Positions 1 to 63,490 of a stretch of DNA of 63,490 nucleotides are shown piece after piece. The stretch comes from Aequorivita vitellina. Lineage in GTDB: Bacteria > Bacteroidota > Bacteroidia > Flavobacteriales > Flavobacteriaceae. The stretch covers positions 1-63,490 of the forward strand of contig NZ_JAIRBA010000024.1 of NCBI RefSeq assembly GCF_022008365.1. The letters run 5' to 3'. The notes below the pieces were generated by a model. It saw only the letters and a program-made list of their open reading frames with translations. It was not told the DNA's origin and made no database searches. Position numbers and translations under genes: made by a program. Position 1 is the first letter of the stretch, and each line of letters opens with the position of its first letter.

Positions 1-151
1 CTACGTCCTACGTCTTACCGTCATACGTCATCTTCATCTTCGTCCTACCTGAACTTCCCTGATTAGAGTTGACCGTTTTTAGTCTAGCCTCTAGCCTCTA
101 GATTCTCCCCTCCAAACTCCTCAACTCAAAACTCAACCCCATTCATATGTC

Positions 152-215
152 GTCCCTACGGGACAAAAATTCCTATAACAACAATGCTTCTACCAATATC
201 TCGTGCCTACGGCAC
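152..215. repeat. two short palindromes of the GTCCC-tac-GGGAC type
   Basis: Two perfect 5-bp hairpins with the same TAC loop: GTCCC/GGGAC at 152-164 and GTGCC/GGCAC at 203-215. The second differs by a compensating pair, so the fold is kept while the sequence changes. The words AATAT before and AGCCAAGAG after the second hairpin also occur in the 8.1-10.0 kb array, which links this stretch to that family. Confidence 0.6.
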
Positions 216-299
216 ATATAGCCAAGAGGAATATTTTTTAAAACATTTGTTTTCGTTTGAGTCTAGCCTCTAGACTCTAGACTCTAGTCTCCCCTGTCA

Positions 300-368
300 C
301 GTCTCACGTCTCACGTCTCACATCTCACGTCTCACATCTCAAATCTCACATCTCACATCTCAAATCTA
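300..368. repeat. 7-bp tandem repeat (CGTCTCA/CATCTCA)
   Basis: About ten consecutive heptanucleotide units alternating CGTCTCA, CATCTCA and AATCTCA, ending just beyond the stop codon of the methyltransferase gene. The same unit forms a second array at 6513-6596. Confidence 0.85.
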
Positions 369-372
369 ACAC

Positions 373-990
373 CTACCACCGCCCAATCAACAGCCTATCC
401 GTCATCACTTCAACTTTCAAATTATACGTATTCGCTATAAAGGCCATAGTTTTAAAAGTGTAGATAAATACGTGGGTGGGATCATTCCTGTAATACCAAC
501 CTTCAAAATCTATTTCTGAATTGTATATATGTGTCATTATATAAAGTCGGCCGCCGGGTTTTAAAATCCCTAACAACTTTTCTATTTCTTCTTTTGGTTT
601 GTGAAAATGTTCAAATACTTCGCAGCTAAAAATATAATCGTAACAATGATTGAGATAGGAAGTGTTGACTCGGAAAAAGGGGTCGTACAAATTCACCTGA
701 AACTTTTTGTCTCTTAACTGCTTCGATATTACAGGACCCGTGCCGCAACCGTAATCTAGTCCCAGCTGTTCTGCATTTTGATTTTTAAGAATAGCCTCGG
801 TAATTGGCGAAGTAAATTTTTTATAACCCGCATCATCTAAATTGTTCTCGTGCGTTAAATACCGCGCTTTTTCCTCTTCAGGGCTTAAGTAATACTTTTT
901 GTCCTTAACATACGCCCCACAACTATCGCAGACGAAGTAATATGCATCGGCCATTGTATGTAAATTTGTTTCACATAAAGTGCATTTCAT
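373..990 (-). CDS. class I SAM-dependent methyltransferase with zinc ribbon
   Basis: A 205-residue predicted methyltransferase using S-adenosylmethionine; substrate unknown. The N-terminus has a small zinc-ribbon (cysteines 3, 6, 21, 24). The Rossmann core follows, with the glycine-rich SAM loop LDYGCGTGP at residues 78-86, an acidic strand end (NLYDP) about 20 residues later, and the late-core strand GGRLYIMTH. No signal peptide or membrane segment, so cytosolic. The start ATG overlaps the stop of an upstream remnant (ATGA, 987-990), a sign that it was once the second gene of a translationally coupled pair. Fold assignment is firm; the target (protein, lipid or small molecule) cannot be read from the sequence. 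Confidence 0.85.
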   Translation of the reverse strand: MKCTLCETNLHTMADAYYFVCDSCGAYVKDKKYYLSPEEEKARYLTHENNLDDAGYKKFTSPITEAILKNQNAEQLGLDYGCGTGPVISKQLRDKKFQVNLYDPFFRVNTSYLNHCYDYIFSCEVFEHFHKPKEEIEKLLGILKPGGRLYIMTHIYNSEIDFEGWYYRNDPTHVFIYTFKTMAFIANTYNLKVEVMTDRLLIGRW

Positions 991-1106
991 TCTTGCGAAC
1001 TAAATCTGTTATCAATACTTTTTATTGAATATTTACCTTTAAAACCAGGAGCCTCCGCCATAATATCCACACTCAAAATATCGGTATTCTTCGTTTTTTC
1101 CAGAAA
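987..1106 (-). pseudogene. C-terminal remnant of an unknown gene coupled to the methyltransferase
   Basis: Open reading frame of 39 sense codons on the minus strand, bounded upstream by TAA (1107-1109) and ending in a TGA that overlaps the methyltransferase ATG. The encoded tail (containing ILSVDIMAEAPGFKGKYSI) looks like ordinary protein, not repeat translation, and the ATGA overlap is typical of genuine operon partners. An internal ATG exists, so a very short real gene is possible, but the simpler reading is the surviving 3' end of a gene whose 5' part was lost. Family not recognised. Confidence 0.45.
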
Positions 1107-1135
1107 TTAATATGTAGAACCTTGAGCTTGCTGCC

Positions 1136-2296
1136 TTAAGCATATCCAGTTTTGGGAATTACTACTTTTACCTTTGCACCCGTTGGTGTGTTTTCTGTTT
1201 CAATATATCCCTTGTGGGCCTCTATTATTTGCTTGCTTAAAAAAAGTGATAAAGCGGGGTTTTGATCTATATGCGATTTGGTGCTAAAGGGAGTAAGCCT
1301 AGAAATATCAAAATCGTCGGGAAACAGCTTCCCCTCATCTTCAATTACCACCAGGAAGTTTCCATTGGTTGTTGTTAGTTTTATCGATACCTGCGAATTT
1401 TCCTTGGCAAACTTTATGGCATTGTCTATTAAATATGTAAAACAGTTGTTTATATATTTATTGTCGAGCATCGTCCTACAATCTTCACTGTCATTTTCTT
1501 GTACTACGGTTATGTTTTTCTTTTCGGCTCGAGCTTTTAAAGCATTTACATTGGTAGTAATTACTTCGTTTAAATTGGTAGGATTTAAAGATAAAAGCTC
1601 TTCCGTCTTTGAATTAAACATTGAAATATCGAGGGCTTTATACGAGAATTCTTCTAATCTATTTGCAGAAATAGACATAATATTAATCCATTCCTTTAGT
1701 TCATCCGGTACTGGAAATTCGTTAAGTATTTCCAATACCCCAATTATTCCGTTTAAGGGTGTTCGTATTTCGTGACTGATAATTTTTAAGAATTCCGATT
1801 TGGCAGCGTCTAATTCTAAAAGTTGGTTGTTTGCGATTTCCAATTCCAAAGTCCGTTCCGCCACTTTTTTTTCCAACCAACTGTTTACCTGTTTTAATAT
1901 GTCTTTGTTGTGCTTTAACTGTAGGTGGGTGTTTACCCTCGCCAATAATTCACTAGCACCAAAAGGTTTTGTTACGTAATCTTGTCCGCCTACTTCAAAC
2001 CCCTTTACAATACTGTCTGTATCGGCCATTGCGGTAATAAATATAATAGGAATCTCTTTGAGACTTTGGTGTTCGCGAATGGCTTTGCACGCTTCAAAAC
2101 CATTCATTACAGGCATGTTTACATCTAATAAAACCAAATCGTAATTGTTAGACTCTAACAGAATTTCAATCGCTCTTTGCCCGTTTGTGGCTACGCCTAT
2201 TATATATTTTTGCTGTCGTAATAAACTGCCGAGAACTTGGATGTTTTTCTGTTGATCATCGACGATTAGTATTTTGTAATTCTTTTTATCATTCAT
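1136..2296 (-). CDS. response regulator-histidine kinase hybrid (REC-HisKA-HATPase)
   Basis: A 386-residue soluble hybrid. An N-terminal receiver domain (residues 6-122) has the phospho-acceptor Asp58 in LVLLDVNMP and the DYVTKPF lysine motif. A coiled-coil linker (about 128-163) leads to a HisKA helix with His175 in ISHEIRTPLNG, then an HATPase domain with an N-box (YLIDNAIKFAK) and the DEG G1 box; the G2 region is atypical. There is no membrane segment or PAS domain, so it probably takes phosphate from a partner. The gene lies 52 bp downstream of the large CHASE-type kinase in the same direction, and the pair probably forms one phosphorelay. Output domain and target genes are not visible. 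Confidence 0.85.
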   Translation of the reverse strand: MNDKKNYKILIVDDQQKNIQVLGSLLRQQKYIIGVATNGQRAIEILLESNNYDLVLLDVNMPVMNGFEACKAIREHQSLKEIPIIFITAMADTDSIVKGFEVGGQDYVTKPFGASELLARVNTHLQLKHNKDILKQVNSWLEKKVAERTLELEIANNQLLELDAAKSEFLKIISHEIRTPLNGIIGVLEILNEFPVPDELKEWINIMSISANRLEEFSYKALDISMFNSKTEELLSLNPTNLNEVITTNVNALKARAEKKNITVVQENDSEDCRTMLDNKYINNCFTYLIDNAIKFAKENSQVSIKLTTTNGNFLVVIEDEGKLFPDDFDISRLTPFSTKSHIDQNPALSLFLSKQIIEAHKGYIETENTPTGAKVKVVIPKTGYA

Positions 2297-2348
2297 CGCT
2301 TTGATTTTAATTATGAAAATTAAAGCATAAAAAATAGTTGCCTTTTTA

Positions 2349-5300
2349 TTAATTGTGATTAGTTTCTGCTTTTACCCAAGCCACTAATTCTGGAAATTCA
2401 CGCAATGTATATAACAGGTTTTGAAAGTCGAAATTTTCCGAATAAACTAATAATTCACGACTGTATTCTATTAACGCTTCACATTGCATTTCCTGTGAAA
2501 TAGCTAGTAAGTCTTTCGCGAACTTTTCAATTTCATTGATTACCTGGTTTTTGTTCACCTTTTGGTATTCCGCCATTAAATCGCCTTCCAGCACTTTTAT
2601 AAACTGTGGGATTTTCGGCTTTAACTCTTCAGAAAGCTTATATTTTTGTGGTTTCGCACCGTTTATCTTTGTTTCTCCACCTGTGGGAACTTCTTCAAAT
2701 TTAAGATGTTTTTTTAGCTTGGTGAAAAATTGTGCAATGTTTAAGGGTTTTAAAAGGTATTCGTCAAATTCCCTTTCAATCTTATTTCTTTCTTTTAAGT
2801 TTTTAATTGAAGCTGTAATGGCCATTATAGGAATGGATTTGGTACCCTCATGGGTTTTTAAAATTTTAGTGGCTTCATAGCCGTCCATTATGGGCATCCG
2901 AAGATCCATTAAAATTAAATCTGGAAGGTGTTTTTTAGCCAAAGCCACAGCTTCTTCTCCATTTTTTGCTTGTAAAATGGTTAATGGTGAATCTTCAAGC
3001 AAATCAATAATCAGCTTTTGGTTTTCTTCGTGGTCATCGACGATTAATAAGGTGGCAGGTTTAAAAAGTATGGTTGAAGCATCAAAGGCTTTTTCTTTTA
3101 CTGCAATCTCAGTATCTGAAATTTGAATATTGGGAAGTGTAACCCTAAAAGTACTCCCTTCGCCAACTTCACTGTTAAGACTAATGCTGCCGTTCATTTT
3201 ATTGATTAACTTTTTTGTAATAGACAGTCCCAAGCCAGAGCCACCGTACTTGGTAAAGTTTTGACCCAAAGGTTGATTAAACGGATCGAAAATGCTTTCC
3301 TGCTCCGCAACGGGAATGCCAATGCCTGTGTCTTTTACTATTATCGTTAAATCTACATGCGTTGCAGCACTGTTTTGTTTGCTGTCAATGCTTAATGAAA
3401 CAAAACCTTCATCGGTAAATTTAACGGCATTGCCTATAAGGTTAAATAGTATTTGCCTAATGCGGACTTCATCGAGAAGCAGCGTTTTTTCAAATACATT
3501 TTCATAATCTATGTCGAGGGTAATTTGTTTAGACTTTACTTTTTCGGCAAATACATCTTCAATATCGTGAAGCAAATTAGACAGCTTTATGGGGGTAGTT
3601 ACAATATCTATTTTACCAGCTTCTATTTTTGAAAGATCCAAAATGTCGTTGATAATTTTTAATAAATTTTGTCCACTACTGCGAATAGATTCTACTTGCG
3701 ACCGCTGTTTTTCGTCTTCAACAGATTTTGCCAAAAGCTCCGAAAATCCGATAACCGCATTCATGGGAGTGCGAATTTCGTGACTCATATTCGCAAGAAA
3801 TTGGGTTTTTGCAAGATTGGCAGCATCTGCGGCTTGTTTGGCTTTTATTAAATCTGCTTCAACCGATTTTTTATTGGTAATATCAATTCTTATACTCACG
3901 TATTGATAGGGTTTTCCCGTGATATCTAAAAAAGGAATTATGGTAGTATCTACCCAATAATAACTGCCATCTTTAGCTCTGTTTTTTATTTCTCCACGCC
4001 ATATTTCACCTTCGGAAATGGTGGTCCAAAGATTCTTAAAAAAGCCTTTGGGATGATATCCAGAGTTGCTAATTTTATGACTTCTACCAATAATTTCGTC
4101 CCTGCTGTATTTTGAAATCTCGCAAAAATTAGCGTTTACCTCTCTAATAATTCCATCACTGTCTGAAATAGTTACCGAACTTGAAGCATCTAAAGCCTGT
4201 TTGTAATCTGAAATTTTTTGAATGCTCTGTCGTAACTTCTGTTCCGAAATAGTCAACTTCTCGGTTCTCTCGGCTACCATTTTTTCAAGCTGCTCTCGAT
4301 GTTTTTTAATCTCCTCTTCAGCTTCTTTTCTTTTACTAACATCGTGAAAAGCTGAAATTAACACCGGCCCCTCGTTTAAGGTTAATAGTTTTAAGGATAT
4401 AGCACACCAAAACAATGTGCCATCCGTCTTCTTTAATTGTAATTCGGCTTTATCGACAAAGCCTTTGGTGGTTACCGTATTCAATAATGCATCTCTATCG
4501 GCTATATTGGGGTAGAAGTCAGGTAATTTTTGCCCAATCGTTTGCGATGCCGAAATATTGAACAGTTTCCCAAACGCTTCATTCGCCATAAGAACCTCCC
4601 CGTCATTTATCCGATTTAAAATCATGGGCACGGGAGATACCTCCATGATTTTTTGAAGCTTGTTTTTACTTTCTTTTAATTCTTCCGTTAAAGATTCTGC
4701 TATTTTTTGGGCTTTATATTTGGTGCTTATCAAGGAGCGCGCGAGTAAAAATGATAATATACTTATAACAATTCCACCACCAAAAACACTCCACGCTCCG
4801 GTGTAATTATTAAAAATAGTACCTCTGTTCTGCCTAAAAACTAGGGTCCAATTATGCCCGTTAAAATCAATGGGAAAAGCAAAAGTAAATTGATTTTTAC
4901 TAGCCTCCTCTTGAGTATCAGCTTGATGCAACTGAAAAAGTAACGCTTCAGGTGAAACGGTTTCGCCATCGTATATTTTTAAATATAGACCGTTTTTCTT
5001 ATCCATTATTTTCCCCACTGGGAGAATTCCAGACATAAGATCGTCCATCCGGCATGCGCTATAAACCCATCCTTTAAGGGCGGCACGACGTTCTTCCACG
5101 GTGTTAATAGACACGCCCTTTTTGTAAACCGCTACAAACATAATATTCCCGGCACGCATTTGGGTGACTTGTTGCGCCTCTAACTGCACTTTTCCCGAAA
5201 GGGCAGCAAGCCCCTCGTCTCTTGCGCGATACATGGCTTTTTTGCGTACCGGATCTGTAAGCATGTCAAAACCAAAAATTCGGGAATCTTTTGGAGAAAA

Positions 5301-5729
5301 GGGTTCTTGATAAATAATAGAAGTGTAAATGTCGCGGTTGTATTCTGGCCAAACTACATAGTCTGTAAATCCCTGCGCTTTAATTTGTTGTATGTGTTCT
5401 TGAAGTTCATCACTGGGAATTTTTAAGGAAAATCCCAAACCCATAACGCCAGGCAAATTTTCATCTATATTATACTGCTCAATAAAAACTCTCCAGTCGT
5501 TTCGGCTTACATAATCTGAAGCCGTAAAAAAAGCAGCACAACTTCTAAGTAGTAGGGCGTGAGCTTGCAATCGGGTTTCCACTCTTCCAGCTAAGTTTTC
5601 ACTTTCAAACTTAAAAGCAGCTTCATCCTTTATATCGGTTTCGCGCTTTATATAGGTTGCAGCTATTGTAGTAACTATTAAACCAATTAATAAAACCAAC
5701 CAAGAAGCTTTAATAGTTACTATTTTCAT
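2349..5729 (-). CDS. CHASE-PAS-PAS hybrid sensor histidine kinase with REC and degenerate Hpt-like tail
   Basis: An 1126-residue membrane sensor kinase. Order: TM helix about 8-26; periplasmic CHASE domain about 65-230 (LPGVMGLGFS, FGFDMLTDPVRK); TM helix about 311-331; two PAS domains (about 355-475 and 505-620) separated by a coiled coil; HisKA with His650 in MSHEIRTPMNAVIGFS; HATPase with NLIGNAVKF, DTGIGIP and GGSGLGLSI; REC with Asp942 in LILMDLRMP. The last 100 residues resemble the helical Hpt-like tails of hybrid kinases, but the position expected to carry the phosphorylatable histidine (IEKFAKDLLAIS) has none. CHASE domains typically bind small extracellular ligands; the ligand is unknown. 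It is the first gene of a pair with the REC-kinase downstream. Confidence 0.9.
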   Translation of the reverse strand: MKIVTIKASWLVLLIGLIVTTIAATYIKRETDIKDEAAFKFESENLAGRVETRLQAHALLLRSCAAFFTASDYVSRNDWRVFIEQYNIDENLPGVMGLGFSLKIPSDELQEHIQQIKAQGFTDYVVWPEYNRDIYTSIIYQEPFSPKDSRIFGFDMLTDPVRKKAMYRARDEGLAALSGKVQLEAQQVTQMRAGNIMFVAVYKKGVSINTVEERRAALKGWVYSACRMDDLMSGILPVGKIMDKKNGLYLKIYDGETVSPEALLFQLHQADTQEEASKNQFTFAFPIDFNGHNWTLVFRQNRGTIFNNYTGAWSVFGGGIVISILSFLLARSLISTKYKAQKIAESLTEELKESKNKLQKIMEVSPVPMILNRINDGEVLMANEAFGKLFNISASQTIGQKLPDFYPNIADRDALLNTVTTKGFVDKAELQLKKTDGTLFWCAISLKLLTLNEGPVLISAFHDVSKRKEAEEEIKKHREQLEKMVAERTEKLTISEQKLRQSIQKISDYKQALDASSSVTISDSDGIIREVNANFCEISKYSRDEIIGRSHKISNSGYHPKGFFKNLWTTISEGEIWRGEIKNRAKDGSYYWVDTTIIPFLDITGKPYQYVSIRIDITNKKSVEADLIKAKQAADAANLAKTQFLANMSHEIRTPMNAVIGFSELLAKSVEDEKQRSQVESIRSSGQNLLKIINDILDLSKIEAGKIDIVTTPIKLSNLLHDIEDVFAEKVKSKQITLDIDYENVFEKTLLLDEVRIRQILFNLIGNAVKFTDEGFVSLSIDSKQNSAATHVDLTIIVKDTGIGIPVAEQESIFDPFNQPLGQNFTKYGGSGLGLSITKKLINKMNGSISLNSEVGEGSTFRVTLPNIQISDTEIAVKEKAFDASTILFKPATLLIVDDHEENQKLIIDLLEDSPLTILQAKNGEEAVALAKKHLPDLILMDLRMPIMDGYEATKILKTHEGTKSIPIMAITASIKNLKERNKIEREFDEYLLKPLNIAQFFTKLKKHLKFEEVPTGGETKINGAKPQKYKLSEELKPKIPQFIKVLEGDLMAEYQKVNKNQVINEIEKFAKDLLAISQEMQCEALIEYSRELLVYSENFDFQNLLYTLREFPELVAWVKAETNHN

Positions 5730-5887
5730 TCATTTTGCAATTGACAGTTAAAGTTACAAATTTTATCCGTTAGATAGATTCCAATGCACTCAAAATGTAT
5801 TTTTGGTAATTAACGCCTGTGCTAATAGGCATTGACGCAATAGTTGCAATATGGCAGGTTGTTTGCAACTTCTGTTAATTCGAGGGT

Positions 5888-6421
5888 TTAAGCTTCAGGT
5901 AGTTGCGTTTTTATTTGTTGGCACACCTCCTTAATTACTTCTTGGTTTTTATAGATGTCGTGCTCACCGTTTTTTATAATTTCTAACTTCAACTTTAGCG
6001 CTTCTGCCCAATTTCTATCGGGTTTGTATGGGTCATACGCTCCGTAAACAAGATTGATTTTACAATTTGGCTTTGTGGTTTCATATCGCAGTCGGGTTGA
6101 TGAAATTGCGTAAAGAGTGCTTATATTCAGTCCGTTTAAAGCTGCTTTCCACGCTATCGTTCCACCTATGCTAAACCCAACTACAATTACACGCTCTTTT
6201 TCAAGGTGTGATAAATTAGTTGTGGCCGTTGCAATTCCTCCATTTGTAAATTTGGAATGTAATTCTTTTTCGGTCAAGTTGGTTTTGTCAATTTCTGCAA
6301 GCTCGCAGGAATCGTAAAAGATTAATTGAAAATCATCACTTAATAATTTCACATAATTATTAACCCAATGTAAATTGTTAAAACCCCATAAATCAGATAA
6401 AATAACGAGTCTCAATTTCAT
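5888..6421 (-). CDS. small alpha/beta hydrolase-like protein
   Basis: A 177-residue cytosolic protein with a minimal alpha/beta-hydrolase fold: nucleophile elbow GFSIGG (Ser at about 94), a late acidic strand YGAYDPYKPD and the final histidine in NGEHDIY. These three give a plausible Ser-Asp-His triad of the dienelactone-hydrolase/esterase type, though the protein is short for the family and lacks a cap. It stands alone between the kinase pair and the MATE gene. Substrate unknown. Confidence 0.7.
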   Translation of the reverse strand: MKLRLVILSDLWGFNNLHWVNNYVKLLSDDFQLIFYDSCELAEIDKTNLTEKELHSKFTNGGIATATTNLSHLEKERVIVVGFSIGGTIAWKAALNGLNISTLYAISSTRLRYETTKPNCKINLVYGAYDPYKPDRNWAEALKLKLEIIKNGEHDIYKNQEVIKEVCQQIKTQLPEA

Positions 6422-6512
6422 TTAAACCTCAATTTATAAAGCAGCGCAACACGTATTTACATGCTGCTTTACATGCTGCATCTTGTGAAATATTCAAACT
6501 CCACAAAGTCAA

Positions 6513-6596
6513 CGTCTCACGTCTCACGTCTCACGTCTCACGTCTCACATCTCACATCTCACATCTCACATCTCACATCCCAAATCTCACGTCTCC
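6513..6596. repeat. 7-bp tandem repeat array (CGTCTCA/CATCTCA)
   Basis: Twelve head-to-tail heptanucleotides: five CGTCTCA, four CATCTCA, then CATCCCA, AATCTCA and CGTCTCC. The array abuts the stop codon of the MATE gene, as the 300-368 array abuts the stop of the methyltransferase. It has no coding potential. Confidence 0.9.
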
Positions 6597-6598
6597 AT

Positions 6599-7987
6599 TC
6601 ACTCCTGCGCCGTTAAAAAACTTCTATCCCTGATCACTCTTTTTTTCCAATACCCGGTTTTAAAATAACTAAAGGCCACAATGCCCGCAACTAAGTTAGA
6701 AATAGGAAATGACCACCAAATTCCTTCGGGTCCCATCTCAAAAGTATAAGACAGTAGATAAGCCAGCGGAAAGCGTACTATCCAAAGCGTCATTATGGAA
6801 ATAAACATAGAAGCTTTTGTAAATCCCGCTCCGTTAAAGGTGCCGTTCATCACCTGTTGCAGTCCGAGGAGACCAAAACTAAGCGACATAATTTTTATAA
6901 ATAAAGCCCCGTCGTGAATTACTTGGGTGTCTTCGGGGATAAAGAAAGCCGTTAAGGGTTCGGCAACCAAAAACATTATTAATCCCAAGCCCGTAAACCC
7001 AAAGAAGGCCACCTTGGCACTGAGATTTGCAGCTTTTTCAGCCCTTTTAATCTTTAAAGCCCCAATATTTTGACCCACTAATGAAGTGGTAGCGATGCCC
7101 AAACCTAAGGCGGGGATTACAATAAAACTCAGCATCCGTGCACCAATCCCGTAAGCGGCGACAATATCGCTACCAAAGCTGGTAACAATTACCATCATAA
7201 ATGTCATTCCCAAGGCACGGGTAGATTGCTCAATACTTGCGGGAAGGCCAAGCTTAAAGGTTCGTTTTAAATTCATCATATTGAAATACATAGACGCCAA
7301 CGAAATTTTAATACCGTGCCTTCCCCTAAAGAGAATAATTAAGCCTATAGCTGCTGCCACTGCCTGCGTAACAACACTCGCTACTGCGGCGCCAGCCACC
7401 CCATAACCCTGCACGGGACCATAACCATAAATAAACAGTGGGTCTAATACTGCGTTTAAAATTACCGTAAAGAGAACTATATATGCAGGTAACATTACAT
7501 TGCCAATGCCACGCATAAGCGATTGGAAAATAAAGAAAAGGAACAGGAAGACGAAGCCCAAAGATGAAACCTTAAAATACAATACCGAATCGTCGATAAT
7601 ATCAGGTCCGGCACCAATAATATTCATTAAGGGTCCTGCGGAAAAATAACTTATAATAGCCAGGATAACCGACGTTAACAGGATTAAAAATACACTTTGC
7701 GAGGAGCTGAAATCTACCATTGGCTGGTTTTCTGCACCTTTATAACGCGCCACCATAACCGTACCAGCTAAGGTAAGCCCGGCTCCAAGCGAAAGAACAA
7801 GAAATAGTAAGGGAAAACTTAAACTTACAGCCGCAACTGCATCGGCACCAAGCCTTCCCAACCAAAACGTATCTATAAGCTGATAGGCAGATTGAAGAAT
7901 ATTAGCGAAAATAATAGGGAGTGCCAAGCTTAAAAGTGAACTGATAATTCTCCCTTCCGTAAACTTGTTTTTCTTCTTACTAGTCAT
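6599..7987 (-). CDS. MATE-family multidrug/toxin exporter
   Basis: A 462-residue polytopic membrane protein with about 12 hydrophobic helices in two similar halves, typical in length for MATE exporters. Family features include the N-terminal LPIIFANILQSAYQLIDTFW helix, the GPVQGYGVAGAAVASV region and the second-half start KLGLPASIEQSTRALGM. MATE proteins exchange Na+ or H+ for cationic compounds at the inner membrane; coupling ion and drug are not readable. The gene is monocistronic on the minus strand, and its upstream region runs into the 241-bp repeat array. Confidence 0.92.
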   Translation of the reverse strand: MTSKKKNKFTEGRIISSLLSLALPIIFANILQSAYQLIDTFWLGRLGADAVAAVSLSFPLLFLVLSLGAGLTLAGTVMVARYKGAENQPMVDFSSSQSVFLILLTSVILAIISYFSAGPLMNIIGAGPDIIDDSVLYFKVSSLGFVFLFLFFIFQSLMRGIGNVMLPAYIVLFTVILNAVLDPLFIYGYGPVQGYGVAGAAVASVVTQAVAAAIGLIILFRGRHGIKISLASMYFNMMNLKRTFKLGLPASIEQSTRALGMTFMMVIVTSFGSDIVAAYGIGARMLSFIVIPALGLGIATTSLVGQNIGALKIKRAEKAANLSAKVAFFGFTGLGLIMFLVAEPLTAFFIPEDTQVIHDGALFIKIMSLSFGLLGLQQVMNGTFNGAGFTKASMFISIMTLWIVRFPLAYLLSYTFEMGPEGIWWSFPISNLVAGIVAFSYFKTGYWKKRVIRDRSFLTAQE

Positions 7988-8084
7988 TTCAGCAAAATTA
8001 TAACAACCTTTCCGATGTAAAACCTAATTTCCTCTTAATACTCGAAATAATATAACTAGCGTAAAATTTCAAATCCCAAATACC

Positions 8085-10020
8085 CTATACTCTAAACTCT
8101 AAATTCTAATAGCCCAGCAGTCTAGTTTCTAGCAGCGCAGCGATCTAGATTCTAATAGCGCAGCGGTCTAGACTCTATCAGCACAGCGATCTAGATTCTA
8201 ATAGCGCAGCGGTCTAGACTCTAGCAGCGCAGCGATCTAGATTCTAATAGCGCAGCGGTCTAGTCTCTTCGCTGAACAATACTGACATAACGCCATGCCC
8301 CAGCGGGGCAAAATATGGGTAGCCAAGAGCCCACCACGAAGCAAATGTCCCATAGGGACATAATATGTTTTTAATCGACCCATGTTAATTTAAAACCCTA
8401 ACCCTTCATCAACATCCCAGTCTATACTCTAGACTCTAGCAGCCCAGCGATCTAGATTCTAGCAGCGCAGCGATCTAGATTCTAATAGCGCAGCGGTCTA
8501 GACTCTTCGCTGAACAATACTGACCTAACGGCATACTGCCCCAACGGGGCAAAATATGGGTAGCCAAGAGCCCACCACGAAGCAAATGTCCCATAGGGAC
8601 ATAATATGTTTTTAATCGAACAATATTAATTTAAAGCCCTAACCCTTCATCTACATCCCAGTCTATACTCTAGACTCTAGCAGCCCAGCAGTCTAGTTTC
8701 TAGCAGCGCAGCGATCTAGATTCTAATAGCGCAGCGGTCTAGACTCTTCGCTGAACAATACTGACCTAACGACAAACTGCCCCAGCGGGGCAAAATATGG
8801 GTAGCCAAGAGCCCACCACGAAGCAAATGTTCCATAGGGACATAATATGTTTTTAATCGAACAATGTTAATTTAAAGTCCTAACCCTTCATCAACATCCC
8901 AGTCTATACTCTAGTCTCTATCAGCGCAGCGATCTAGTTTCTAGCAGCGCAGCGATCTAGATTCTAATAGCGCAGCGGTCTAGTCTCTTCCCTGAACAAT
9001 ACTGAACTAACGACAAACTGCCCCAGCGGGGCAAAATATTGGTAGCCAAGACATAATATGTTTATAATCTACCAATGTTAATTTAAAACCCTAACCCTTC
9101 ATCAACATCCCAGTCTATACTCTAGACTCTAGCAGCCCAGCAGTCTAGTTTCTAGCAGCGCAGCGATCTAGATTCTAATAGCGCAGCGGTCTAGTTTCTA
9201 TCAGCACAGCGGTCTAATCTCATCCCTCGACACAGGACTAGGAATTGACGGGTTTCTATTTTCTACCCAAATTAATACCTAACGACAAACTGCCCCAGCG
9301 GGGCAAAATATTGGTAGCCAAGAGTTCACCACAAAGCAAATGTCCCATAGGGACATAATATGTTTTTAATCGACCCATGTTAATTTAAAACCCTAACCCT
9401 TCATCTACATCCCAGTCTATACTCTAGACTCTAGCAGCCCAGCAGTCTAGCTTCTAGCAGCGCAGCGATCTAGATTCTAATAGCGCAGCGGTCTAGTCTC
9501 TTCGCTGAACAATACTGACCTAACGGCATACTGCCCCAGCGGGGCAAAATATTGGTAGCCAAGAGTCCACCACAAAGCAATTGTCCCGTAGGGACATAAT
9601 ATGTTTTTAATCGACCAATATTAATTTAAAGCCCTAACCCTTCATCAACATCCCAGTCTATACTCTAGTCTCTATCAGCGCAGCGGTCTAGGCTCTAATA
9701 GCGCAGCGGTCTAGTCTCTTCCCTGAACAATACTGAACTAACGACAAACTGCCCCAGCGGGGCAAAATATGGGTAGCCAAGAGCCCACCACGAAGCAATT
9801 GTCCCGTAGGGACATAATATGTTTTTAATCGAACCAATATTAATTTAAAGCCCTAACCCTTCATCTACATCCCAGTCTATACTCTAGTTTCCAGTAGCGC
9901 AGCGGTCTAGGCTCTAGCAGCGAAGCGATCTAGATTCTAATAGCGCAGCGGTCTATTTTCTATCAACACATCGATCTACTTTCCACAAATCCCAATTTAA
10001 AACCTTTAACCCTTCATCTA
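8085..10020. repeat. large tandem array, 241-bp period, built of hairpins and 23-bp sub-repeats
   Basis: Gene-free, between the divergently placed MATE gene and ppa. A first hairpin, TGCCCC-AGC-GGGGCA, starts at 8296, 8537, 8778, 9019, 9291, 9532 and 9750, giving spacings of 241, 241, 241, 272, 241 and 218 bp. About 35 bp after it most units carry a second hairpin, ATGTCCC-ATA-GGGACAT (8345-8361 in unit 1), changed to GTCCCGTAGGGAC in the last two units. Unit 4 has lost this hairpin; unit 5 carries an extra block near 9225-9285. Each unit then has CCTAACCCTTCATC and a run of 23-bp sub-repeats (GCGCAGCGATCTAGATTCTA and GCGCAGCGGTCTAGACTCTA variants). No protein, no spacer-like unique sequence. 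Confidence 0.93.
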
Positions 10021-10052
10021 CAATTGGTGTTTTTCATTTGTAAAGAAAGCAG

Positions 10053-10060
10053 TACTTTTG
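10053..10060 (+). promoter_or_regulatory. candidate -7 box of ppa
   Basis: TACTTTTG fits the Bacteroidota -7 consensus TAnnTTTG and lies 29 bp before the ppa ATG, immediately after the repeat array. The matching -33 element is only a T-rich stretch (about 10029-10035). Confidence 0.5.
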
Positions 10061-10089
10061 CACCCTCAAAATAAATTATAGAAAAGATC

Positions 10090-10602
10090 ATGAACAAGAC
10101 ATTCGACGTACTGATAGAAATTCCAAAAGGAAGCCGCAATAAATACGAATACGATTTTGAACTAAAGAAAATCCGCTTTGACCGTATGCTTTTTAGCAGC
10201 ATGATGTATCCTGCCGATTACGGCTTTATTCCTGAAACATACGCATTAGACGGCGACCCGTTAGATGTATTGGTGCTGGGCCACGAGCCTACTTTCCCAA
10301 TGTGTGTGATGGAGGTAAAGGCCATTGGCGTTTTCCACATGGCTGATGAAAAAGGTCCAGACGAAAAAATTATCTGTGTCCCCATGTCAGACCCAGTTTG
10401 GAACCAGTTAAATGACCTTCAAGACCTAAACCCTCATTTAATTAAAGAGATTGAACACTTCTTTAAAGTGTATAAAGATTTAGAAAAGAAACGTGTAGAT
10501 GTTGGTGGTTGGGGCGATGCCGCTGAAGCCATCGAGATTTTCGAACAGTGCGTAAAACGCTATGCCGCCACTCCCGAAGTACACGGACGCTTTAGTATTT
10601 AA
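10090..10602 (+). CDS. ppa: soluble inorganic pyrophosphatase (family I)
   Basis: A 170-residue cytosolic enzyme hydrolysing PPi to two phosphates with Mg2+. The family I signature DGDPLDVLV holds metal-binding aspartates; the upstream lysine/arginine and tyrosine residues (EIPKGSRNKYEYD, YPADYGFIP) that bind PPi are present. Length is normal for bacterial family I enzymes. The gene sits between the repeat array and a membrane-bound pyrophosphatase gene, so the cell has both a purely hydrolytic and an energy-conserving way to remove PPi. A 14-bp hairpin follows the stop codon. Confidence 0.95.
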   Translation: MNKTFDVLIEIPKGSRNKYEYDFELKKIRFDRMLFSSMMYPADYGFIPETYALDGDPLDVLVLGHEPTFPMCVMEVKAIGVFHMADEKGPDEKIICVPMSDPVWNQLNDLQDLNPHLIKEIEHFFKVYKDLEKKRVDVGGWGDAAEAIEIFEQCVKRYAATPEVHGRFSI

Positions 10603-10619
10603 AAAGATATAAGACAAAC

Positions 10620-10650
10620 AGACGTAAGACTTATTTTAAGTCTTACGTCT
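10620..10650 (+). terminator. strong hairpin after ppa
   Basis: Perfect 14-bp inverted repeat AGACGTAAGACTTA / TAAGTCTTACGTCT with a TTT loop, 18 bp after the ppa stop. It is not followed by a T-run, so it may be a non-canonical terminator or an RNA-stabilising hairpin. The arm sequence resembles the nearby CTACGTC heptad repeats and may derive from them. Confidence 0.6.
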
Positions 10651-11025
10651 ACGTCCTACGTCCTCTAGTCCTACGTTTTACATCCTTTACGTCACTGCAC
10701 TTCAGCCAAAAGTATTGAATAGCCATAGCGCCTTAGCTCGGGGATAAAAGTGTTATAACCAATCCGGCTTTAGCCAAATATTTCCAAAATATACAAACTA
10801 CCTATTTAGACCTAACTAGCTTTTAATTAGTTGTTTATTTATAGCATACTTTAAACCTAAAATATTGAATATCCAACCTCAAAGTATCTTTTAAAGCAAA
10901 TCAGATTATAGACTAATATTGGTTGAAAGCCTAGTCATCTGTCTCAATATCAAGCCCTCTCAAGTCTCACATCTTACATCTCATATCTCCCATTTATCCT
11001 CTAGCGTCTAACGTCTAAAAAAACG
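10651..11025. other. gene-free spacer between ppa and hppA
   Basis: No supported reading frame. It begins with degenerate CTACGTC-type heptads (10648-10692) and near its end holds CTCACAT/TCTAACG-type heptads (about 10955-11020). The central part is plain A+T-rich sequence. Confidence 0.6.
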
Positions 11026-11056
11026 TTTCGTATCCCAATCCATTTTCCTATTTTTG
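11026..11056 (+). promoter_or_regulatory. candidate hppA promoter
   Basis: TTTCG at 11026-11030, an 18-bp spacer, then TATTTTTG at 11049-11056, matching the Bacteroidota -7 consensus TAnnTTTG. The leader to the ATG would be about 35 nt. Confidence 0.55.
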
Positions 11057-11096
11057 CAATCGCATTTTTAACAACCAACCTTAATTTATAAAATAT

Positions 11097-13631
11097 ATGG
11101 AATCAATGATGATTTATGCCCCTATAGCGATGGCGATAGTAGGCTTGCTTTTTATGGCCGTTAAACGTTCTTGGGTAATGAAACAAAACCCAGGGGATGG
11201 GAAAATGAAAGAAATTAGCGACCACATTTATGAAGGTGCCTTAGCTTTCTTAAACGCTGAATACAGACTGTTGGCAGTTTTTGTTGTAATAGTGAGTATA
11301 GCGCTAGCCGTTGTTTCGTACGTAGTACCAACAACCCACGTGTTAATAGTTATTGCCTTTATATTTGGTGCTATATTTTCTGCCCTTGCCGGAAATATGG
11401 GTATGAAAATAGCAACCAAAACAAACGTTCGTACCACACAAGCTGCCCGTACAAGCTTGCCAGAAGCTCTTAAAATTTCTTTTGGCGGCGGTACCGTAAT
11501 GGGACTCGGAGTTGCAGGTCTTGCTGTACTCGGACTTACCTTGTTTTTTATTATTTTCTTTCACGTATTTATGAACGGGGTTTGGGAACCTACCACCATT
11601 GATGGTGTTACTATGTCGCCACAGGAACTTATGACCATCGTTCTGGAAACCTTGGCGGGCTTCTCTTTGGGCGCAGAGTCTATTGCCTTATTTGCTAGAG
11701 TAGGAGGAGGTATTTACACCAAAGCTGCTGATGTAGGAGCAGATTTAGTTGGAAAAGTTGAAGCAGGAATCCCAGAAGACGATCCGCGTAACCCAGCAAC
11801 TATAGCCGATAACGTTGGCGATAATGTGGGTGACGTTGCCGGAATGGGAGCCGATTTATTTGGTAGCTATGTTGCAACCGTACTCGCAGCCATGGTTTTA
11901 GGAAACTACGTTATAAAAGACATGGGCGGCGCAATTGCTGATGCGTTTGGCGGGATAGGTCCTATCTTGCTGCCAATGGCTATTGCAGGAGTAGGTATTA
12001 TTATCTCGGTAATAGGAACTATGCTTGTGAAAATAAAAAGTAACGACGCAAAAGAAGCACAAGTTATGGGTGCTTTAAATATTGGTAACTGGGTTTCAAT
12101 AATTCTTGTGGCTATTTCTTGTTTTGCTCTTGTAAAATGGATGCTTCCTGAAACTATGAATATGAGCTTCTTCGGCGAAGGACTTCAAGAAATTTCTTCG
12201 ATGCGCGTGTTTTATGCCACCTTAGTAGGTTTGGTTGTTGGCGCTGGTATTTCCTCAGTTACTGAATTCTACACAGGACTTGGTAAAAAACCAATTCTTA
12301 AAATAGTGCAACAATCATCTACCGGTGCCGGAACCAATATTATCGCTGGTTTGGCAACAGGAATGATTTCTACATTTCCATCTGTTTTGCTTTTTGCAGG
12401 TGCTATTTGGGCATCGTATGCTTTTGCTGGCTTTTACGGAGTAGCCCTTGCTGCTTCTGCTATGATGGCCACAACCGCAATGCAACTCGCTATTGATGCC
12501 TTTGGCCCTATCAGCGATAACGCTGGTGGTATAGCCGAAATGAGTGAACAAGATCCTATTGTTCGCGAACGTACCGATATTTTAGATTCAGTGGGTAATA
12601 CCACCGCCGCTACTGGTAAAGGATTTGCAATCGCTTCGGCTGCTTTAACTTCATTAGCACTCTTTGCAGCCTATGTTACATTTACAGGTATTGACGGTAT
12701 TAACATTTTTAAAGCCCCAGTTCTCGCAATGCTCTTCGTGGGAGGGATGATTCCCGTTGTATTTTCTGCTTTGGCTATGAATGCCGTTGGAAAAGCTGCA
12801 ATGGAAATGGTAAACGAAGTGAGAAGACAGTTCCGCGATATTCCAGGAATTATGGAAGGTACCGGAACTCCCGAATATGCCAAATGTGTTGATATTTCTA
12901 CCAAAGCAGCGCTAAGGGAAATGTTAATTCCGGGTGTGTTAACCATCGGATTTCCTATTGCTATTGCATTTATTCCAATGCTATTTGGTATGGGCAATAT
13001 GGCTATCGCCGAAATGCTTGGAGGCTATATGGCAGGTGTAACCGTAAGTGGTGTGCTTTGGGCTATCTTCCAAAACAACGCTGGTGGCGCTTGGGATAAC
13101 GCTAAAAAATCTTTTGAAGCAGGGGTAATGATCGATGGCGAAATGACCTATAAAGGTAGCGAAGCTCACAAAGCAGCTGTAACAGGTGATACCGTTGGCG
13201 ATCCGTTTAAAGATACTTCAGGCCCTTCAATGAATATTTTAATTAAACTTACATGCTTAATCGGACTTGTTATTGCGCCTATTCTTGGAGGTCACGGAAA
13301 TGAAGTAGTCGCTTCAGAAACCTCTTCTGAAGAAGTTTACTTTATAGATGCTGAAGGTAACAAAACCATTTTAACCGAAAAACAAGTTCAGTATATCGAA
13401 ACTGGAAGTACGATGGTTGAAGGTGATAACCTAAAAGATAAAACCGAAACTGTAGTTGAAATGTTGAAAAACGATAACAACAATCAAGTAACTGCCAATG
13501 TAACGATTACGAAAACTGTTGATGGCGTTGAAACTACCGAAACCAAAACCTTCACCGGCACCGAAGAAGAAGTGCGCGCCCAATTAAAGGACGTTGAAGG
13601 AATGAAGATTAAAATTAAAGATAAAGAATAA
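11097..13631 (+). CDS. hppA: membrane-bound cation-translocating pyrophosphatase, K+-dependent type, with C-terminal extension
   Basis: An 844-residue multi-helix membrane enzyme that couples PPi hydrolysis to H+ and/or Na+ pumping. The catalytic segment [20 protein letters not shown] followed by [20 protein letters not shown] is intact, as is a second aspartate-rich loop ([18 protein letters not shown]). [10 protein letters not shown] has Ala and Gly at the two positions that mark the K+-dependent subfamily. The family core ends near residue 729 ([12 protein letters not shown]). About 115 extra residues follow: hydrophilic, acidic, with beta-hairpin-like text ([32 protein letters not shown]). 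This extension is longer than in ordinary family members. H+ versus Na+ specificity is not certain from sequence alone. Confidence 0.95.
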
Positions 13632-13657
13632 CGGAGAAATCCTAATTATATATTTCA

Positions 13658-13721
13658 GACCCCAAAGGTTAAAACTTGTCCGCTGAAGCTTTTTCAGCCA
13701 AGGAGGAAAACCTTTGGGGTC
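13658..13721 (+). terminator. nested hairpin after hppA
   Basis: Perfect 13-bp outer stem GACCCCAAAGGTT (13658-13670) / AACCTTTGGGGTC (13709-13721), enclosing a perfect 6-bp inner stem GCTGAA/TTCAGC (13682-13698). It starts 26 bp after the hppA stop and is followed by TTGTCTTTT. Most likely a terminator. The nested stem and the AGGAGG in the loop are unusual; a small structured RNA is an alternative. Confidence 0.65.
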
Positions 13722-14102
13722 TTGTCTTTTATCAGCTTATCAAAAACAATAAGCTCCTAGATAAACCAGTAAAGCATAAATTCTAATCCCATCCCTCAAC
13801 GGTCTTGTTCTATGTCAAGAAGTAAGTGCTCCCCACCCGTGAAGGATGGCCCGCTCCAACGGGTCGAGGTGGGTTTATGTGAAATAGTCCCAAAGCCCAA
13901 CCCCCCAACTATAAGAAACTCATTTTCTCCGTAAGCTACAAACTGAATTAAAGTCGTTTATCCAACCCGTCAAAAATCCCAAGTCAAACCATCCTACGTC
14001 TGCCAAGTCCTCTTTCCTCTTTTTTCCCTATCTCTTCCCGCTTTCCTCTTTTTTCAAATTCACTTTAAAACTATTCCCATTTTTCACTATCTTGGCACAG
14101 CT
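13722..14102. other. gene-free spacer with one possible RNA structure
   Basis: No supported gene. At 13832-13873 the sequence can pair CCCACC with GGTGGG or CCCGT with ACGGG, two mutually exclusive short stems. The end (13980-14060) is pyrimidine-rich (CTTTCCTCTTTT). A weak -7-like TATCTTGG lies at 14088-14095, just before the MgtC-like gene. Confidence 0.4.
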
Positions 14103-15368
14103 ATGAATTATCACGACATTGTTACCTTAGCAATCGCCTTTGGTTTGGGGATGCTTGTAGGACTTCAAAGACAAAAAAGCGACCACGAAATGGCTGGGGT
14201 TCGCACATTTACCCTCATCTCAATTATGGGAGTGGTTTCCGCTTTTTTGGCGCGCGATTTCAATAACCCCTTTATCCTTCCCGTACTCGGCATTTGCCTT
14301 ACCGCTTTGCTGGTAACCGCCAATATTATAAAACTCAAAAAACTAAACGATACCGATATAGGCCAAACTACCGAAGTTGCCGCACTGCTAATGTTTGCCG
14401 TAGGCGCCTATTTGGTGATGGGCGATCGGGTTATCGCCGTAATTGTAGGAGGAGCTATGGCTATTCTTTTATATGTGAAAGAACACCTCCATAGCTTTAT
14501 CGAAAAACTCAGCGAAAAAGACCTCGCTGCCATAATGACTTTCGCAGGAATTTCATTAATAATTCTCCCCCTGTTACCCGATAAAACCTATGGCCCGCTC
14601 GATGTTTTAAATCCCCGAAATATCTGGCTAATGGTCACCTTAATTGTTGGTATTAGCGTTGTGGGTTATTTCATATATAAATTTGTTGGCAAGAAAGTAG
14701 GGGTAATTTCTAACGGAATTCTTGGCGGACTTATCAGCAGTACCGCTACCACCGTAAGCTATGCTAGAAAAACAAAAGATAGCGATGCAATTAATAAAAT
14801 GGCCGCTTTTGTAATTACTACGGCTTCGGCAGTTGCCTTGGTGCGGGTTTTAATTGAAGTGAGCGTAGTTGTTCCCGAAAAACTACCCGAGCTACTATTA
14901 CCACTGCTTACAGTCTTAGTGCTAATGGCTATTTTATGCGGCGGCTTATTTTATATCATTAGTAAAAATGGGGGAGATGAAGCAATGCCCGAACCCAAAA
15001 ACCCAGCCCAATTTAAAGCTGCGCTAATCTTCGGCTTACTTTATGGAGCAATTTTACTGGCCGTTGCCTTTACCAAACAGGAATTCGGTAGTGAAGCGCT
15101 CTATGTGGTTGCCATTATAAGCGGATTAACCGATGTTGATGCAATTACATTGTCACTATCACAAATGATGAAAACTGAAGGCTTAAGCACTGCCACCGGC
15201 TGGCGACTTATTTTACTAGCATCCCTTTCTAATTTGTTGTTTAAAGGAATTATGGCGGCCGTTCTCGGTACACGACAGTTGGCAAAATGGGTGGGTATCT
15301 CCTTCGGAGTTACAATTGTTTTCGGTCTCTTGCTTATGCTAATATGGCCCGAAAATTGGCACTTTTAA
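14103..15368 (+). CDS. MgtC/SapB-domain membrane protein with DUF4010
   Basis: A 421-residue inner-membrane protein with about 11 hydrophobic segments. The N-terminal third matches the MgtC/SapB domain (FGLGMLVGLQRQ, EMAGVRTFTLISIMGVVSA). The C-terminal part fits DUF4010, with GILGGLISSTATTVSYARK near residue 205 and SGLTDVDAITLSLSQM near 345. MgtC-type proteins are linked to growth at low Mg2+ and to modulation of phosphate uptake or ATP synthase in other bacteria; whether this larger version does the same is inference. It stands among pyrophosphatase, App1-like and polyphosphate kinase genes, which fits a phosphate/magnesium theme. Confidence 0.85.
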   Translation: MNYHDIVTLAIAFGLGMLVGLQRQKSDHEMAGVRTFTLISIMGVVSAFLARDFNNPFILPVLGICLTALLVTANIIKLKKLNDTDIGQTTEVAALLMFAVGAYLVMGDRVIAVIVGGAMAILLYVKEHLHSFIEKLSEKDLAAIMTFAGISLIILPLLPDKTYGPLDVLNPRNIWLMVTLIVGISVVGYFIYKFVGKKVGVISNGILGGLISSTATTVSYARKTKDSDAINKMAAFVITTASAVALVRVLIEVSVVVPEKLPELLLPLLTVLVLMAILCGGLFYIISKNGGDEAMPEPKNPAQFKAALIFGLLYGAILLAVAFTKQEFGSEALYVVAIISGLTDVDAITLSLSQMMKTEGLSTATGWRLILLASLSNLLFKGIMAAVLGTRQLAKWVGISFGVTIVFGLLLMLIWPENWHF

Positions 15369-15387
15369 TGTGAATATTTATCCTATG

Positions 15388-15402
15388 AGGTTTCCAAAAC
15401 CT
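15388..15402. repeat. short hairpin repeat AGGTTT/AAACCT
   Basis: AGGTTT-CCA-AAACCT hairpin followed by GATGGTCTAATT. The same layout (hairpin then GATAGGTCTAATT) occurs after paaY at 39090-39125, so this is a dispersed repeat, perhaps acting as a terminator for the MgtC-like gene. Confidence 0.5.
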
Positions 15403-15434
15403 TGATGGTCTAATTAAAACCCAATCTTCCGCAA

Positions 15435-16466
15435 ATGCTTAAAAAAGACCCTATACAAATCATCACCTTCCGAAGTTATGGAACAACAAACCATTTGTAT
15501 GTGAAAGGGCGTGCCATTGAAGATGAAAATATCAACCATTCAAAAACAGGCTTTTTTAATTTGCTGTGGAATAGTTGGAAGCGTTTTGAAACCGATAAAG
15601 TAAAAAATGCAACACTATTACTAAGCCTCCCCGATGGAAGAACCATTGAGACAATCACCGATGCGCAAGGTTATTTTTTAATAGATACTATTTTTGAAAA
15701 CCTGCGCCCCTTAACCGATGAAGAGAGTTGGCTTCATTACACCATTTCCTTTGCCAATAAAAATATAGGTCGAAATATTCAACTTGGAAATCGTTTTAAA
15801 GGCGAAATTTTAATCCCTCACTTAATTGCAAATACTACTTCCGATGGCGCCAAATTTGGAATAATTAGCGATATAGACGATACCATTTTGCACACTGGCC
15901 TAACCTCTCGGTTAAAATGGCAGGTAGTGAAAAACACAATTTTTAAAAGAGCTGAAAAACGAATTCCGTTGGAAGGGGCTGCAGCGTTTTATAAGAAATT
16001 GCACGACGGAAAATCGGGAAATGAATGCAACCCTATTTTTTACGTAAGCCACAGTCCGTGGAACCTTTACAGTTATTTGGAAATATTTCTGGAAAAGAAT
16101 AGTTTTTTAAAAGGCCCAATTCTGCTTCGCGATTTTGTAAACCCATTGGCCAAAATTTTCACCCCAAAAACTTCCGACAATGAAAAGCCGCAAAAACAAA
16201 AAGAAATTATAAATATTTTGAAAACCTACCCCAAGCTACCCTTTATATTAATTGGCGACAGCGGCGAACACGACCCCGATATCTATACCGAAATCGCCGA
16301 AGCCCACCCCGAACGCATCCTCGCAATCTACCTGCGAAACGTAAACCACAAACGCAAAATGCTGCGCGTAAAAGGACTTTTTAAAGATTATGAAACTGTC
16401 CCAGTGCTTTTAGTTGAAGATAGCGAAGCCGCAATTACCCACGCAAAACAAAACGGGTTTATTTAA
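15435..16466 (+). CDS. App1-like (DUF2183) phosphatase-domain protein
   Basis: A 343-residue cytosolic protein. The N-terminal half (to about 135) is beta-rich. The second half holds the DUF2183/App1 catalytic region with the HAD-type motif ISDIDDTILHTG (DxDxT) at about residues 145-156, FYVSHSPWNLY, and a late acidic motif LIGDSGEHDPDIY. Yeast App1 is a Mg2+-dependent phosphatidate phosphatase; bacterial homologues are poorly characterised, so phospholipid phosphatase activity is inferred from family. All core catalytic residues are visible. The gene follows the MgtC-like gene by 66 bp with a hairpin between. Confidence 0.85.
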   Translation: MLKKDPIQIITFRSYGTTNHLYVKGRAIEDENINHSKTGFFNLLWNSWKRFETDKVKNATLLLSLPDGRTIETITDAQGYFLIDTIFENLRPLTDEESWLHYTISFANKNIGRNIQLGNRFKGEILIPHLIANTTSDGAKFGIISDIDDTILHTGLTSRLKWQVVKNTIFKRAEKRIPLEGAAAFYKKLHDGKSGNECNPIFYVSHSPWNLYSYLEIFLEKNSFLKGPILLRDFVNPLAKIFTPKTSDNEKPQKQKEIINILKTYPKLPFILIGDSGEHDPDIYTEIAEAHPERILAIYLRNVNHKRKMLRVKGLFKDYETVPVLLVEDSEAAITHAKQNGFI

Positions 16467-16484
16467 GATATCTCAGAGACAACT

Positions 16485-16575
16485 CGACAACCGACAACCG
16501 ACAACCGACAACCAACAACCGACAACTGACAACCGACAACCGACAACCGACAACCGACACCCGACAACCGACACC
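16485..16575. repeat. 7-bp tandem repeat (CGACAAC)
   Basis: Thirteen head-to-tail heptanucleotides, mostly CGACAAC with CAACAAC, TGACAAC and CGACACC variants. The array fills almost the whole gap between the convergent App1-like and ppk1 genes and ends 3 bp from the ppk1 stop codon. Confidence 0.92.
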
Positions 16576-16578
16576 CCA

Positions 16579-18615
16579 TCACCCTTGCATTCTAAAATAC
16601 TCATAAGTAGCCAACTGCGACTGTACTTTCTTTGCTGAATTCTTCACATATTCATTCTTTTGCTCGGCATCAACAATTCTGGCTTTAACGTTGTCTTCCA
16701 ATTCAATATTTATAAGATCGCGAATGGTTTGTTTGTGTTCGTTGTCAAAGATTGGGGTTACTACTTCAATTCTGTGGGTGAGGTTTCGCGTCATCCAATC
16801 TGCGGAGCCCACGTATATTTTTTCATCTCCATTATTTCCGAAGAGATAAACCCTTCCGTGTTCAAGAAAACGATCTACAATACTGGTTATAACAATATTT
16901 TCGCTCTGCCCTTCTATTCCTGGAACTAATGAACACATTCCTCTAATTAATAAACGCACCTCAACCCCCGCATTGCTGGCTTTGTACAGCTCTTTTATCA
17001 TTCCTTTGTCTTGCAGACTGTTCATTTTTAAAATAATCAATCCTTTTTTACCGGCGTTGGCAAGGGCTATTTCTTCCTCTACCAAAGCAGTAAAACGCTC
17101 CCGAGCCGTAAATGGTGAAACCAGTAAATGTTTTGTTTTGGGGACAATTACATCGCGCTCCAAAACCATAAAAACCCGTTTTAAGTCCTTGGTTATTTTT
17201 TTATGGGCCGTCATTAAACCAAAATCGGTGTATAGTTTGGCTGTGTTTTCATTAAAATTCCCTGTGGCAATGTAGGCGTAACGCTTTAATTTACCGGCTA
17301 CTTCTCTTTCAATATAAAGTATTTTAGAGTGTACTTTAATATCCGGATAACTGTAAATTACCTTCGCCCCATTTTCTCTGAAAATAGCACCCCATTTTAA
17401 GTTATTTTGTTCGTCAAAACGCGCTTTAACTTCAATAAAAATGGTGACATCTTTTCCGTTTTTTGCAGCTAAGGCAATAGCATCGTTTAAATCGGAATCG
17501 TCTGCTGCCCGATAAATGGTCATTTTTATGGTCTTAACCGAAGGATCGGTGGCCGCTTCTTGCATTAGTTTAATAACAGGTCTAAAACTCTGATATGGAT
17601 AATGTAGCAACTGGTCTTTTTTATCGATTGCCTTAAAGATAGAATCGCAATTTTCCAAAATAGGGTGGGGCAGTGGCGGTAGTTTTTTGTTACTTAATTG
17701 TTTCTTCGTTGGATTTGGAAACTGCATAAAATCCTTAAAATTGTGGTAGCGTCCTCCCAGCACTACATCGGTATGATTTACGTCTAATGCTTTTTTAAGT
17801 ATTTCGCGAAATTCCTTCGGCATGGCGGGGTCCAGTAAAGCTCGCGTAGCTTGACCCGTATCGCGGTTGGGCAGTGCCGCCTTTATTTTTTCCATCAAAT
17901 TACCAGAAAATTCATCTTCAATATACAATTCGGCATCGCGCGAAATCTTGATGGAATAAAAGTCCAACTCGTTCCCTTTGGCAAACTCTTTTTGTAGGTT
18001 GTACTTTAAAATATCGTCAATAAAAGTGATGTAAAATTCCTTTTCATCTTTGGAGGGAAATACAAAAAATCGCGGTTCGGACTCGGGAATTTCCACCAGT
18101 AAAAATTCTTCTTTTGCAGTCTGTGCTGCCAAGTAGAGCCTTTCATTCTTCACAAAAATCGCCTGTGTTGCTTTACACGGATTGCAACTTATTTCGGTGA
18201 TTTGCTTTAAGCTTTCTTTATAATACGTGCTCGCTATTTCTTTTTGTGCTTCCGAAAAATCTTCGTGACCAATTAAGTGAATTCCTTCCGATGCCAATTG
18301 CGGCATAATTTCAGTATTAAAAATTTCTCCGAACTCGTTTTGCTGAATATCAACTTGCGTTTTTATTTCCTTTAAAACCTTGTTGGGTTTGGTGATTAGC
18401 TTTTTTCGAAGCGATTTGTTTAAAGTTTTTATCTGTCGAATATCGGAGACCCGAACCCGAAAGAATTCATCTAAATTAGAAGAAAAAATAGCCAGAAATT
18501 TAATGCGCTCGTAAAGCGGATTGCGTTGATCTGCTGCTTCCTGTAAAACCCGATGGTTAAACCGCAACCACGAAAGGTCCCGGTGATAGAATTTGTTGTT
18601 GTAGAGTGATGCCAT
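16579..18615 (-). CDS. ppk1: polyphosphate kinase 1
   Basis: A 678-residue enzyme that reversibly transfers the gamma-phosphate of ATP onto polyphosphate. The N-terminal domain begins with FYHRDLSWLRFNHRVL. The two phospholipase-D-like catalytic lobes carry the autophosphorylated histidine His429 (DIKVHSKILYIE) and the second conserved histidine His586 (RFLEHGRVYLFG). IATGNFNENTAKLYTDFGL and ADWMTRNLTHRIEV are typical family blocks. Length is normal. No exopolyphosphatase gene is next to it, but the pyrophosphatases at 10-13.6 kb are in the same neighbourhood. The gene is monocistronic. Confidence 0.96.
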   Translation of the reverse strand: MASLYNNKFYHRDLSWLRFNHRVLQEAADQRNPLYERIKFLAIFSSNLDEFFRVRVSDIRQIKTLNKSLRKKLITKPNKVLKEIKTQVDIQQNEFGEIFNTEIMPQLASEGIHLIGHEDFSEAQKEIASTYYKESLKQITEISCNPCKATQAIFVKNERLYLAAQTAKEEFLLVEIPESEPRFFVFPSKDEKEFYITFIDDILKYNLQKEFAKGNELDFYSIKISRDAELYIEDEFSGNLMEKIKAALPNRDTGQATRALLDPAMPKEFREILKKALDVNHTDVVLGGRYHNFKDFMQFPNPTKKQLSNKKLPPLPHPILENCDSIFKAIDKKDQLLHYPYQSFRPVIKLMQEAATDPSVKTIKMTIYRAADDSDLNDAIALAAKNGKDVTIFIEVKARFDEQNNLKWGAIFRENGAKVIYSYPDIKVHSKILYIEREVAGKLKRYAYIATGNFNENTAKLYTDFGLMTAHKKITKDLKRVFMVLERDVIVPKTKHLLVSPFTARERFTALVEEEIALANAGKKGLIILKMNSLQDKGMIKELYKASNAGVEVRLLIRGMCSLVPGIEGQSENIVITSIVDRFLEHGRVYLFGNNGDEKIYVGSADWMTRNLTHRIEVVTPIFDNEHKQTIRDLINIELEDNVKARIVDAEQKNEYVKNSAKKVQSQLATYEYFRMQG

Positions 18616-18696
18616 AGTATATGCGGCAAATTACTGGTTTTACAAATAGAATACTGTAAGGGAAACGTTAAAAGCTAATAGCATTTGACCATAAAA

Positions 18697-18724
18697 AAAG
18701 CCCCGTACAATTTTACGGAGCTTT
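18697..18724 (-). terminator. rho-independent terminator of a lost gene
   Basis: Read on the minus strand, an 11-bp stem (AAAGCTCCGTA / TACGGGGCTTT, one mismatch) is followed by TTTTTTT. There is no intact gene upstream of it on that strand. It lies directly after the 26-codon C-terminal remnant at 18744-18824, so it most likely served that gene. Confidence 0.75.
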
Positions 18725-18743
18725 AAAATAAATTAACTTGGGT

Positions 18744-18824
18744 TTACATTTTTGTAAAACTCAAAGTAACGTCTGTAGTAGAAACTATTGTAATACCTTG
18801 AAACCTCAACTTATACTTAAAAGA
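18744..18824 (-). pseudogene. 26-codon C-terminal remnant of a lost gene
   Basis: Minus-strand frame reading SFKYKLRFQGITIVSTTDV and ending LSFTKM-stop; the next upstream codon is TAG. The alternating hydrophobic pattern resembles the last strands of a beta-rich protein. It is followed 19 bp later by a good terminator. A gene 3' end with its terminator but no body suggests the rest was deleted. Family unknown. Confidence 0.55.
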
Positions 18825-19037
18825 CTACACATGCAGTTCTTTACATTTTTAGTCTTGCTTCTTGAATCTTATAGCGTAGCGGTCTTAATTCTTTTTTTAA
18901 TACAGAATTTGAAAGAAACAGAAGATTTATAAACCTATAGGTTATTTTGAAGTGAAAAATATCAGCAGCACACAACTCAAATCGAACAACCCAAGTCTTA
19001 AATCGAACATCTCAATACTCAAATCTCATATCTAATC
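18825..19037. other. gene-free spacer with a stray array sub-repeat
   Basis: At 18861-18890 the sequence resembles the sub-repeat of the 8.1-10.0 kb array (ATTCTAATAGCGCAGCGGTC-like, with several changes). AACTCAAATC-type heptad-like words fill 18975-19030. The plus-strand reading frame across this region is low in conserved character and was not called. Confidence 0.45.
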
Positions 19038-19652
19038 TTAAAACAATCCGTGAAGCTCTGCATCAATCTTATTAATTACCTCCCCCAAATGCTCCGGATC
19101 ATCCACAAAATTTATATTGTCCACATCAAAAATAATAAGGTTGCCTTTGTCGTACCCGTGAATCCAAGCTTCGTAGCGCTCGTTCAACCTACTTAAGTAA
19201 TCAATGCTGATAGAATTTTCGTAATCACGACCGCGTTTGTGAATTTGGTTTACAAGATTGGGAATACTGCTTCGCAAGTAAATAAGTAAATCTGGGCCTT
19301 CGGTAACGCTTTCCATAAGTTCAAAAAGCGAGCGGTAGTTTTCAAAATCGCGGTTGGTCATAAGCCCCATGGCGTGCAGGTTGGGTGCAAAAATATAGGC
19401 GTCTTCATAGATTGTTCTATCTTGAATAACACTTTTGCCTTTTTCGCGAATATCGAGAATTTGCCGAAAGCGACTGTTTAAAAAGTAAATTTGAAGATTA
19501 AAAGACCAACGCTCCATTTGGTTGTAAAAATCGTCTAAATACGGGTTGTCTTCCACATCTTCATAATGTGCTTGCCATTTGTAATGTTTTGCCAATAAGC
19601 CGGTAAGAGTGGTTTTTCCAGAGCCTATATTTCCTGCAATTGCAATATGCAT
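19038..19652 (-). CDS. deoxynucleoside kinase
   Basis: A 204-residue cytosolic kinase of the dNK/dCK/dGK family, which phosphorylates deoxynucleosides for nucleotide salvage. The P-loop GNIGSGKTT is at residues 7-15, the family motif DRTIYEDAYIFA is in the middle and the arginine-rich lid region follows (HKRGRDYENSI). Base specificity (deoxyadenosine or deoxyguanosine is common in this lineage) cannot be settled by eye. The start ATG lies 5 bp from the stop of the upstream 265-residue gene, so the two are probably co-transcribed. Confidence 0.9.
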   Translation of the reverse strand: MHIAIAGNIGSGKTTLTGLLAKHYKWQAHYEDVEDNPYLDDFYNQMERWSFNLQIYFLNSRFRQILDIREKGKSVIQDRTIYEDAYIFAPNLHAMGLMTNRDFENYRSLFELMESVTEGPDLLIYLRSSIPNLVNQIHKRGRDYENSISIDYLSRLNERYEAWIHGYDKGNLIIFDVDNINFVDDPEHLGEVINKIDAELHGLF

Positions 19653-19657
19653 ATTCG

Positions 19658-20455
19658 TTATTTCTTTGGGATGGTTAGTTTAAAAGTGTGCAATAATTTG
19701 CCGTCATAAATATACAGGAAATCATTGCTAAGCTGCAAATCTTTAATGGTAATTTCAGCCAATTTCAACTTTACCGTCTCGTGTGCAATTTCGTTGTTAC
19801 GCCTTGCAAAATCGGGGATGTAATACAGTTGGTTTTCCTTTAATGCTACCAAGTTTTCATGCTGCTGAATTATAAGTTCATACTCTTCTGAAGGTGTTTC
19901 ATTTAAAATACTTCCGTAAATATTGAACGCGCGTAGTTTCTTTTCGGTTAAAGTGAAACAATAATTAAAATTGCTGGCTTGCGATAGTAATTTCCCCGGA
20001 AAAGGCTGCGATACCACCGTCTGCAATTTTGAACCGTAATTGTAAAGTTCCAGCTGTTGCGTATCTACATTAAACAGCCAAAGACTGTTGTTGCCAGCAT
20101 TTGTGGCGGTACTCACATTTAAAAATTGCGGCAAATTGTTGAAGTTGATACGCTGTATTTCACTTAATTTATTGTCCAATAAAACCACCGTATTTGTATC
20201 CTGAAAAAACACAACCACCTTCAACGGATTTATAATATCTACCGAAGTAATCCGCCCCAATTGCAAATCGTTGTACAGAAAATTACCGTCAGGGCCTTGT
20301 TTATTTATTACGCGGTTTTTTATAAAATAGGTGTTTTTGTAATTGTCAATTCCTATAAACCTATCAGCCACAAGCGGCACTGTGCCTTCGGGAGCGAGAC
20401 TTTGCGCAACGCCAATTTGAGCGATAAGTAAAAAAAGAAGAAAAAGCTGTTTCAT
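19658..20455 (-). CDS. secreted hypothetical protein, beta-propeller-like
   Basis: 265 residues with a signal peptide (KQLFLLFLLIAQIGVAQS), so exported to the periplasm or beyond. The remainder is beta-rich with short repeated strand-turn-strand text (ISTLYA-like turns, LWLFNVDTQQLELYNYGSKL, LLHTFKLTIP), suggestive of a propeller. No catalytic motif recognised. It is the upstream partner of the deoxynucleoside kinase, with a 5-bp gap; the functional link is unknown. Confidence 0.6.
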   Translation of the reverse strand: MKQLFLLFLLIAQIGVAQSLAPEGTVPLVADRFIGIDNYKNTYFIKNRVINKQGPDGNFLYNDLQLGRITSVDIINPLKVVVFFQDTNTVVLLDNKLSEIQRINFNNLPQFLNVSTATNAGNNSLWLFNVDTQQLELYNYGSKLQTVVSQPFPGKLLSQASNFNYCFTLTEKKLRAFNIYGSILNETPSEEYELIIQQHENLVALKENQLYYIPDFARRNNEIAHETVKLKLAEITIKDLQLSNDFLYIYDGKLLHTFKLTIPKK

Positions 20456-20656
20456 AAGGTTGGCAAGTTACGAAATGAATAAATAATTATGATAACGAAG
20501 CGAAAAACAAACTTTAAAATGAAGACATCAAACGCTACCTCACGATGTATAGCATCAAATTGGTTGTTGCGAGATATGATTTGTGGAAATTAAATTTCAG
20601 TTAAACTAAATACGCTTACTGTTCAATTTTTATATCTTACCCATAAAAATACTTTA

Positions 20657-21271
20657 ATGCGAAATATCTTCCTCGGAATTATAATTGCCTTCGTTATCGT
20701 TTTTGGTTTGCGTTATTGTGAAGACAAAAAGGAGAATCGCGAAATACTTGAAGCTAACACAGCACTCATCCAAAGAGAATTAAAAAATGTGGGCAAACTA
20801 ATTGTTACCGAAGGCAGCTATGCGCAGGTGTATAGTTATAACGACAGCAAGAATTTAATGTATGGCCTTTTCGACGCTCGAAAAAAAGCGCTGATTGTAG
20901 TAAATGCGAAAGCGACAATTGCCTACGATTTAAGTAAAATAAGCACCGATGTAGATGAAGCCTCAAAAACGGTAACCATTACAAAAATCCCCGAGCCGGA
21001 GCTTTCCATCAACCCAAATATTCAATATTACGACGTTACGCAGGATTATTTAAATCAGTTTACAGCCAGCGATTACAACAAGATAAAAATCCGGATAGAA
21101 AAATCACTGCGAAAGAAAATTGAAGCTTCAGAGTTGCGAACAAATGCTGAAAATAGATTGATCTCGGAGCTTCAGAAAATTTATATTCTAACCCATTCTA
21201 TGGGTTGGACGCTAAAATACAACACTACCGTAGTAGAAACAGAAGAAGCTTTAAGAAAATTAAAGCTATAG
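20657..21271 (+). CDS. DUF4230 membrane-anchored protein
   Basis: A 204-residue protein with one N-terminal membrane helix (IFLGIIIAFVIVFGLRYC) and a large soluble part that fits DUF4230 (LKNVGKLIVTEGSYAQVYSY, ALIVVNAKATIAYDLSKI, then a C-terminal helical stretch with AENRLISELQKIYILTHSMG). It resembles stomatin-like or anti-sigma-like membrane proteins in layout. Function unknown. Its stop overlaps the stop region of the opposite nuclease gene by 6 bp (tail to tail). Confidence 0.75.
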   Translation: MRNIFLGIIIAFVIVFGLRYCEDKKENREILEANTALIQRELKNVGKLIVTEGSYAQVYSYNDSKNLMYGLFDARKKALIVVNAKATIAYDLSKISTDVDEASKTVTITKIPEPELSINPNIQYYDVTQDYLNQFTASDYNKIKIRIEKSLRKKIEASELRTNAENRLISELQKIYILTHSMGWTLKYNTTVVETEEALRKLKL

Positions 21272-21592
21272 CATATACTCTCTGGCGTACCCATTATCAA
21301 CAAGCCATACATTTAAGTCTATATCGCCAATGATGATATTAGCCAAATAACGCCCGTATTTTTCCTGTTTGTCTTTGTAACTATTAATGATAACTTCTTT
21401 GTTTAAAATCATTTCGCGCACAATGTCGCGCACCTCTAAACCTTTCCCTCTTTCATCCCCGCGCAATTCTGGGGTGTCTATTCCGTAAAGGCGAAATTTC
21501 ATTTGTTGAAAGTGATAAAACCCCAAATCTACCATTGCCGTTACGGTATCGCCGTCGTAAACTTTAATAATCTTTGCTTTGTACTGATACAT
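21266..21592 (-). CDS. thermonuclease-like (SNase) domain protein
   Basis: A compact 108-residue staphylococcal-nuclease-fold protein. Catalytic elements are visible: VYDGDTVTAMVDLGF (metal Asp), RLYGIDTPE (Arg), a glutamate in GDERGKGLE and the second arginine in KYGRYLA. There is no signal peptide, unlike secreted thermonucleases, so it probably acts inside the cell. Target nucleic acid unknown. It converges with the DUF4230 gene. Confidence 0.85.
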   Translation of the reverse strand: MYQYKAKIIKVYDGDTVTAMVDLGFYHFQQMKFRLYGIDTPELRGDERGKGLEVRDIVREMILNKEVIINSYKDKQEKYGRYLANIIIGDIDLNVWLVDNGYAREYML

Positions 21593-21702
21593 AATTTCAA
21601 TTTTTTATGATTAGTACCTATAAAATTACAAAAAATTGGAAATCAGTACTTTGTAAATGATAAAAATGTATATTTCTGTAAGTAGAAAGTTCTGGAAAGG
21701 GA

Positions 21703-22008
21703 TTAAAGTTTTTTGCTCAAATTAAACCAGCCACCGCCATTCATCGCTTCCACACCGTTGCTTTTTAAAATTCCGGCGGCACTGGCACTACGCATTCCAC
21801 TTGCGCAGCAGCAAATTACGGGCTTGTTCCATTTTTTAATTTCATTCATTTTTGAACCAATGCTGGGCAACGGAATGTTTTTAGAACCGGGTATTGCGCC
21901 TCCTTCATATTCTCCCTTGCTGCGTACATCGAGAATAATAGCACCGCGGCTTTTAAAATCTTCAATTTTTCTTGACTTGTTTCCGAATAAAAAATCTAGT
22001 AGTCCCAT
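21703..22008 (-). CDS. rhodanese-domain protein
   Basis: A 101-residue single-domain rhodanese. The active-site loop is CCASGMRS, giving the Cys-x-x-Gly-x-Arg persulfide cradle; ILDVRSKGEYEGGAIPGSKN is the usual N-terminal CDC25/rhodanese motif. It would accept and carry sulfane sulfur in the cytosol. The start MGLLDFLFGNK suggests a short amphipathic N-terminus. No sulfur-pathway genes are adjacent. Confidence 0.85.
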   Translation of the reverse strand: MGLLDFLFGNKSRKIEDFKSRGAIILDVRSKGEYEGGAIPGSKNIPLPSIGSKMNEIKKWNKPVICCCASGMRSASAAGILKSNGVEAMNGGGWFNLSKKL

Positions 22009-22029
22009 ATAATAATAATTACAATATCA

Positions 22030-22049
22030 CCCTGAGCGCAATCGAAGGG
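22030..22049. repeat. CCCT-GAGCGCAATCGA-AGGG hairpin repeat
   Basis: A 20-bp element with 4-bp arms CCCT/AGGG around a nearly invariant core. It sits just beyond the stop codon of phhA. Family members are at 27670-27689 (same arms), 30342-30361 (CCTC/GAGG arms) and inside paaA (GGCT/AGCC arms). Confidence 0.75.
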
Positions 22050-22072
22050 CTGCCGAAGCACGATCAGTAGTT

Positions 22073-23860
22073 TTAGTTAATAATTTCGTTTGTCTGTGTT
22101 TCTAAAAGCGCCAGTCCACCTTCAATTAAATGTGCCACTTTTGGTTTTTGTTGTTTCAAATTTAAGAGATATTGCAATATTTCTTCAGAAAAACCGAAGT
22201 CTGTTTTTGAAACTATCTCATAAATTTCCAAAGGAAGCAACCAATCGGTTGTATGATTATCTTTCAAAACCCGAAAGATTTTTTTTAATCTGTCCCCCTC
22301 CTTCGAAGAAGAGGTTAAGGGTGGATTTTTTTCTCTCGTTTCGCGAACCTCTTTGTATAGCAAATTCAGTTCTTTCTCTTTTTCAGAAAGCTGCGGTCTA
22401 ATGGTTTTGCTTGTCGCCACATGATTTACCAAATTAAACGAATTGTAATCTGCCGCCCCAGCAAAAGCCGAAACAATTTCCTTGCCCACCGCCATATCAA
22501 AATCGCCCATTTCGGGAGTGAACAGCACTTCGTCTTTATATTTTACCGTACAATCTGTAAACTGAATTAGCATCAATTCGCCCCTTAAATTTCGCATTCC
22601 GGTAACATTCAATCCTTTTACGGTTATACCACTTTCAAATTCAAATTCAATAGGCTTTCCATCGTAAAAATTATACGCTTGTAAATCGCGAGGTCCCATG
22701 TTTTCAATGGCGAGATTAATGCCTTTTAATTTTCCCAAAGGTGAACGGAATCCATTTTTATGACGGCTTACCCCGTGACCAATCACCTCTTTTTCACGGT
22801 AGCTAAGTGCCGTTTCACCATCGGTTTCAAAATAAACCACTTCGTTGTCTTCGTTTTTAATCATTCTGCTAAAACGACCGCTAATTTGAAGCCCAGTGCT
22901 AATTTCTATTGTTCCCAGCTGCTTCGATTTTATTAGTTTTTTCAAGCCGCGCCAGCCGCCTTTACGAACGGCCATGGTGTTTGCAAATTCTTCTAAAACT
23001 TCCTGTAAATACGCAAAATCTGGAGTTACATAAAGTTGCGGTTGTGGTTTTGTAATGTCGAAATCTTGGTAAGCGGCTTCGATAGAATACGGGATTTTCT
23101 TCACTTCATCCTGCATACACCAAACACTTTCGCCAATAGAGGAAAGTAATCCGGCGCCATAAATTCTGGGTTTTTCTACTGTACCAACCAATCCGTATTC
23201 CACCGTCCACCAATGCAAATTCCTAATCAATGAAATTTCAGAAGGCTTCACTTTTTTATTTTGAAGTTCTTCCACCTTGGCTTCGGCAGCATTTATTAAT
23301 TCTTGCGAAATTCCTTCAGCCTCTTTTAAAATTGAAAGCTCGCGAACAGCTTCATACATATCCATATCGTGCGCACTGGAAATTGCTTTAGCTCCCACTT
23401 CGCCAAAACGACGTAAATATTCAGCGTAATCCGGACTCGCAATAATTGGAGCGTGACCCGCGCCTTCGTGGATAATATCGGGAGCTGGCGTGTATTCAAT
23501 ATTTTCTAGCTGCCGAATATCGCTAGCAATTACAAGCACTTTGTACGCCTGAAATTCCATAAAAGCATTCGGTGGAATAAAACCATCTACGGCAACTGCG
23601 GCCCATCCAATTTCCTTCAAAATACGGTTCATCCCGTACATTGACGGAATATCATTTATTGAAATTCCCGTTTTTTTCAGTCCGCTTAAATAACTTTCAT
23701 GCGCCACCTTTGTAAGATAAGCTACATTTTTTCGCATTACATAACGCCATACCGCTTGATTTATAGGCGTGTATTGTTCATAATTTTGTGGCTTTATATA
23801 CTGTTTTAAATGCGGCGGTAACCGATCTAACAATACGTTGGTTTCAATCTTGCTTTCCAT
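22073..23860 (-). CDS. phhA: phenylalanine 4-monooxygenase (aromatic amino acid hydroxylase), long form
   Basis: A 595-residue pterin-dependent enzyme converting phenylalanine to tyrosine. The Fe(II) facial triad is visible as His131 and His136 (HEGAGH) and Glu154 (RRFGE). The catalytic region occupies roughly residues 25-310. About 280 further residues follow, much longer than the 260-300-residue proteobacterial enzymes; I believe long forms are usual in Flavobacteriaceae. Around residues 512-523 the reading NPPLTSSSKEGD comes from a palindromic repeat lying in frame. A promoter box ends only 4 bp before the ATG, so the mRNA may be leaderless. It diverges from the paa operon and so may share its regulation. 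Confidence 0.93.
   Translation of the reverse strand: MESKIETNVLLDRLPPHLKQYIKPQNYEQYTPINQAVWRYVMRKNVAYLTKVAHESYLSGLKKTGISINDIPSMYGMNRILKEIGWAAVAVDGFIPPNAFMEFQAYKVLVIASDIRQLENIEYTPAPDIIHEGAGHAPIIASPDYAEYLRRFGEVGAKAISSAHDMDMYEAVRELSILKEAEGISQELINAAEAKVEELQNKKVKPSEISLIRNLHWWTVEYGLVGTVEKPRIYGAGLLSSIGESVWCMQDEVKKIPYSIEAAYQDFDITKPQPQLYVTPDFAYLQEVLEEFANTMAVRKGGWRGLKKLIKSKQLGTIEISTGLQISGRFSRMIKNEDNEVVYFETDGETALSYREKEVIGHGVSRHKNGFRSPLGKLKGINLAIENMGPRDLQAYNFYDGKPIEFEFESGITVKGLNVTGMRNLRGELMLIQFTDCTVKYKDEVLFTPEMGDFDMAVGKEIVSAFAGAADYNSFNLVNHVATSKTIRPQLSEKEKELNLLYKEVRETREKNPPLTSSSKEGDRLKKIFRVLKDNHTTDWLLPLEIYEIVSKTDFGFSEEILQYLLNLKQQKPKVAHLIEGGLALLETQTNEIIN
22291..22326. repeat. palindromic repeat embedded in phhA
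   Basis: CCCCCTCCTTCGAAG followed by AAGAGGTTAAGGGTGGATT. Read on the minus strand, it encodes NPPLTSSSKEGD in phhA. This type of peptide is the hallmark translation of a dispersed CCCTTAACC...GAAGGAGGGG element. It lies in a variable, probably exposed part of the C-terminal region. Confidence 0.6.
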
Positions 23861-23864
23861 AGTT

Positions 23865-23896
23865 CAAAAGTAGTTTAGTCGAGAATGCTTTCCAAA
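23865..23896 (-). promoter_or_regulatory. phhA promoter, probably leaderless
   Basis: On the minus strand, TTTG (23893-23896), a 20-bp spacer, then TACTTTTG (23865-23872), a full match to TAnnTTTG. Only four bases (AACT) separate this box from the phhA ATG, so transcription would begin at or next to the start codon. The opposite strand carries a weaker TATCTTGC (23917-23924) for paaE, so the divergent promoters are close together. Confidence 0.6.
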
Positions 23897-23974
23897 GCTT
23901 TAAAGTGTAATTTTTGTATCTTGCAGGCTAAAGCAAAAAGCTTAGTTTTGTTTACCATTTTTTAAACCCCATCC

Positions 23975-25048
23975 GTGGCAAAATTTCATAAATTAAAAGT
24001 AAAAGACATCTATAAAGAAACTGGCGATTGTTCAGTAATTTCTTTTGAAGTCCCCAATAATTTGGCAGACGCATTTCACTTTCGCCAAGGGCAGCATTTA
24101 ACTTTAAAAGCCGAAATAAACGGCGAAGATACACGTCGTTCTTACAGCTTGTGCTCAAGCCCAATTGATAAGCAATGGCAAGTTGCTGTAAAAACCATTC
24201 CTGAAGGGAAGTTTTCAAACTTTGTAAATTCAGAATTGAGCGCAGGAGATTATCTCGATGTAATGATTCCTAGTGGAACATTCGGTGTAGATACCAACCC
24301 CAATGAATCTAAAAACTATTTGTTTTTTGCAGCCGGAAGTGGAATAACGCCTGTCCTGTCTATGATAAAAACACACTTGGCTTTGGAGCCTAATTCAACT
24401 TGCAAGTTGTTTTATGTGAATAGAACTGCAAAATCCATTATCTTTAAAGAAACATTGGAGCAGCTTCGAAATCAGTACTTTGGGAGGTTGGAAATTTATT
24501 ATTTCCTCACCAAAGAACGTCGCGACATCGAGCTGTTTAATGGCCGTTTTGACGATGAAAAGATGAAGATTTTAACGCAAACTTTTATCGATATTCCAGA
24601 TACTAGCGAAGTGTTTTTATGCGGTCCCGAAGAAATGGTGAATTATGTAAGTGATTATTTAGTTAAAGCAGGTTTACCGAAGGAATTGATTCATTTTGAA
24701 TTATTTGTAACGGGATTAACCGAGGAAGACAAAAAACGTGCTGAGCGCCTTGCGCAACAAAATGTTGAAGGAACCGAAGTTACCATTGTAGATGCTGGAA
24801 AAGAATTTCAGTTTACAATGACCAAAGATTTCGATAATATACTCGATGCAGCATTGGCTGCGGGAGCCGATTTACCTTTTGCGTGTAAAGGTGGAGTTTG
24901 CAGTACGTGCAAATGCCAAATAGTTGAAGGTGAAGTTGAAATGAAAATTAATTATGCTTTGGAAGAAAAAGAGGTTGCACAAAATTTTGTTTTGAGCTGT
25001 CAAGCAGTACCAACATCTGAAAAGGTGAAGGTAGATTTTGATGTATAA
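23975..25048 (+). CDS. paaE: ring-1,2-phenylacetyl-CoA epoxidase reductase subunit
   Basis: A 357-residue electron-transfer subunit of the phenylacetyl-CoA epoxidase. The N-terminal ferredoxin-NADP reductase-like part has the FAD motif RRSYSLCSSP and the NAD(P)-binding FFAAGSGITPVLSMI. The C-terminal plant-type ferredoxin domain has the 2Fe-2S cysteines in CKGGVCSTCKC and a later Cys in LSCQA. The start is GTG: an in-frame TAA lies 12 bp upstream and MAKFHKLKVKDIYKET is the expected N-terminus. It is the first gene of the paa operon, divergent from phhA. Confidence 0.95.
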   Translation: MAKFHKLKVKDIYKETGDCSVISFEVPNNLADAFHFRQGQHLTLKAEINGEDTRRSYSLCSSPIDKQWQVAVKTIPEGKFSNFVNSELSAGDYLDVMIPSGTFGVDTNPNESKNYLFFAAGSGITPVLSMIKTHLALEPNSTCKLFYVNRTAKSIIFKETLEQLRNQYFGRLEIYYFLTKERRDIELFNGRFDDEKMKILTQTFIDIPDTSEVFLCGPEEMVNYVSDYLVKAGLPKELIHFELFVTGLTEEDKKRAERLAQQNVEGTEVTIVDAGKEFQFTMTKDFDNILDAALAAGADLPFACKGGVCSTCKCQIVEGEVEMKINYALEEKEVAQNFVLSCQAVPTSEKVKVDFDV

Positions 25049-25123
25049 GGTATTTAGCGTACTTTATTGAAAATAAATATTCTGTGTTTTCAAACCTTTG
25101 AAAATTTAAATAAAATTGCAGTT

Positions 25124-26104
25124 ATGAGCGAAAAGGAAATAAAAAATTCGGGGGCTGAGCGCAGTCGAAGCCTAGAAGAAATTTTTGAAGCCCGCATTGC
25201 GCGCGACGAAAAGATAGAGCCAAAAGATTGGATGCCGGAAAAATACCGACAAACGCATATACGGCAAATGAGCCAGCACGCACATTCTGAAATTATCGGG
25301 ATGCTTCCCGAAGGAAATTGGATTACCCGTGCCCCATCGTTGCGAAGAAAAGCAGCATTGTTGGCAAAAGTTCAAGATGAAGCCGGCCACGGATTGTATT
25401 TGTATTCGGCCTGCGAAACTTTAGGTATTTCTCGCGACGAGTTATACGAACAATTGCATAGCGGAAAAGCAAAATATTCTTCAATTTTTAATTACCCAAC
25501 TATCACTTGGGCCGATATAGGCGCGATTGGCTGGTTGGTTGATGGCGCTGCAATTATAAACCAAGTGCCGTTGTGTAACACATCATTTGGGCCATATGCC
25601 CGTGCCATGGTACGCGTTTGTAAGGAAGAGAGCTTTCACCAGCGGCAAGGATATGAAATTATGCTTACCCTTTGCCGCGGAACCGAAGAGCAAAAGGCAA
25701 TGGCGCAAGATGCGCTAAACCGATGGTGGTGGCCAAGTTTGATGATGTTGGGTCCAACCGACGCCGAATCAATTCATACCGAGCAATCCATGAAATGGAA
25801 GCTAAAGCGAAAAAGTAACGATGAATTACGTCAGCAATTTATAGATCAAACCGTACCGCAAGCCGATATTTTAGGGCTTACAATTCCCGATCCAGATTTA
25901 AAATGGAATGAAGAAACTGGGCATTACGACTTTGGTGAAATTGATTGGGACGAGTTTTGGCAAGTAGTAAAAGGTCACGGCCCGTGCAACAAAGAACGTT
26001 TAGGCGCAAGAGTTGATGCTTGGAATAATGGTAAATGGGTTCGCGATGCCGCTATGGCTTACGCCGAAAAAAATGAAAAAAGAAAAGTAGCTAAAGCAAG
26101 TTAA
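25124..26104 (+). CDS. paaA: ring-1,2-phenylacetyl-CoA epoxidase catalytic subunit
   Basis: 326 residues from the ATG at 25124; an upstream TTG in the same frame gives an unlikely extension. It is the di-iron subunit that epoxidises the aromatic ring of phenylacetyl-CoA. Ferritin-like helices carry the iron ligands ([45 protein letters not shown], a late [12 protein letters not shown] region). Residues 10-17 (AERSRS) come from a GAGCGCAGTCGA hairpin repeat inserted in the poorly conserved N-terminus. The rest is collinear with ordinary PaaA. Confidence 0.96.
25153..25172. repeat. GAGCGCAGTCGA hairpin repeat inside paaA
   Basis: GGCT-GAGCGCAGTCGA-AGCC: the core is identical to that at 27670-27689, but both arms are changed together (GGCT/AGCC instead of CCCT/AGGG), keeping the stem. 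It is read in frame as part of the PaaA N-terminus. Confidence 0.7.
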
Positions 26105-26111
26105 AATACAT

Positions 26112-26139
26112 GTGAGACGTGAGATATGAGACGTGAGAA
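26112..26139. repeat. short 7-bp repeat in paaA-paaB gap
   Basis: Four heptads, TGAGACG TGAGATA TGAGACG TGAGAAA, the reverse complement of the CGTCTCA family. It shows that this simple repeat also enters gaps within an operon. Confidence 0.65.
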
Positions 26140-26183
26140 AAAGCGTCTAAATCTTAAGTCTAGCATCTCAAATCTAAAATTTC

Positions 26184-26477
26184 ATGTCTAATAATAAAAA
26201 AAATTGGCCCCTTTGGGAAATATTTGTTCGCAGTAAAAATGGGCTCGAACACCGTCATTTTGGGAGTCTTCATGCTGCCGATGCCGAAATGGCCTTAGAA
26301 AACGCACGTGATGTTTACACGCGCCGAAATGAAGGTGTAAGCATTTGGGTGGTTGAAAGTAAAAACATCACTGCCTCCAATCCCGAACAAAATGGCGAAC
26401 TGTTTGAGCCGGCTCAAGATAAAGTTTACCGCCACCCTACATTTTACGATTTGCCCGATGAGGTGAAGCATATGTAA
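26184..26477 (+). CDS. paaB: phenylacetyl-CoA epoxidase subunit PaaB
   Basis: A 97-residue small structural subunit of the epoxidase complex. Characteristic text: WPLWEIFVRSKNGLEHRHFG at the start, then AADAEMALENARDVYTRRNE and a C-terminal KVYRHPTFYDLPDEVKHM. It is normal in length and has no catalytic residues of its own. A 20-bp palindrome begins 3 bp after the stop codon, marking the edge of the GIY-YIG insertion that separates it from paaC. Confidence 0.95.
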   Translation: MSNNKKNWPLWEIFVRSKNGLEHRHFGSLHAADAEMALENARDVYTRRNEGVSIWVVESKNITASNPEQNGELFEPAQDKVYRHPTFYDLPDEVKHM

Positions 26478-26480
26478 CAA

Positions 26481-26500
26481 ATTCCCGCGAAGGCGGGAAT
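26481..26500 (+). repeat. ATTCCC/GGGAAT palindrome, left type (copy 1)
   Basis: Perfect 8-bp arms ATTCCCGC/GCGGGAAT, loop GAAG, followed by CT on the inner side. It starts 3 bp after the paaB stop codon. Confidence 0.85.
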
Positions 26501-26538
26501 CTTATCAATTGGAATCTGAAATTCAATGTTAACGGAGA

Positions 26539-26874
26539 ATGAAAAATTGGTATGTATATATTATGTCTAATAAACCGAAAGGTGTAATTTACATTGGCGT
26601 AACAGATAATATTGATGCCCGGATTGAAGAACATAAAACAAAGGTTTTTCGTAATTCCTTCACGGCAAAATACAATTGTGATAAACTGGTTTATTTTGAA
26701 GAATTCAAAGAAGGTTCTATTGCTTCCCAACGGGAAAAACAAATGAAAAAGTGGAATCGGGAATGGAAAGTGAAATTAATAGAAGAAGTGAACCCTGGCT
26801 GGTTTGATTTAAGTCTAAACTGGAATAACGAAAATTTGATTTATAAAACAAACAGATTCCCCACTCGGGAATAA
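26539..26874 (+). CDS. small GIY-YIG nuclease
   Basis: A 111-residue single-domain GIY-YIG endonuclease. Visible motifs: YVYIMSNKPKGVIYIGVT (the two tyrosine-containing strands), the catalytic arginine in DARIEEHK, a conserved tyrosine in LVYFEEF and the metal-binding glutamate in ASQREKQMKKW, then a basic helix (NREWKVKLIEE). It looks fully intact. It has no partner in phenylacetate breakdown; it is flanked by inverted palindromes, and its last codons (NRFPTRE) are themselves palindrome sequence. The most economical role is a nuclease that spreads or maintains these elements, comparable in logic to homing nucleases, but this is inference. A decayed relative lies at 39308-39382. Confidence 0.9.
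   Translation: MKNWYVYIMSNKPKGVIYIGVTDNIDARIEEHKTKVFRNSFTAKYNCDKLVYFEEFKEGSIASQREKQMKKWNREWKVKLIEEVNPGWFDLSLNWNNENLIYKTNRFPTRE
26856..26872 (-). repeat. ATTCCC/GGGAAT palindrome, right type (copy 2)
   Basis: ATTCCC-CCACT-CGGGAAT with a shorter, atypical centre, preceded by AG on its inner side. It overlaps the last codons and the stop of the GIY-YIG gene and lies 13 bp before the paaC ATG. Confidence 0.7.
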
Positions 26875-26884
26875 ACATAAAAAT

Positions 26885-27655
26885 ATGAGTTTAACATCAG
26901 AAGATTCCCACCTTCGCGGGAATTACATCTTAACAATCGCAGACAACTCCCTAATTCTTGCACAACGCTTAGGGGAACTTTGCGGGCACGGCCCAATTCT
27001 GGAAACAGATATTGCATTAACAAATATTTCATTGGATTTACTAGGGCAAACCCGAAGTTACTATCAATATGCAGCGAAACTTGCGGGCGAAGGTAAAACC
27101 GAAGACGATATCGCTTTTTTAAGAATTGAAAGAGAATATAAAAACTGTTTGTTGGTGGAGCAACCCAATACACATTTTGGATATGTAATTGCTCGTCAGT
27201 TTCTGTTTGATGTGTATCATTTTATGCTGTTAGAAAAACTTCAAAATAGTGCCGATGAAACTTTGGTTGCTATAGCTAATAAAGGTATTAAGGAAGTAAG
27301 CTACCACAAACGATTTTCGGGAGATTGGGTTAAGCGTTTAGGCGATGGAACCGAAGAGAGTAACCAAAAAATGCAAGAAGCGATAAACGATCTATGGCGC
27401 TTTACAGACGAGCTTTTTTATATGACCGATGCCGAAAAAGCAATGGCAAAAGATGGAGCTGGGGTGGATGTTTCAACCTTTAAAGAAAAGTATTATGAAG
27501 AAGTTTCCGAAGTTCTAAAAGAAGCCACCTTAACTGTCCCTGAAAATAAATATTTCACAAAAGGTGGGAAAGAAGGGGTGCATACAGAGCATATGGGTTA
27601 TATATTGGCAGAACTTCAATATATGCAACGCACCTTTCCTAATATGCAATGGTAG
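26885..27655 (+). CDS. paaC: phenylacetyl-CoA epoxidase structural subunit PaaC
   Basis: A 256-residue ferritin-like partner of PaaA, required for a stable epoxidase but lacking the full iron site. Family text: NYILTIADNSLILAQRLGEL, LLGQTRSYYQYAAKLAG, EVSYHKRFSGDWVKRLGDGT, HTEHMGYILAELQYMQRTFP. The expected N-terminus would start close to NYILTIADN. The first 12 residues (MSLTSEDSHLRG) are not family sequence: DSHLRGN is the translation of the right-hand palindrome of the GIY-YIG module. The present start codon therefore lies inside or beside the inserted DNA. Confidence 0.95.
   Translation: MSLTSEDSHLRGNYILTIADNSLILAQRLGELCGHGPILETDIALTNISLDLLGQTRSYYQYAAKLAGEGKTEDDIAFLRIEREYKNCLLVEQPNTHFGYVIARQFLFDVYHFMLLEKLQNSADETLVAIANKGIKEVSYHKRFSGDWVKRLGDGTEESNQKMQEAINDLWRFTDELFYMTDAEKAMAKDGAGVDVSTFKEKYYEEVSEVLKEATLTVPENKYFTKGGKEGVHTEHMGYILAELQYMQRTFPNMQW
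26904..26923 (-). repeat. ATTCCC/GGGAAT palindrome, right type (copy 3), in paaC
   Basis: ATTCCCAC-CTTC-GCGGGAAT with one arm mismatch, loop CTTC (the complement of the left-type GAAG) and inner flank AG. It is read in frame as residues 7-13 of PaaC. Confidence 0.85.
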
Positions 27656-27669
27656 GAAACAACATGTCA

Positions 27670-27689
27670 CCCTGAGCGCAGTCGAAGGG
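27670..27689. repeat. CCCT-GAGCGCAGTCGA-AGGG hairpin repeat
   Basis: A 20-bp hairpin in the 46-bp paaC-paaD gap; a flanking A/T pair extends the stem to 5 bp. Same family as 22030-22049. Confidence 0.8.
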
Positions 27690-27701
27690 TCTTAAATTTA
27701 G

Positions 27702-28208
27702 ATGAATTTGTTGACTGAAAATTTACATATCGAAAGTCATTTAATTCCAACTTTGGAAACGGTTTCAGATCCCGAAATTCCTGTTTTAACAGTTTTGGAT
27801 TTAGGCGTAATTCGTGAAGCCATAGAGGAGAATAATGTTGTAAAAATAAAACTCACTCCTACCTATTCTGGTTGCCCTGCAATGGATGTGATTGCAGACG
27901 ATTTAAAAGCTGCCTTTGCCAAGATTAACAAAGAGGTAGAGGTAGAATTGGTGCTTTCTCCTGCCTGGTCCACAGATTGGATTAGCGAAGAAGGTCTTCA
28001 AAAAATGGAAGAATACGGTATTGCGCGTCCGCTTTCAGAAACGCATGATAAAGATGTACTGTTAGGTGAGAAAAAACTTGTAAAATGCCCGCAATGTGGT
28101 AGTACAAATACTCATTTGGTGAGTCAGTTTGGTTCAACGGCTTGCAAAGCACTTTTTAAATGTGATGATTGTCACGAACCGTTTGATTATTTTAAATGTT
28201 TAAAATAG
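27702..28208 (+). CDS. paaD: phenylacetate oxygenase assembly protein PaaD
   Basis: A 168-residue protein of the DUF59/MIP18 type, needed for maturation of the PaaABCE epoxidase, probably through Fe-S or iron delivery. The N-terminal domain has VSDPEIPVLTVLDLGVIRE and LTPTYSGCPAMDVIADDLK (conserved Cys). The C-terminal zinc ribbon has cysteines in CPQCGS, GSTACKALFKCDDC and the ending FKCLK. Length is usual. Confidence 0.95.
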   Translation: MNLLTENLHIESHLIPTLETVSDPEIPVLTVLDLGVIREAIEENNVVKIKLTPTYSGCPAMDVIADDLKAAFAKINKEVEVELVLSPAWSTDWISEEGLQKMEEYGIARPLSETHDKDVLLGEKKLVKCPQCGSTNTHLVSQFGSTACKALFKCDDCHEPFDYFKCLK

Positions 28209-28270
28209 CTCGACTATAAAACTCAAACTTACGAATTATGCGAGTTGAAAATTATTAAAATTGAAGTGTT

Positions 28271-28291
28271 ATTGCACTCATGATGTGCAAT
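28271..28291 (+). repeat. intra-operon hairpin before paaG
   Basis: ATTGCAC-TCATGAT-GTGCAAT, a perfect 7-bp stem in the 109-bp paaD-paaG gap. No T-run follows, so it is more likely an RNA-stability or processing hairpin than a terminator. Confidence 0.4.
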
Positions 28292-28317
28292 AAATTACAA
28301 ACAGAAATTATTATAAA

Positions 28318-29100
28318 ATGCAAAAGTCAATTACTACTCTTATAAAAAACAATGTAGCTACTTTAACGCTTAATCGCCCCGAAGTATTTAATAGTTTTAA
28401 TCGCGAAATGGCACTTTTACTGCAAAGTGAATTGGACGCTTGCGAAAAAAATCCAGACGTTCGGGCTATTGTAATTACTGGAAACGGAAAAGCATTTTGT
28501 GCGGGACAGGATTTAAAGGAGGTCACTTCCCCAGAATTAAACCCGGGGTTTAAAAAAATTCTCGAAGAACATTATAACCCCATAATTTCGCGCATTCGAA
28601 AAATTGAAAAACCAATTGTTGCAGCCGTCAATGGCGTTGCTGCCGGGGCGGGCGCAAATATTGCATTGGCTTGTGATATTATAATTGCTACAGAAAACGC
28701 TAGTTTTATTCAGGCTTTTAGTAAAATTGGATTGGTGCCCGATAGTGCAGGTACTTTCTTTTTACCACGGTTAATCGGTTTTCAAAAAGCTTCGGCATTA
28801 ATGATGTTGGGCGATAAAGTTTCGGCCCAAGATGCTGAAAAACTGGGGATGGTTTATAAAGTTGTTTCTTCAGAAAATTTTCTGGACGAGGTAATTTCCA
28901 CGGCAAATACACTGGCCAATATGCCAACAAAAGCATTAGGTTTGACCAAGCGTTTGTTAAATAATTCAATGCAAAATAACTTGGAAGAACAATTAAATTT
29001 GGAAAGCAAGCTACAAATTGAAGCTGCTCAAAGTGACGATTATGCCGAAGGAGTAGATGCCTTTGTAAGTAAAAGAAAGCCTGAATTTAAAGGGAAATAA
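28318..29100 (+). CDS. paaG: 2-(1,2-epoxy-1,2-dihydrophenyl)acetyl-CoA isomerase
   Basis: A 260-residue crotonase-fold enzyme. The oxyanion-hole regions GKAFCAGQDLKEVTSPELNP and AVNGVAAGAGANIALACD are intact. LVPDSAGTFFLPRLIG carries an aspartate where hydratases have glutamate, which is typical of PaaG, the isomerase that turns the epoxide into the oxepin-CoA. Position between paaD and paaH supports this. The second crotonase in the window (37600-38352) is more divergent. Confidence 0.92.
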   Translation: MQKSITTLIKNNVATLTLNRPEVFNSFNREMALLLQSELDACEKNPDVRAIVITGNGKAFCAGQDLKEVTSPELNPGFKKILEEHYNPIISRIRKIEKPIVAAVNGVAAGAGANIALACDIIIATENASFIQAFSKIGLVPDSAGTFFLPRLIGFQKASALMMLGDKVSAQDAEKLGMVYKVVSSENFLDEVISTANTLANMPTKALGLTKRLLNNSMQNNLEEQLNLESKLQIEAAQSDDYAEGVDAFVSKRKPEFKGK

Positions 29101-29148
29101 ACATTCAAAATACAGTCAAAAAGTTTTTTAACGGAAGAGTTTATATTT

Positions 29149-30330
29149 ATGATTAAAAAAGTTGGGATAATAGGAGCAGGAACGATGGGCGCAGGAATTG
29201 CGCAAGTAGCAGCGACGGCAGGTTGTTCCGTAAAATTATACGATACCAAAACAGAAGCCCTCGCAAAGTCTGAAAAAGATTTAAATAAAATTTTAAATCG
29301 TTTGGTTGAAAAAGAAAGAATCGATTCTGAAGAAAAACAACGAATCCAAGATAATATTCAATATGTAAATACCTTAAAAGAATTAAAAGATTCACAACTT
29401 ACAATTGAAGCCATAGTTGAGAATTTAGAAATTAAAAAGAATGTGTTTTCTACGCTCGAAAAATTTGTAAGCGATGAATGTATCATTGCTTCAAACACTT
29501 CGTCTTTGTCTATTGCTTCAATTGCTTCAGCGCTCGAAAAACCTGAAAGATGTATCGGGATTCACTTTTTTAACCCTGCGCCATTGATGAAATTGGTTGA
29601 GGTTATTCCCGCAATTCAAACTGCAGATGAAACTTTAAATATTTCAGTTAAAACCATAAAAGATTGGGGTAAAACCGTTGCCGTTGCAAAAGACACACCT
29701 GGCTTTATCGTAAATAGAGTGGCCCGTCCATTTTATGGGGAAGCGCTTAGAATTTACGAAGAGGGTATCGCGTCCTTTTCTGAAATTGATAAAGCAATGA
29801 AAGAAATTGGCGGGTTTAGAATGGGCCCGTTTGAATTGATGGATTTTATAGGAAACGATGTGAACTACACCGTAACCGAAACTGTTTTTAACGCTTTCTA
29901 TTTCGATCCTCGTTATAAACCCTCTTTTACTCAAAAACGATTTGCCGAAGCAGGGTATTTGGGAAGAAAATCTGGAAAGGGGTATTATGATTATTCAGAA
30001 GAGGGAAAAATGTCAGTTCGAGGACAGTCGAGTTCCTCTTCGAATGAAAATGAAGAGGCATCAGCTATTTTCGAGAGAATCCTCGTAATGTTAATCAACG
30101 AAGCTGCCGACGCACTCTTTTGGAATATCGCTTCGGCAGAAGATATTGACAATGCAATGACCAAAGGCGTTAATTACCCAAAAGGATTGCTAGCATGGGT
30201 AGACGAAAAAGGGATAGATTGGTGTGTTGAAAAAATGGATAAATTGTACGACGAATACCGCGAGGACCGCTACAGATGCTCGCCTTTGTTGAGACGAATG
30301 AACCGTGAAAACGTGACTTTCTTCAATTAA
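29149..30330 (+). CDS. paaH: 3-hydroxyacyl-CoA dehydrogenase
   Basis: A 393-residue NAD+-dependent enzyme oxidising 3-hydroxyadipyl-CoA in the lower phenylacetate pathway. The N-terminal Rossmann motif is KKVGIIGAGTMGAGIAQVAA; the catalytic region has SNTSSLSIASIASAL and IGIHFFNPAPLMKLVEV; two C-terminal helical domains follow, ending DRYRCSPLLRRM. Between them, around residues 288-300, a serine-rich stretch (SVRGQSSSSSNE) coincides with a GTTCGAG/CAGTCGAG repeat-like sequence and looks like an insertion in the interdomain linker. The two-domain dehydrogenase alone is present, without a crotonase fusion. Confidence 0.93.
   Translation: MIKKVGIIGAGTMGAGIAQVAATAGCSVKLYDTKTEALAKSEKDLNKILNRLVEKERIDSEEKQRIQDNIQYVNTLKELKDSQLTIEAIVENLEIKKNVFSTLEKFVSDECIIASNTSSLSIASIASALEKPERCIGIHFFNPAPLMKLVEVIPAIQTADETLNISVKTIKDWGKTVAVAKDTPGFIVNRVARPFYGEALRIYEEGIASFSEIDKAMKEIGGFRMGPFELMDFIGNDVNYTVTETVFNAFYFDPRYKPSFTQKRFAEAGYLGRKSGKGYYDYSEEGKMSVRGQSSSSSNENEEASAIFERILVMLINEAADALFWNIASAEDIDNAMTKGVNYPKGLLAWVDEKGIDWCVEKMDKLYDEYREDRYRCSPLLRRMNRENVTFFN
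30012..30036. repeat. possible hairpin repeat inside paaH linker
   Basis: GTCAGTTCGAGGACAGTCGA followed by GTTCC resembles the GAGCGCAGTCGA family with two changes in the core; the arms here do not pair cleanly. It codes for residues about 288-296 of PaaH. Confidence 0.4.
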
Positions 30331-30341
30331 ACCCAATGTCT

Positions 30342-30361
30342 CCTCGAGCGCAGTCGTGAGG
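30342..30361. repeat. CCTC-GAGCGCAGTCGT-GAGG hairpin repeat
   Basis: Same core as at 27670-27689 but with a third arm pair (CCTC/GAGG), again perfectly complementary. It lies in the short paaH-paaI gap. Confidence 0.75.
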
Positions 30362-30384
30362 TTAAAATAAAAGATAAATTACAA

Positions 30385-30789
30385 ATGGAAGGAAACAAAA
30401 TTCCGCATAAAATGCTATCTCTCGATGCCTTCAGTCAATGGCTTGGGATTGAGGTTATAAGCGCAGAATTGGGAAAAGTTAAGGTTGGATTGACAATTCG
30501 CAAAGAAATGCTAAACAGTATGAACAAAGCACACGGGGGAATAAGTTATAGTCTCGCCGATACCGCTTTTGGTTTTGCCGCCAATACCCACGGAAAGTAT
30601 GCAGTATCAATTGAAACTTCAATTAACCACATTGTAGCTTTAAACGAAGGCGATTGTTTAACAGCCGAGTCGGTTATAGAAAAAGTTGGTAATAAATTAG
30701 GTTTTAATATTGTTGAAGTTAAGCGGGGCGATGAATTGGTAGCATTATTTAAAGGAGTGGTTTATAGAACTAGCAAAGATTGGAAGTAA
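30385..30789 (+). CDS. paaI: hydroxyphenylacetyl-CoA thioesterase PaaI
   Basis: A 134-residue hot-dog thioesterase that removes CoA from stalled ring-hydroxylated or dead-end phenylacetyl-CoA products. NKAHGGISYSLADTAFGFA has the active-site pattern of the PaaI family (His-Gly-Gly followed by an acidic residue nine positions on). Length and operon position agree. Confidence 0.93.
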   Translation: MEGNKIPHKMLSLDAFSQWLGIEVISAELGKVKVGLTIRKEMLNSMNKAHGGISYSLADTAFGFAANTHGKYAVSIETSINHIVALNEGDCLTAESVIEKVGNKLGFNIVEVKRGDELVALFKGVVYRTSKDWK

Positions 30790-30809
30790 AATTTTAAAAC
30801 AGCACAATT

Positions 30810-31667
30810 ATGAAATGGAAAGGTAGAAGAAAAAGCGGAAATCTAGAGGACCGTCGCGGCATGAGCGGGAAAGGAAAACTAGTCGCTGGCGGTGGAATAG
30901 TAGCATTAATTGTAATTGCGCTTCAGTTTTTTGGCGGTGAAACGGGCCAACAATTAGCACCTTTAGTTGAGCAAATTGGTAACAGCCAATCTATCCAACA
31001 AACAGAACAAAGAGAACTTACCGCCCAAGAAAAAGAGATGGGTGATTTTATGGCTACCGTTTTGGCCGATACTGAAGATGTGTGGAATCAAATTTTCACT
31101 CAAAACAACCTCGGCAATTATAAAGAACCAACAATGGTGCTATTTACCGATGCAGTAAGCACTGCTTGCGGAAATGCAAGTTCAGCTTCGGGACCTTTTT
31201 ATTGTCCGGCAGACCAACAAGTTTATATGGATTTAGCATTTTTTGACGAATTAAAAACCCGCTTTGGTGCCAAAGGTGGTGACTTTGCCATAGCATATGT
31301 TACTGCCCACGAAATAGGACACCACGTACAAACACTATTGGGCACCTCTGGTAAAGTGAGACAATTACAGCAACAAAATAGAAGTGAAGCTAACAAGCTT
31401 TCGGTGGCACTTGAGCTTCAGGCCGATTTCTACGCAGGTCTTTGGGCACATTACAATCAAGAGTATTTGGAAGAAGGAGATATCGAAGAAGCTTTAAGCG
31501 CTGCAAATGCTGTTGGCGACGATGCTATTCAAAAAAGAACACGTGGCGATGTAGTTCCCGATAGCTTTACGCACGGCACCTCAGAACAAAGAATGAAGTG
31601 GTTTATGAAAGGTTATAAAACTGGCGATATACGCTTGGGCGATACTTTTTCAGAAATTTTAAATTAA
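30810..31667 (+). CDS. neutral zinc metallopeptidase (YpfJ family)
   Basis: A 285-residue membrane-anchored putative zinc protease. The start MKWKGRRKSGNLEDRRG is the family hallmark, followed by a TM helix (about residues 28-45, LVAGGGIVALIVIALQFF). The catalytic HEIGHHVQTLLG at about residue 167 gives HExxH, with a downstream conserved ELQADFYAGLWAH carrying the likely third ligand. Substrate unknown. It sits inside the paa operon between paaI and the thiolase gene, with no known role in phenylacetate catabolism. Confidence 0.88.
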   Translation: MKWKGRRKSGNLEDRRGMSGKGKLVAGGGIVALIVIALQFFGGETGQQLAPLVEQIGNSQSIQQTEQRELTAQEKEMGDFMATVLADTEDVWNQIFTQNNLGNYKEPTMVLFTDAVSTACGNASSASGPFYCPADQQVYMDLAFFDELKTRFGAKGGDFAIAYVTAHEIGHHVQTLLGTSGKVRQLQQQNRSEANKLSVALELQADFYAGLWAHYNQEYLEEGDIEEALSAANAVGDDAIQKRTRGDVVPDSFTHGTSEQRMKWFMKGYKTGDIRLGDTFSEILN

Positions 31668-31756
31668 AAACATCCTCAGAGTAGGTTTAAGTACATTAAA
31701 AATAAAATAATTAAAATCTGAAATTTGTTATTCAATTTCAGTTTCAACTTCAATTT

Positions 31757-32968
31757 ATGGAAGCATATATTATTGACGGAATTAGAACTCCAATAGGAAA
31801 TTACCACGGTGCCCTTAGCACAGTAAGAACAGATGATTTAGCAGCTTTGGTAATAGCTGAAATAGTAAAAAGAAATCCAAATATCCCGAAAGAAGCATAT
31901 GACGATGTTATTTTGGGTTGTGCAAACCAAGCGGGCGAAGACAACCGAAATGTAGCGCGTATGGCAGCCCTCTTGGCGGGACTGCCGGTAACAGTTCCGG
32001 GCGAGACGGTAAACCGTCTTTGCAGTAGCGGACTCTCGGCGATTATACACGCCAATCGTGCTATTAAAGCAGGGGATGGAGATTTATTTATTTCAGGGGG
32101 AGTTGAAAATATGACGCGCGGCCCCTACGTGGTTGCAAAACCTTCGAAAGCTTTTGGTAACGATGCTAAAATGTACGATTCAAGTTTCGGGTGGCGTTTT
32201 GTAAACCCCAAAATGGACCAAATGTACGGTACCGATGGCATGGGAAATACTGCCGAAAATCTCGTTGAAAAATATAATATTTCGCGAGAAGATCAAGATA
32301 AGTTTGCACTTTGGAGTCAGCAAAAAGCTTCAAAAGCTCAGGAAAATGGAAGGTTGGCAAAAGAAATTGTAACTGTAGAAATTCCGCAGCGAAAAAAAGA
32401 TCCTATTCTATTTTCAAAAGATGAATTTATAAAACCTTCAACCACTTTAGAAGTTTTAGGAAAGCTTAGACCTGCTTTTAAACGCGAAGGTGGAAGTGTA
32501 ACCGCAGGAAATTCTTCGGGGTTGAATGATGGTGCTGCTGCTACAATTATTGCTTCAGAAGAGGCGGTGAATAAATATAATTTAAAGCCATTGGCAAGAA
32601 TTGTAAGTTCGGCAGTGGTAGGGGTAGAACCAAGAATTATGGGTATTGGCCCTGTAGAAGCTTCGAATAAAGCATTGCAAAAAGCAGGTTTAACAATGGA
32701 TGATATGGATATTATTGAACTTAATGAAGCTTTTGCGGCACAGGCTTTGGCTTGTACGCGCGCTTGGGGATTAAAAGATGACGATCCAAGATTAAACCCT
32801 AACGGGGGCGCAATTGCTATTGGTCATCCATTAGGGGTTACGGGTACACGAACGGCGCTTTCGGCAGCAATTGAATTACACGAGCAAAATAAACGCTATG
32901 CCTTAGTAACAATGTGTATTGGTGTGGGGCAAGGTTATGCCGCAATAATTGAACGAATTCCTGCGTAG
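31757..32968 (+). CDS. paaJ: 3-oxoadipyl-CoA / 3-oxo-5,6-dehydrosuberyl-CoA thiolase
   Basis: A 403-residue thiolase closing the pathway by releasing acetyl-CoA and succinyl-CoA. The acyl-accepting cysteine is in RLCSSGLSAI, the catalytic histidine in GGAIAIGHPLGVTGTR and the second cysteine in TMCIGVGQG. DELNEAF-type text (IIELNEAFAAQALAC) is present. The protein ends ERIPA: the last residues and the TAG stop are formed by a left-type ATTCCT palindrome (32957-32976), so the original C-terminus was slightly changed. Assignment to paaJ rests on operon context; other degradative thiolases are similar. Confidence 0.92.
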   Translation: MEAYIIDGIRTPIGNYHGALSTVRTDDLAALVIAEIVKRNPNIPKEAYDDVILGCANQAGEDNRNVARMAALLAGLPVTVPGETVNRLCSSGLSAIIHANRAIKAGDGDLFISGGVENMTRGPYVVAKPSKAFGNDAKMYDSSFGWRFVNPKMDQMYGTDGMGNTAENLVEKYNISREDQDKFALWSQQKASKAQENGRLAKEIVTVEIPQRKKDPILFSKDEFIKPSTTLEVLGKLRPAFKREGGSVTAGNSSGLNDGAAATIIASEEAVNKYNLKPLARIVSSAVVGVEPRIMGIGPVEASNKALQKAGLTMDDMDIIELNEAFAAQALACTRAWGLKDDDPRLNPNGGAIAIGHPLGVTGTRTALSAAIELHEQNKRYALVTMCIGVGQGYAAIIERIPA

Positions 32969-32976
32969 GTAGGAAT
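32957..32976 (+). repeat. ATTCCT/AGGAAT palindrome, left type (copy 4), ends paaJ
   Basis: ATTCCTGC-GTAG-GTAGGAAT with one G/T mismatch and inner flank CT. The paaJ stop codon (TAG, 32966-32968) lies in its loop. I found no matching right-type partner nearby, so it may be a solo end. Confidence 0.75.
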
Positions 32977-33122
32977 CTTTCGATTTTATAATTACTTTCA
33001 GTTTCGTATGCTGAAAATTTGAATAGCTTTTTAGCAGATGTGGATTGAACTTAGCCTGCAGAAGTATTATTTTTTTGCTAGTGAAAATGAAAACCACCTC
33101 GTAGGTTTTCTCGGCAATATGA

Positions 33123-33149
33123 TTTATATTTACAAAAAATAAATATAAA
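33123..33149 (+). promoter_or_regulatory. candidate operator of the toxin-antitoxin pair
   Basis: Perfect 9-bp inverted repeat TTTATATTT / AAATATAAA with a 9-bp centre, ending one base before the antitoxin ATG. Ribbon-helix-helix antitoxins usually bind such sites and repress their own operon; binding here is inferred. Confidence 0.45.
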
Positions 33150-33395
33150 ATGGCAACATTCACTTCTTCATTACCAGACGACCTTCTCGAAGATCTTTCG
33201 AAAAAGGCTAAAGAGCTTAAAATGCCTAAAAACAAAATTTTAGAAAAAGCTCTTAAAATTTATTTAGAACAATTGGACAAGGCAGCATATTTAAAAAGCT
33301 ATAGGAAAATGGCCAATGACCCAGATATGCTTGCTATGGCCGAAGAAGGGATGGCAGACTATTTCAAACAGTTAGAAGATTTGGAAGCAGAATGA
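33150..33395 (+). CDS. ribbon-helix-helix antitoxin
   Basis: An 81-residue protein with the CopG/RHH pattern at its N-terminus: one strand (ATFTSSLPDDLLEDL) then two helices (KKAKELKMPKNKILEKALKIYLE). The acidic C-terminus (MAEEGMADYFKQLEDLEAE) suits toxin binding. Its stop overlaps the start of the MazF-like gene by 4 bp (ATGA), so the pair is translationally coupled. It lies between paaJ and paaZ. Confidence 0.85.
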   Translation: MATFTSSLPDDLLEDLSKKAKELKMPKNKILEKALKIYLEQLDKAAYLKSYRKMANDPDMLAMAEEGMADYFKQLEDLEAE

Positions 33396-33724
33396 AACAA
33401 GGTGAAATTTGGGAAGTATTCTTTGACCCAGTTTTGGGAAGTGAACAAGCCGGAAGACGTCCAGCATTAATCGTTTCTGGAAATTTGGCAAATAATAATT
33501 TGAAAACGATTATTGCATGCCCTCTAACTTCGAAACTAAAAAACTACCATGGCAATTTAATTCTGAAACCATCTGTTACTAATGGATTATCAAAAACATC
33601 GGAAGTTATGATTATCCATATTCGTTCCTTATCACAAGAACGATTTTTGAAAAAGATGGGTTCTATTTCAAAGTCTGACTTTAATATTGTAAAAGATGGA
33701 CTTAATAAAATTATAAAATATTGA
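33392..33724 (+). CDS. MazF/PemK-family toxin
   Basis: A 110-residue predicted ribosome-independent mRNA interferase. Typical start KQGEIWEVFFDPVLGSEQAG with RRPALIVSG, then IACPLTSKLKNYHGNLIL and VMIIHIRSLSQERF, matching the MazF beta-barrel. All core segments are present, so it is likely active. It starts within the antitoxin stop codon and ends 6 bp before the paaZ ATG, placing a toxin-antitoxin unit tightly inside a catabolic operon. Confidence 0.88.
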   Translation: MKQGEIWEVFFDPVLGSEQAGRRPALIVSGNLANNNLKTIIACPLTSKLKNYHGNLILKPSVTNGLSKTSEVMIIHIRSLSQERFLKKMGSISKSDFNIVKDGLNKIIKY

Positions 33725-33730
33725 TTATCA

Positions 33731-36229
33731 ATGAAAAAACTACATAATTACGTAACAGGACAATGGATAACCGGTAAAGGTGAAGGCGTGCCTATGCACG
33801 ACGCCATTACTGGAGAAGTTGTTGCTCTTTCAGATACGGAAGGACTCGATTTTGCCGAAATTCTTCAATACGGAAGAACAAAAGGAGGCGAGGTACTTCG
33901 GAAAATGACCTTCCAAGAACGTGGCAACATGCTTAAATCTTTAGCACTTCATTTAGTAAAAAAGAAAGCTGATTTTTACGAAATCAGTTACCGAACCGGA
34001 GCCACAAAAGTTGATAGTTGGATTGATATTGAAGGCGGATTTGGAAATTTATTCGCCAATGCATCTCTCAGAAAATTATTTCCAAACCAATCTTATCACG
34101 TCGAAGGCGACCCAATAGATTTGTCACGAGGTGGCCGGTTTATGGCCCATCATATTATGGTGCCAAAACGCGGGGTAGCGGTTCATATTAACGCGTTTAA
34201 CTTCCCTGTTTGGGGAATGCTGGAGAAATGTGCCGTAAACTGGATGGCAGGGGTTCCCGCTGTTGTAAAACCAGCTACAAATACTTCGTTTTTAACCGAA
34301 GCCGTTGTGCGCGAAATTATCGCTTCGGGAATTTTACCCGAAGGTGCTCTGCAACTTATAACAGGTTCGGCAAGAAATATTTTAGACACTGTAGAATCTC
34401 AAGACGTTGTAACTTTTACAGGTTCGGCAACCACCGGAAGAATGCTAAAAGCACATAGCAGGATTATTGAAGAAGCCGTGCCTTTTACGATGGAAGCCGA
34501 TAGTTTAAATGCTTCTGTTTTAGGTGAAGATGCTGTGCCCGGCACCCCAGAATTTGATCTTTTTATAAAAGAAGTTCGAAATGAAATGACGGTTAAATGC
34601 GGACAAAAATGTACTGCGATTCGTCGTGTTATTGTACCCGAAAAATTAGTTGAAGACGTACAAATAGCCCTCGGCAATGCCTTGTCTAAAATTACCATTG
34701 GCGACCCCCGTTTAAAGGAGGTGCGAATGGGCTCCCTAGTGAGTAAAGACCAAGTGAAGGAAGTAAAAGAACGAGTGCAGGAAATGACCAAAACAGCTAG
34801 TATTGTTTACGGAGATTTAGATGAAATAGAAGTGATAGGTGCTGACGCTAAAAAAGGTGCTTTTCTTGCGCCAATTCTTCTTCGTGAAGATAACCCGTTT
34901 AAAAATTTGGCAGTTCACGAAACCGAAGCTTTTGGTCCGGTTAGTACAATTATGCCCTATAAAAATTTAGACGAAGCCATTACTCTGGCTCAAATGGGTA
35001 AAGGCTCTCTTGTTTCGTCTATTGCTACCAATGACGATAAGATTGCAAAAGAATATGTTATCAATGCAGCTTCGCACCACGGAAGAATTTTAGTAATTAA
35101 CCGCGAAAGTGCTAAAGAAAGTACCGGCCACGGTTCGCCATTACCAAATTTAGTTCACGGAGGTCCCGGACGTGCTGGTGGGGGTGAAGAAATGGGCGGA
35201 ATGCGAGGTATTAAACATTACTTACAGCGTACGGCAATTCAAGGTTCGCCAACTACTTTAACCGAAATTACCGGTATTTATCAAGCGAATGCAAAATATA
35301 AAGAGGCAGATCAACATCCTTTTAAATATCACTGGGAGGATATTGAGCCGGGAATGTCTCTTAAAACACATAAACGTACCCTCACCTATGCCGATATTAC
35401 AAATTTTGCAAACCTAACTTGGGATCACTTTTATGCACATACCGATATTACTTCGCTCGACGGAAGTATTTTTGAAAAACGCACTGCGCACGGCTATTTT
35501 ATAATTGCGGCGGCGGCTGGACTTTTTGTGTATCCAAACAAAGGACCCGTAGCAGCAAATTACGGTTTGGAAGATTGCCGCTTTTTACGTCCGCTATATC
35601 ACAACGATACAATTTATGTACGTTTAACGTGTAAACAAAAAGTAGATCGCGATGTTGCTTCGGCAGAACACCCAAGCGGAATTGTAAAATGGTTTGTTGA
35701 GGTTTTTGATGCCGAAGATGAATTGGTTGCTGTTGCCACAATTTTAACAATGGTTCAGAAAAAACAAGAAACCTTTGTTGAAATGACCGATGAAAAAATC
35801 GAGGAATTATTAAATAAATTAACCGAAGATTCAAAACCGAAGTGGGGAATTATGACCCCCCAACATATGTTGGAGCATTTAGAATATACTTATAAAATTG
35901 CTTCGGGAAAAATTCAAGATTTTGAGGTTATAACTCCCGAAAAGATTTTGGAGAAAGTTCACGCTAGTCTTTATAACTACGAAAAATTTCCGCGAAATTC
36001 CCAATTTCCGCTGTTGGAAAAAGATACTTTACCCGAATTGAAGCACCCTGATTTAGCAACGGCAAAGGAAAAGTTTTTAGAAGAAAGAGAAGCTTTTAAA
36101 AACTATTTTAAAAATAATCCAGATGCAAAATTGAAAAATATGGTTTTTGGTGAAATGAATAAATACGAATGGTATTTGTTGGAAAGGAAGCACCTTAACC
36201 ATCATTTTGAGCAATTCGGACTCCTCTAA
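33731..36229 (+). CDS. paaZ: oxepin-CoA hydrolase / 3-oxo-5,6-dehydrosuberyl-CoA semialdehyde dehydrogenase with extra C-terminal domain
   Basis: An 832-residue bifunctional ring-opening enzyme. The aldehyde dehydrogenase part (about 1-520) has the general base Glu255 (FTMEADSLN) and nucleophile Cys294 (CGQKCTAIRR). The MaoC-type hydratase part (about 525-680) has Asp565 and His570 (TWDHFYAHTD). E. coli PaaZ ends near residue 681; here about 150 residues follow. This tail (KWGIMTPQHMLEHLEYTY, ending YEWYLLERKHLNHHFEQFG) looks like a DinB/DUF1569-type four-helix bundle with conserved histidines that could bind a metal. It is the last gene of the operon and is followed by a strong terminator. 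Confidence 0.94.
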   Translation: MKKLHNYVTGQWITGKGEGVPMHDAITGEVVALSDTEGLDFAEILQYGRTKGGEVLRKMTFQERGNMLKSLALHLVKKKADFYEISYRTGATKVDSWIDIEGGFGNLFANASLRKLFPNQSYHVEGDPIDLSRGGRFMAHHIMVPKRGVAVHINAFNFPVWGMLEKCAVNWMAGVPAVVKPATNTSFLTEAVVREIIASGILPEGALQLITGSARNILDTVESQDVVTFTGSATTGRMLKAHSRIIEEAVPFTMEADSLNASVLGEDAVPGTPEFDLFIKEVRNEMTVKCGQKCTAIRRVIVPEKLVEDVQIALGNALSKITIGDPRLKEVRMGSLVSKDQVKEVKERVQEMTKTASIVYGDLDEIEVIGADAKKGAFLAPILLREDNPFKNLAVHETEAFGPVSTIMPYKNLDEAITLAQMGKGSLVSSIATNDDKIAKEYVINAASHHGRILVINRESAKESTGHGSPLPNLVHGGPGRAGGGEEMGGMRGIKHYLQRTAIQGSPTTLTEITGIYQANAKYKEADQHPFKYHWEDIEPGMSLKTHKRTLTYADITNFANLTWDHFYAHTDITSLDGSIFEKRTAHGYFIIAAAAGLFVYPNKGPVAANYGLEDCRFLRPLYHNDTIYVRLTCKQKVDRDVASAEHPSGIVKWFVEVFDAEDELVAVATILTMVQKKQETFVEMTDEKIEELLNKLTEDSKPKWGIMTPQHMLEHLEYTYKIASGKIQDFEVITPEKILEKVHASLYNYEKFPRNSQFPLLEKDTLPELKHPDLATAKEKFLEEREAFKNYFKNNPDAKLKNMVFGEMNKYEWYLLERKHLNHHFEQFGLL

Positions 36230-36250
36230 ATTGTAATTCAAATAAATTCG

Positions 36251-36278
36251 AAAACAGCCCTCGTTATTGGGCTGTTTT
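36251..36278. terminator. bidirectional terminator after paaZ
   Basis: Perfect 10-bp stem AAAACAGCCC / GGGCTGTTTT with an 8-bp loop, A-rich on the left and T-rich on the right. It lies between the convergent paaZ and symporter-like genes and can serve both. Confidence 0.85.
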
Positions 36279-36309
36279 TGTTTAAGATGATATTCTTCTT
36301 CGCTTTAAT

Positions 36310-37293
36310 TCAATTTAATTCCTTTTGTTGTTCCTTCCCTTTTTTCGCAGCAATCACACTAATAATTAAAATTTGAATGGCGTGATAAAACATAAGCGGT
36401 AAAAGGATGATTCCAATGATGCTAGTTTGTCCAAATAATGCTTCGGAAAAAACAGTTCCGTGAACCAAGGATTTTTTAGTTCCGCAAAATCGATTGGTAA
36501 TTCTATCAGCATGATTGAAGTTGAGAAGTTTCCCAAACCACCCCGTAAGCGAGTAAACAATAAAAAATAATAGAAGCACTAACGCAACCATAGCACCCAT
36601 TTCCAGAAGACTTACACTGCTAAAAATTTCATCTTCAAAAGAATGCACAAAGCTTTTGTAAATTATTAAAAGGATGACAAATTTATCAAATAGACTCAAC
36701 TGTCGCTTGTGTCTTTGTGCCCAAGACCCTAAAAATTTCCGCAGGAAAAGACCCAATATTAACGGAATTACAATCTCTGAAATCAATTGAAAATAGATTG
36801 ATGAAAAATCGAAGGCTACATCCGTTTGTGTTATAAACGGCATCATCCATAGCGGCGTTAAAATTATACCGATAATCCCCGAAATACTAGCATTAAAAAT
36901 AGCTGCCGGTAAATTTCCTTTCGCCATTGAAACCATAACTACGGAGGATGAAACGGTTGAAGGCAATGCGGCCATAAATAAAAAAGCCAGCCAAAGAAGT
37001 TCGTAGGAAGTATCTTTAAACAGCGGAAAAAACGGCAAAATCAGAAGTGGAAATAATATAAAAGTAGAGCTTTGTACTGTAAGATGAAGCTTCCAATTTT
37101 TAAGTCCGTTTTTTATCACTTCGGAATTTAGACTCAAACCGTAGAAAAAAAATATAAGTGAAATTCCAAAACTGCTGATTAATTCCAAGGGCACAGGGCT
37201 ATTTGATGCCCCCAGCTGCGGAAAAAAGTATGCAAGAACGATACTTATTACAATCGCGATTACAAATGAATCTACTTTAAATCTCTTCAGCAT
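36310..37293 (-). CDS. bile acid:sodium symporter-like membrane protein
   Basis: A 327-residue inner-membrane protein with about 9-10 helices, matching the SBF-like (YfeH-type) family. Family text: FGISLIFFFYGLSLNSEVIKN, FLFMAALPSTVSSSVVMVSM and CGTKKSLVHGTVFSEALFG. It would carry an organic anion together with Na+; no substrate can be named. Being within the aromatic and branched-chain catabolic block, uptake of an acid substrate is possible but unproven. It is transcribed against the neighbouring genes. Confidence 0.82.
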   Translation of the reverse strand: MLKRFKVDSFVIAIVISIVLAYFFPQLGASNSPVPLELISSFGISLIFFFYGLSLNSEVIKNGLKNWKLHLTVQSSTFILFPLLILPFFPLFKDTSYELLWLAFLFMAALPSTVSSSVVMVSMAKGNLPAAIFNASISGIIGIILTPLWMMPFITQTDVAFDFSSIYFQLISEIVIPLILGLFLRKFLGSWAQRHKRQLSLFDKFVILLIIYKSFVHSFEDEIFSSVSLLEMGAMVALVLLLFFIVYSLTGWFGKLLNFNHADRITNRFCGTKKSLVHGTVFSEALFGQTSIIGIILLPLMFYHAIQILIISVIAAKKGKEQQKELN

Positions 37294-37599
37294 AGAAATT
37301 TTTTTGGCAAAGATAGAAGTGTAAAAACATTTTAGTGTCTAATATAAAAATAAAGTGGATTGACTTATTGAGGCTGCATTTTTCGTTTTGAAGAATCGTG
37401 AAAAAACCAGTTTATAAAACCTGAAATTGATTGCCATAATTACAAAAAGTTGGTTTATTTTGTAGCAGTAGAGAAAACCCTTCAAAATAAGTAGAGATTT
37501 GAAGATTTGATTGGTTAAAATAGCCCATTCAAAAGGAAAAGTCTTTAATAATGAATAAATTGTAACCGATTGAAAATTTAGTCTAACGGACGAGAAAAT
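37294..37599. other. divergent intergenic region
   Basis: The 306-bp gap between the symporter-like gene and the second crotonase gene. No reading frame with conserved character and no repeat of the families seen elsewhere. It is A+T-rich and should contain the promoters of both genes, but I could not single out a convincing pair of boxes. Confidence 0.5.
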
Positions 37600-38352
37600 A
37601 TGAACGAAGCATACGTAAAACAAGATATTAAAAACGGAATTGCAACAATAGAATTCTTCCATCCGGCACATAATAGTTTGCCGGGCGATTTATTGGCCAA
37701 ACTTGCAAATACTATCACAAAGGCAGGAAATAACGAAGAAGCTAAAGTTATAATTCTTAAAAGTGGTGGCGACAGAACATTCTGCGCCGGCGCTAGTTTT
37801 AACGAATTGATAAATATAAACGATGCCGAAACCGGAAAGAGGTTTTTTAGTGGCTTTGCCAACGTAATTAATGCAATGCGCAAATGCCCAAAATTTATTA
37901 TTGGCAGAATTCAAGGTAAAACAGTTGGGGGTGGAGTAGGCCTTGCTTCAGCGACAGATTACTGTATGGCTTCTAAATTTGCAGCTATTAAGTTAAGTGA
38001 ATTAAACGTTGGTATTGGCCCATTTGTGGTGGGTCCCGCGGTAGAGAGAAAGTTAGGTATAAGTGGTTTTAGCCAAATAGCCATCGATGCCAATTCGTTT
38101 TATGAAGCCGAATGGGCAAAACAAAAAGGTTTGTATAACCAAGTTTACAATACGGTTGAAGAATTGGATGAAGCGGTTCAAAAATTCGCTGAAAACCTTT
38201 GCAAATACAATCCCGAAGCAATGAAGGAGATGAAAAAGGTATTTTGGAATGGCACTGAAGATTGGGATGATCTGCTAGCAGAAAGAGCAATTATTTCGGG
38301 TAGATTGGTTTTAAGTGATTTTACAAAAAAGACATTGAAAAGATTTGAATAG
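37600..38352 (+). CDS. enoyl-CoA hydratase/isomerase family protein
   Basis: A 250-residue crotonase-fold protein. Oxyanion-hole segments RTFCAGASFNELI and IQGKTVGGGVGLASATD are present. Of the two hydratase glutamates, the first is kept (KLSELNVGIG) while the second position falls in PFVVGPAVERKLG, without a glutamate. It may be the PaaF-type hydratase of this cluster, or a related isomerase. It starts a second plus-strand group with paaY and the oxo-acid dehydrogenase genes. Confidence 0.8.
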   Translation: MNEAYVKQDIKNGIATIEFFHPAHNSLPGDLLAKLANTITKAGNNEEAKVIILKSGGDRTFCAGASFNELININDAETGKRFFSGFANVINAMRKCPKFIIGRIQGKTVGGGVGLASATDYCMASKFAAIKLSELNVGIGPFVVGPAVERKLGISGFSQIAIDANSFYEAEWAKQKGLYNQVYNTVEELDEAVQKFAENLCKYNPEAMKEMKKVFWNGTEDWDDLLAERAIISGRLVLSDFTKKTLKRFE

Positions 38353-38484
38353 TAGGGGTGAGAGGTGAGTAGCGAAATTAAATATTATTCAAGTTGAAAA
38401 ACTATAAATAAAAATTTTATTGTGAATTAGATTGCATACAGTATTGACTCAATACTTAATACTCAATTCTCAATACCAAAGTTT

Positions 38485-39081
38485 ATGATATATTCTTTTA
38501 AAGGCCATATACCAGTAATCCACGAATCTAGTTTTGTTCACCCGTTGGCGGCCGTAACTGGTAATGTGATAATTGGAAAAAATTGTTACATCGGCCCGGG
38601 GGCTGCAATTCGTGGCGATTGGGGTGAAATCATTTTGGAAGATGGCGTAAATGTGCAAGAAAATTGTACGGTGCATATGTTTCCGGGTAAAAGTATTGTA
38701 CTAAATGAAAGTGCTCACGTGGGCCACGGAGCTATTATTCACGGAGCGAATTTGGGTAAAAACTGCCTAATTGGAATGAACAGTGTGATTATGGACGATG
38801 CCGAAATTGGAGATGAATGTATTGTAGGTGCCATGAGTTTTGTAAAAGCGGAAACGAAATTTCCAAAACGGAAATTAATAGTTGGTAATCCTGCAAAGGC
38901 AATTAAAGATATTTCAGATGAAATGATTGCTTGGAAAACTGCGGGAACGCAACTTTATCAACAATTGCCTACAGATTGTCACGAAAGTTTAAGGGAGGTT
39001 GAGCCTTTGCGAGAAATTCCAAAGAACCGACCGGTACAAGAAGATTTTTATAAAACGTTGGAAGAGTTTAGAAAAAAATAA
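38485..39081 (+). CDS. paaY: PaaY-like hexapeptide thioesterase
   Basis: A 198-residue left-handed beta-helix protein of the gamma-carbonic-anhydrase type. Hexapeptide turns begin at VIIGKNCYIGPGAAIRGDWG. Likely zinc histidines are in CTVHMFPG, AHVGHGAIIHG. PaaY hydrolyses ring-hydroxylated CoA side products in the phenylacetate pathway. The long C-terminal tail (LREVEPLREIPKNRPVQEDF) is typical of PaaY rather than plain carbonic anhydrases. Confidence 0.9.
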   Translation: MIYSFKGHIPVIHESSFVHPLAAVTGNVIIGKNCYIGPGAAIRGDWGEIILEDGVNVQENCTVHMFPGKSIVLNESAHVGHGAIIHGANLGKNCLIGMNSVIMDDAEIGDECIVGAMSFVKAETKFPKRKLIVGNPAKAIKDISDEMIAWKTAGTQLYQQLPTDCHESLREVEPLREIPKNRPVQEDFYKTLEEFRKK

Positions 39082-39089
39082 ATACTAAA

Positions 39090-39120
39090 GACCAAACAGG
39101 TTTTTAGAACCTGATAGGTC
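39090..39120. repeat. CAGGTT/AACCTG hairpin repeat after paaY
   Basis: Stem CAGGTT (39097-39102)/AACCTG (39108-39113) within outer GACC/GGTC, followed by TAATT. It parallels the hairpin at 15388-15402 and may act as a terminator for paaY. Confidence 0.5.
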
Positions 39121-39146
39121 TAATTCAGGATAGATTAATGAATACA

Positions 39147-39175
39147 CAGGAATTTAAAATGCCCAAGATGGGTGA
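39147..39175 (+). repeat. 29-bp direct repeat, left copy
   Basis: Identical over 29 bp to 39443-39471; the sequence encodes QEFKMPKMG of the E2 N-terminus. Together the two copies flank the inserted module, as a target-site duplication would. Confidence 0.9.
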
Positions 39176-39178
39176 AAT

Positions 39179-39198
39179 ATTCCTGCGTAGGCAGGAAT
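39179..39198 (+). repeat. ATTCCT/AGGAAT palindrome, left type (copy 5)
   Basis: Perfect 8-bp arms ATTCCTGC/GCAGGAAT, loop GTAG, inner flank CT. Compared with copy 1, two arm positions have changed together. Confidence 0.85.
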
Positions 39199-39307
39199 CT
39201 CAGAGCCGAAATAGAATTCTAAAAAGTCGAGAGTTGTAAATTGGAAGATTATAAGTATTTGGTATTTCTTTTTTATGATAAATTATCCCTACGAGGATTC
39301 GTATGAT

Positions 39308-39382
39308 TGGAAAAGAGAGAAAAAAATTAATTTAACAGAATATATGAGCTCTAGTTAGTCTGATTTAAGCTCAAACTGGAAT
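39308..39382 (+). pseudogene. remnant of a GIY-YIG nuclease gene
   Basis: Translation WKREKKINLTEYMSSS-stop-SDLSSNWN aligns with WNREWKVKLIEEVNPGWFDL and then SLNWN of the intact nuclease (about 12 of 25 identical, the Trp codon TGG replaced by TAG at 39356-39358). Downstream of the stop the same frame runs on into the E2 start. The catalytic part is missing. Confidence 0.7.
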
Positions 39383-39412
39383 CAATATTTTAATAAACAT
39401 ATAAACTTAGCG

Positions 39413-40741
39413 ATGAGTGATGACAAAAGATTCCTGCCTTCGCAGGAATTTAAAATGCCCAAGATGGGTGAGAGTATTACCGAAGGAACCATCATTGAAT
39501 GGCACGTAAAGGTGGGAGATACTTTTGAAGAAGGCGATGTGCTTTTAGAAGTGGCCACAGATAAAGTTGATAACGAAGTGCCAGCACCTGCATCGGGAAA
39601 AATGGTGGCGCAAAAATTCAATAATGGCGATGTAGTGCCCGTTGGCGAAGTGATTGCAATTCTAGATATTTCAGAAAGTGGCAGTTCCATAAAAACTGCT
39701 TCAAAAACTAAGGAAACGAAGGAAAAATCGAAGATTTCAACCTCATCTTCAACTTTATCTTCAACTTCGACTTCATCTTCAACTTTGTCTTCAGTTCAAA
39801 AATCATTTAAGGTAAATGAAAACCTTTTTATTTCGCCATTGGTTGATAGTATGGCGCGAAAAAATCATATTAGTTATGAAGAATTGGCTCGAATTCCGGG
39901 CACTGGCAAGGATGGGCGTTTACGCAAAAGTGATGTTTCCGATTATTTAAAAAAGGGTCGCCCCTTTCAGTTTGCTCAAGCTGTACCCGAAGTTTCCGGA
40001 TTTCAAGTTCCCGATTTAAAATTCGACAAAGGCAAGGGGAAAATTGTAGAAATGGATCGTATGCGTCAAATGATTTCAGACCATATGGTTTTTTCAAAAC
40101 ACAACTCGCCCCACGTTACTGCTTATGTTGAAGCAGACCTTACCGATATGGTGAATTGGCGAAATAATAACAAAGCCGAATTTCAGAAAAGATATAATGA
40201 AAAACTCACTTTCACACCTCTTTTTATTGAATGTGTGGCAAAGGCTATCGAGGATTTTCCGATGATTAATTCTTCTCTTGATGGTAAAAACATTATTGTA
40301 AAAGATGAAATTAATATTGGAATGGCTACGGCACTTCCTTCGGGAAATTTGATCGTGCCCGTGGTTAAAAACGCCGATAAAAAGAATTTAAATGAATTGG
40401 CTTCTGCTACTAATATTCTGGTTGAAAAAGCTCGAAATAATAAATTAAAAGCAGATGATACCAAAGACAGTACTTTTACCATAAGCAATGTTGGTACCTT
40501 TGGAAGTTTAATGGGTACGCCCATAATAAATCAGCCGGAAGCCGCGATTTTAGCCACCGGAATTATTAAAAAACGCGCCGAAGTTATGGAGCGGGAGGAT
40601 GGCGACACCATTGAAATACGCCAAATGATGTATCTTTCTCTTTCTTTCGACCATCGAATTGTTGATGGCTATTTGGCTGGATCTTTTTTAAGAAGAATTG
40701 CCGATTATATGGAACAGTTTGATACCAAAAGAAAAGTCTAA
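39413..40741 (+). CDS. 2-oxo acid dehydrogenase E2 component (dihydrolipoamide acyltransferase)
   Basis: 442 residues. The lipoyl domain (about 14-90) has the lipoylated lysine in EVATDKVDNEV; a Ser/Thr-rich linker (about 105-135, from TCATCTTCAACT-like DNA repeats) follows; then a peripheral-subunit-binding domain (SPLVDSMARKNHISYEELAR) and the acyltransferase core ending SFDHRIVDGYLAG with the catalytic histidine. Paired with the fused E1 just downstream, it most likely belongs to a branched-chain oxo-acid dehydrogenase. Residues 1-12 (MSDDKRFLPSQE) derive from an inserted palindrome module; the natural start is stranded at 39138. Confidence 0.93.
   Translation: MSDDKRFLPSQEFKMPKMGESITEGTIIEWHVKVGDTFEEGDVLLEVATDKVDNEVPAPASGKMVAQKFNNGDVVPVGEVIAILDISESGSSIKTASKTKETKEKSKISTSSSTLSSTSTSSSTLSSVQKSFKVNENLFISPLVDSMARKNHISYEELARIPGTGKDGRLRKSDVSDYLKKGRPFQFAQAVPEVSGFQVPDLKFDKGKGKIVEMDRMRQMISDHMVFSKHNSPHVTAYVEADLTDMVNWRNNNKAEFQKRYNEKLTFTPLFIECVAKAIEDFPMINSSLDGKNIIVKDEINIGMATALPSGNLIVPVVKNADKKNLNELASATNILVEKARNNKLKADDTKDSTFTISNVGTFGSLMGTPIINQPEAAILATGIIKKRAEVMEREDGDTIEIRQMMYLSLSFDHRIVDGYLAGSFLRRIADYMEQFDTKRKV
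39430..39449 (-). repeat. ATTCCT/AGGAAT palindrome, right type (copy 6), in the E2 gene
   Basis: Perfect arms ATTCCTGC/GCAGGAAT with loop CTTC and inner flank AG. Read in frame as residues 6-13 of the E2 protein. Confidence 0.85.
39443..39471 (+). repeat. 29-bp direct repeat, right copy
   Basis: Identical to 39147-39175. Its first seven bases also form part of the right-hand palindrome. Confidence 0.9.
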
Positions 40742-40766
40742 ATAGAAAAAAAATCGTGATTTCGCA

Positions 40767-42911
40767 GTGAAAAAAATAGATAAATCCATACTGAAAAAAG
40801 CCTTTAAAAACCTCGTTACCGCAAAGTCGATGACAGAGATTTATGAGGAAAATTTTAAAACAGTTTCAAAATATGTACACGCAACTTCGCGTGGGCACGA
40901 AGTAATTCAGATAGCGGCTGGGATGCAACTTTTGCCGCAAGATTATGTTTTTCCATATTATCGAGACGACTCTATTTTACTGTCCATTGGAATGACACCT
41001 TATGAATTAATGCTGCAAGTTTTAGCAAAAAAAGACGATCCATTTTCGGGTGGGCGTACCTATTATTCGCACGCCAGTTTAAACGATGTCGATAAGCCAA
41101 AAATTCCGCATCAAAGTTCGGCTACGGGTATGCAAGCCATTCCAGCTACAGGAGTTGCAATGGGATTCCATTACCGCGAAGGCGGTAATCTCTTTGACGA
41201 AGAGCAACTCCGAAAGGAATCAAAAACCAAAAATTCAAAGAATACGTTACTTTATGATTCGTCGGTTCACTCGAAAGATTCCCGCCTTCGCGGGAATGCG
41301 CCAATTGTAATCTGTAGTCTGGGCGATGCATCGGTGACCGAAGGAGAAGTAGCCGAAGCCTTTCAGATGGCCGTTTTAAAAAAATTGCCAATCCTTTATT
41401 TAGTTCAAGATAATGGTTGGGATATTTCGGCAAATGCTGAAGAAACCAGAGCTCAAGACGCATATGAGTATACCAAAGGTTTTAAGGGTTTGGAGGCAAT
41501 TTCTATTGACGGAACCAATTTTGAGGAAAGTTATAACACGCTTCAAGATGTAATTTCAAAAATTAGAACCGAAAGAAGACCTTTTTTGGTGCACGCAAAA
41601 GTGCCACTTTTAAATCATCATACTTCGGGGGTTCGAATGGAGTTTTATCGCGACGATTTAGATGAGGCGCGTAGTCGAGACCCGTATCCTAAGCTTAAAA
41701 AACTTTTAGCTGAAAATGGTTTTTCTGAAAGCGATATTTCAGAAATTGAAAATAGTGCTAAAAAAGAGGTTTCTGAAAGTTTAGAAAAAGCACTAAAAGC
41801 CGAAGATCCCAAACCCGAAGATTTATTCACCCACGATTTTGCACCCACTGAAATTACCGAAGAAGTTGGGGAACGAAGTCCTGCTGGAGCAGAAAAAGTT
41901 GTGATGGTAGATTGTGCACTTTTTGCTATTGAAGAGTTGATGGCAAAACATAAAGAATGTCTGTTATACGGGCAAGATGTAGGAAGAAGGTTAGGCGGTG
42001 TATTTAGAGAAGCTGCGACTTTAGCCGAAAAATTTGGTGATAATCGCGTTTTTAATACGCCAATTCAAGAAGCATTTATTGTTGGAAGCACTGTAGGGAT
42101 GAGTGCTGTTGGGCTAAAACCAATTGTTGAGGTGCAATTTGCAGATTATATTTGGCCAGGCCTAAACCAGCTTTTTACTGAAGTTAGCCGAAGCTGTTAT
42201 CTTTCTGAAGGAAAATGGCCGGTTTCCATGGTCTTACGCGTGCCTATTGGCGCTTATGGTAGCGGTGGGCCGTATCATTCTTCTTCGGTAGAAAGTGTAG
42301 TTACAAACATTCGCGGGTTAAAGATTGCTTACCCAAGTAATGGCGCCGATTTAAAAGGCTTGATGAAAGCTGCTTATTACGACCCCAATCCGGTGGTGAT
42401 TTTTGAACATAAAGGTCTGTATTGGAGCAAAGTGAAAGGAACAAAAGGCGCAACCTCTGTAATGCCTTCGGAGGATTATATTTTACCTTTCGGAAAAGCT
42501 TGGGTTTTACAGGAAATCTGGAAACAGGAAAATGAAGAAACCCTTTCAATAATCACGTACGGAATGGGTGTACATTGGGCGATGAATGCTTCCGAAGAAC
42601 TTGGAATGCAAGATAGAATTGAAGTTGTAGATTTAAGAACCTTACATCCTTTAGATTATGAAACGGTATTTAAATCGGTTAAAAAATGTGGTAAATGTTT
42701 GGTGGTAACTGAAGAACCTTCAGAAAATGGTTTTTCAAGAGGTTTGCAGGGAAGAATTCAAGAGGAGTGTTTTCAGCAATTAGATGCCCCAGTGATGTTA
42801 ATTGGTTCTGAAAATATGCCAGCTATTCCATTGAACTCAATTTTAGAAGAAACAATGATTCCTTCAACCGAAAAAGTGAAAAAGAAAATTCTTGAAATGC
42901 TAAATTATTAA
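40767..42911 (+). CDS. 2-oxo acid dehydrogenase E1, fused alpha and beta subunits
   Basis: A 714-residue thiamine-diphosphate enzyme; GTG start 25 bp after E2. The alpha half has the ThDP motif (CSLGDASVTEGE ... VQDNGWDISANAEETRAQ). The beta half (from about residue 370) has GQDVGRRLGGVFREA, FNTPIQEAFIVGSTVGM and the C-terminal transketolase domain. Fusion of alpha and beta is common for this enzyme in Bacteroidota; branched-chain oxo-acids are the likely substrates. Residues about 135-177 are an extra 40-odd-residue stretch between GVAMGFHYRE and APIVICSLGD, made of two inverted palindromes and 88 bp between them. The frame is intact, so the enzyme may tolerate the insert as a surface loop. 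Confidence 0.93.
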   Translation: MKKIDKSILKKAFKNLVTAKSMTEIYEENFKTVSKYVHATSRGHEVIQIAAGMQLLPQDYVFPYYRDDSILLSIGMTPYELMLQVLAKKDDPFSGGRTYYSHASLNDVDKPKIPHQSSATGMQAIPATGVAMGFHYREGGNLFDEEQLRKESKTKNSKNTLLYDSSVHSKDSRLRGNAPIVICSLGDASVTEGEVAEAFQMAVLKKLPILYLVQDNGWDISANAEETRAQDAYEYTKGFKGLEAISIDGTNFEESYNTLQDVISKIRTERRPFLVHAKVPLLNHHTSGVRMEFYRDDLDEARSRDPYPKLKKLLAENGFSESDISEIENSAKKEVSESLEKALKAEDPKPEDLFTHDFAPTEITEEVGERSPAGAEKVVMVDCALFAIEELMAKHKECLLYGQDVGRRLGGVFREAATLAEKFGDNRVFNTPIQEAFIVGSTVGMSAVGLKPIVEVQFADYIWPGLNQLFTEVSRSCYLSEGKWPVSMVLRVPIGAYGSGGPYHSSSVESVVTNIRGLKIAYPSNGADLKGLMKAAYYDPNPVVIFEHKGLYWSKVKGTKGATSVMPSEDYILPFGKAWVLQEIWKQENEETLSIITYGMGVHWAMNASEELGMQDRIEVVDLRTLHPLDYETVFKSVKKCGKCLVVTEEPSENGFSRGLQGRIQEECFQQLDAPVMLIGSENMPAIPLNSILEETMIPSTEKVKKKILEMLNY
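41170..41189 (+). repeat. ATTACC/GGTAAT palindrome, left type (copy 7)
   Basis: Arms ATTACCGC/GCGGTAAT; the C-to-A change in one arm is matched by G-to-T in the other. Loop GAAG. Confidence 0.85.
41278..41297 (-). repeat. ATTCCC/GGGAAT palindrome, right type (copy 8)
   Basis: Perfect ATTCCCGC-CTTC-GCGGGAAT, the exact reverse complement of copy 1. Confidence 0.9.
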
Positions 42912-43000
42912 TTTCTATTAATTAATTTCACAATATGACTGCTTAATTGAGAGATTCATATTTTTATTATGAATATAAAATTAACCAAAAACACATAATT

Positions 43001-44611
43001 ATGAAATCGATTATTACGCTTTTCGCATTATTTGGGGTAACATTATTGCACGCCCAATGGACCACCGATACCGATGCAAATACTCTCGTTGCTGAATCTG
43101 GAGAACTAGATGTTATGGCGCGTGGCACTTCTGATGGACAAACTTATGTAGTATTCTGGAAAAATGTTGGACCGCCAACAAATATTGAACTTCGTTTGCA
43201 AATTATGGATGCAGATGGTAACCAAACACTTGGTAGTGATGGTATGTTGGTAAGCGACCAAATACCTATGAGCTCTTCTACGGTAATTATGACTTCAACA
43301 GTAGACGATAATGATAATCTTTACATAGGCGCCACGGGAACAGCTGGCGGCGACCCCGCTTTTGTATTTAAATTAGATACTGATGGTAACCATTTGTGGG
43401 GTACAAATGGTGTTCAAGTGGGGAGTGGAAATGTGGTAACCGTTTTACCTCTTTCTGCTGGTGGCGCAATTGTTAGCTGGCTCTCCGGAAGTGGTGCAGT
43501 AATGCAAAAATATGATGACAATGGTGTTGTTGTGTGGCCTGCAACAAAACCCTTAACAACTGGTTCTGGTGCGGCGGCACCTGGAAATTTCTTTGAAGTT
43601 TCAGGTGGCGAATATATAGCTGTTTTTCACAAATTGCTGACGGGAATAAATTCCTTTCTATATGCGCAGCGGTATGATGCAGACGGTAATCCTGTTTGGG
43701 GAAATGCTGTTCAAATTTCAGATAGAGCTACCGCTTTTATTCGTTCCTACAAAGGTGTACAAGATGGCGATGTAGTTTATATGGGGTATTTTGCTTCGGC
43801 AGGAACACGTTTTGACTCCTATTTACAACGAATAAATCCTGATGGAACGTTGCCTTGGGGAGTAAATGGTTCAGATTTTGACACGCGCGAAACTGATTAT
43901 GAAATGGAAACCGAAATTGCTTTTGAAGCCGGTTCACAATTTATTTGGTCTGTTGCTACTTATTCGAATACAAGTCAGAGTGAAAAAGGCGAGTATGTTC
44001 AAAAATTCGATAAAGATTCGGGAGCGCGACAATTAACCGATAATGCTAAAGTTGTATTTCCTATTGCTTCTGAAAAAATTCATGCTGGAAGTCTTCAGTT
44101 AATCAACAACACGCCGTTGTTTATTATAAAAGAAGGAATAGATAATGGCGTATCACCCGTAACATTACATTCAGTTTATTTAGATGAAAACGGCGATTTT
44201 GCTTGGTCCGAAGAAACAAGACCGGTAGCTACGTTTATGGCTTCAAAAGGAAGAATAAATTTTACTGAAAATGCCGCATCGCAAAGTGTTGCTGTTTTTA
44301 CAGAAGACAAGGGTGATGGTCAAAAAATATACGCGCAAAATGTAGCGGACGATACTGCGGGAGTTGAAGATTTTTCAGACGTTTCAATATCTTTTGCGAA
44401 TCCAGTTAAAGCTGAAATGATTATTAAAAGCAATTCGCCAATTGAAGCAATTTCAATATATAATGTTTTAGGACAACAACTGTACAGTGCTAAATATAAC
44501 GGCGATACTTCTATCAGCGTTAACACTCAAAACTTGACAACGGGGATATATTTTATGAATGTTTCTTCAAAAGAAGGAACGCAAAAAGGAATAAAACTGG
44601 TGAAGCAGTAA
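43001..44611 (+). CDS. secreted protein with type IX secretion C-terminal domain
   Basis: 536 residues from ATG 43001; an upstream TTG frame extension has no signal-peptide logic. The signal peptide is KSIITLFALFGVTLLHAQ. The body is beta-rich with repeated DADGN/DTDGN-type turns (YDADGNPVWGNAVQ, LDTDGNHLWGTNGVQ), suggestive of a beta-propeller. The last about 75 residues are a type A T9SS sorting domain (PIEAISIYNVLGQQLYSAKY, TGIYFMNV, KGIKLVKQ at the end), so it is exported through the gliding-associated secretion system and probably attached to the cell surface. Substrate unknown. A bidirectional terminator follows. Confidence 0.88.
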   Translation: MKSIITLFALFGVTLLHAQWTTDTDANTLVAESGELDVMARGTSDGQTYVVFWKNVGPPTNIELRLQIMDADGNQTLGSDGMLVSDQIPMSSSTVIMTSTVDDNDNLYIGATGTAGGDPAFVFKLDTDGNHLWGTNGVQVGSGNVVTVLPLSAGGAIVSWLSGSGAVMQKYDDNGVVVWPATKPLTTGSGAAAPGNFFEVSGGEYIAVFHKLLTGINSFLYAQRYDADGNPVWGNAVQISDRATAFIRSYKGVQDGDVVYMGYFASAGTRFDSYLQRINPDGTLPWGVNGSDFDTRETDYEMETEIAFEAGSQFIWSVATYSNTSQSEKGEYVQKFDKDSGARQLTDNAKVVFPIASEKIHAGSLQLINNTPLFIIKEGIDNGVSPVTLHSVYLDENGDFAWSEETRPVATFMASKGRINFTENAASQSVAVFTEDKGDGQKIYAQNVADDTAGVEDFSDVSISFANPVKAEMIIKSNSPIEAISIYNVLGQQLYSAKYNGDTSISVNTQNLTTGIYFMNVSSKEGTQKGIKLVKQ

Positions 44612-44635
44612 GCAAATACTAATCCTCAATTTGCT

Positions 44636-44674
44636 AAAAAAAGCCTTTCTAAATTTATTGGGAAGGCTTTTTTT
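44636..44674. terminator. bidirectional rho-independent terminator
   Basis: Perfect 12-bp stem AAAAAAAGCCTT / AAGGCTTTTTTT with a 15-bp loop, between the T9SS cargo gene (plus) and the DUF4136 gene (minus). Confidence 0.92.
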
Positions 44675-44686
44675 ATCTTTTTTATA

Positions 44687-45226
44687 TTACTTCTTTGCAG
44701 CTCCGGGAGGGTATTCTGCTAAAATTTCTGAAACTATTTCTCGAATGCGTTCTTCCTTTTTTTCCATACTGCTGGTCACTAAATCTGCGCTTCCCATTCC
44801 TTGCCAAACCAAATTATTAGTTTTAGCATCAATTAAATCGATATAAAGAGTGCCTTCAGCAGTGCGCGAAACATTACTTCCGCCGTAATAGCTTCCGTAG
44901 TACCACGGGCTCCAGCCCCAACCATATCCAAAATTATTGTTGTAAACATCAACGCGTTCGCGTTCTTTAGTAAAAATACTCACGAGTAAATCTGGAGTTT
45001 CAGATTTAGACATGCCCTTCATTGTAAGGCTTTCGTCGATAGCCCGAAGGATGCGTTTTTTATCAAGATCGCTTATTTCAGCTTTGTCTATTCCCGGCTT
45101 AAAAAAGGCGAATGAATTGTACTGATTAAAATTTACTTTTTTGTCGAAATCTGTAGCAACCCGAACGGTGGAGCAGGATGCCAAAACAAAAAGAAATAAT
45201 AGCGGTAAAAATTTGAGTGCTTTCAT
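44687..45226 (-). CDS. DUF4136 lipoprotein
   Basis: A 179-residue predicted lipoprotein: signal peptide with lipobox FVLASCST, then DFDKKVNFNQYNSFAFFKPG and a C-terminal DLIDAKTNNLVWQGMGSADL, the DUF4136 pattern. It probably sits in the outer membrane. Function unknown. It starts 12 bp after the hutU stop, so it may be co-transcribed with hutU. Confidence 0.85.
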   Translation of the reverse strand: MKALKFLPLLFLFVLASCSTVRVATDFDKKVNFNQYNSFAFFKPGIDKAEISDLDKKRILRAIDESLTMKGMSKSETPDLLVSIFTKERERVDVYNNNFGYGWGWSPWYYGSYYGGSNVSRTAEGTLYIDLIDAKTNNLVWQGMGSADLVTSSMEKKEERIREIVSEILAEYPPGAAKK

Positions 45227-45238
45227 AGCTTTAATTTT

Positions 45239-47227
45239 TTATTCGAATAATTTATCATCAACAAAATTTGGAAGCGTAACCTTTAAATGCGGATTATTTG
45301 CCATCGCCCGTTTTATTGCGAAAACTGCCTCGTCATTTCGTGCCCAACTACGTCTTGCAATTCCATTATTTACATCCCAGAAAAGCATGTTTTCTAAGCG
45401 TCGTTGTGCATCTATACTACCATCAAGAACCATTCCGAAACCGCCGTTTATTACTTCTCCCCAACCAACGCCACCACCGTTATGGATACTTACCCACGTA
45501 GCGCCACGGAAGCTATCGCCAATTACGTTTTGTATTGCCATATCGGCCGTAAATCTGCTGCCATCGTAAATATTTGAAGTTTCACGGTACGGTGAATCGG
45601 TGCCCGAAACATCGTGATGATCGCGACCTAAAACAACGGGACCAATTTTTCCTTCGGCAATAGCCTTATTAAAAGCCGAAGCTATCTGCACGCGGCCATC
45701 AGCATCGGCATAAAGAATGCGCGCTTGCGAACCAACAACCAATTTGTTTTCCTGCGCTCCTTTAATCCAAGTGATGTTATCTTGCATTTGTTGCTGAATT
45801 TCTGCAGGCGAATTCTTCATCAATTCTTCTAAAACCTCACAAGCAATTTCATCGGTTTTTTGAAGATCTTCAGCTTTTCCCGAGGCACAAACCCAACGGA
45901 AAGGTCCGAAACCATAATCAAAACACATAGGGCCCATAATATCTTGCACGTACGATGGATATTTAAATTCCTTGGTTTTATCTTCTGAAAGCACATCTGC
46001 GCCTGCGCGCGAAGCTTCCAAAAGAAAAGCGTTTCCGTAGTCAAAAAAATAAGTGCCTTTTGCCGTGTGTTTATTGATTGCCTCAACTTGCCGACGCAAA
46101 CTGCTTTGAACCTCGTTTTTAAATTTTTCGGGATTATTGGCCATCATTTCATTAGCTTCTTCATAAGATAATCCTATCGGATAATAGCCGCCAGCCCACG
46201 GATTATGCAGCGAAGTTTGATCGCTTCCCAAGTCAATTTTAATATTTTCTTTTGCAAATTTTTCCCATACCTCCACAACATTGCCATCATAAGCAATTGA
46301 AACAGTTTCTTTGTTTGAAGTTGCTTCTTTTACACGTTTTGCGAGCTTGTCTAAGTCTGAAATAACTTCGTCTACCCAGCCTTGGCTGTGCCGCGTTTCG
46401 GTAGCTTTTTTATTTACTTCGGCGCAAACGGTTACACAGCCTGCAATATTTCCTGCTTTTGGCTGGGCGCCGCTCATGCCACCGAGACCGGAGGTTACAA
46501 ACAATCCGCCGATGGGTTCTTTTTTAATTTTTCTGAAACCGTTTAAAACCGTAATCGTGGTTCCGTGAACAATGCCTTGCGGACCAATGTACATATAGCT
46601 TCCTGCGGTCATTTGTCCGTATTGCGTTACGCCAAGTGCGTTGAATTTTTCCCAATCATTAGGTTTTGAATAATTTGGAATCATCATTCCGTTGGTTACC
46701 ACAACTCGCGGCGCGTCTTTATGTGATGGAAATAAACCCATTGGATGCCCAGAATATACTGCCAGTGTTTGTTCATCGGTCATTTCCGAAAGATATTTCA
46801 TAACTAAAAGATACTGTGCCCAGTTTTGGAAAACCGCCCCATTGCCGCCGTAAGTTATTAGTTCGTGTGGGTGTTGCGCCACGGCATAATCCAAGTTGTT
46901 TTGAATCATTAGCATAATAGCTTTCGCCTGCTGAGATTTGCCAGGGTATTCGTCTATTGGACGTGCATATATTTTATAATTTGGACGCAAACGATACATA
47001 TAAATACGTCCATAGGTTTCCAGCTCTTCTCGAAATTCGGGTAACAATGTGGCGTGATGTTCTGGTTCAAAATAGCGAAGCGCATTGCGCAAGGCTAAAT
47101 CTTTTTCTTCTTTTGAGAGAATTTCTTTTCGCTTTGGCGCGTGATTTATATTTGAATCGTACCGTTTCTTTTCTGGTAAAACTGATGGAATACCTTGTTG
47201 TATTTGTTCTTTAAAAGTCATGTTCAT
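45239..47227 (-). CDS. hutU: urocanate hydratase
   Basis: A 662-residue NAD+-dependent enzyme that converts urocanate to imidazolone propionate in histidine breakdown. Conserved blocks: YGGNGAVFQNWAQYLLVMKY, SGHPMGLFPSHKDAPR, GGMSGAQPKAG and the active-site cysteine in DIMGPMCFDYGFGPFRWVCA. It is about 100 residues longer than proteobacterial HutU, which I believe is usual in this lineage. Other hut genes are not in the window. A CGCAAAG-type repeat lies 7 bp upstream of the start. Confidence 0.95.
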   Translation of the reverse strand: MNMTFKEQIQQGIPSVLPEKKRYDSNINHAPKRKEILSKEEKDLALRNALRYFEPEHHATLLPEFREELETYGRIYMYRLRPNYKIYARPIDEYPGKSQQAKAIMLMIQNNLDYAVAQHPHELITYGGNGAVFQNWAQYLLVMKYLSEMTDEQTLAVYSGHPMGLFPSHKDAPRVVVTNGMMIPNYSKPNDWEKFNALGVTQYGQMTAGSYMYIGPQGIVHGTTITVLNGFRKIKKEPIGGLFVTSGLGGMSGAQPKAGNIAGCVTVCAEVNKKATETRHSQGWVDEVISDLDKLAKRVKEATSNKETVSIAYDGNVVEVWEKFAKENIKIDLGSDQTSLHNPWAGGYYPIGLSYEEANEMMANNPEKFKNEVQSSLRRQVEAINKHTAKGTYFFDYGNAFLLEASRAGADVLSEDKTKEFKYPSYVQDIMGPMCFDYGFGPFRWVCASGKAEDLQKTDEIACEVLEELMKNSPAEIQQQMQDNITWIKGAQENKLVVGSQARILYADADGRVQIASAFNKAIAEGKIGPVVLGRDHHDVSGTDSPYRETSNIYDGSRFTADMAIQNVIGDSFRGATWVSIHNGGGVGWGEVINGGFGMVLDGSIDAQRRLENMLFWDVNNGIARRSWARNDEAVFAIKRAMANNPHLKVTLPNFVDDKLFE

Positions 47228-47234
47228 ATTTTTT

Positions 47235-47257
47235 CTCGCAAAGCCGCCAAGTCGCAG
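47235..47257 (-). repeat. CGCAAAG-family repeat upstream of hutU
   Basis: CTCGCAAAGCCGCCAAGTCG followed by CAG; it resembles the copies at 62441-62466 and 62900-62919. It occupies the position of the hutU leader. Confidence 0.6.
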
Positions 47258-47295
47258 TGCTTTATATTTAAATACTAAATTATTTTTTCTAATCC

Positions 47296-47466
47296 CTACA
47301 ATCTACCACCAGTCTTCTTATCAAATCCATACGGACAATGGCGACAACCACTCTCACAACAATACCCACGTTTTAAGTGATACTGCTCCGTAAAGCATTT
47401 GTAGCCTTCGGGCGTAAGGTAATAATCGCCTTCTTCGATTTCTATTTTTTTCTTTGGGAATAACAT
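47296..47466 (-). CDS. DUF5522 small cysteine-rich protein
   Basis: A 56-residue protein: start MLFPKKKIEIEEGDYYLTPE, then FTEQYHLKRGYCCESGCRHC followed by PYGF. The four closely spaced cysteines and the CCESGCRHCPYGF signature match DUF5522, a short conserved family in Bacteroidota that often lies near hutU or era. It probably binds a metal or Fe-S cluster; function unknown. Confidence 0.85.
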   Translation of the reverse strand: MLFPKKKIEIEEGDYYLTPEGYKCFTEQYHLKRGYCCESGCRHCPYGFDKKTGGRL

Positions 47467-47566
47467 TTTACAAAAGTACTGATTTCAGTGTTGAAAGTTT
47501 AAAAATTGACTCAAATCCCAAGTTTCGAAATTTAAGCTTTAAATTTGTAAAACCAATATAAAAGAA

Positions 47567-48454
47567 ATGACAAAACACAAAGCAGGATTTGTAAATATAA
47601 TCGGAAACCCAAATGTGGGGAAAAGCACCTTAATGAATGCTTTTGTTGGCGAGCGACTTTCCATAATTACTTCAAAAGCGCAAACCACACGGCATCGTAT
47701 TTTGGGAATTGTGAATGGCGATGATTTTCAAGTGTTATTAAGTGATACGCCTGGCATCATCAAACCAGCATATCAATTGCAGGAAAGTATGATGGATTTT
47801 GTAAAATCTGCTTTTGAAGATGCCGATATTCTGCTGTATCTTGTTGAATTGGGTGAAAAAGATTTAAAAGATGAAGCCTTCTTTAATAAAATTAAAAATT
47901 CAAAAATTCCTGTCCTGCTTCTTATAAATAAAATTGATAAAGGGAATGAAGAACTGCTTAATGAGGCGCTAAAACTGTGGCAAGAAAAGGTGCCAAATGC
48001 CGAAATATTTGCTATCTCAGCACTTCAAAATTTTGGTGTTCCCCAAGTTTTTAACCGAATAATTGAATTACTGCCAGAGTCACCTCCATTTTATCCAAAA
48101 GATCAATTAACAGATAAACCCGAGCGGTTTTTTGTAAACGAAGCTATTCGTGAAAAAATTCTAATTCACTATAAAAAAGAAATTCCTTATTCAGTTGAAA
48201 TTGATACTGAGGAGTTTTTTGAAGACGAAAACATCATTCGCATTCGCAGTGTAATTATGGTGGAACGCGAAACCCAAAAAGGAATTGTTATTGGCCATAA
48301 AGGTTCGGCTTTAAAAAGAGTAGGAACGGAGGCTAGAAAAGATTTAGAAAAATTTTTCGGGAAACAAATTCACCTAGAATTATACGTAAAAGTGAATAAA
48401 AACTGGCGAAGCGACGAGCGGCAGTTACGTAGATTCGGGTATAATCAGAAATAA
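47567..48454 (+). CDS. era: GTPase Era
   Basis: A 295-residue ribosome-assembly GTPase that binds 16S rRNA. G1 GNPNVGKSTLMN, G2 region TTRHRILG, G3 DTPGI, G4 NKID and G5 ISAL are all present, and the C-terminal KH domain has VERETQKGIVIGHKGSALKR. Length is normal. Its promoter region has TAAATTTG (47539-47546), a TAnnTTTG match, about 20 bp before the start. Confidence 0.96.
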   Translation: MTKHKAGFVNIIGNPNVGKSTLMNAFVGERLSIITSKAQTTRHRILGIVNGDDFQVLLSDTPGIIKPAYQLQESMMDFVKSAFEDADILLYLVELGEKDLKDEAFFNKIKNSKIPVLLLINKIDKGNEELLNEALKLWQEKVPNAEIFAISALQNFGVPQVFNRIIELLPESPPFYPKDQLTDKPERFFVNEAIREKILIHYKKEIPYSVEIDTEEFFEDENIIRIRSVIMVERETQKGIVIGHKGSALKRVGTEARKDLEKFFGKQIHLELYVKVNKNWRSDERQLRRFGYNQK

Positions 48455-48601
48455 ATTACCAAATCGCAAGTACCAAATTCCGAATAAACCCTGAATTCAC
48501 AAATAGTCAGCATCCTTTTCTTTTTGAAAACTGGAACAGCGCTTTTTTAAACTTCAAATTTATAAATCTGCGTTTTATAATTTGTTATTTAGTACTCATT
48601 T

Positions 48602-49090
48602 TCACTTAATCGTTTCCATCATAAACCCATAAAGCTCCTGCATTCCAGGTTTCCCTTTTTTCTTTCCAATTCTACCTGCAATGTATAGGAGAATCCATGT
48701 TAAAATTAAGACAATGGCGATTGTAATTTGAAGTACAATTGAGTTTCCCAGATTGAAATTAGAATACAACCACGTTGCATTTACCATAAATAATATTCCA
48801 ACTGCGACGTGAAAAAATATAAACATAGTCCATGCCGTGGGGTTTGGTCCAAAAAACCCATAAATAGTACAGGAGTTTTCAGAATTTTCAGATATTTCTA
48901 AATGTAGTTGTGGCGACCAAAAATGCTGTTCTTCTTTTGGTAGTTTTATAAAAATATGATCGTCTAGGCAGGAAATATGAAATTTGCTTTCAGATTTTTT
49001 CACCGTTTTAAATCGTTCCATTAGCTGAGAAGACGGCACTTTCAAATCTATTTGAAAACGAGGACGCAAAACTATTTCAGTTGAAAGCAT
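48602..49090 (-). CDS. hypothetical membrane protein between era and der
   Basis: A 162-residue protein with a soluble N-terminal beta-rich part (about 1-78) and two membrane helices (about 85-106 and 117-138), ending in a basic cytosolic tail (GRIGKKKGKPGMQELYGF). No recognised family. Convergent with era; it lies between two ribosome-biogenesis GTPases without an obvious link. Confidence 0.65.
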   Translation of the reverse strand: MLSTEIVLRPRFQIDLKVPSSQLMERFKTVKKSESKFHISCLDDHIFIKLPKEEQHFWSPQLHLEISENSENSCTIYGFFGPNPTAWTMFIFFHVAVGILFMVNATWLYSNFNLGNSIVLQITIAIVLILTWILLYIAGRIGKKKGKPGMQELYGFMMETIK

Positions 49091-49146
49091 TTTTTTATAT
49101 TTATTTTTAAGCGGTTAAAATAATATTTTTTCTGCCAACTAAAAGC

Positions 49147-49154
49147 TATTTTTG
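49147..49154 (+). promoter_or_regulatory. candidate -7 box of der
   Basis: TATTTTTG, a full match to TAnnTTTG, 18 bp before the ATG at 49173. Because it overlaps an in-frame TTG at 49152, it argues that the ATG is the true start. Confidence 0.6.
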
Positions 49155-49172
49155 CACTCTAAAATTAAGATT

Positions 49173-50477
49173 ATGAGCATTGTTGCCGTTGTAGGAAGAC
49201 CAAACGTAGGGAAATCCACTTTTTTTAATAGGTTAATTCAGCGTAGAGAGGCCATTGTTGATGCAGTGAGCGGTGTTACGCGCGATCGTCATTACGGGAA
49301 AAGTGATTGGAATGGAAAGGAATTTTCACTGATAGATACGGGTGGGTATGTAAAAGGAAGTGACGATATTTTTGAAGCTGAAATAGATAAACAAGTAGAA
49401 CTTGCCATTGATGAAGCCGATGCTATAATTTTTATGGTTGATGTAGAAAGTGGCGTAACTGGAATGGATCAAGAGGTAGCAAAACTACTGAGGCGTTCAA
49501 AAAAACCTATATTCTTAGCAATCAATAAAGTAGATTCAGCTTCTCGTATGAATGATGCTTTAGAGTTTTATTCACTTGGTTTTGAAAATCAATATACGCT
49601 TTCAAGCATCAACGGTAGTGGAACAGGCGATTTATTAGACGATCTAGTGAAAGCCTTGCCCGAGAGAGAAGAACAAGACGATAGCGAACTGCCACGTTTC
49701 GCGGTAGTTGGACGCCCCAATGCAGGGAAATCTTCGTTTATAAATGCTTTGATTGGTAAAGATAGATACATTGTTACCGATATTGCGGGAACTACAAGAG
49801 ACAGCATTGATACTAAGTACAACCGTTTTGGGTTTGAATTTAATCTTGTTGATACGGCTGGAATTCGTAAAAAAAGCAAAGTGAAAGAAGACCTTGAATT
49901 TTATTCGGTAATGCGAAGCGTTCGCGCCATTGAACATTGCGATGTAATTATTCTAGTTTTTGACGCTACCCGTGGTTTCGATGGCCAAGTTGAAAATATA
50001 TTCTGGCTGGCACAGCGAAACAATAAAGGTATTGTAATTCTTGCCAACAAGTGGGATTTGGTTGAAGACAAAGAAAGCAGCAGCGTTAAAGATTATGAAA
50101 AATACATACGTCAGCAAATTGAACCTTTTGTAGATGTGCCAATTGTTTTCGTTTCAGTACTTACAAAGCAACGAATTTACAAAGCAATAGAAACTGCTGT
50201 TGAGGTTTACCAAAACCGAAGTAAAAAGGTTAAAACAAGCGAACTTAATGATGTAATGCTTCCAATTATTCAAAATTATCCGCCGCCAGCCTATAAAGCC
50301 AAATATGTGAAAATTAAGTTTTGTACCCAATTGCCAACGCCATACCCAAGCTTTGCATTTTTCTGTAATTTGCCGCAATATGTAAAAGATCCATATAAGC
50401 GGTTTATTGAAAATAAGCTGCGTGAAAACTTCGATTTTACGGGGGTGCCAATAACCGTATATTTCAGAAAAAAATAA
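49173..50477 (+). CDS. der: GTPase Der (EngA), double GTPase domain
   Basis: 434 residues from the ATG at 49173. Two tandem GTPase domains, each complete: [16 protein letters not shown] / DTGGY / NKVD, and [18 protein letters not shown] / [13 protein letters not shown] / NKWD. The C-terminal KH-like domain ends [13 protein letters not shown]. It acts in 50S ribosome assembly. Confidence 0.97.
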
Positions 50478-50548
50478 GTAGCTTTAAATTTCAATCTTAA
50501 ATTTTGAGGATTTTTTATATATTGTGATAATTGAATTCCTCAGGAAAT

Positions 50549-52171
50549 ATGCGTCGGGCTAGATTTAACTCTTTTATCAAAAATTTAAAATACGTTTTGT
50601 GTATAAACATGTGCTTGTACACAACTTTTATCTGGGCTCAAAAAGGAGATAATTTTTCGAGATTAGTAGATTCTGCAGAGGTTTACGTACACGATAATCC
50701 ACAACTTTCCTGGAATTTTTTAGACTCCATTCCTAATCCTGTAACTCAATCTTTAAAGGGGCATTTAGCAGATTATTATCTGCTTAAAGGAATGCTCTAT
50801 TATAAATCTGACGAACACGCCAATATTTATAATAGCTTAAAACTTGCAATAAAATATGGCAAAATAGAAGAAAATTATGAAGTTGTTGGACAAGCCAGTT
50901 TAGATTTGTTCTCTCATGTTTTCGTTGTAAAAAAAGATTCTACAGCAAACAAATACCTGAAACAAGCAAAAAAATATTTCACTTTAGCCCGCGATAAAAA
51001 CGGTTTAATTGAAGTGACGCAAATGCCAGCATATATTGCTTTTCAGAATCACGAATACGCAAAGAGTAATTCGTTGCTTTTGGAAAATCTAGAAACCTAT
51101 AAAAATGCTGAAAATGATGCATACTACTATTTATTTGCACTTTTTATGCTCACAGATAATTATGCGCATCTAAACGATTTGGAAAACGCGAATAAGTATC
51201 GCAAAATCTTTAAATCGCTTAAAAACGATCCCACGATAGACAATTATAATTTTAGCTCGTACAATGCTAATTTAAACGTTTGCATGGCGTCTTTACATTT
51301 GGCAAAAGAACAGATAGACTCTGCAATGGTATATTTATCTTACGCAAATAAGTCGCAAGATTTTTTAGATTATGTTGCCAGAAGAACATTTTATTTACGC
51401 TATTCTGAGGCATACGATTTAATAGGAAATCGTGAAATGAGCAAGTTGTATTTAGATTCTTTAAATTATTTTGAAGAAGAAATGCTGAATAAAAATATAA
51501 CGGCCAGCTATAACATTACTGAAAATTTAATGCAATCTGAAGAAGCGCTTAAAACTGAAAGTAATTTAAAAATATTGAACAGAAATTGGCTTATTGCACT
51601 TTTTATTATTTTACTTTTTTTAATAGGAGCATTTATTGTTTATTTCAAAAATATTAATCGAAGAATTAATCACTTTATAAATCAGCGAAAAAGCTATTCG
51701 CAATTAAGTTCTAATTACGAAAAACTAAAAGTAAAAACCCTTGGTTTAGAAGAATATATTAGTGAATTAAAAAAGGAAATTAAAAGTATTGCCGCCAGAA
51801 CGGACACCAAAGAGCAACGCGGTAAAATAAAAGATTTATATAAAAATATTCATTTACAATCATCTTCTGTAATTAGCAATGGTGAAGACCACCTTAAATT
51901 AATTAACGAATTGAATATTGATTTCTTTTCAAATTTAAAAGCTCGCTTTCCAAAATTAAGCGAATCTGATATGATTGTTTGCTATTATCTGGCCATGGAT
52001 TTTAAAAATAAGGACATTGCGTTATTTTTAAATAGATCCATTCGCGCCGTTGAAAGCAAACGTTATCGAATAAGCAAAAAAATTGGCTTAGATGAAAATA
52101 CCGAATCGCTTGCCACATTTTTGGCCACCTCCCTTAAACAATCTGAACAGGAGCGTATTTCGGCTATTTAA
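50549..52171 (+). CDS. membrane-bound TPR-type regulator with LuxR-like HTH
   Basis: 540 residues from ATG 50549, which is preceded by AGGAAAT. An N-terminal signal or membrane segment (YVLCINMCLYTTFIWAQ) leads to a helical, TPR-like sensor region (about 35-340), a membrane helix (NWLIALFIILLFLIGAFIVYF, near 355), a coiled coil and a C-terminal helix-turn-helix (FPKLSESDMIVCYYLAMDFK, SIRAVESKRYRISKKIGL). This layout is common in Bacteroidota regulators that respond to periplasmic signals. Target genes unknown; the small lipoprotein and barrel genes follow it. Confidence 0.8.
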   Translation: MRRARFNSFIKNLKYVLCINMCLYTTFIWAQKGDNFSRLVDSAEVYVHDNPQLSWNFLDSIPNPVTQSLKGHLADYYLLKGMLYYKSDEHANIYNSLKLAIKYGKIEENYEVVGQASLDLFSHVFVVKKDSTANKYLKQAKKYFTLARDKNGLIEVTQMPAYIAFQNHEYAKSNSLLLENLETYKNAENDAYYYLFALFMLTDNYAHLNDLENANKYRKIFKSLKNDPTIDNYNFSSYNANLNVCMASLHLAKEQIDSAMVYLSYANKSQDFLDYVARRTFYLRYSEAYDLIGNREMSKLYLDSLNYFEEEMLNKNITASYNITENLMQSEEALKTESNLKILNRNWLIALFIILLFLIGAFIVYFKNINRRINHFINQRKSYSQLSSNYEKLKVKTLGLEEYISELKKEIKSIAARTDTKEQRGKIKDLYKNIHLQSSSVISNGEDHLKLINELNIDFFSNLKARFPKLSESDMIVCYYLAMDFKNKDIALFLNRSIRAVESKRYRISKKIGLDENTESLATFLATSLKQSEQERISAI

Positions 52172-52235
52172 TCAAAACAGGAAGTTAAAAAAATTAGTTC
52201 AGTAAGCAGATTCTTCTAAAATAACTATATTAATA

Positions 52236-52271
52236 AAAGAGCATTTGTTTTATTAAAAGGATGCTTTTTTA
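52236..52271 (+). terminator. terminator after the HTH regulator
   Basis: AAAAGAGCAT / ATGCTTTTTT stem (one G-T pair) with a 16-bp loop, ending in a T-run. Confidence 0.7.
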
Positions 52272-52299
52272 TTAACTTAGCTGCTAAAAATCAATTATT

Positions 52300-52677
52300 A
52301 TGACAGCTTTCTTAAAAATTTTCATCCTCACATTTGTATTTGTAAGTTTTTCATGCTGCAATACTACAAAGGCCAATACAATCACTAATACGGAACAAAT
52401 TCAAAATTCAACCGAGAATTATAAAAGGTATAAAGGCATAATTATACACTCAACTGCCGAAGGCGATTGCGAATATGTTATAGCTTTAGCAGATGATAGA
52501 TCTGTTATGTTCGACCCTGTTAATTTAAAAGGAAATTTTAAAACCCATGGAACCCGAGTTTGGTTCACGTTTAGGTCTTTAAAAATGCCAAATCGTTGCG
52601 AAAAAGCCAATCCCATTAGTATTATCAGTATTGAAGAACGCGCCCTTGAAAAAACCGAAAAACCTTCTAAAGAATAA
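52300..52677 (+). CDS. small hypothetical lipoprotein
   Basis: 125 residues with a lipoprotein signal (FVSFSCCN). The mature part includes GIIIHSTAEGDCEYVIALAD and RVWFTFRSLKMPNRCEKANP; two cysteines could form a disulfide. Family not recognised. It is bounded by terminators on both sides, so it is a single-gene unit. Confidence 0.65.
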   Translation: MTAFLKIFILTFVFVSFSCCNTTKANTITNTEQIQNSTENYKRYKGIIIHSTAEGDCEYVIALADDRSVMFDPVNLKGNFKTHGTRVWFTFRSLKMPNRCEKANPISIISIEERALEKTEKPSKE

Positions 52678-52702
52678 ACTGAGGAATTGATTTATAATTT
52701 AT

Positions 52703-52730
52703 AAGCTGCTAACACATTATTTAGCAGCTT
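52703..52730 (+). terminator. terminator after the small lipoprotein gene
   Basis: Perfect 10-bp stem AAGCTGCTAA / TTAGCAGCTT with an 8-bp loop, followed by TTTATTTGCT. Confidence 0.85.
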
Positions 52731-52933
52731 TTTATTTGCTCTTTTAATATCAAAAATTTAAAAGGAATGGCGTGTTTTTAGTACTTTATCAATTGTTTTT
52801 TATAACCTTCCAGAGTAATTTTCTTATAAATTTAATCACCAGAAATAGCTAGGTACTTTAATTCAATATTAGTTGTCGAATTAAAAATATAATAATACAT
52901 TCGGATTATTAAATTAAAGTAGCCTACTTTTCT

Positions 52934-55696
52934 ATGCGCCGTTCATTTTCCGTTTTAATCTTCCTGTTTGTTTCTTTTGGCTATTCACAAAATGTTGAGG
53001 TTTCGGGCACTCTAATTGATAATGAAACGCGTGACCCACTTGAAGCTGCCACAGTTTTTATGGAAACCGTGAAAGACAGTACGTTGATTACTTATACCAT
53101 AACCGATAAAAACGGCAAATTTGCTTTGGAAGGGAAAACGTCTGAAAAAAACGTACGTGTGAATATCAGTTTTGTTGGTTACGAAAATTTTCAGAAGAGA
53201 ATAAATTTAGATAAACCAAGTCACGATTTGGGGATAATTCCTTTATCGGTTTCCGTAGCTAGTTTAGATGAAGTAGTTGTAAAATCGCGCGCTCCCATAA
53301 CAATTAAAAAAGATACTTTAGAATTTAATGTGGCCTCTTTTAAAACAAAAAAGAATGCCAGTGTTGAAGATTTACTGAAAGAACTTCCCGGTGTTGAAGT
53401 GGACGCACAGGGCCATATTACCGTTAACGGAAAGCCTGTTAACAAAATTTTGGTCAATGGGAAGCCTTTTTTTGGCGATGATCCTACAATCGCAACCCGA
53501 AATCTCACCAAAGAAATCGTTGAAAAAATACAAGTTACCGATACCAAAACAGATTCCCAAGCCTTTACGGGCGAAAAAGGTGATGACACTAACAAAACCA
53601 TTAATATTAAAATTGATGAAGAAAAAAACAAAGGTGTTTTTGGTAGGGTTGCAGCGGGGGGAGGAACAGATAAACGTTTTGAATACGCCGGACTCATAAA
53701 TTATTTTGACAACGACCTGCGAGTTAGCGCCCTGGCGAGTGGAAACAATATAAATTCCCCAGGGTTTAGTTTTGGTGAAATAGAGAAAATGTTTGGCGGT
53801 GGGCGAAGGGTTAGTTTTAATAGTAATGGCTCCTTTAGTTACAACGGAATGTCCTTTGGCGGAGGGGATGGCATTACTAATTCACGAACGGCGGGCACCA
53901 GTATCGCCAATGACTTTGGAAAGGAAACAGACCTAAGCGCAGATTATTTTTATTCTTCGGCAAATACTTTTAATGAAGAATTGCGAAACCGCGAAAACAT
54001 TTTGCCTGAGAACAGATATTTTTCAAAGGTTCGCTCTAAATCTGAAACTGACAACGATAATCATGCGGCAAATTTGAAGTTTAAAACACAAATAGATTCT
54101 ACTTTTTTAATTGAAATTCGCCCGCAGCTAACATTTAATAAAGCTATTTCAGGTTTCAAAAAAAATGAAGAAAGCCGTAATTTAAATCAGGAACTCATAA
54201 ACCAATCTAATAACGATAATCACAGCGAACGGCAAGGAAGTAATTTCAATAATAGACTTACAATCACCAAAAAATACGGAAACAAAGGCGCTTTTTTTAG
54301 GCTTATTACCAACAACAAAATTAATGCTGTCGACAATCAAGATTACACCAATAGCGAAACTGAAATTTTTGGCGACAACCCAAATATAATTTCTAGAAAT
54401 CAACTTGCCAATGGTAAAAATACCGCTGCAGATTTTACCGTAACCCCATCGTGGCGACTGCCAATTATTGCCGATACACTTTTTCTGAATTTGGAATATA
54501 CTTTTGAAAAAGATAAACGAAAAGACAAAAAGGATGTTTTCGATTTTGATGAATTTTCACAGGAATATACAAATTTCAATACGGCACAAAGTACCGATTT
54601 TACAAATACAAATCAACACTCAAGACCTGAAGTGGGCGTGACTTATACTTCTGAAAAAATCTATGCTCGGATAAATGCAGCTTATGTTTTTAGAACTTTG
54701 GAAAGCGATGATGCATTGCGAAACATAAACTTTAAAAACAACTTTAACGCCTTGGAAATGGGTGTTAATTTTCGATATAAATTCAGTAAATCATTCAGTG
54801 TATTTTCGGGATATTATTTAGAAAATAGTGCACCTCAAATAGACCAACTTTCACCATTTATAGATATTTCAGATCCGCTGAATATTACGCAGGGAAACCC
54901 AAATTTAAAACCTTCAAATTCACATAGATTGTATTTGGGTGGAAATAATTACGATTTTAAAAATCAAACAGGGTTTTATTCATATTTAAATTTTGAGATT
55001 ACGGATAATAGCGTAGTTCCAAAAACCACTATTGACGAAAATCTTGTTAAAACAACCACCTACGCAAATGTAAATGGTACTTATAATTTTTCGGGAAATA
55101 TTGGTTTTAACAAGAGCTTTAAAATTGACAGTTTACGCACTCTAAAATACGGAGCATTTATTTATACAACGGGAAATAAAAATGTAAACTTTAACAATGA
55201 AATGCAGTACAGCAGTACTACTATTAGTTATTATCCATCGTTAAACGCAAGTTTTACTTGGAAGGATTTATTTGAATTTAGTCCCAGATATAGTATTGGT
55301 TATAGCACAAATAGTTTTGATATTGACGCATTTGAAGACAGCAATTACACGCGTCACGAATTGGGTCTGCGAGCTACTACTTTTGTTCCAAAATTTTTAG
55401 AATGGAGCAATGATATTAAATACATTTATAATACAGATGTCGCCGATGGTTTTAACAGAAGCTATGTTTTTTGGAACAGTTCGCTAACCTATTCATTCTT
55501 AAAAGACAGCGGCAGTGCAACCCTCAAAGTTTACGATTTACTGAACCAAAACAGCAATGTTCGCCGCACTTCAAACCAAGATTATATACAAGATGTTCAG
55601 AGCACGGTTTTAAAGCAATATTTTATGCTTACACTAAGCTATAAATTTAATACGCTCGGGAAAAAAGGAGAGATAAAAGATAATCCGTGGGAATAA
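52934..55696 (+). CDS. outer-membrane beta-barrel protein (TonB-receptor-like)
   Basis: A 920-residue outer-membrane protein: signal peptide (SFSVLIFLFVSFGYSQ), carboxypeptidase-regulatory-like domain (about 22-105, SGTLIDNETRDPLEAATVF), a plug-like region (DTLEFNVASFKTKKNASVED, LPGVEV, VNGKPVNKILVNGKPFFGDD), then a large barrel of the OMP_b-brl_3 type ending TLSYKFNTLGKKG. No SusD partner is adjacent, so it is probably not a glycan-uptake pair. Cargo unknown. Confidence 0.88.
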   Translation: MRRSFSVLIFLFVSFGYSQNVEVSGTLIDNETRDPLEAATVFMETVKDSTLITYTITDKNGKFALEGKTSEKNVRVNISFVGYENFQKRINLDKPSHDLGIIPLSVSVASLDEVVVKSRAPITIKKDTLEFNVASFKTKKNASVEDLLKELPGVEVDAQGHITVNGKPVNKILVNGKPFFGDDPTIATRNLTKEIVEKIQVTDTKTDSQAFTGEKGDDTNKTINIKIDEEKNKGVFGRVAAGGGTDKRFEYAGLINYFDNDLRVSALASGNNINSPGFSFGEIEKMFGGGRRVSFNSNGSFSYNGMSFGGGDGITNSRTAGTSIANDFGKETDLSADYFYSSANTFNEELRNRENILPENRYFSKVRSKSETDNDNHAANLKFKTQIDSTFLIEIRPQLTFNKAISGFKKNEESRNLNQELINQSNNDNHSERQGSNFNNRLTITKKYGNKGAFFRLITNNKINAVDNQDYTNSETEIFGDNPNIISRNQLANGKNTAADFTVTPSWRLPIIADTLFLNLEYTFEKDKRKDKKDVFDFDEFSQEYTNFNTAQSTDFTNTNQHSRPEVGVTYTSEKIYARINAAYVFRTLESDDALRNINFKNNFNALEMGVNFRYKFSKSFSVFSGYYLENSAPQIDQLSPFIDISDPLNITQGNPNLKPSNSHRLYLGGNNYDFKNQTGFYSYLNFEITDNSVVPKTTIDENLVKTTTYANVNGTYNFSGNIGFNKSFKIDSLRTLKYGAFIYTTGNKNVNFNNEMQYSSTTISYYPSLNASFTWKDLFEFSPRYSIGYSTNSFDIDAFEDSNYTRHELGLRATTFVPKFLEWSNDIKYIYNTDVADGFNRSYVFWNSSLTYSFLKDSGSATLKVYDLLNQNSNVRRTSNQDYIQDVQSTVLKQYFMLTLSYKFNTLGKKGEIKDNPWE

Positions 55697-55697
55697 T

Positions 55698-56192
55698 TTA
55701 TTTCCAAGCTTCAATTAGCGCATCAATACCCTCGTCCATTCCTTCAAAATAATTGCCGTTTTTAAATTTAGGAATCATAACGCGGTCTATTATTTGCTTA
55801 CAAATTGAGTCGGTTAAAACTTTTTCTGTCCCATATCCTGTAGCAATTCCTACTTTTTTAAGTGGTTTTGAGAGAACGATTACCAAACCATTATTAATAT
55901 TTTTTTCACCCACGCCCCAATAACTTCCCAAATCGTTGGCATATTTTTGAATATTGTTGTAGGGCGAAATAGAGTCTACAGTCACCACTACAATTTGTCG
56001 TGTTGTTTTATCACCATACGTCACTAATTTGTCGGCAAGCTCATAATTTTCTTCAGTTGAAAATAGAATGGAATTATCTACTACAGCCAATGAATTTGGG
56101 TTTTCTGGAAAAACTTCGGAATAATCTCGATCTTGACCCTTGCAGGAAAAAACAAGGGTGAATAAGAAAATAGCTACTAACCACAGTTTCAT
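55698..56192 (-). CDS. TPM-domain lipoprotein
   Basis: 164 residues from the ATG at 56192, which places a lipobox (TLVFSCKG) correctly; the frame could extend 8 residues further upstream but then spoils the signal. The TPM domain has SILFSTEENYELADKL, QIVVVTVDSI, YWGVGEKNINNGLVIVLSK and IATGYGTEKVLTDSICKQII. TPM domains are linked to photosystem repair in plants and to unknown roles in bacteria. Third of three TPM genes in a row. Confidence 0.82.
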   Translation of the reverse strand: MKLWLVAIFLFTLVFSCKGQDRDYSEVFPENPNSLAVVDNSILFSTEENYELADKLVTYGDKTTRQIVVVTVDSISPYNNIQKYANDLGSYWGVGEKNINNGLVIVLSKPLKKVGIATGYGTEKVLTDSICKQIIDRVMIPKFKNGNYFEGMDEGIDALIEAWK

Positions 56193-56303
56193 ATACGCAA
56201 CATTTTTAGACCACAAGGTTTTAAAAAACTTGCAGGAGATTTCATTCTAAAAAATTCTTTTTAGACATTCTAAATAGATTTCCTTTTTTGGGGTTAGGCC
56301 GCT

Positions 56304-57107
56304 TTACCACCCACCACTAGCACCGCCACCGCCAAAGCCACCGCCGCCGAAACCGCCACCAAAGCCGCCTCCGCCACCGAAACTTCCGCCGCCGCCAAAG
56401 CTGCCACCACCGCCGCCAAAACCACCGCGACCCAGACTGCTTAGTACGATAATATCTAATAAGCTACTGCCGCCGCCGCGACCACCTTTACCACCACCTT
56501 TGCGCATTAAGGCAATTATAATAATGATAAAAATAAAGATGATGAAAAAAGGCACGGGGGCTCCGTCTTTTTTTCCGAAATCGCGGTCTTCTTTAAATTC
56601 TCCTTTTAAAGCTGCAAAAATTGCGTCGCTACCTTTGTCGAGACCTGCGTAGTAGTTTCCAGTTTTAAATTCAGGAATCATAATGCGGTTTATAATGCGT
56701 TCCGCCATTAAATCTGTAATTCTGTACTCAATCCCGTAACCGGTATTTATATCAACTTTACGGTCGTCTTTGGCGAGGATTATTACTACGCCGTTGTCTT
56801 CGCCACTTTGGCCAATGCCCCATTTTTGGCCCCATTCTGCGCCCAGCATCGATATGTCTTCACCATTTGTAGTGCCTATAATAATGCATACAATTTGCGT
56901 AGAGGTTGAATCGGCATATCGTTTCAATTTACTTTTTAGAGCCGATTCCTGGGTTGGAGTAAGCAATTTTATATAATCGTAAACCGAAGTTTGTTTCGCA
57001 AGTTCAGGTTTGGGCGGTACGTCAAACTGCGCCGAAACGTTTTGGAAACAAAATGCAATCGCGATTAATACAAATACGAATTTATATTTCTGAAGAATTT
57101 TTTTCAT
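56304..57107 (-). CDS. TPM-domain membrane protein with glycine-rich tail (YgcG-like)
   Basis: 267 residues: signal peptide (FVFVLIAIAFCFQNVSAQ), TPM domain (about 35-170, with STQIVCIIIGTTNGEDI, GIGQSGEDNGVVIILAKDD, INTGYGIEYRITDLMAERII), one membrane helix (FFIIFIFIIIIIALMRK) and a C-terminal low-complexity tail of GGGG/GGF repeats ending GASGGW. This is the YgcG layout. Usual partner of LemA, which is encoded just upstream in the same run. Confidence 0.9.
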   Translation of the reverse strand: MKKILQKYKFVFVLIAIAFCFQNVSAQFDVPPKPELAKQTSVYDYIKLLTPTQESALKSKLKRYADSTSTQIVCIIIGTTNGEDISMLGAEWGQKWGIGQSGEDNGVVIILAKDDRKVDINTGYGIEYRITDLMAERIINRIMIPEFKTGNYYAGLDKGSDAIFAALKGEFKEDRDFGKKDGAPVPFFIIFIFIIIIIALMRKGGGKGGRGGGSSLLDIIVLSSLGRGGFGGGGGSFGGGGSFGGGGGFGGGFGGGGFGGGGASGGW

Positions 57108-57168
57108 TTAAATTTTTTCTGCCCACTAATACAACGTTGAGCGTAGCGGAGCGGGGAGTACTTAAAAT

Positions 57169-57630
57169 TTACCCAACCGAAATATCGTCCGGTAGTTCGT
57201 TTTTATCGTCTTTTTGATATGGGAAATGTTTCTTTAATTGCTCCCCCGCTTTTAAGATTCCTTCCACCAAACCTTGTTTCATATCGCCATTTTTAAAATG
57301 GTTAATGATAACGTCTTTGGTGCTTTCCCAAAAGTTTTGTCCCACAATATCGTTGATGCCTTTATCGCCCATAATTACCAGGGTTCTATCTTGAACTGCA
57401 ACATAAATAAGCACGCCGTTGCGTTCTTTGGTGTTGTCCATTTTAAGCATGTCAAACACTTCCGCGGCACGGTCAAAGGCGTCAATATGTTCATTGGGTT
57501 CTTCGGCAGAGAGCGAAGTGGGTTCCAAATGTACGCGTATTTCACCCGAGGTGTTTTTTTCGGAAATTCGAATGGCTTCAATTATAGCCGCTTCTTCTTC
57601 CGAAGTAAGAAAATTTTCAACTTTAGACAT
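57169..57630 (-). CDS. TPM-domain protein, no signal peptide
   Basis: A 153-residue TPM-domain protein (FLTSEEEAAIIEAIRISEKN, SGEIRVHLEP, RNGVLIYVAVQDRTLVIMGD, GINDIVGQNFWE) lacking both a signal peptide and membrane helix, unlike its two downstream paralogues. It lies 47 bp after lemA. Confidence 0.85.
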   Translation of the reverse strand: MSKVENFLTSEEEAAIIEAIRISEKNTSGEIRVHLEPTSLSAEEPNEHIDAFDRAAEVFDMLKMDNTKERNGVLIYVAVQDRTLVIMGDKGINDIVGQNFWESTKDVIINHFKNGDMKQGLVEGILKAGEQLKKHFPYQKDDKNELPDDISVG

Positions 57631-57677
57631 GTTTGTATTTTTTAAAATATTTCAGCATTACACTGGCAACTACTTAC

Positions 57678-58286
57678 TTATTCTTTATCTTTTCCGAAGT
57701 CGAAATCTACTTGTGGCGCATTTTCGCTTCCAGCATCTGCTTTAAAATATGCTTTCTCGTGGAAGCCTAGCATACCGGCAAAGAGTTTTGTAGGAAACTG
57801 GTTTAGTTTGGTATTTAGTTGCTTTGCTTCGTTATTAAATCTGTTGCGTTCAACATTTATACGGTTTTCGGTGCGTTCCAATTCATTAATTAATTCCTTG
57901 AAATTTTCGTTAGCTTTTAAATCTGGATATCTTTCAAAAACTGCCAATAAGCGCGAAAGGGCAGAGGTTACGCCGGCCTGTGCTTGTTGAAACTGCGCTA
58001 ATTGTTCGGGGGTAATATTAGTAGGGTCAACATTTACTGAAGTAGCCTTACTTCTAGCTTCGGTAACTGCAATTAGGGTTGATTGTTCAAACTCTGCATA
58101 GCCCTTTGCGGTACTTACAATATTCGGGATTAAATCTGCACGGCGCTGGTAGGAACTTTCAACATTTGCCCATTGAGCTGTGGCGTTTTGCTCTAACACA
58201 ACGAGTTTGTTGTTTAAACTCGCCATATAGGCACCAATAACGAATATAATGCCAATAATAATAAGTACGGGTAACCATTTTTTCAT
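57678..58286 (-). CDS. lemA: LemA family protein
   Basis: A 202-residue protein with one N-terminal membrane helix (LPVLIIIGIIFVIGAYMAS) and a long helical bundle. Conserved text: VVLEQNATAQWANVESSYQR, RRADLIPNIVSTAKGYAEFE and RNRFNNEAKQLNTKLNQFPT. LemA proteins are of uncertain function, usually paired with TPM proteins in the envelope. The gene begins the lemA-TPM-TPM-TPM run, 12 bp after the MerR-type gene. Confidence 0.93.
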   Translation of the reverse strand: MKKWLPVLIIIGIIFVIGAYMASLNNKLVVLEQNATAQWANVESSYQRRADLIPNIVSTAKGYAEFEQSTLIAVTEARSKATSVNVDPTNITPEQLAQFQQAQAGVTSALSRLLAVFERYPDLKANENFKELINELERTENRINVERNRFNNEAKQLNTKLNQFPTKLFAGMLGFHEKAYFKADAGSENAPQVDFDFGKDKE

Positions 58287-58298
58287 AATACAGTTGAT

Positions 58299-58628
58299 TT
58301 AGAGATGTTCTTTAATTTTTAATAATTCTGCTTTTACCGACTCCAATTTGCGGATAATTTGAAATTGGTCCAGCGTTTTTTGTTTGTTTTCCTTTAAATG
58401 AATTTTAGCACCTTCCAACGTAAATCCGCGCTCCTTCACCAAATGATAAATTAACTCGAGATTTTTGATGTCCTGCGGTGTAAATTTGCGGTTGCCTTTG
58501 GCGTTTTTTTTTGGTTTTAATACATCAAATTCTTTTTCCCAAAAACGTATCAGCGAGGTATTCACGCTGAAAGCTTCGGCTACTTCGCCAATGCTGTAAT
58601 ACAGTTTTTCGGGAAGGTTTATATGCAT
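58299..58628 (-). CDS. MerR-family transcriptional regulator
   Basis: A 109-residue protein with a winged-helix MerR DNA-binding domain: KLYYSIGEVAEAFSVNTSLI, RFWEKEFDVLKPKKN, RKFTPQDIKNLELIYHLVKE, followed by a short dimerisation helix. There is no metal- or ligand-binding C-terminal domain. It precedes lemA by 12 bp and follows the M23 peptidase gene, so it could regulate either group. Confidence 0.9.
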   Translation of the reverse strand: MHINLPEKLYYSIGEVAEAFSVNTSLIRFWEKEFDVLKPKKNAKGNRKFTPQDIKNLELIYHLVKERGFTLEGAKIHLKENKQKTLDQFQIIRKLESVKAELLKIKEHL

Positions 58629-58727
58629 TTATTTAGTTATGAGTTATTTTTATGTAAACTTTTAATTGAACCTGATTTTTAAAATAGCACGCTTTGCGCA
58701 GTTAAAGAGCTCAAGCTGGCAATCTTT

Positions 58728-59705
58728 TTAATCAAGCGATTGGTTTTCTTCCTGCGATTTCTTTAAAATATCTGCAAATTCTTCGGCGGTTAAACTTCCG
58801 TAGTAAAAATTTATGGGGTTAATACGTTCACCATCTTTTGAAACCTCGTAGTGGCAATGCGGTGCTTCGCTTCTACCGGTGCTTCCTACAAAGCCAATAA
58901 TATCGCCACGTTGCACCTTTTGCCCAGCACGTACATTGTATTTGTACAAATGGCCATACAAACTTTCATAACCGTAGCCGTGGTCTATTACAACGTGGTT
59001 TCCATAACCAGTAGCTCTATTATCGGCTCGTGTAACTTTTCCATCACCTGTAGCGTAAACAGGAGTTCCGCGCGGCGCGGTAAAATCCATTCCGTAATGA
59101 AACTTGCGTGCTTTTGTAAACGGATCTGTTCTGTAACCATAACCAGAAGCCATACGGGTAAGGTCTTCGTTTTTTACGGGTTGTATTGCGGGAATGGCAG
59201 CCAACAATTTTTCTTTTTCTTCAGCAAGTTTCGCAATTTCGTCCAACGATTTTGATTGTATTACAATCTGTTTTGTTAATACATCAAGATTGCGAGTGGT
59301 ATTCACAATTAATTTTGAATTGTCAAAACCTTCTAAATCCTTGTAACGGTTTATTCCTCCAAAACCTGCACGTCGCTGCTCCTCCGGTATTGGGTTCGAT
59401 TCAAAATAAACGCGATATAAATTGTTGTCTCTTTCTTCAACTTCTGCAAGTACGGCTTGCGCTTGCTCAATTTTTTTATTTAAAAGTTCAAACTGAAGTT
59501 CCATATTGTGCAGCTCGCGTTGTAGTGCCAGCTCTTTTGGGGTTTGAACTGCGGGAAGGTTTAAATAAACCAGAAGCAGTAAAAAACCACTTAAAAACAT
59601 TCCCAGAAGACTTAAAATGAAAATCTTCAGTCTTCTTCCTTTTTTTCGTTCTATTTTTCGGTACGAGAGCGTTTCGCTATCGTAGTAATATTTAACCTTA
59701 GACAT
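58728..59705 (-). CDS. M23-family peptidoglycan endopeptidase
   Basis: 325 residues: short cytosolic N-terminus, one membrane helix (about 27-49, LKIFILSLLGMFLSGFLLLL), a coiled-coil periplasmic segment (about 60-185), then the M23 domain. Zinc ligands are complete: HYGMDF (His and Asp) and HCHYEV (HxH). The residues MASGYGYRTDPFTKARKFH are the usual M23 entry. It would cut peptide cross-links in peptidoglycan at the inner-membrane face. It is divergent from alaS. Confidence 0.92.
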   Translation of the reverse strand: MSKVKYYYDSETLSYRKIERKKGRRLKIFILSLLGMFLSGFLLLLVYLNLPAVQTPKELALQRELHNMELQFELLNKKIEQAQAVLAEVEERDNNLYRVYFESNPIPEEQRRAGFGGINRYKDLEGFDNSKLIVNTTRNLDVLTKQIVIQSKSLDEIAKLAEEKEKLLAAIPAIQPVKNEDLTRMASGYGYRTDPFTKARKFHYGMDFTAPRGTPVYATGDGKVTRADNRATGYGNHVVIDHGYGYESLYGHLYKYNVRAGQKVQRGDIIGFVGSTGRSEAPHCHYEVSKDGERINPINFYYGSLTAEEFADILKKSQEENQSLD

Positions 59706-59720
59706 GCGTTAAAAAATTGC

Positions 59721-59728
59721 TATTTTTG
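59721..59728 (+). promoter_or_regulatory. candidate -7 box of alaS
   Basis: TATTTTTG, a full match to TAnnTTTG, about 100 bp before the alaS start codon. The matching -33 motif is not clear. Confidence 0.45.
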
Positions 59729-59827
59729 CGCGTTGTTTGTTCGCGCGAGGTAAAGGTAACGTTTTTACAAAGATAGAAATTGTTTACCACTGCGCCCAAC
59801 CATTAATTTAGCATAATTTTATAACAA

Positions 59828-62440
59828 ATGAAGTCTAAGGAAATACGTTCCCAATTTTTAGAATTTTTTAAGTCGAAACAACACACCATTGTTCCATCGG
59901 CGCCTATGGTTGTTAAAAACGACCCAACCCTAATGTTTATCAATAGTGGGATGGCACCGTTTAAGGAGTATTTCTTAGGAAATGGAAAGCCAAAAAGCAA
60001 CCGAATTGCCGATACCCAAAAATGTCTTCGGGTTAGTGGAAAGCACAACGATTTAGAAGAAGTGGGAATGGATACCTACCATCACACTATGTTTGAAATG
60101 TTAGGAAACTGGAGTTTTGGCGATTATTTTAAAAAAGAAGCAATTGAATGGGCGTGGGAACTTTTAACCGAAGTTTATAAAATTGAAAAAGAAAGTCTTT
60201 ACGTTACTATTTTTGAAGGTGATGAAACCGAAGGTTTAGAGCGCGATACCGAAGCGTACAATCTTTGGAAACAATTTGTGCCCGAAGACCGAATTTTAAA
60301 TGGAAACAAAAAAGACAACTTTTGGGAAATGGGCGACCAAGGTCCCTGCGGCCCATGTAGCGAAATACACATCGATATTCGGTCTGCCGAAGAAAAAGCA
60401 AAAGTTTCGGGAAAAGATTTAGTCAACCAAGACCATCCACAAGTAGTAGAAGTTTGGAATTTGGTTTTTATGCAATTTAACCGAAAAGCAAACGGCAGTC
60501 TTGAAAAATTAGCAGCACAACACGTAGATACGGGAATGGGTTTTGAGCGTTTGTGCATGGCGCTGCAAAACAAACAGAGTAATTACGACACCGATGTTTT
60601 TACACCACTTATTCGCGAAATAGAGGCAATTTCAAATTCTAAATACGGAAAAGACGAGAAAAAAGATATCGCCATGCGAGTAATTGCAGATCACGTTCGC
60701 GCGGTTGCTTTTTCTATTGCCGACGGGCAATTGCCCAGTAATACTGGAGCTGGCTATGTAATTAGAAGAATTTTAAGAAGAGCAATTCGCTACGGATTTA
60801 CATTTTTAAATAAAAAGGAACCTTTTATTTATAAATTGGTTGAAACCTTGAGCGCGCAAATGGGCGAGGCTTTCCCAGAACTTATTTCTGAAAAGAATTT
60901 AATTACAAACGTTATTCGCGAAGAAGAACAATCGTTTCTACGCACGCTAGACCAAGGTTTGGTATTGTTAGAAAATGTAATTGAAACCGCCAACTCGAAA
61001 GAAATTTCAGGTAAAAAGGCTTTTGAATTGTACGATACTTTTGGTTTCCCCATAGATTTAACGGCTTTAATTCTTCGCGAGCGCGGTTATTCATTAAATC
61101 AAAAAGAATTCGAAAAAGAACTTCAAAAGCAAAAAGATCGTTCCCGGGCTGCTACAAAGGTTGAAACTGGAGATTGGATTGTTTTAGCAAAAGATGATGT
61201 TGAAGAATTTGTTGGTTACGATACGTTGGAAACCCAAGTAAAAATTACCCGTTACCGAAAAGTTGAAAGCAAAAAAGATGGCGAAATGTATCAACTTGTT
61301 TTTAACCTTACACCTTTTTATCCCGAAGGCGGTGGCCAAGTAGGAGACAAAGGGTACTTAAAAGCTGCCGATGGTGGCGTTACCTATATTGTTGACACCA
61401 AAAAGGAAAACAACTTAATTATTCACTTTGCAAAAACGCTTCCACGAAATCCCGAAGCTACTTTTAGCGCAGTGGTGGACGAGTTACAACGAAGCCGAAC
61501 GGCATCAAACCACACGGCTACGCACTTGCTTCACCAAGGTTTGCGAAATATTTTAGGCGAACATGTTACCCAAAAAGGAAGTATGGTTCACAGCCGAAAC
61601 TTACGTTTTGATTTTTCACATTTCTCAAAGCTTACAGATGAAGAATTAAAGCAAGTTGAAGATTTTGTAAATGCGCGAATTCGCGAGGGAATTGCATTGG
61701 AAGAAAGACGAAATATTCCATATCAAAAAGCTATCGATGAAGGTGCAATAGCACTGTTTGGTGAAAAATACGGCGATGCTGTTCGGGCCATAAAATTCGG
61801 CAAATCTATGGAGCTTTGCGGTGGCACCCACGTGTCCAACACCAACGATATTTGGCACTTTATAATTACTTCGGAAGGCGCTGTAGCCTCTGGAATTCGC
61901 AGAATTGAAGCTATCACTGGCGATGCCGCAAAACAGTATTTTATTGATAGAAGTGAGTCTTTTGCATCGCTGCAAAAAGCACTGAACAACGCTAAAGATC
62001 CGGTGAAAGCTGTAGAAAGTTTGCAGGAAGAGAACAGTGTGTTACAGAAACAAATTCAGCAGTTGTTAAAAGACAAAGCCAAGAATTTAAAAGGCGATCT
62101 TAAATCTGAAATTGAAAAAATCAACGGTGTAAATTTTTTAGCAAAAAAGATTGATTTAGATGCTAGTGGAATGAAAGATTTAGCTTTTGAAATGGGCGGC
62201 GAAACTGAAAATCTGTTCTTGGTTTTTGGAGCCGAACACGACGGAAAGGCTTTGTTGGCGTGCTATATTTCAAAAGAATTGGCAACTGAAAAGAACCTTG
62301 ATGCCGGAAAAATAGTTCGCGAACTTGGAAAGTTTATTCAAGGTGGCGGCGGCGGCCAACCCTTCTTTGCAACTGCGGGTGGGAAGAATCCAGCAGGAAT
62401 TGATGAGGCGCTTTCAGCGGCAAAGTTGTACGTAAAATAG
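59828..62440 (+). CDS. alaS: alanyl-tRNA synthetase
   Basis: An 870-residue enzyme of normal length. Class II catalytic motifs ([50 protein letters not shown]), the editing domain with zinc-binding HTATHLLHQ and [10 protein letters not shown], and the C-terminal oligomerisation region ending with [22 protein letters not shown]-type repeat starts on the base after the stop codon. Confidence 0.98.
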
Positions 62441-62466
62441 GCACGCAAAGGCGCAAAGACGCTAAG
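62441..62466 (+). repeat. CGCAAAG-family repeat, directly after alaS
   Basis: GCACGCAAAGGCGCAAAGAC followed by GCTAAG, starting one base after the alaS stop and 6 bp before the GxxExxY start. The same sequence in inverted orientation lies at 62943-62967. Confidence 0.85.
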
Positions 62467-62471
62467 AACTT

Positions 62472-62867
62472 ATGGAACAAAATATTAATTTGACTGAAAA
62501 TGTGATTGCTTCAATAATTGTTGTTTGCTCTTATGGTATTCATGTTGAATTGGGGCCTGGTTAGTTGGAATCTGTTTATGAGGAGGTTTTGTTTCATGAG
62601 CTAAGTCTAAAAGGTTTGGCTGTAGAAAAACAAAAGCCTTTGCCTGTTATTTGGAAGAATTTAAAATTGAATTTGGGCTTTCGCACAGATTTAATAGTTA
62701 ACAATAAAGTTATTGTTGAAATCAAATCTGTAGAAGAAATTCATCCCGTGCATTCAAAACAAGCTTTAACATATTTAAGATTGACTGGTTTAAAACTGGG
62801 GCTTCTTATAAATTTTAACAGCCCTCTAATTAAATCTGGAATAACTCGAATAGTCAATAATTTATAG
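62472..62867 (+). pseudogene. GxxExxY (PDDEXK-fold) protein gene with an internal stop
   Basis: The frame from ATG 62472 reads through IHVELGPG, hits TAG at 62562-62564 where the family has Leu, then continues LESVYEEVLFHELSLKGL to the natural end (LLINFNSPLIKSGITRIVNN). Nuclease-like residues remain (GFRTDLIV, VIVEIKSVEE: Asp and ExK). The GxxExxY signature GPG-L-ESVYE is broken only by this nonsense codon. The gene could be inactive, or restart at the TTG after the stop. It is flanked by CGCAAAG repeats in inverted orientation. Confidence 0.85.
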
Positions 62868-62899
62868 AAACTATTTGTTGCTTCGTGTGAAAAATTATG

Positions 62900-62919
62900 G
62901 CACGCAAAGCCGCAAAGAG
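62900..62919 (+). repeat. CGCAAAG-family repeat, direct copy
   Basis: GCACGCAAAGCCGCAAAGAG, direct copy of the element after alaS, 33 bp after the GxxExxY stop. Confidence 0.8.
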
Positions 62920-62942
62920 TATTTACAGTTTATTATTAAATC

Positions 62943-62967
62943 CTTAGCGCCTTTGCGCTTTTGTGAG
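62943..62967 (-). repeat. CGCAAAG-family repeat, inverted copy
   Basis: CTTAGCGCCTTTGCGCTTTT followed by GTGAG: the reverse complement matches the 62441-62466 element, including the terminal GCTAAG. With the direct copy at 62900-62919 it can form a long imperfect hairpin. Confidence 0.8.
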
Positions 62968-62989
62968 AAAAAATTACTGCGAGAAAAAC

Positions 62990-63418
62990 ATGAAACTTCA
63001 AACCGAAATACCCCTAAACCCCGAAGAAAATCAGATAGATTATTCTTCCAAAATACTTTTACTGGGAAGCTGTTTTTCGGAGAATATCGGAGCGAAGTTT
63101 GATTATTATAAATTTGAAAATCTTCAGAATCCGTTTGGGGTAATTTTTAATCCGGTTTCAATTGAAAAACTGATTATTAGAGCGATTGATAACGTTTCTT
63201 TTTCCGAAGAAGACATTTTTCAACACAACGGAATTTGGAAATGTTTTGAATCGCATTCCGAACTTGCGTCTATCGATAAAAGTGAATTTTTAGAAAACCT
63301 GAATTCGGCGCTTCAAAATCTTCGCGAATCACTTTTTACTTCAACACATATTATTTTTACTTTCGGTACTTCGTGGGTTTATAGATGTACTGGCGCTTCG
63401 ACTCCGCTATTAGTTTAG
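62990..63418 (+). pseudogene. GSCFA-domain protein, truncated
   Basis: 142 residues from ATG 62990. The family signature LLGSCFSENIGAKFDYYKF and QNPFGVIFNPVSIEKLI are present, and the frame follows the family up to IIFTFGTSWVYR. It then reads CTGASTPLLV and stops, instead of continuing about 170 residues. The divergent end coincides with CGCTTCGACTCCGCT, which resembles the reverse complement of the GAGCGCAGTCGA hairpin repeat, so a repeat-related insertion or rearrangement probably cut the gene. The remaining part might resume beyond the window. Confidence 0.7.
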
Positions 63419-63490
63419 CATCGTATATTTATAGAAGTTTAATCTTATTAAATTTCTGAAAAACCAGAAGGAAAAGGTGAACTATTTCGA
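63419..63490. other. window end, no gene called
   Basis: 72 bp after the truncated GSCFA frame. No start codon with support. A frame reading LKNQKEKVNYF runs off the edge and could be the start of inserted DNA or a resumed gene; not decidable here. Confidence 0.3.

Follow-up and report, generated by a model that had tools for sequence, protein, structure and literature searches.

A gene for a small GIY-YIG nuclease lies between paaB and paaC of Aequorivita vitellina, with a palindrome on each side in opposite orientation. The locus raises the questions of whether the gene and the palindromes move together and of which enzyme spreads the palindromes. We analyzed it within a stretch of 63,490 nucleotides, termed the window below, and compared it with close relatives, with genomes of the same class (Bacteroidia), and with genomes of other phyla. 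The features of the locus are the following.

26184-26477 (+): paaB, the upstream host gene (TIGR02157, E = 3.4e-45)
26481-26500 (+): left REP, CGTC-1-like in sequence, with an 8-bp stem, a GAAG loop, and a CTT tail directed at the nuclease gene
26539-26874 (+): gene of the GIY-YIG nuclease (PF01541; invariant columns), a single domain in the AlphaFold2 model
26885-27655 (+): paaC with an N-terminal extension that crosses the right REP; the best stretch of the TIGR02158 match covers residues 18 to 256
26904-26923 (-): right REP, the inverted copy, within the paaC reading frame, where it encodes ..DSHLRGN..

The nuclease module and its palindromes

The ORF between paaB and paaC encodes 111 amino acids and matches Pfam family PF01541 (E = 7.6e-16), and the left REP begins 3 nt after the paaB stop codon. 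The left (ATTCCCGCGAAGGCGGGAAT) and right (ATTCCCACCTTCGCGGGAAT) REPs lie in 24-nt inverted arms that are 96% complementary, in agreement with the initial annotation, which had described inverted palindromes bounding the gene. It had also placed an intact nuclease gene exactly between the two host genes; the gene is intact, but the right palindrome is not intergenic, since it is part of the paaC frame. In relatives devoid of the module, paaC starts just ahead of LYNYIL. The left REP is predicted to form a DNA hairpin of -8.7 kcal/mol (z = -3.9), and in the predicted fold of the entire module the two ends pair with each other (z = -4.4). Judged by ORF length, no transposase-sized ORF is present in the 443-bp module, which is also overlapped by antisense ORFs of 101 and 110 amino acids. 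A classical IS or DDE transposon was rejected on this ground and because the length of the target duplications described below is variable, from 22 to 49 bp. A reading as structured RNA was discarded as well, as the single Rfam match scored well under the gathering score.

Residues Y7, Y18, G20, R28, H32, E66, and N85 of the protein were invariant in both alignments. An AlphaFold2 model based on 25 sequences had a mean pLDDT of 86 and consisted of one domain with a low-confidence tail from residue 96; a poor model from a single sequence (pLDDT 69.7) was set aside. In a sequence-profile comparison, UPF0213 proteins (PDB 1zg2 and 1ywl) are the nearest relatives with a solved structure. Foldseek also placed 1zg2 first, followed by Slx1, a branched-DNA nuclease, at probabilities of 0.92 to 1 and weak E-values (0.003 for 1zg2 and 0.03 to 0.4 for Slx1, none at or below 0.001). 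The Pfam match, the invariant residues, and the model together identify a GIY-YIG fold with the catalytic residues in place. The dN/dS ratios were 0.06 to 0.29 in six pairs of nuclease genes, three further pairs being saturated, so that in the window's clade the nuclease evolves under purifying selection; one of the 14 genes in this set (L127) has an internal stop. The free-standing Seg enzymes and I-TevI, which are self-spreading homing endonucleases, are small GIY-YIG nucleases like the window protein. The cleavage positions of I-TevI lie 23 and 25 nt away from where it inserts, which resembles the 23- to 27-bp duplication at the E2 gene described below and may be a coincidence. Unlike these enzymes, the window protein is a single domain, a separate DNA-binding domain being absent from the model, and proteins of its type are REP bounded, are dispersed to unrelated sites, and gave no match at E <= 1e-5 in 50,697 phage records. 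A phage-borne homing gene was ruled out on the basis of that search.

When up to 2 mismatches are allowed, the window contains 8 copies of the palindrome ATTCCC-N8-GGGAAT, compared with 3.04 (standard deviation, 1.63) expected, and 8 or more copies were seen in 0 of 100 shuffles. The genome of the window (G000) holds 10 exact copies. On the strand that carries the purine-type loop (GAAG, GCAG, or GGAG), CTY follows the palindrome in 9 of these 10, which gives the repeat a direction, from stem-loop to tail; the inner flanks CT and AG pointed out in the initial annotation are thus part of a conserved tail. Six folded stretches that cover four of the window palindromes were each predicted to form a stable DNA hairpin (-5.4 to -9.2 kcal/mol). 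Other GIY-YIG genes of this genome (contigs C141, C152, C88, and C77) are less than 1 kb from contig ends, as would follow from an assembly broken at repeat families, and those on C141 and C152 lie amid other repeats. Two unrelated observations concern the window itself: a separate small repeat, the hairpin ATGTCCCATAGGGACAT, is present in three copies (8345-8361, 8586-8602, and 9340-9356), and two neighboring small ORFs at 33150-33724 resemble, on visual inspection, a toxin-antitoxin pair of the ribbon-helix-helix/PemK-like kind.

Di Nocera et al. (2013; PMC3733652) described a CGTC-1 REP family, with which we compared the window repeat. Neisseria dRS3 and Rickettsia conorii RPE-6 belong to this family, and the CGTC superfamily includes dRS3, RPE-4 and RPE-6 of R. 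conorii, and many alphaproteobacterial repeats. The paper states that REPs are frequently transcribed and located 3' of ORFs, that CGTC REPs flank no tyrosine transposase gene, that associations with other transposases are only fortuitous, and that a dedicated transposase is apparently absent. The window REPs resemble CGTC-1 in (i) the 8-bp stem, 4-nt loop, and 20-nt palindrome, (ii) the A-T pairs at the first two stem positions, and (iii) the occurrence of opposite-orientation dimers and in-frame insertions within genes. They differ in that the terminal CGTC/TGTC/CCTC tag is absent, and the tail, CTY in 9 of the 10 exact copies, seems to differ from CCA. CCA-like tails are present in REPs of several other taxa, and the CGTC-type tag in REPs of relatives (e.g., L033, from the family of the window) and of seven alpha-, beta-, and gammaproteobacterial records. 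Another difference is that a GIY-YIG gene is flanked here, whereas Di Nocera et al. saw CGTC-1 REPs flanking no transposase gene. By these sequence features, the window repeat would be an untagged, CGTC-1-like REP that works like a CGTC REP but falls short of full membership. The initial annotation regarded the link between palindrome and nuclease as outside textbook knowledge. The palindrome itself falls under a known REP superfamily, but our literature search, which did not extend to bioRxiv, retrieved no paper connecting GIY-YIG nucleases with REPs.

REPs beside GIY-YIG genes in many phyla

A scan of one genome per species (84,980 species) yielded at least 567 relatives of the nuclease, of which the best 80, not a random sample, were analyzed. 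An inverted repeat (score >= 14) joined the 300-bp flanks at 55 of 79 loci (one of the best 80 was too short), compared with 9 of 544 offset positions and 5 of 91 neighboring genes flanked on each side by 60 bp or more of intergenic DNA (Fisher p = 1e-19). Tagged REPs on both sides were found at 43 of these 79 loci and at 8 of the 91 matched genes. Tagged hairpins within 400 bp were present on both sides, on one side, and on neither side at 44, 14, and 22 of these best 80 loci, respectively; the corresponding numbers for 408 offset positions were 18, 78, and 312. Within 300 bp of the genes in this best-80 set, GTC-tagged hairpins with the tag outward reached 2.46 (left) and 2.18 (right) per kb and those with the tag inward 1.21 and 1.15 per kb, whereas densities farther out were 0.05 to 0.43 per kb per orientation, a roughly tenfold peak. 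The nearest tagged REP pointed its tag outward more often than inward (36:15 for the left side, 40:11 for the right), and REP pairs spanning the gene were tag-outward in 37 of 59 cases, again among the best 80 loci. Either sign, inverted repeat or tagged hairpins, was present at 65 of these 80 loci, among them loci of Bacteroidota, Pseudomonadota, Fibrobacterota, Myxococcota, Spirochaetota, Nitrospirota, and candidate phyla; the remaining 15, including the sole betaproteobacterial locus, showed neither.

Narrower samples gave a similar picture. Among 247 genomes drawn evenly from the Bacteroidia, 84 had the GIY-YIG gene at E <= 1e-18. The best loci of this sample, the window's left out, had a spanning repeat in 17 of 29 cases, compared with 0 of 54 offsets (p = 1.8e-8); one of the 29 (L237), on what looks like a contaminant contig, was kept in the count. 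Palindromes thus stand far more often beside these GIY-YIG genes than beside others, as the proposal in the initial annotation entailed. Among the window's genome and its close relatives, 16 of 33 GIY-YIG loci but 1 of 29 paaC genes had a spanning repeat; at 15 of 30 loci of the relatives, no tagged hairpin or ATTCC palindrome lay within 400 bp, several of them having longer imperfect repeats. The correlation between the gene and the tagged pattern across the class sample was modest: of 15 genomes with the pattern, 10 had the gene, compared with 74 of 232 without it (p = 0.0096), the other 5 REP-positive genomes having no match at E <= 1e-18. REPs in genomes where the gene is not detected are thus common, which counts against the nuclease as their source. 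Genome G018 has 8 palindromes and no GIY-YIG match at E <= 1e-5, and G033 has 23 palindromes, close copies of the gene that are all broken, and one intact distant copy. A tblastn search of plasmid records matched 33, of which 9 were examined. Tagged hairpins stood on both sides of the gene in seven of these 9 (Neisseria gonorrhoeae, with dRS3; Sinorhizobium meliloti; N. aromaticivorans; A. lipoferum; Sphingobium; Shinella; and Aeromonas) and on one side only in a Photobacterium record, and a Planktothrix record had imperfect TGTCATTCTGAG repeats on both sides. The association of REPs with both flanks of GIY-YIG genes therefore extends across phyla.

Three loci were of interest in themselves. 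In the Planktothrix agardhii plasmid (L121), the gene with its TGTCATTCTGAG repeats has a type IIL restriction gene on one side and the DISARM gene drmA on the other. Five tandem GIY-YIG genes, spaced by about 357 to 519 bp, are present at G002:C1:1928167-1929994, which suggests amplification of a module. At L199:4500-5790, three GIY-YIG-like stretches occur in a row, the outer two near-identical over 274 bp and the middle one with a stop codon in the matched frame.

The type of REP follows the phylogeny of the nuclease. On a tree of 105 proteins, 64 tips could be labeled, by a rule of our own, with the loop of the nearest REP, 41 unlabeled or of other types being omitted, and loop type required 13 changes, compared with 19.5 for shuffled labels (minimum of 2,000 shuffles, 15). 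By eye, among the relatives, the ATTCC type stands beside L027 to L031 and L033, the TGTCAATGCGG type beside L043 and L048, and the TGTCAGGTCGAG type beside L053 to L055; the repeats of L048, L054, and L055 form no scoring inverted pair across the gene (8.0 to 12.5). Shared descent could account for part of this match.

Insertion of the module as a unit

The initial annotation reported two further modules with the same ends in the window, one with a decayed nuclease gene and one with no gene. Both exist: the former (39179-39449) sits at the start of the E2 acyltransferase gene, and the latter (41170-41297), in which no GIY-YIG gene is detectable, is an in-frame part of the E1 dehydrogenase gene, a correction to the initial annotation. 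The features, together with a solitary REP, are as follows.

32957-32976 (no strand assigned): solitary imperfect REP, spanning the stop codon of ORF 31757-32968
39150-39175 (+): left copy of the duplicated E2 target, 26 bp, identical to 39446-39471; relatives have an empty site
39179-39198 (+): left REP of the decayed E2 module, from the palindrome search
39308-39382 (+): decayed GIY-YIG C terminus, 25 amino acids, 64% identical to the intact protein of relative G027 (E = 2.7e-9)
39430-39449 (-): right REP of the decayed E2 module, its terminal GAAT overlapping the target copy
39446-39471 (+): right copy of the duplicated E2 target, after which the E2 coding sequence runs on
41170-41189 (+): left REP of the gene-less pair, in frame within the E1 gene
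41278-41297 (-): right REP of the gene-less pair, encoding KDSRLRGN

The tail of the decayed module is 75% identical over 146 bp to that of G027. An insert of the REP-pair type was present in 3 of 27 genomes read at E1 (G000, G009, and G006), the others having a shorter segment.

The E2 site captures several states of the module. In G006, G024, G022, G010, G011, and G005, the E2 gene has a simple junction and no insert. In G020 (L030), an intact REP-nuclease-REP module is flanked by 27-bp target copies that are identical at 26 of 27 positions including GAAT (23 bp without GAAT), and the window's genome shows the same layout with a decayed gene and identical 26-bp copies. Both insertions occurred directly after a native GAAT that overlaps the REP end. 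The intact module of G027 at this site is devoid of the left target copy, and G026 has a single REP. The pattern of autonomous, decayed, and non-autonomous versions proposed in the initial annotation is thus borne out by intact, decayed, and empty states at one site of one genus and by the REP-only pair in E1. The E2-site modules are scattered on the paaC + E2 tree, which fits repeated gain or repeated loss.

Target duplications were also found elsewhere. In L125, a Flavobacterium metagenome-assembled genome (MAG), a module in the E2 gene has an exact 48-bp duplication; in L149, a Lacinutrix MAG, a 49-bp near-identical duplication lies outside the tagged REPs and was read as the 3' end of a gene; and in L132 and L133 (Winogradskyella), an older REP forms part of the long direct repeats of the E2-site modules. 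Of 81 modules selected because they had a scoring inverted repeat, 11 showed an outer direct repeat with a score of at least 13, compared with 0.14% of 6,480 mismatched pairs. On reading these 11, four were target-like, namely, L125, L149, L030 (G020), and L181 (22 bp), and the other seven involved REP arrays or repeat interiors. Target duplications are real but are seen in a minority of modules. The REP-nuclease-REP module behaves as an insertion unit, with target duplications of 22 to 49 bp in four clean cases. As a separate observation, seven loci (L206, L209, L211, L215, L221, L222, and L225) have another inverted REP-like pair, CCCCGAGCGCAGTCG.. and ..CGACTGCGCTCAG.., upstream of E2.

The order paaB-nuclease-paaC is not fixed, another point on which the initial proposal depended. 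We inspected 30 paaC loci, 29 of which hold both paaB and paaC. These fall into four groups: (i) three with a GIY-YIG ORF (G000, G022, and G009), that of G022 having an internal deletion of about 20 residues; (ii) two with remnants, a decayed gene in G027 and a lone REP in G008; (iii) 10 with a short junction of 29 to 141 bp, the shortest being that of G035; and (iv) 14 with an unrelated gene of the 23S_rRNA_IVP type (four-helix bundle), two of them truncated (L060 to L064, L066 to L068, L071 to L073, L075, L081, and L085), an assignment that was confirmed with PF05635 for two and made by likeness of sequence for the others. Most of these IVP genes have inverted repeats of their own at the ends of the slot (AAATCGAAATCGAAATC.. 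or GGCATTAGG..), with no visible transposase, and form a second small-gene module. The junction is a generic landing slot. Since it is permissive for several small-gene modules, the choice of slot need not reflect targeting by the nuclease, and site-specific targeting of paaB-paaC was dropped. Insertions probably survive at gene junctions and N termini because the module can keep the reading frame open and can provide a start codon; such permissive slots explain the position of the insertions without nuclease targeting.

Competing explanations and a possible mechanism

We regard the locus as a REP-bounded mobile module whose GIY-YIG nuclease is most likely the spreading enzyme of CGTC-type REPs, as RAYT, an HUH transposase, is for GTAG-type REPs (probability, about 0.62). 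The main alternative is that the REPs spread by other means and a homing-type GIY-YIG nuclease invades their clusters, using pre-existing REP pairs as target and homology arms. Arrays at or near GIY-YIG genes do hold many REPs with no intervening gene (L116 and L124), the patchy occupancy of the E2 site on the paaC + E2 tree looks like homing, and REPs are reportedly known landing sites for IS elements. However, the units that entered a non-REP target in G020, L125, and L149 include both REPs, with the duplication outside, and these loci and the other examples named above have a whole palindrome on each side instead of split REP halves. These modules argue against homing into REPs, although they are few; the correspondence between REP type and nuclease clade also speaks against it, and we consider it unlikely.

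Still less probable is that an unrelated transposase, such as a RAYT, moves both REPs and modules, with the nuclease as cargo. The window's genome has two strong Y1_Tnp genes, G033 with its many palindromes has 14 Y1_Tnp matches, and a RAYT-like gene of N. gonorrhoeae has a dRS3 pair on one side. Y1_Tnp matches were found in 29 of 59 relatives. At the 29 control loci (of 31 chosen, two at contig ends being skipped), ATTCC palindromes lay within 400 bp of 0 of 29 Y1_Tnp (RAYT-type) genes, and GTC-started hairpins stood on both sides of one, with another sequence. On the basis of these 29 loci, RAYT was rejected as the driver of these palindromes. In addition, Y1_Tnp matches at E <= 0.001 are absent from ten palindrome-bearing relatives (G003, G006, G007, G010, G017, G018, G020, G024, G029, and G035), and the lack of tyrosine transposase genes flanked by CGTC REPs reported in PMC3733652 points the same way. 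Finally, the nuclease could be a host repair enzyme and the REPs retained terminators or mRNA stabilizers, with no mobility involved. The transcription and 3' location of REPs stated in that source and the purifying selection seen in the window's clade would suit such a role. The target duplications and the existence of empty, filled, and decayed sites already contradict a view free of mobility, and several copies of the gene in some genomes and its limitation to 84 of 247 class genomes at E <= 1e-18 also argue against it, so that we give it very little credence.

The best reading is a REPtron-like system with a GIY-YIG enzyme, for which the association and the insertion as a unit were documented above and the catalysis is what we infer. 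As in the REPtron/REPIN-RAYT system, whose HUH transposase resembles those of IS200/IS605 elements, REPs flank an enzyme gene, REP pairs and lone REPs occur as non-autonomous copies, and enzyme and REP covary. The systems differ in that the enzyme has a GIY-YIG fold rather than that of an HUH/Y1 transposase and in that the REP tag is not GTAG. Furthermore, window-type modules have target duplications of about 22 to 49 bp in some cases, whereas IS200/IS605 elements are not known to leave any. The architecture, the Slx1-like fold of the model, and the variable duplications suggest a mechanism, nuclease based as the initial annotation had expected of a mobile system with no transposase, in which (i) a REP hairpin would be extruded in single-stranded or cruciform DNA and bound by the nuclease, (ii) the nuclease would cut at the foot of the hairpin and nick the target, beside GAAT at the E2 site, (iii) the staggered nicks would be filled in by repair synthesis, giving a duplication of variable length, and (iv) loss of the nuclease gene would leave REP pairs and lone REPs behind.

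In broader terms, the modules may represent a new class of transposable elements, present in many phyla, whose sole protein is a GIY-YIG nuclease of about 100 residues that acts on hairpin ends. Such elements would insert through target nicking and repair, with neither transposase nor reverse transcriptase. They would have given rise to the CGTC REPs, among them dRS3 and the RPE-type insertions that create new protein segments; we see about even odds for this generalization. The 2013 paper (PMC3733652) treats the CGTC REPs as a superfamily with no known enzyme. A candidate enzyme can now be named, which makes the origin of CGTC REPs directly testable. If this proposal is true, a common gene annotated as "GIY-YIG nuclease family protein" would gain a function, and bacteria would have a minimal route for writing hairpins and short peptides into genes.
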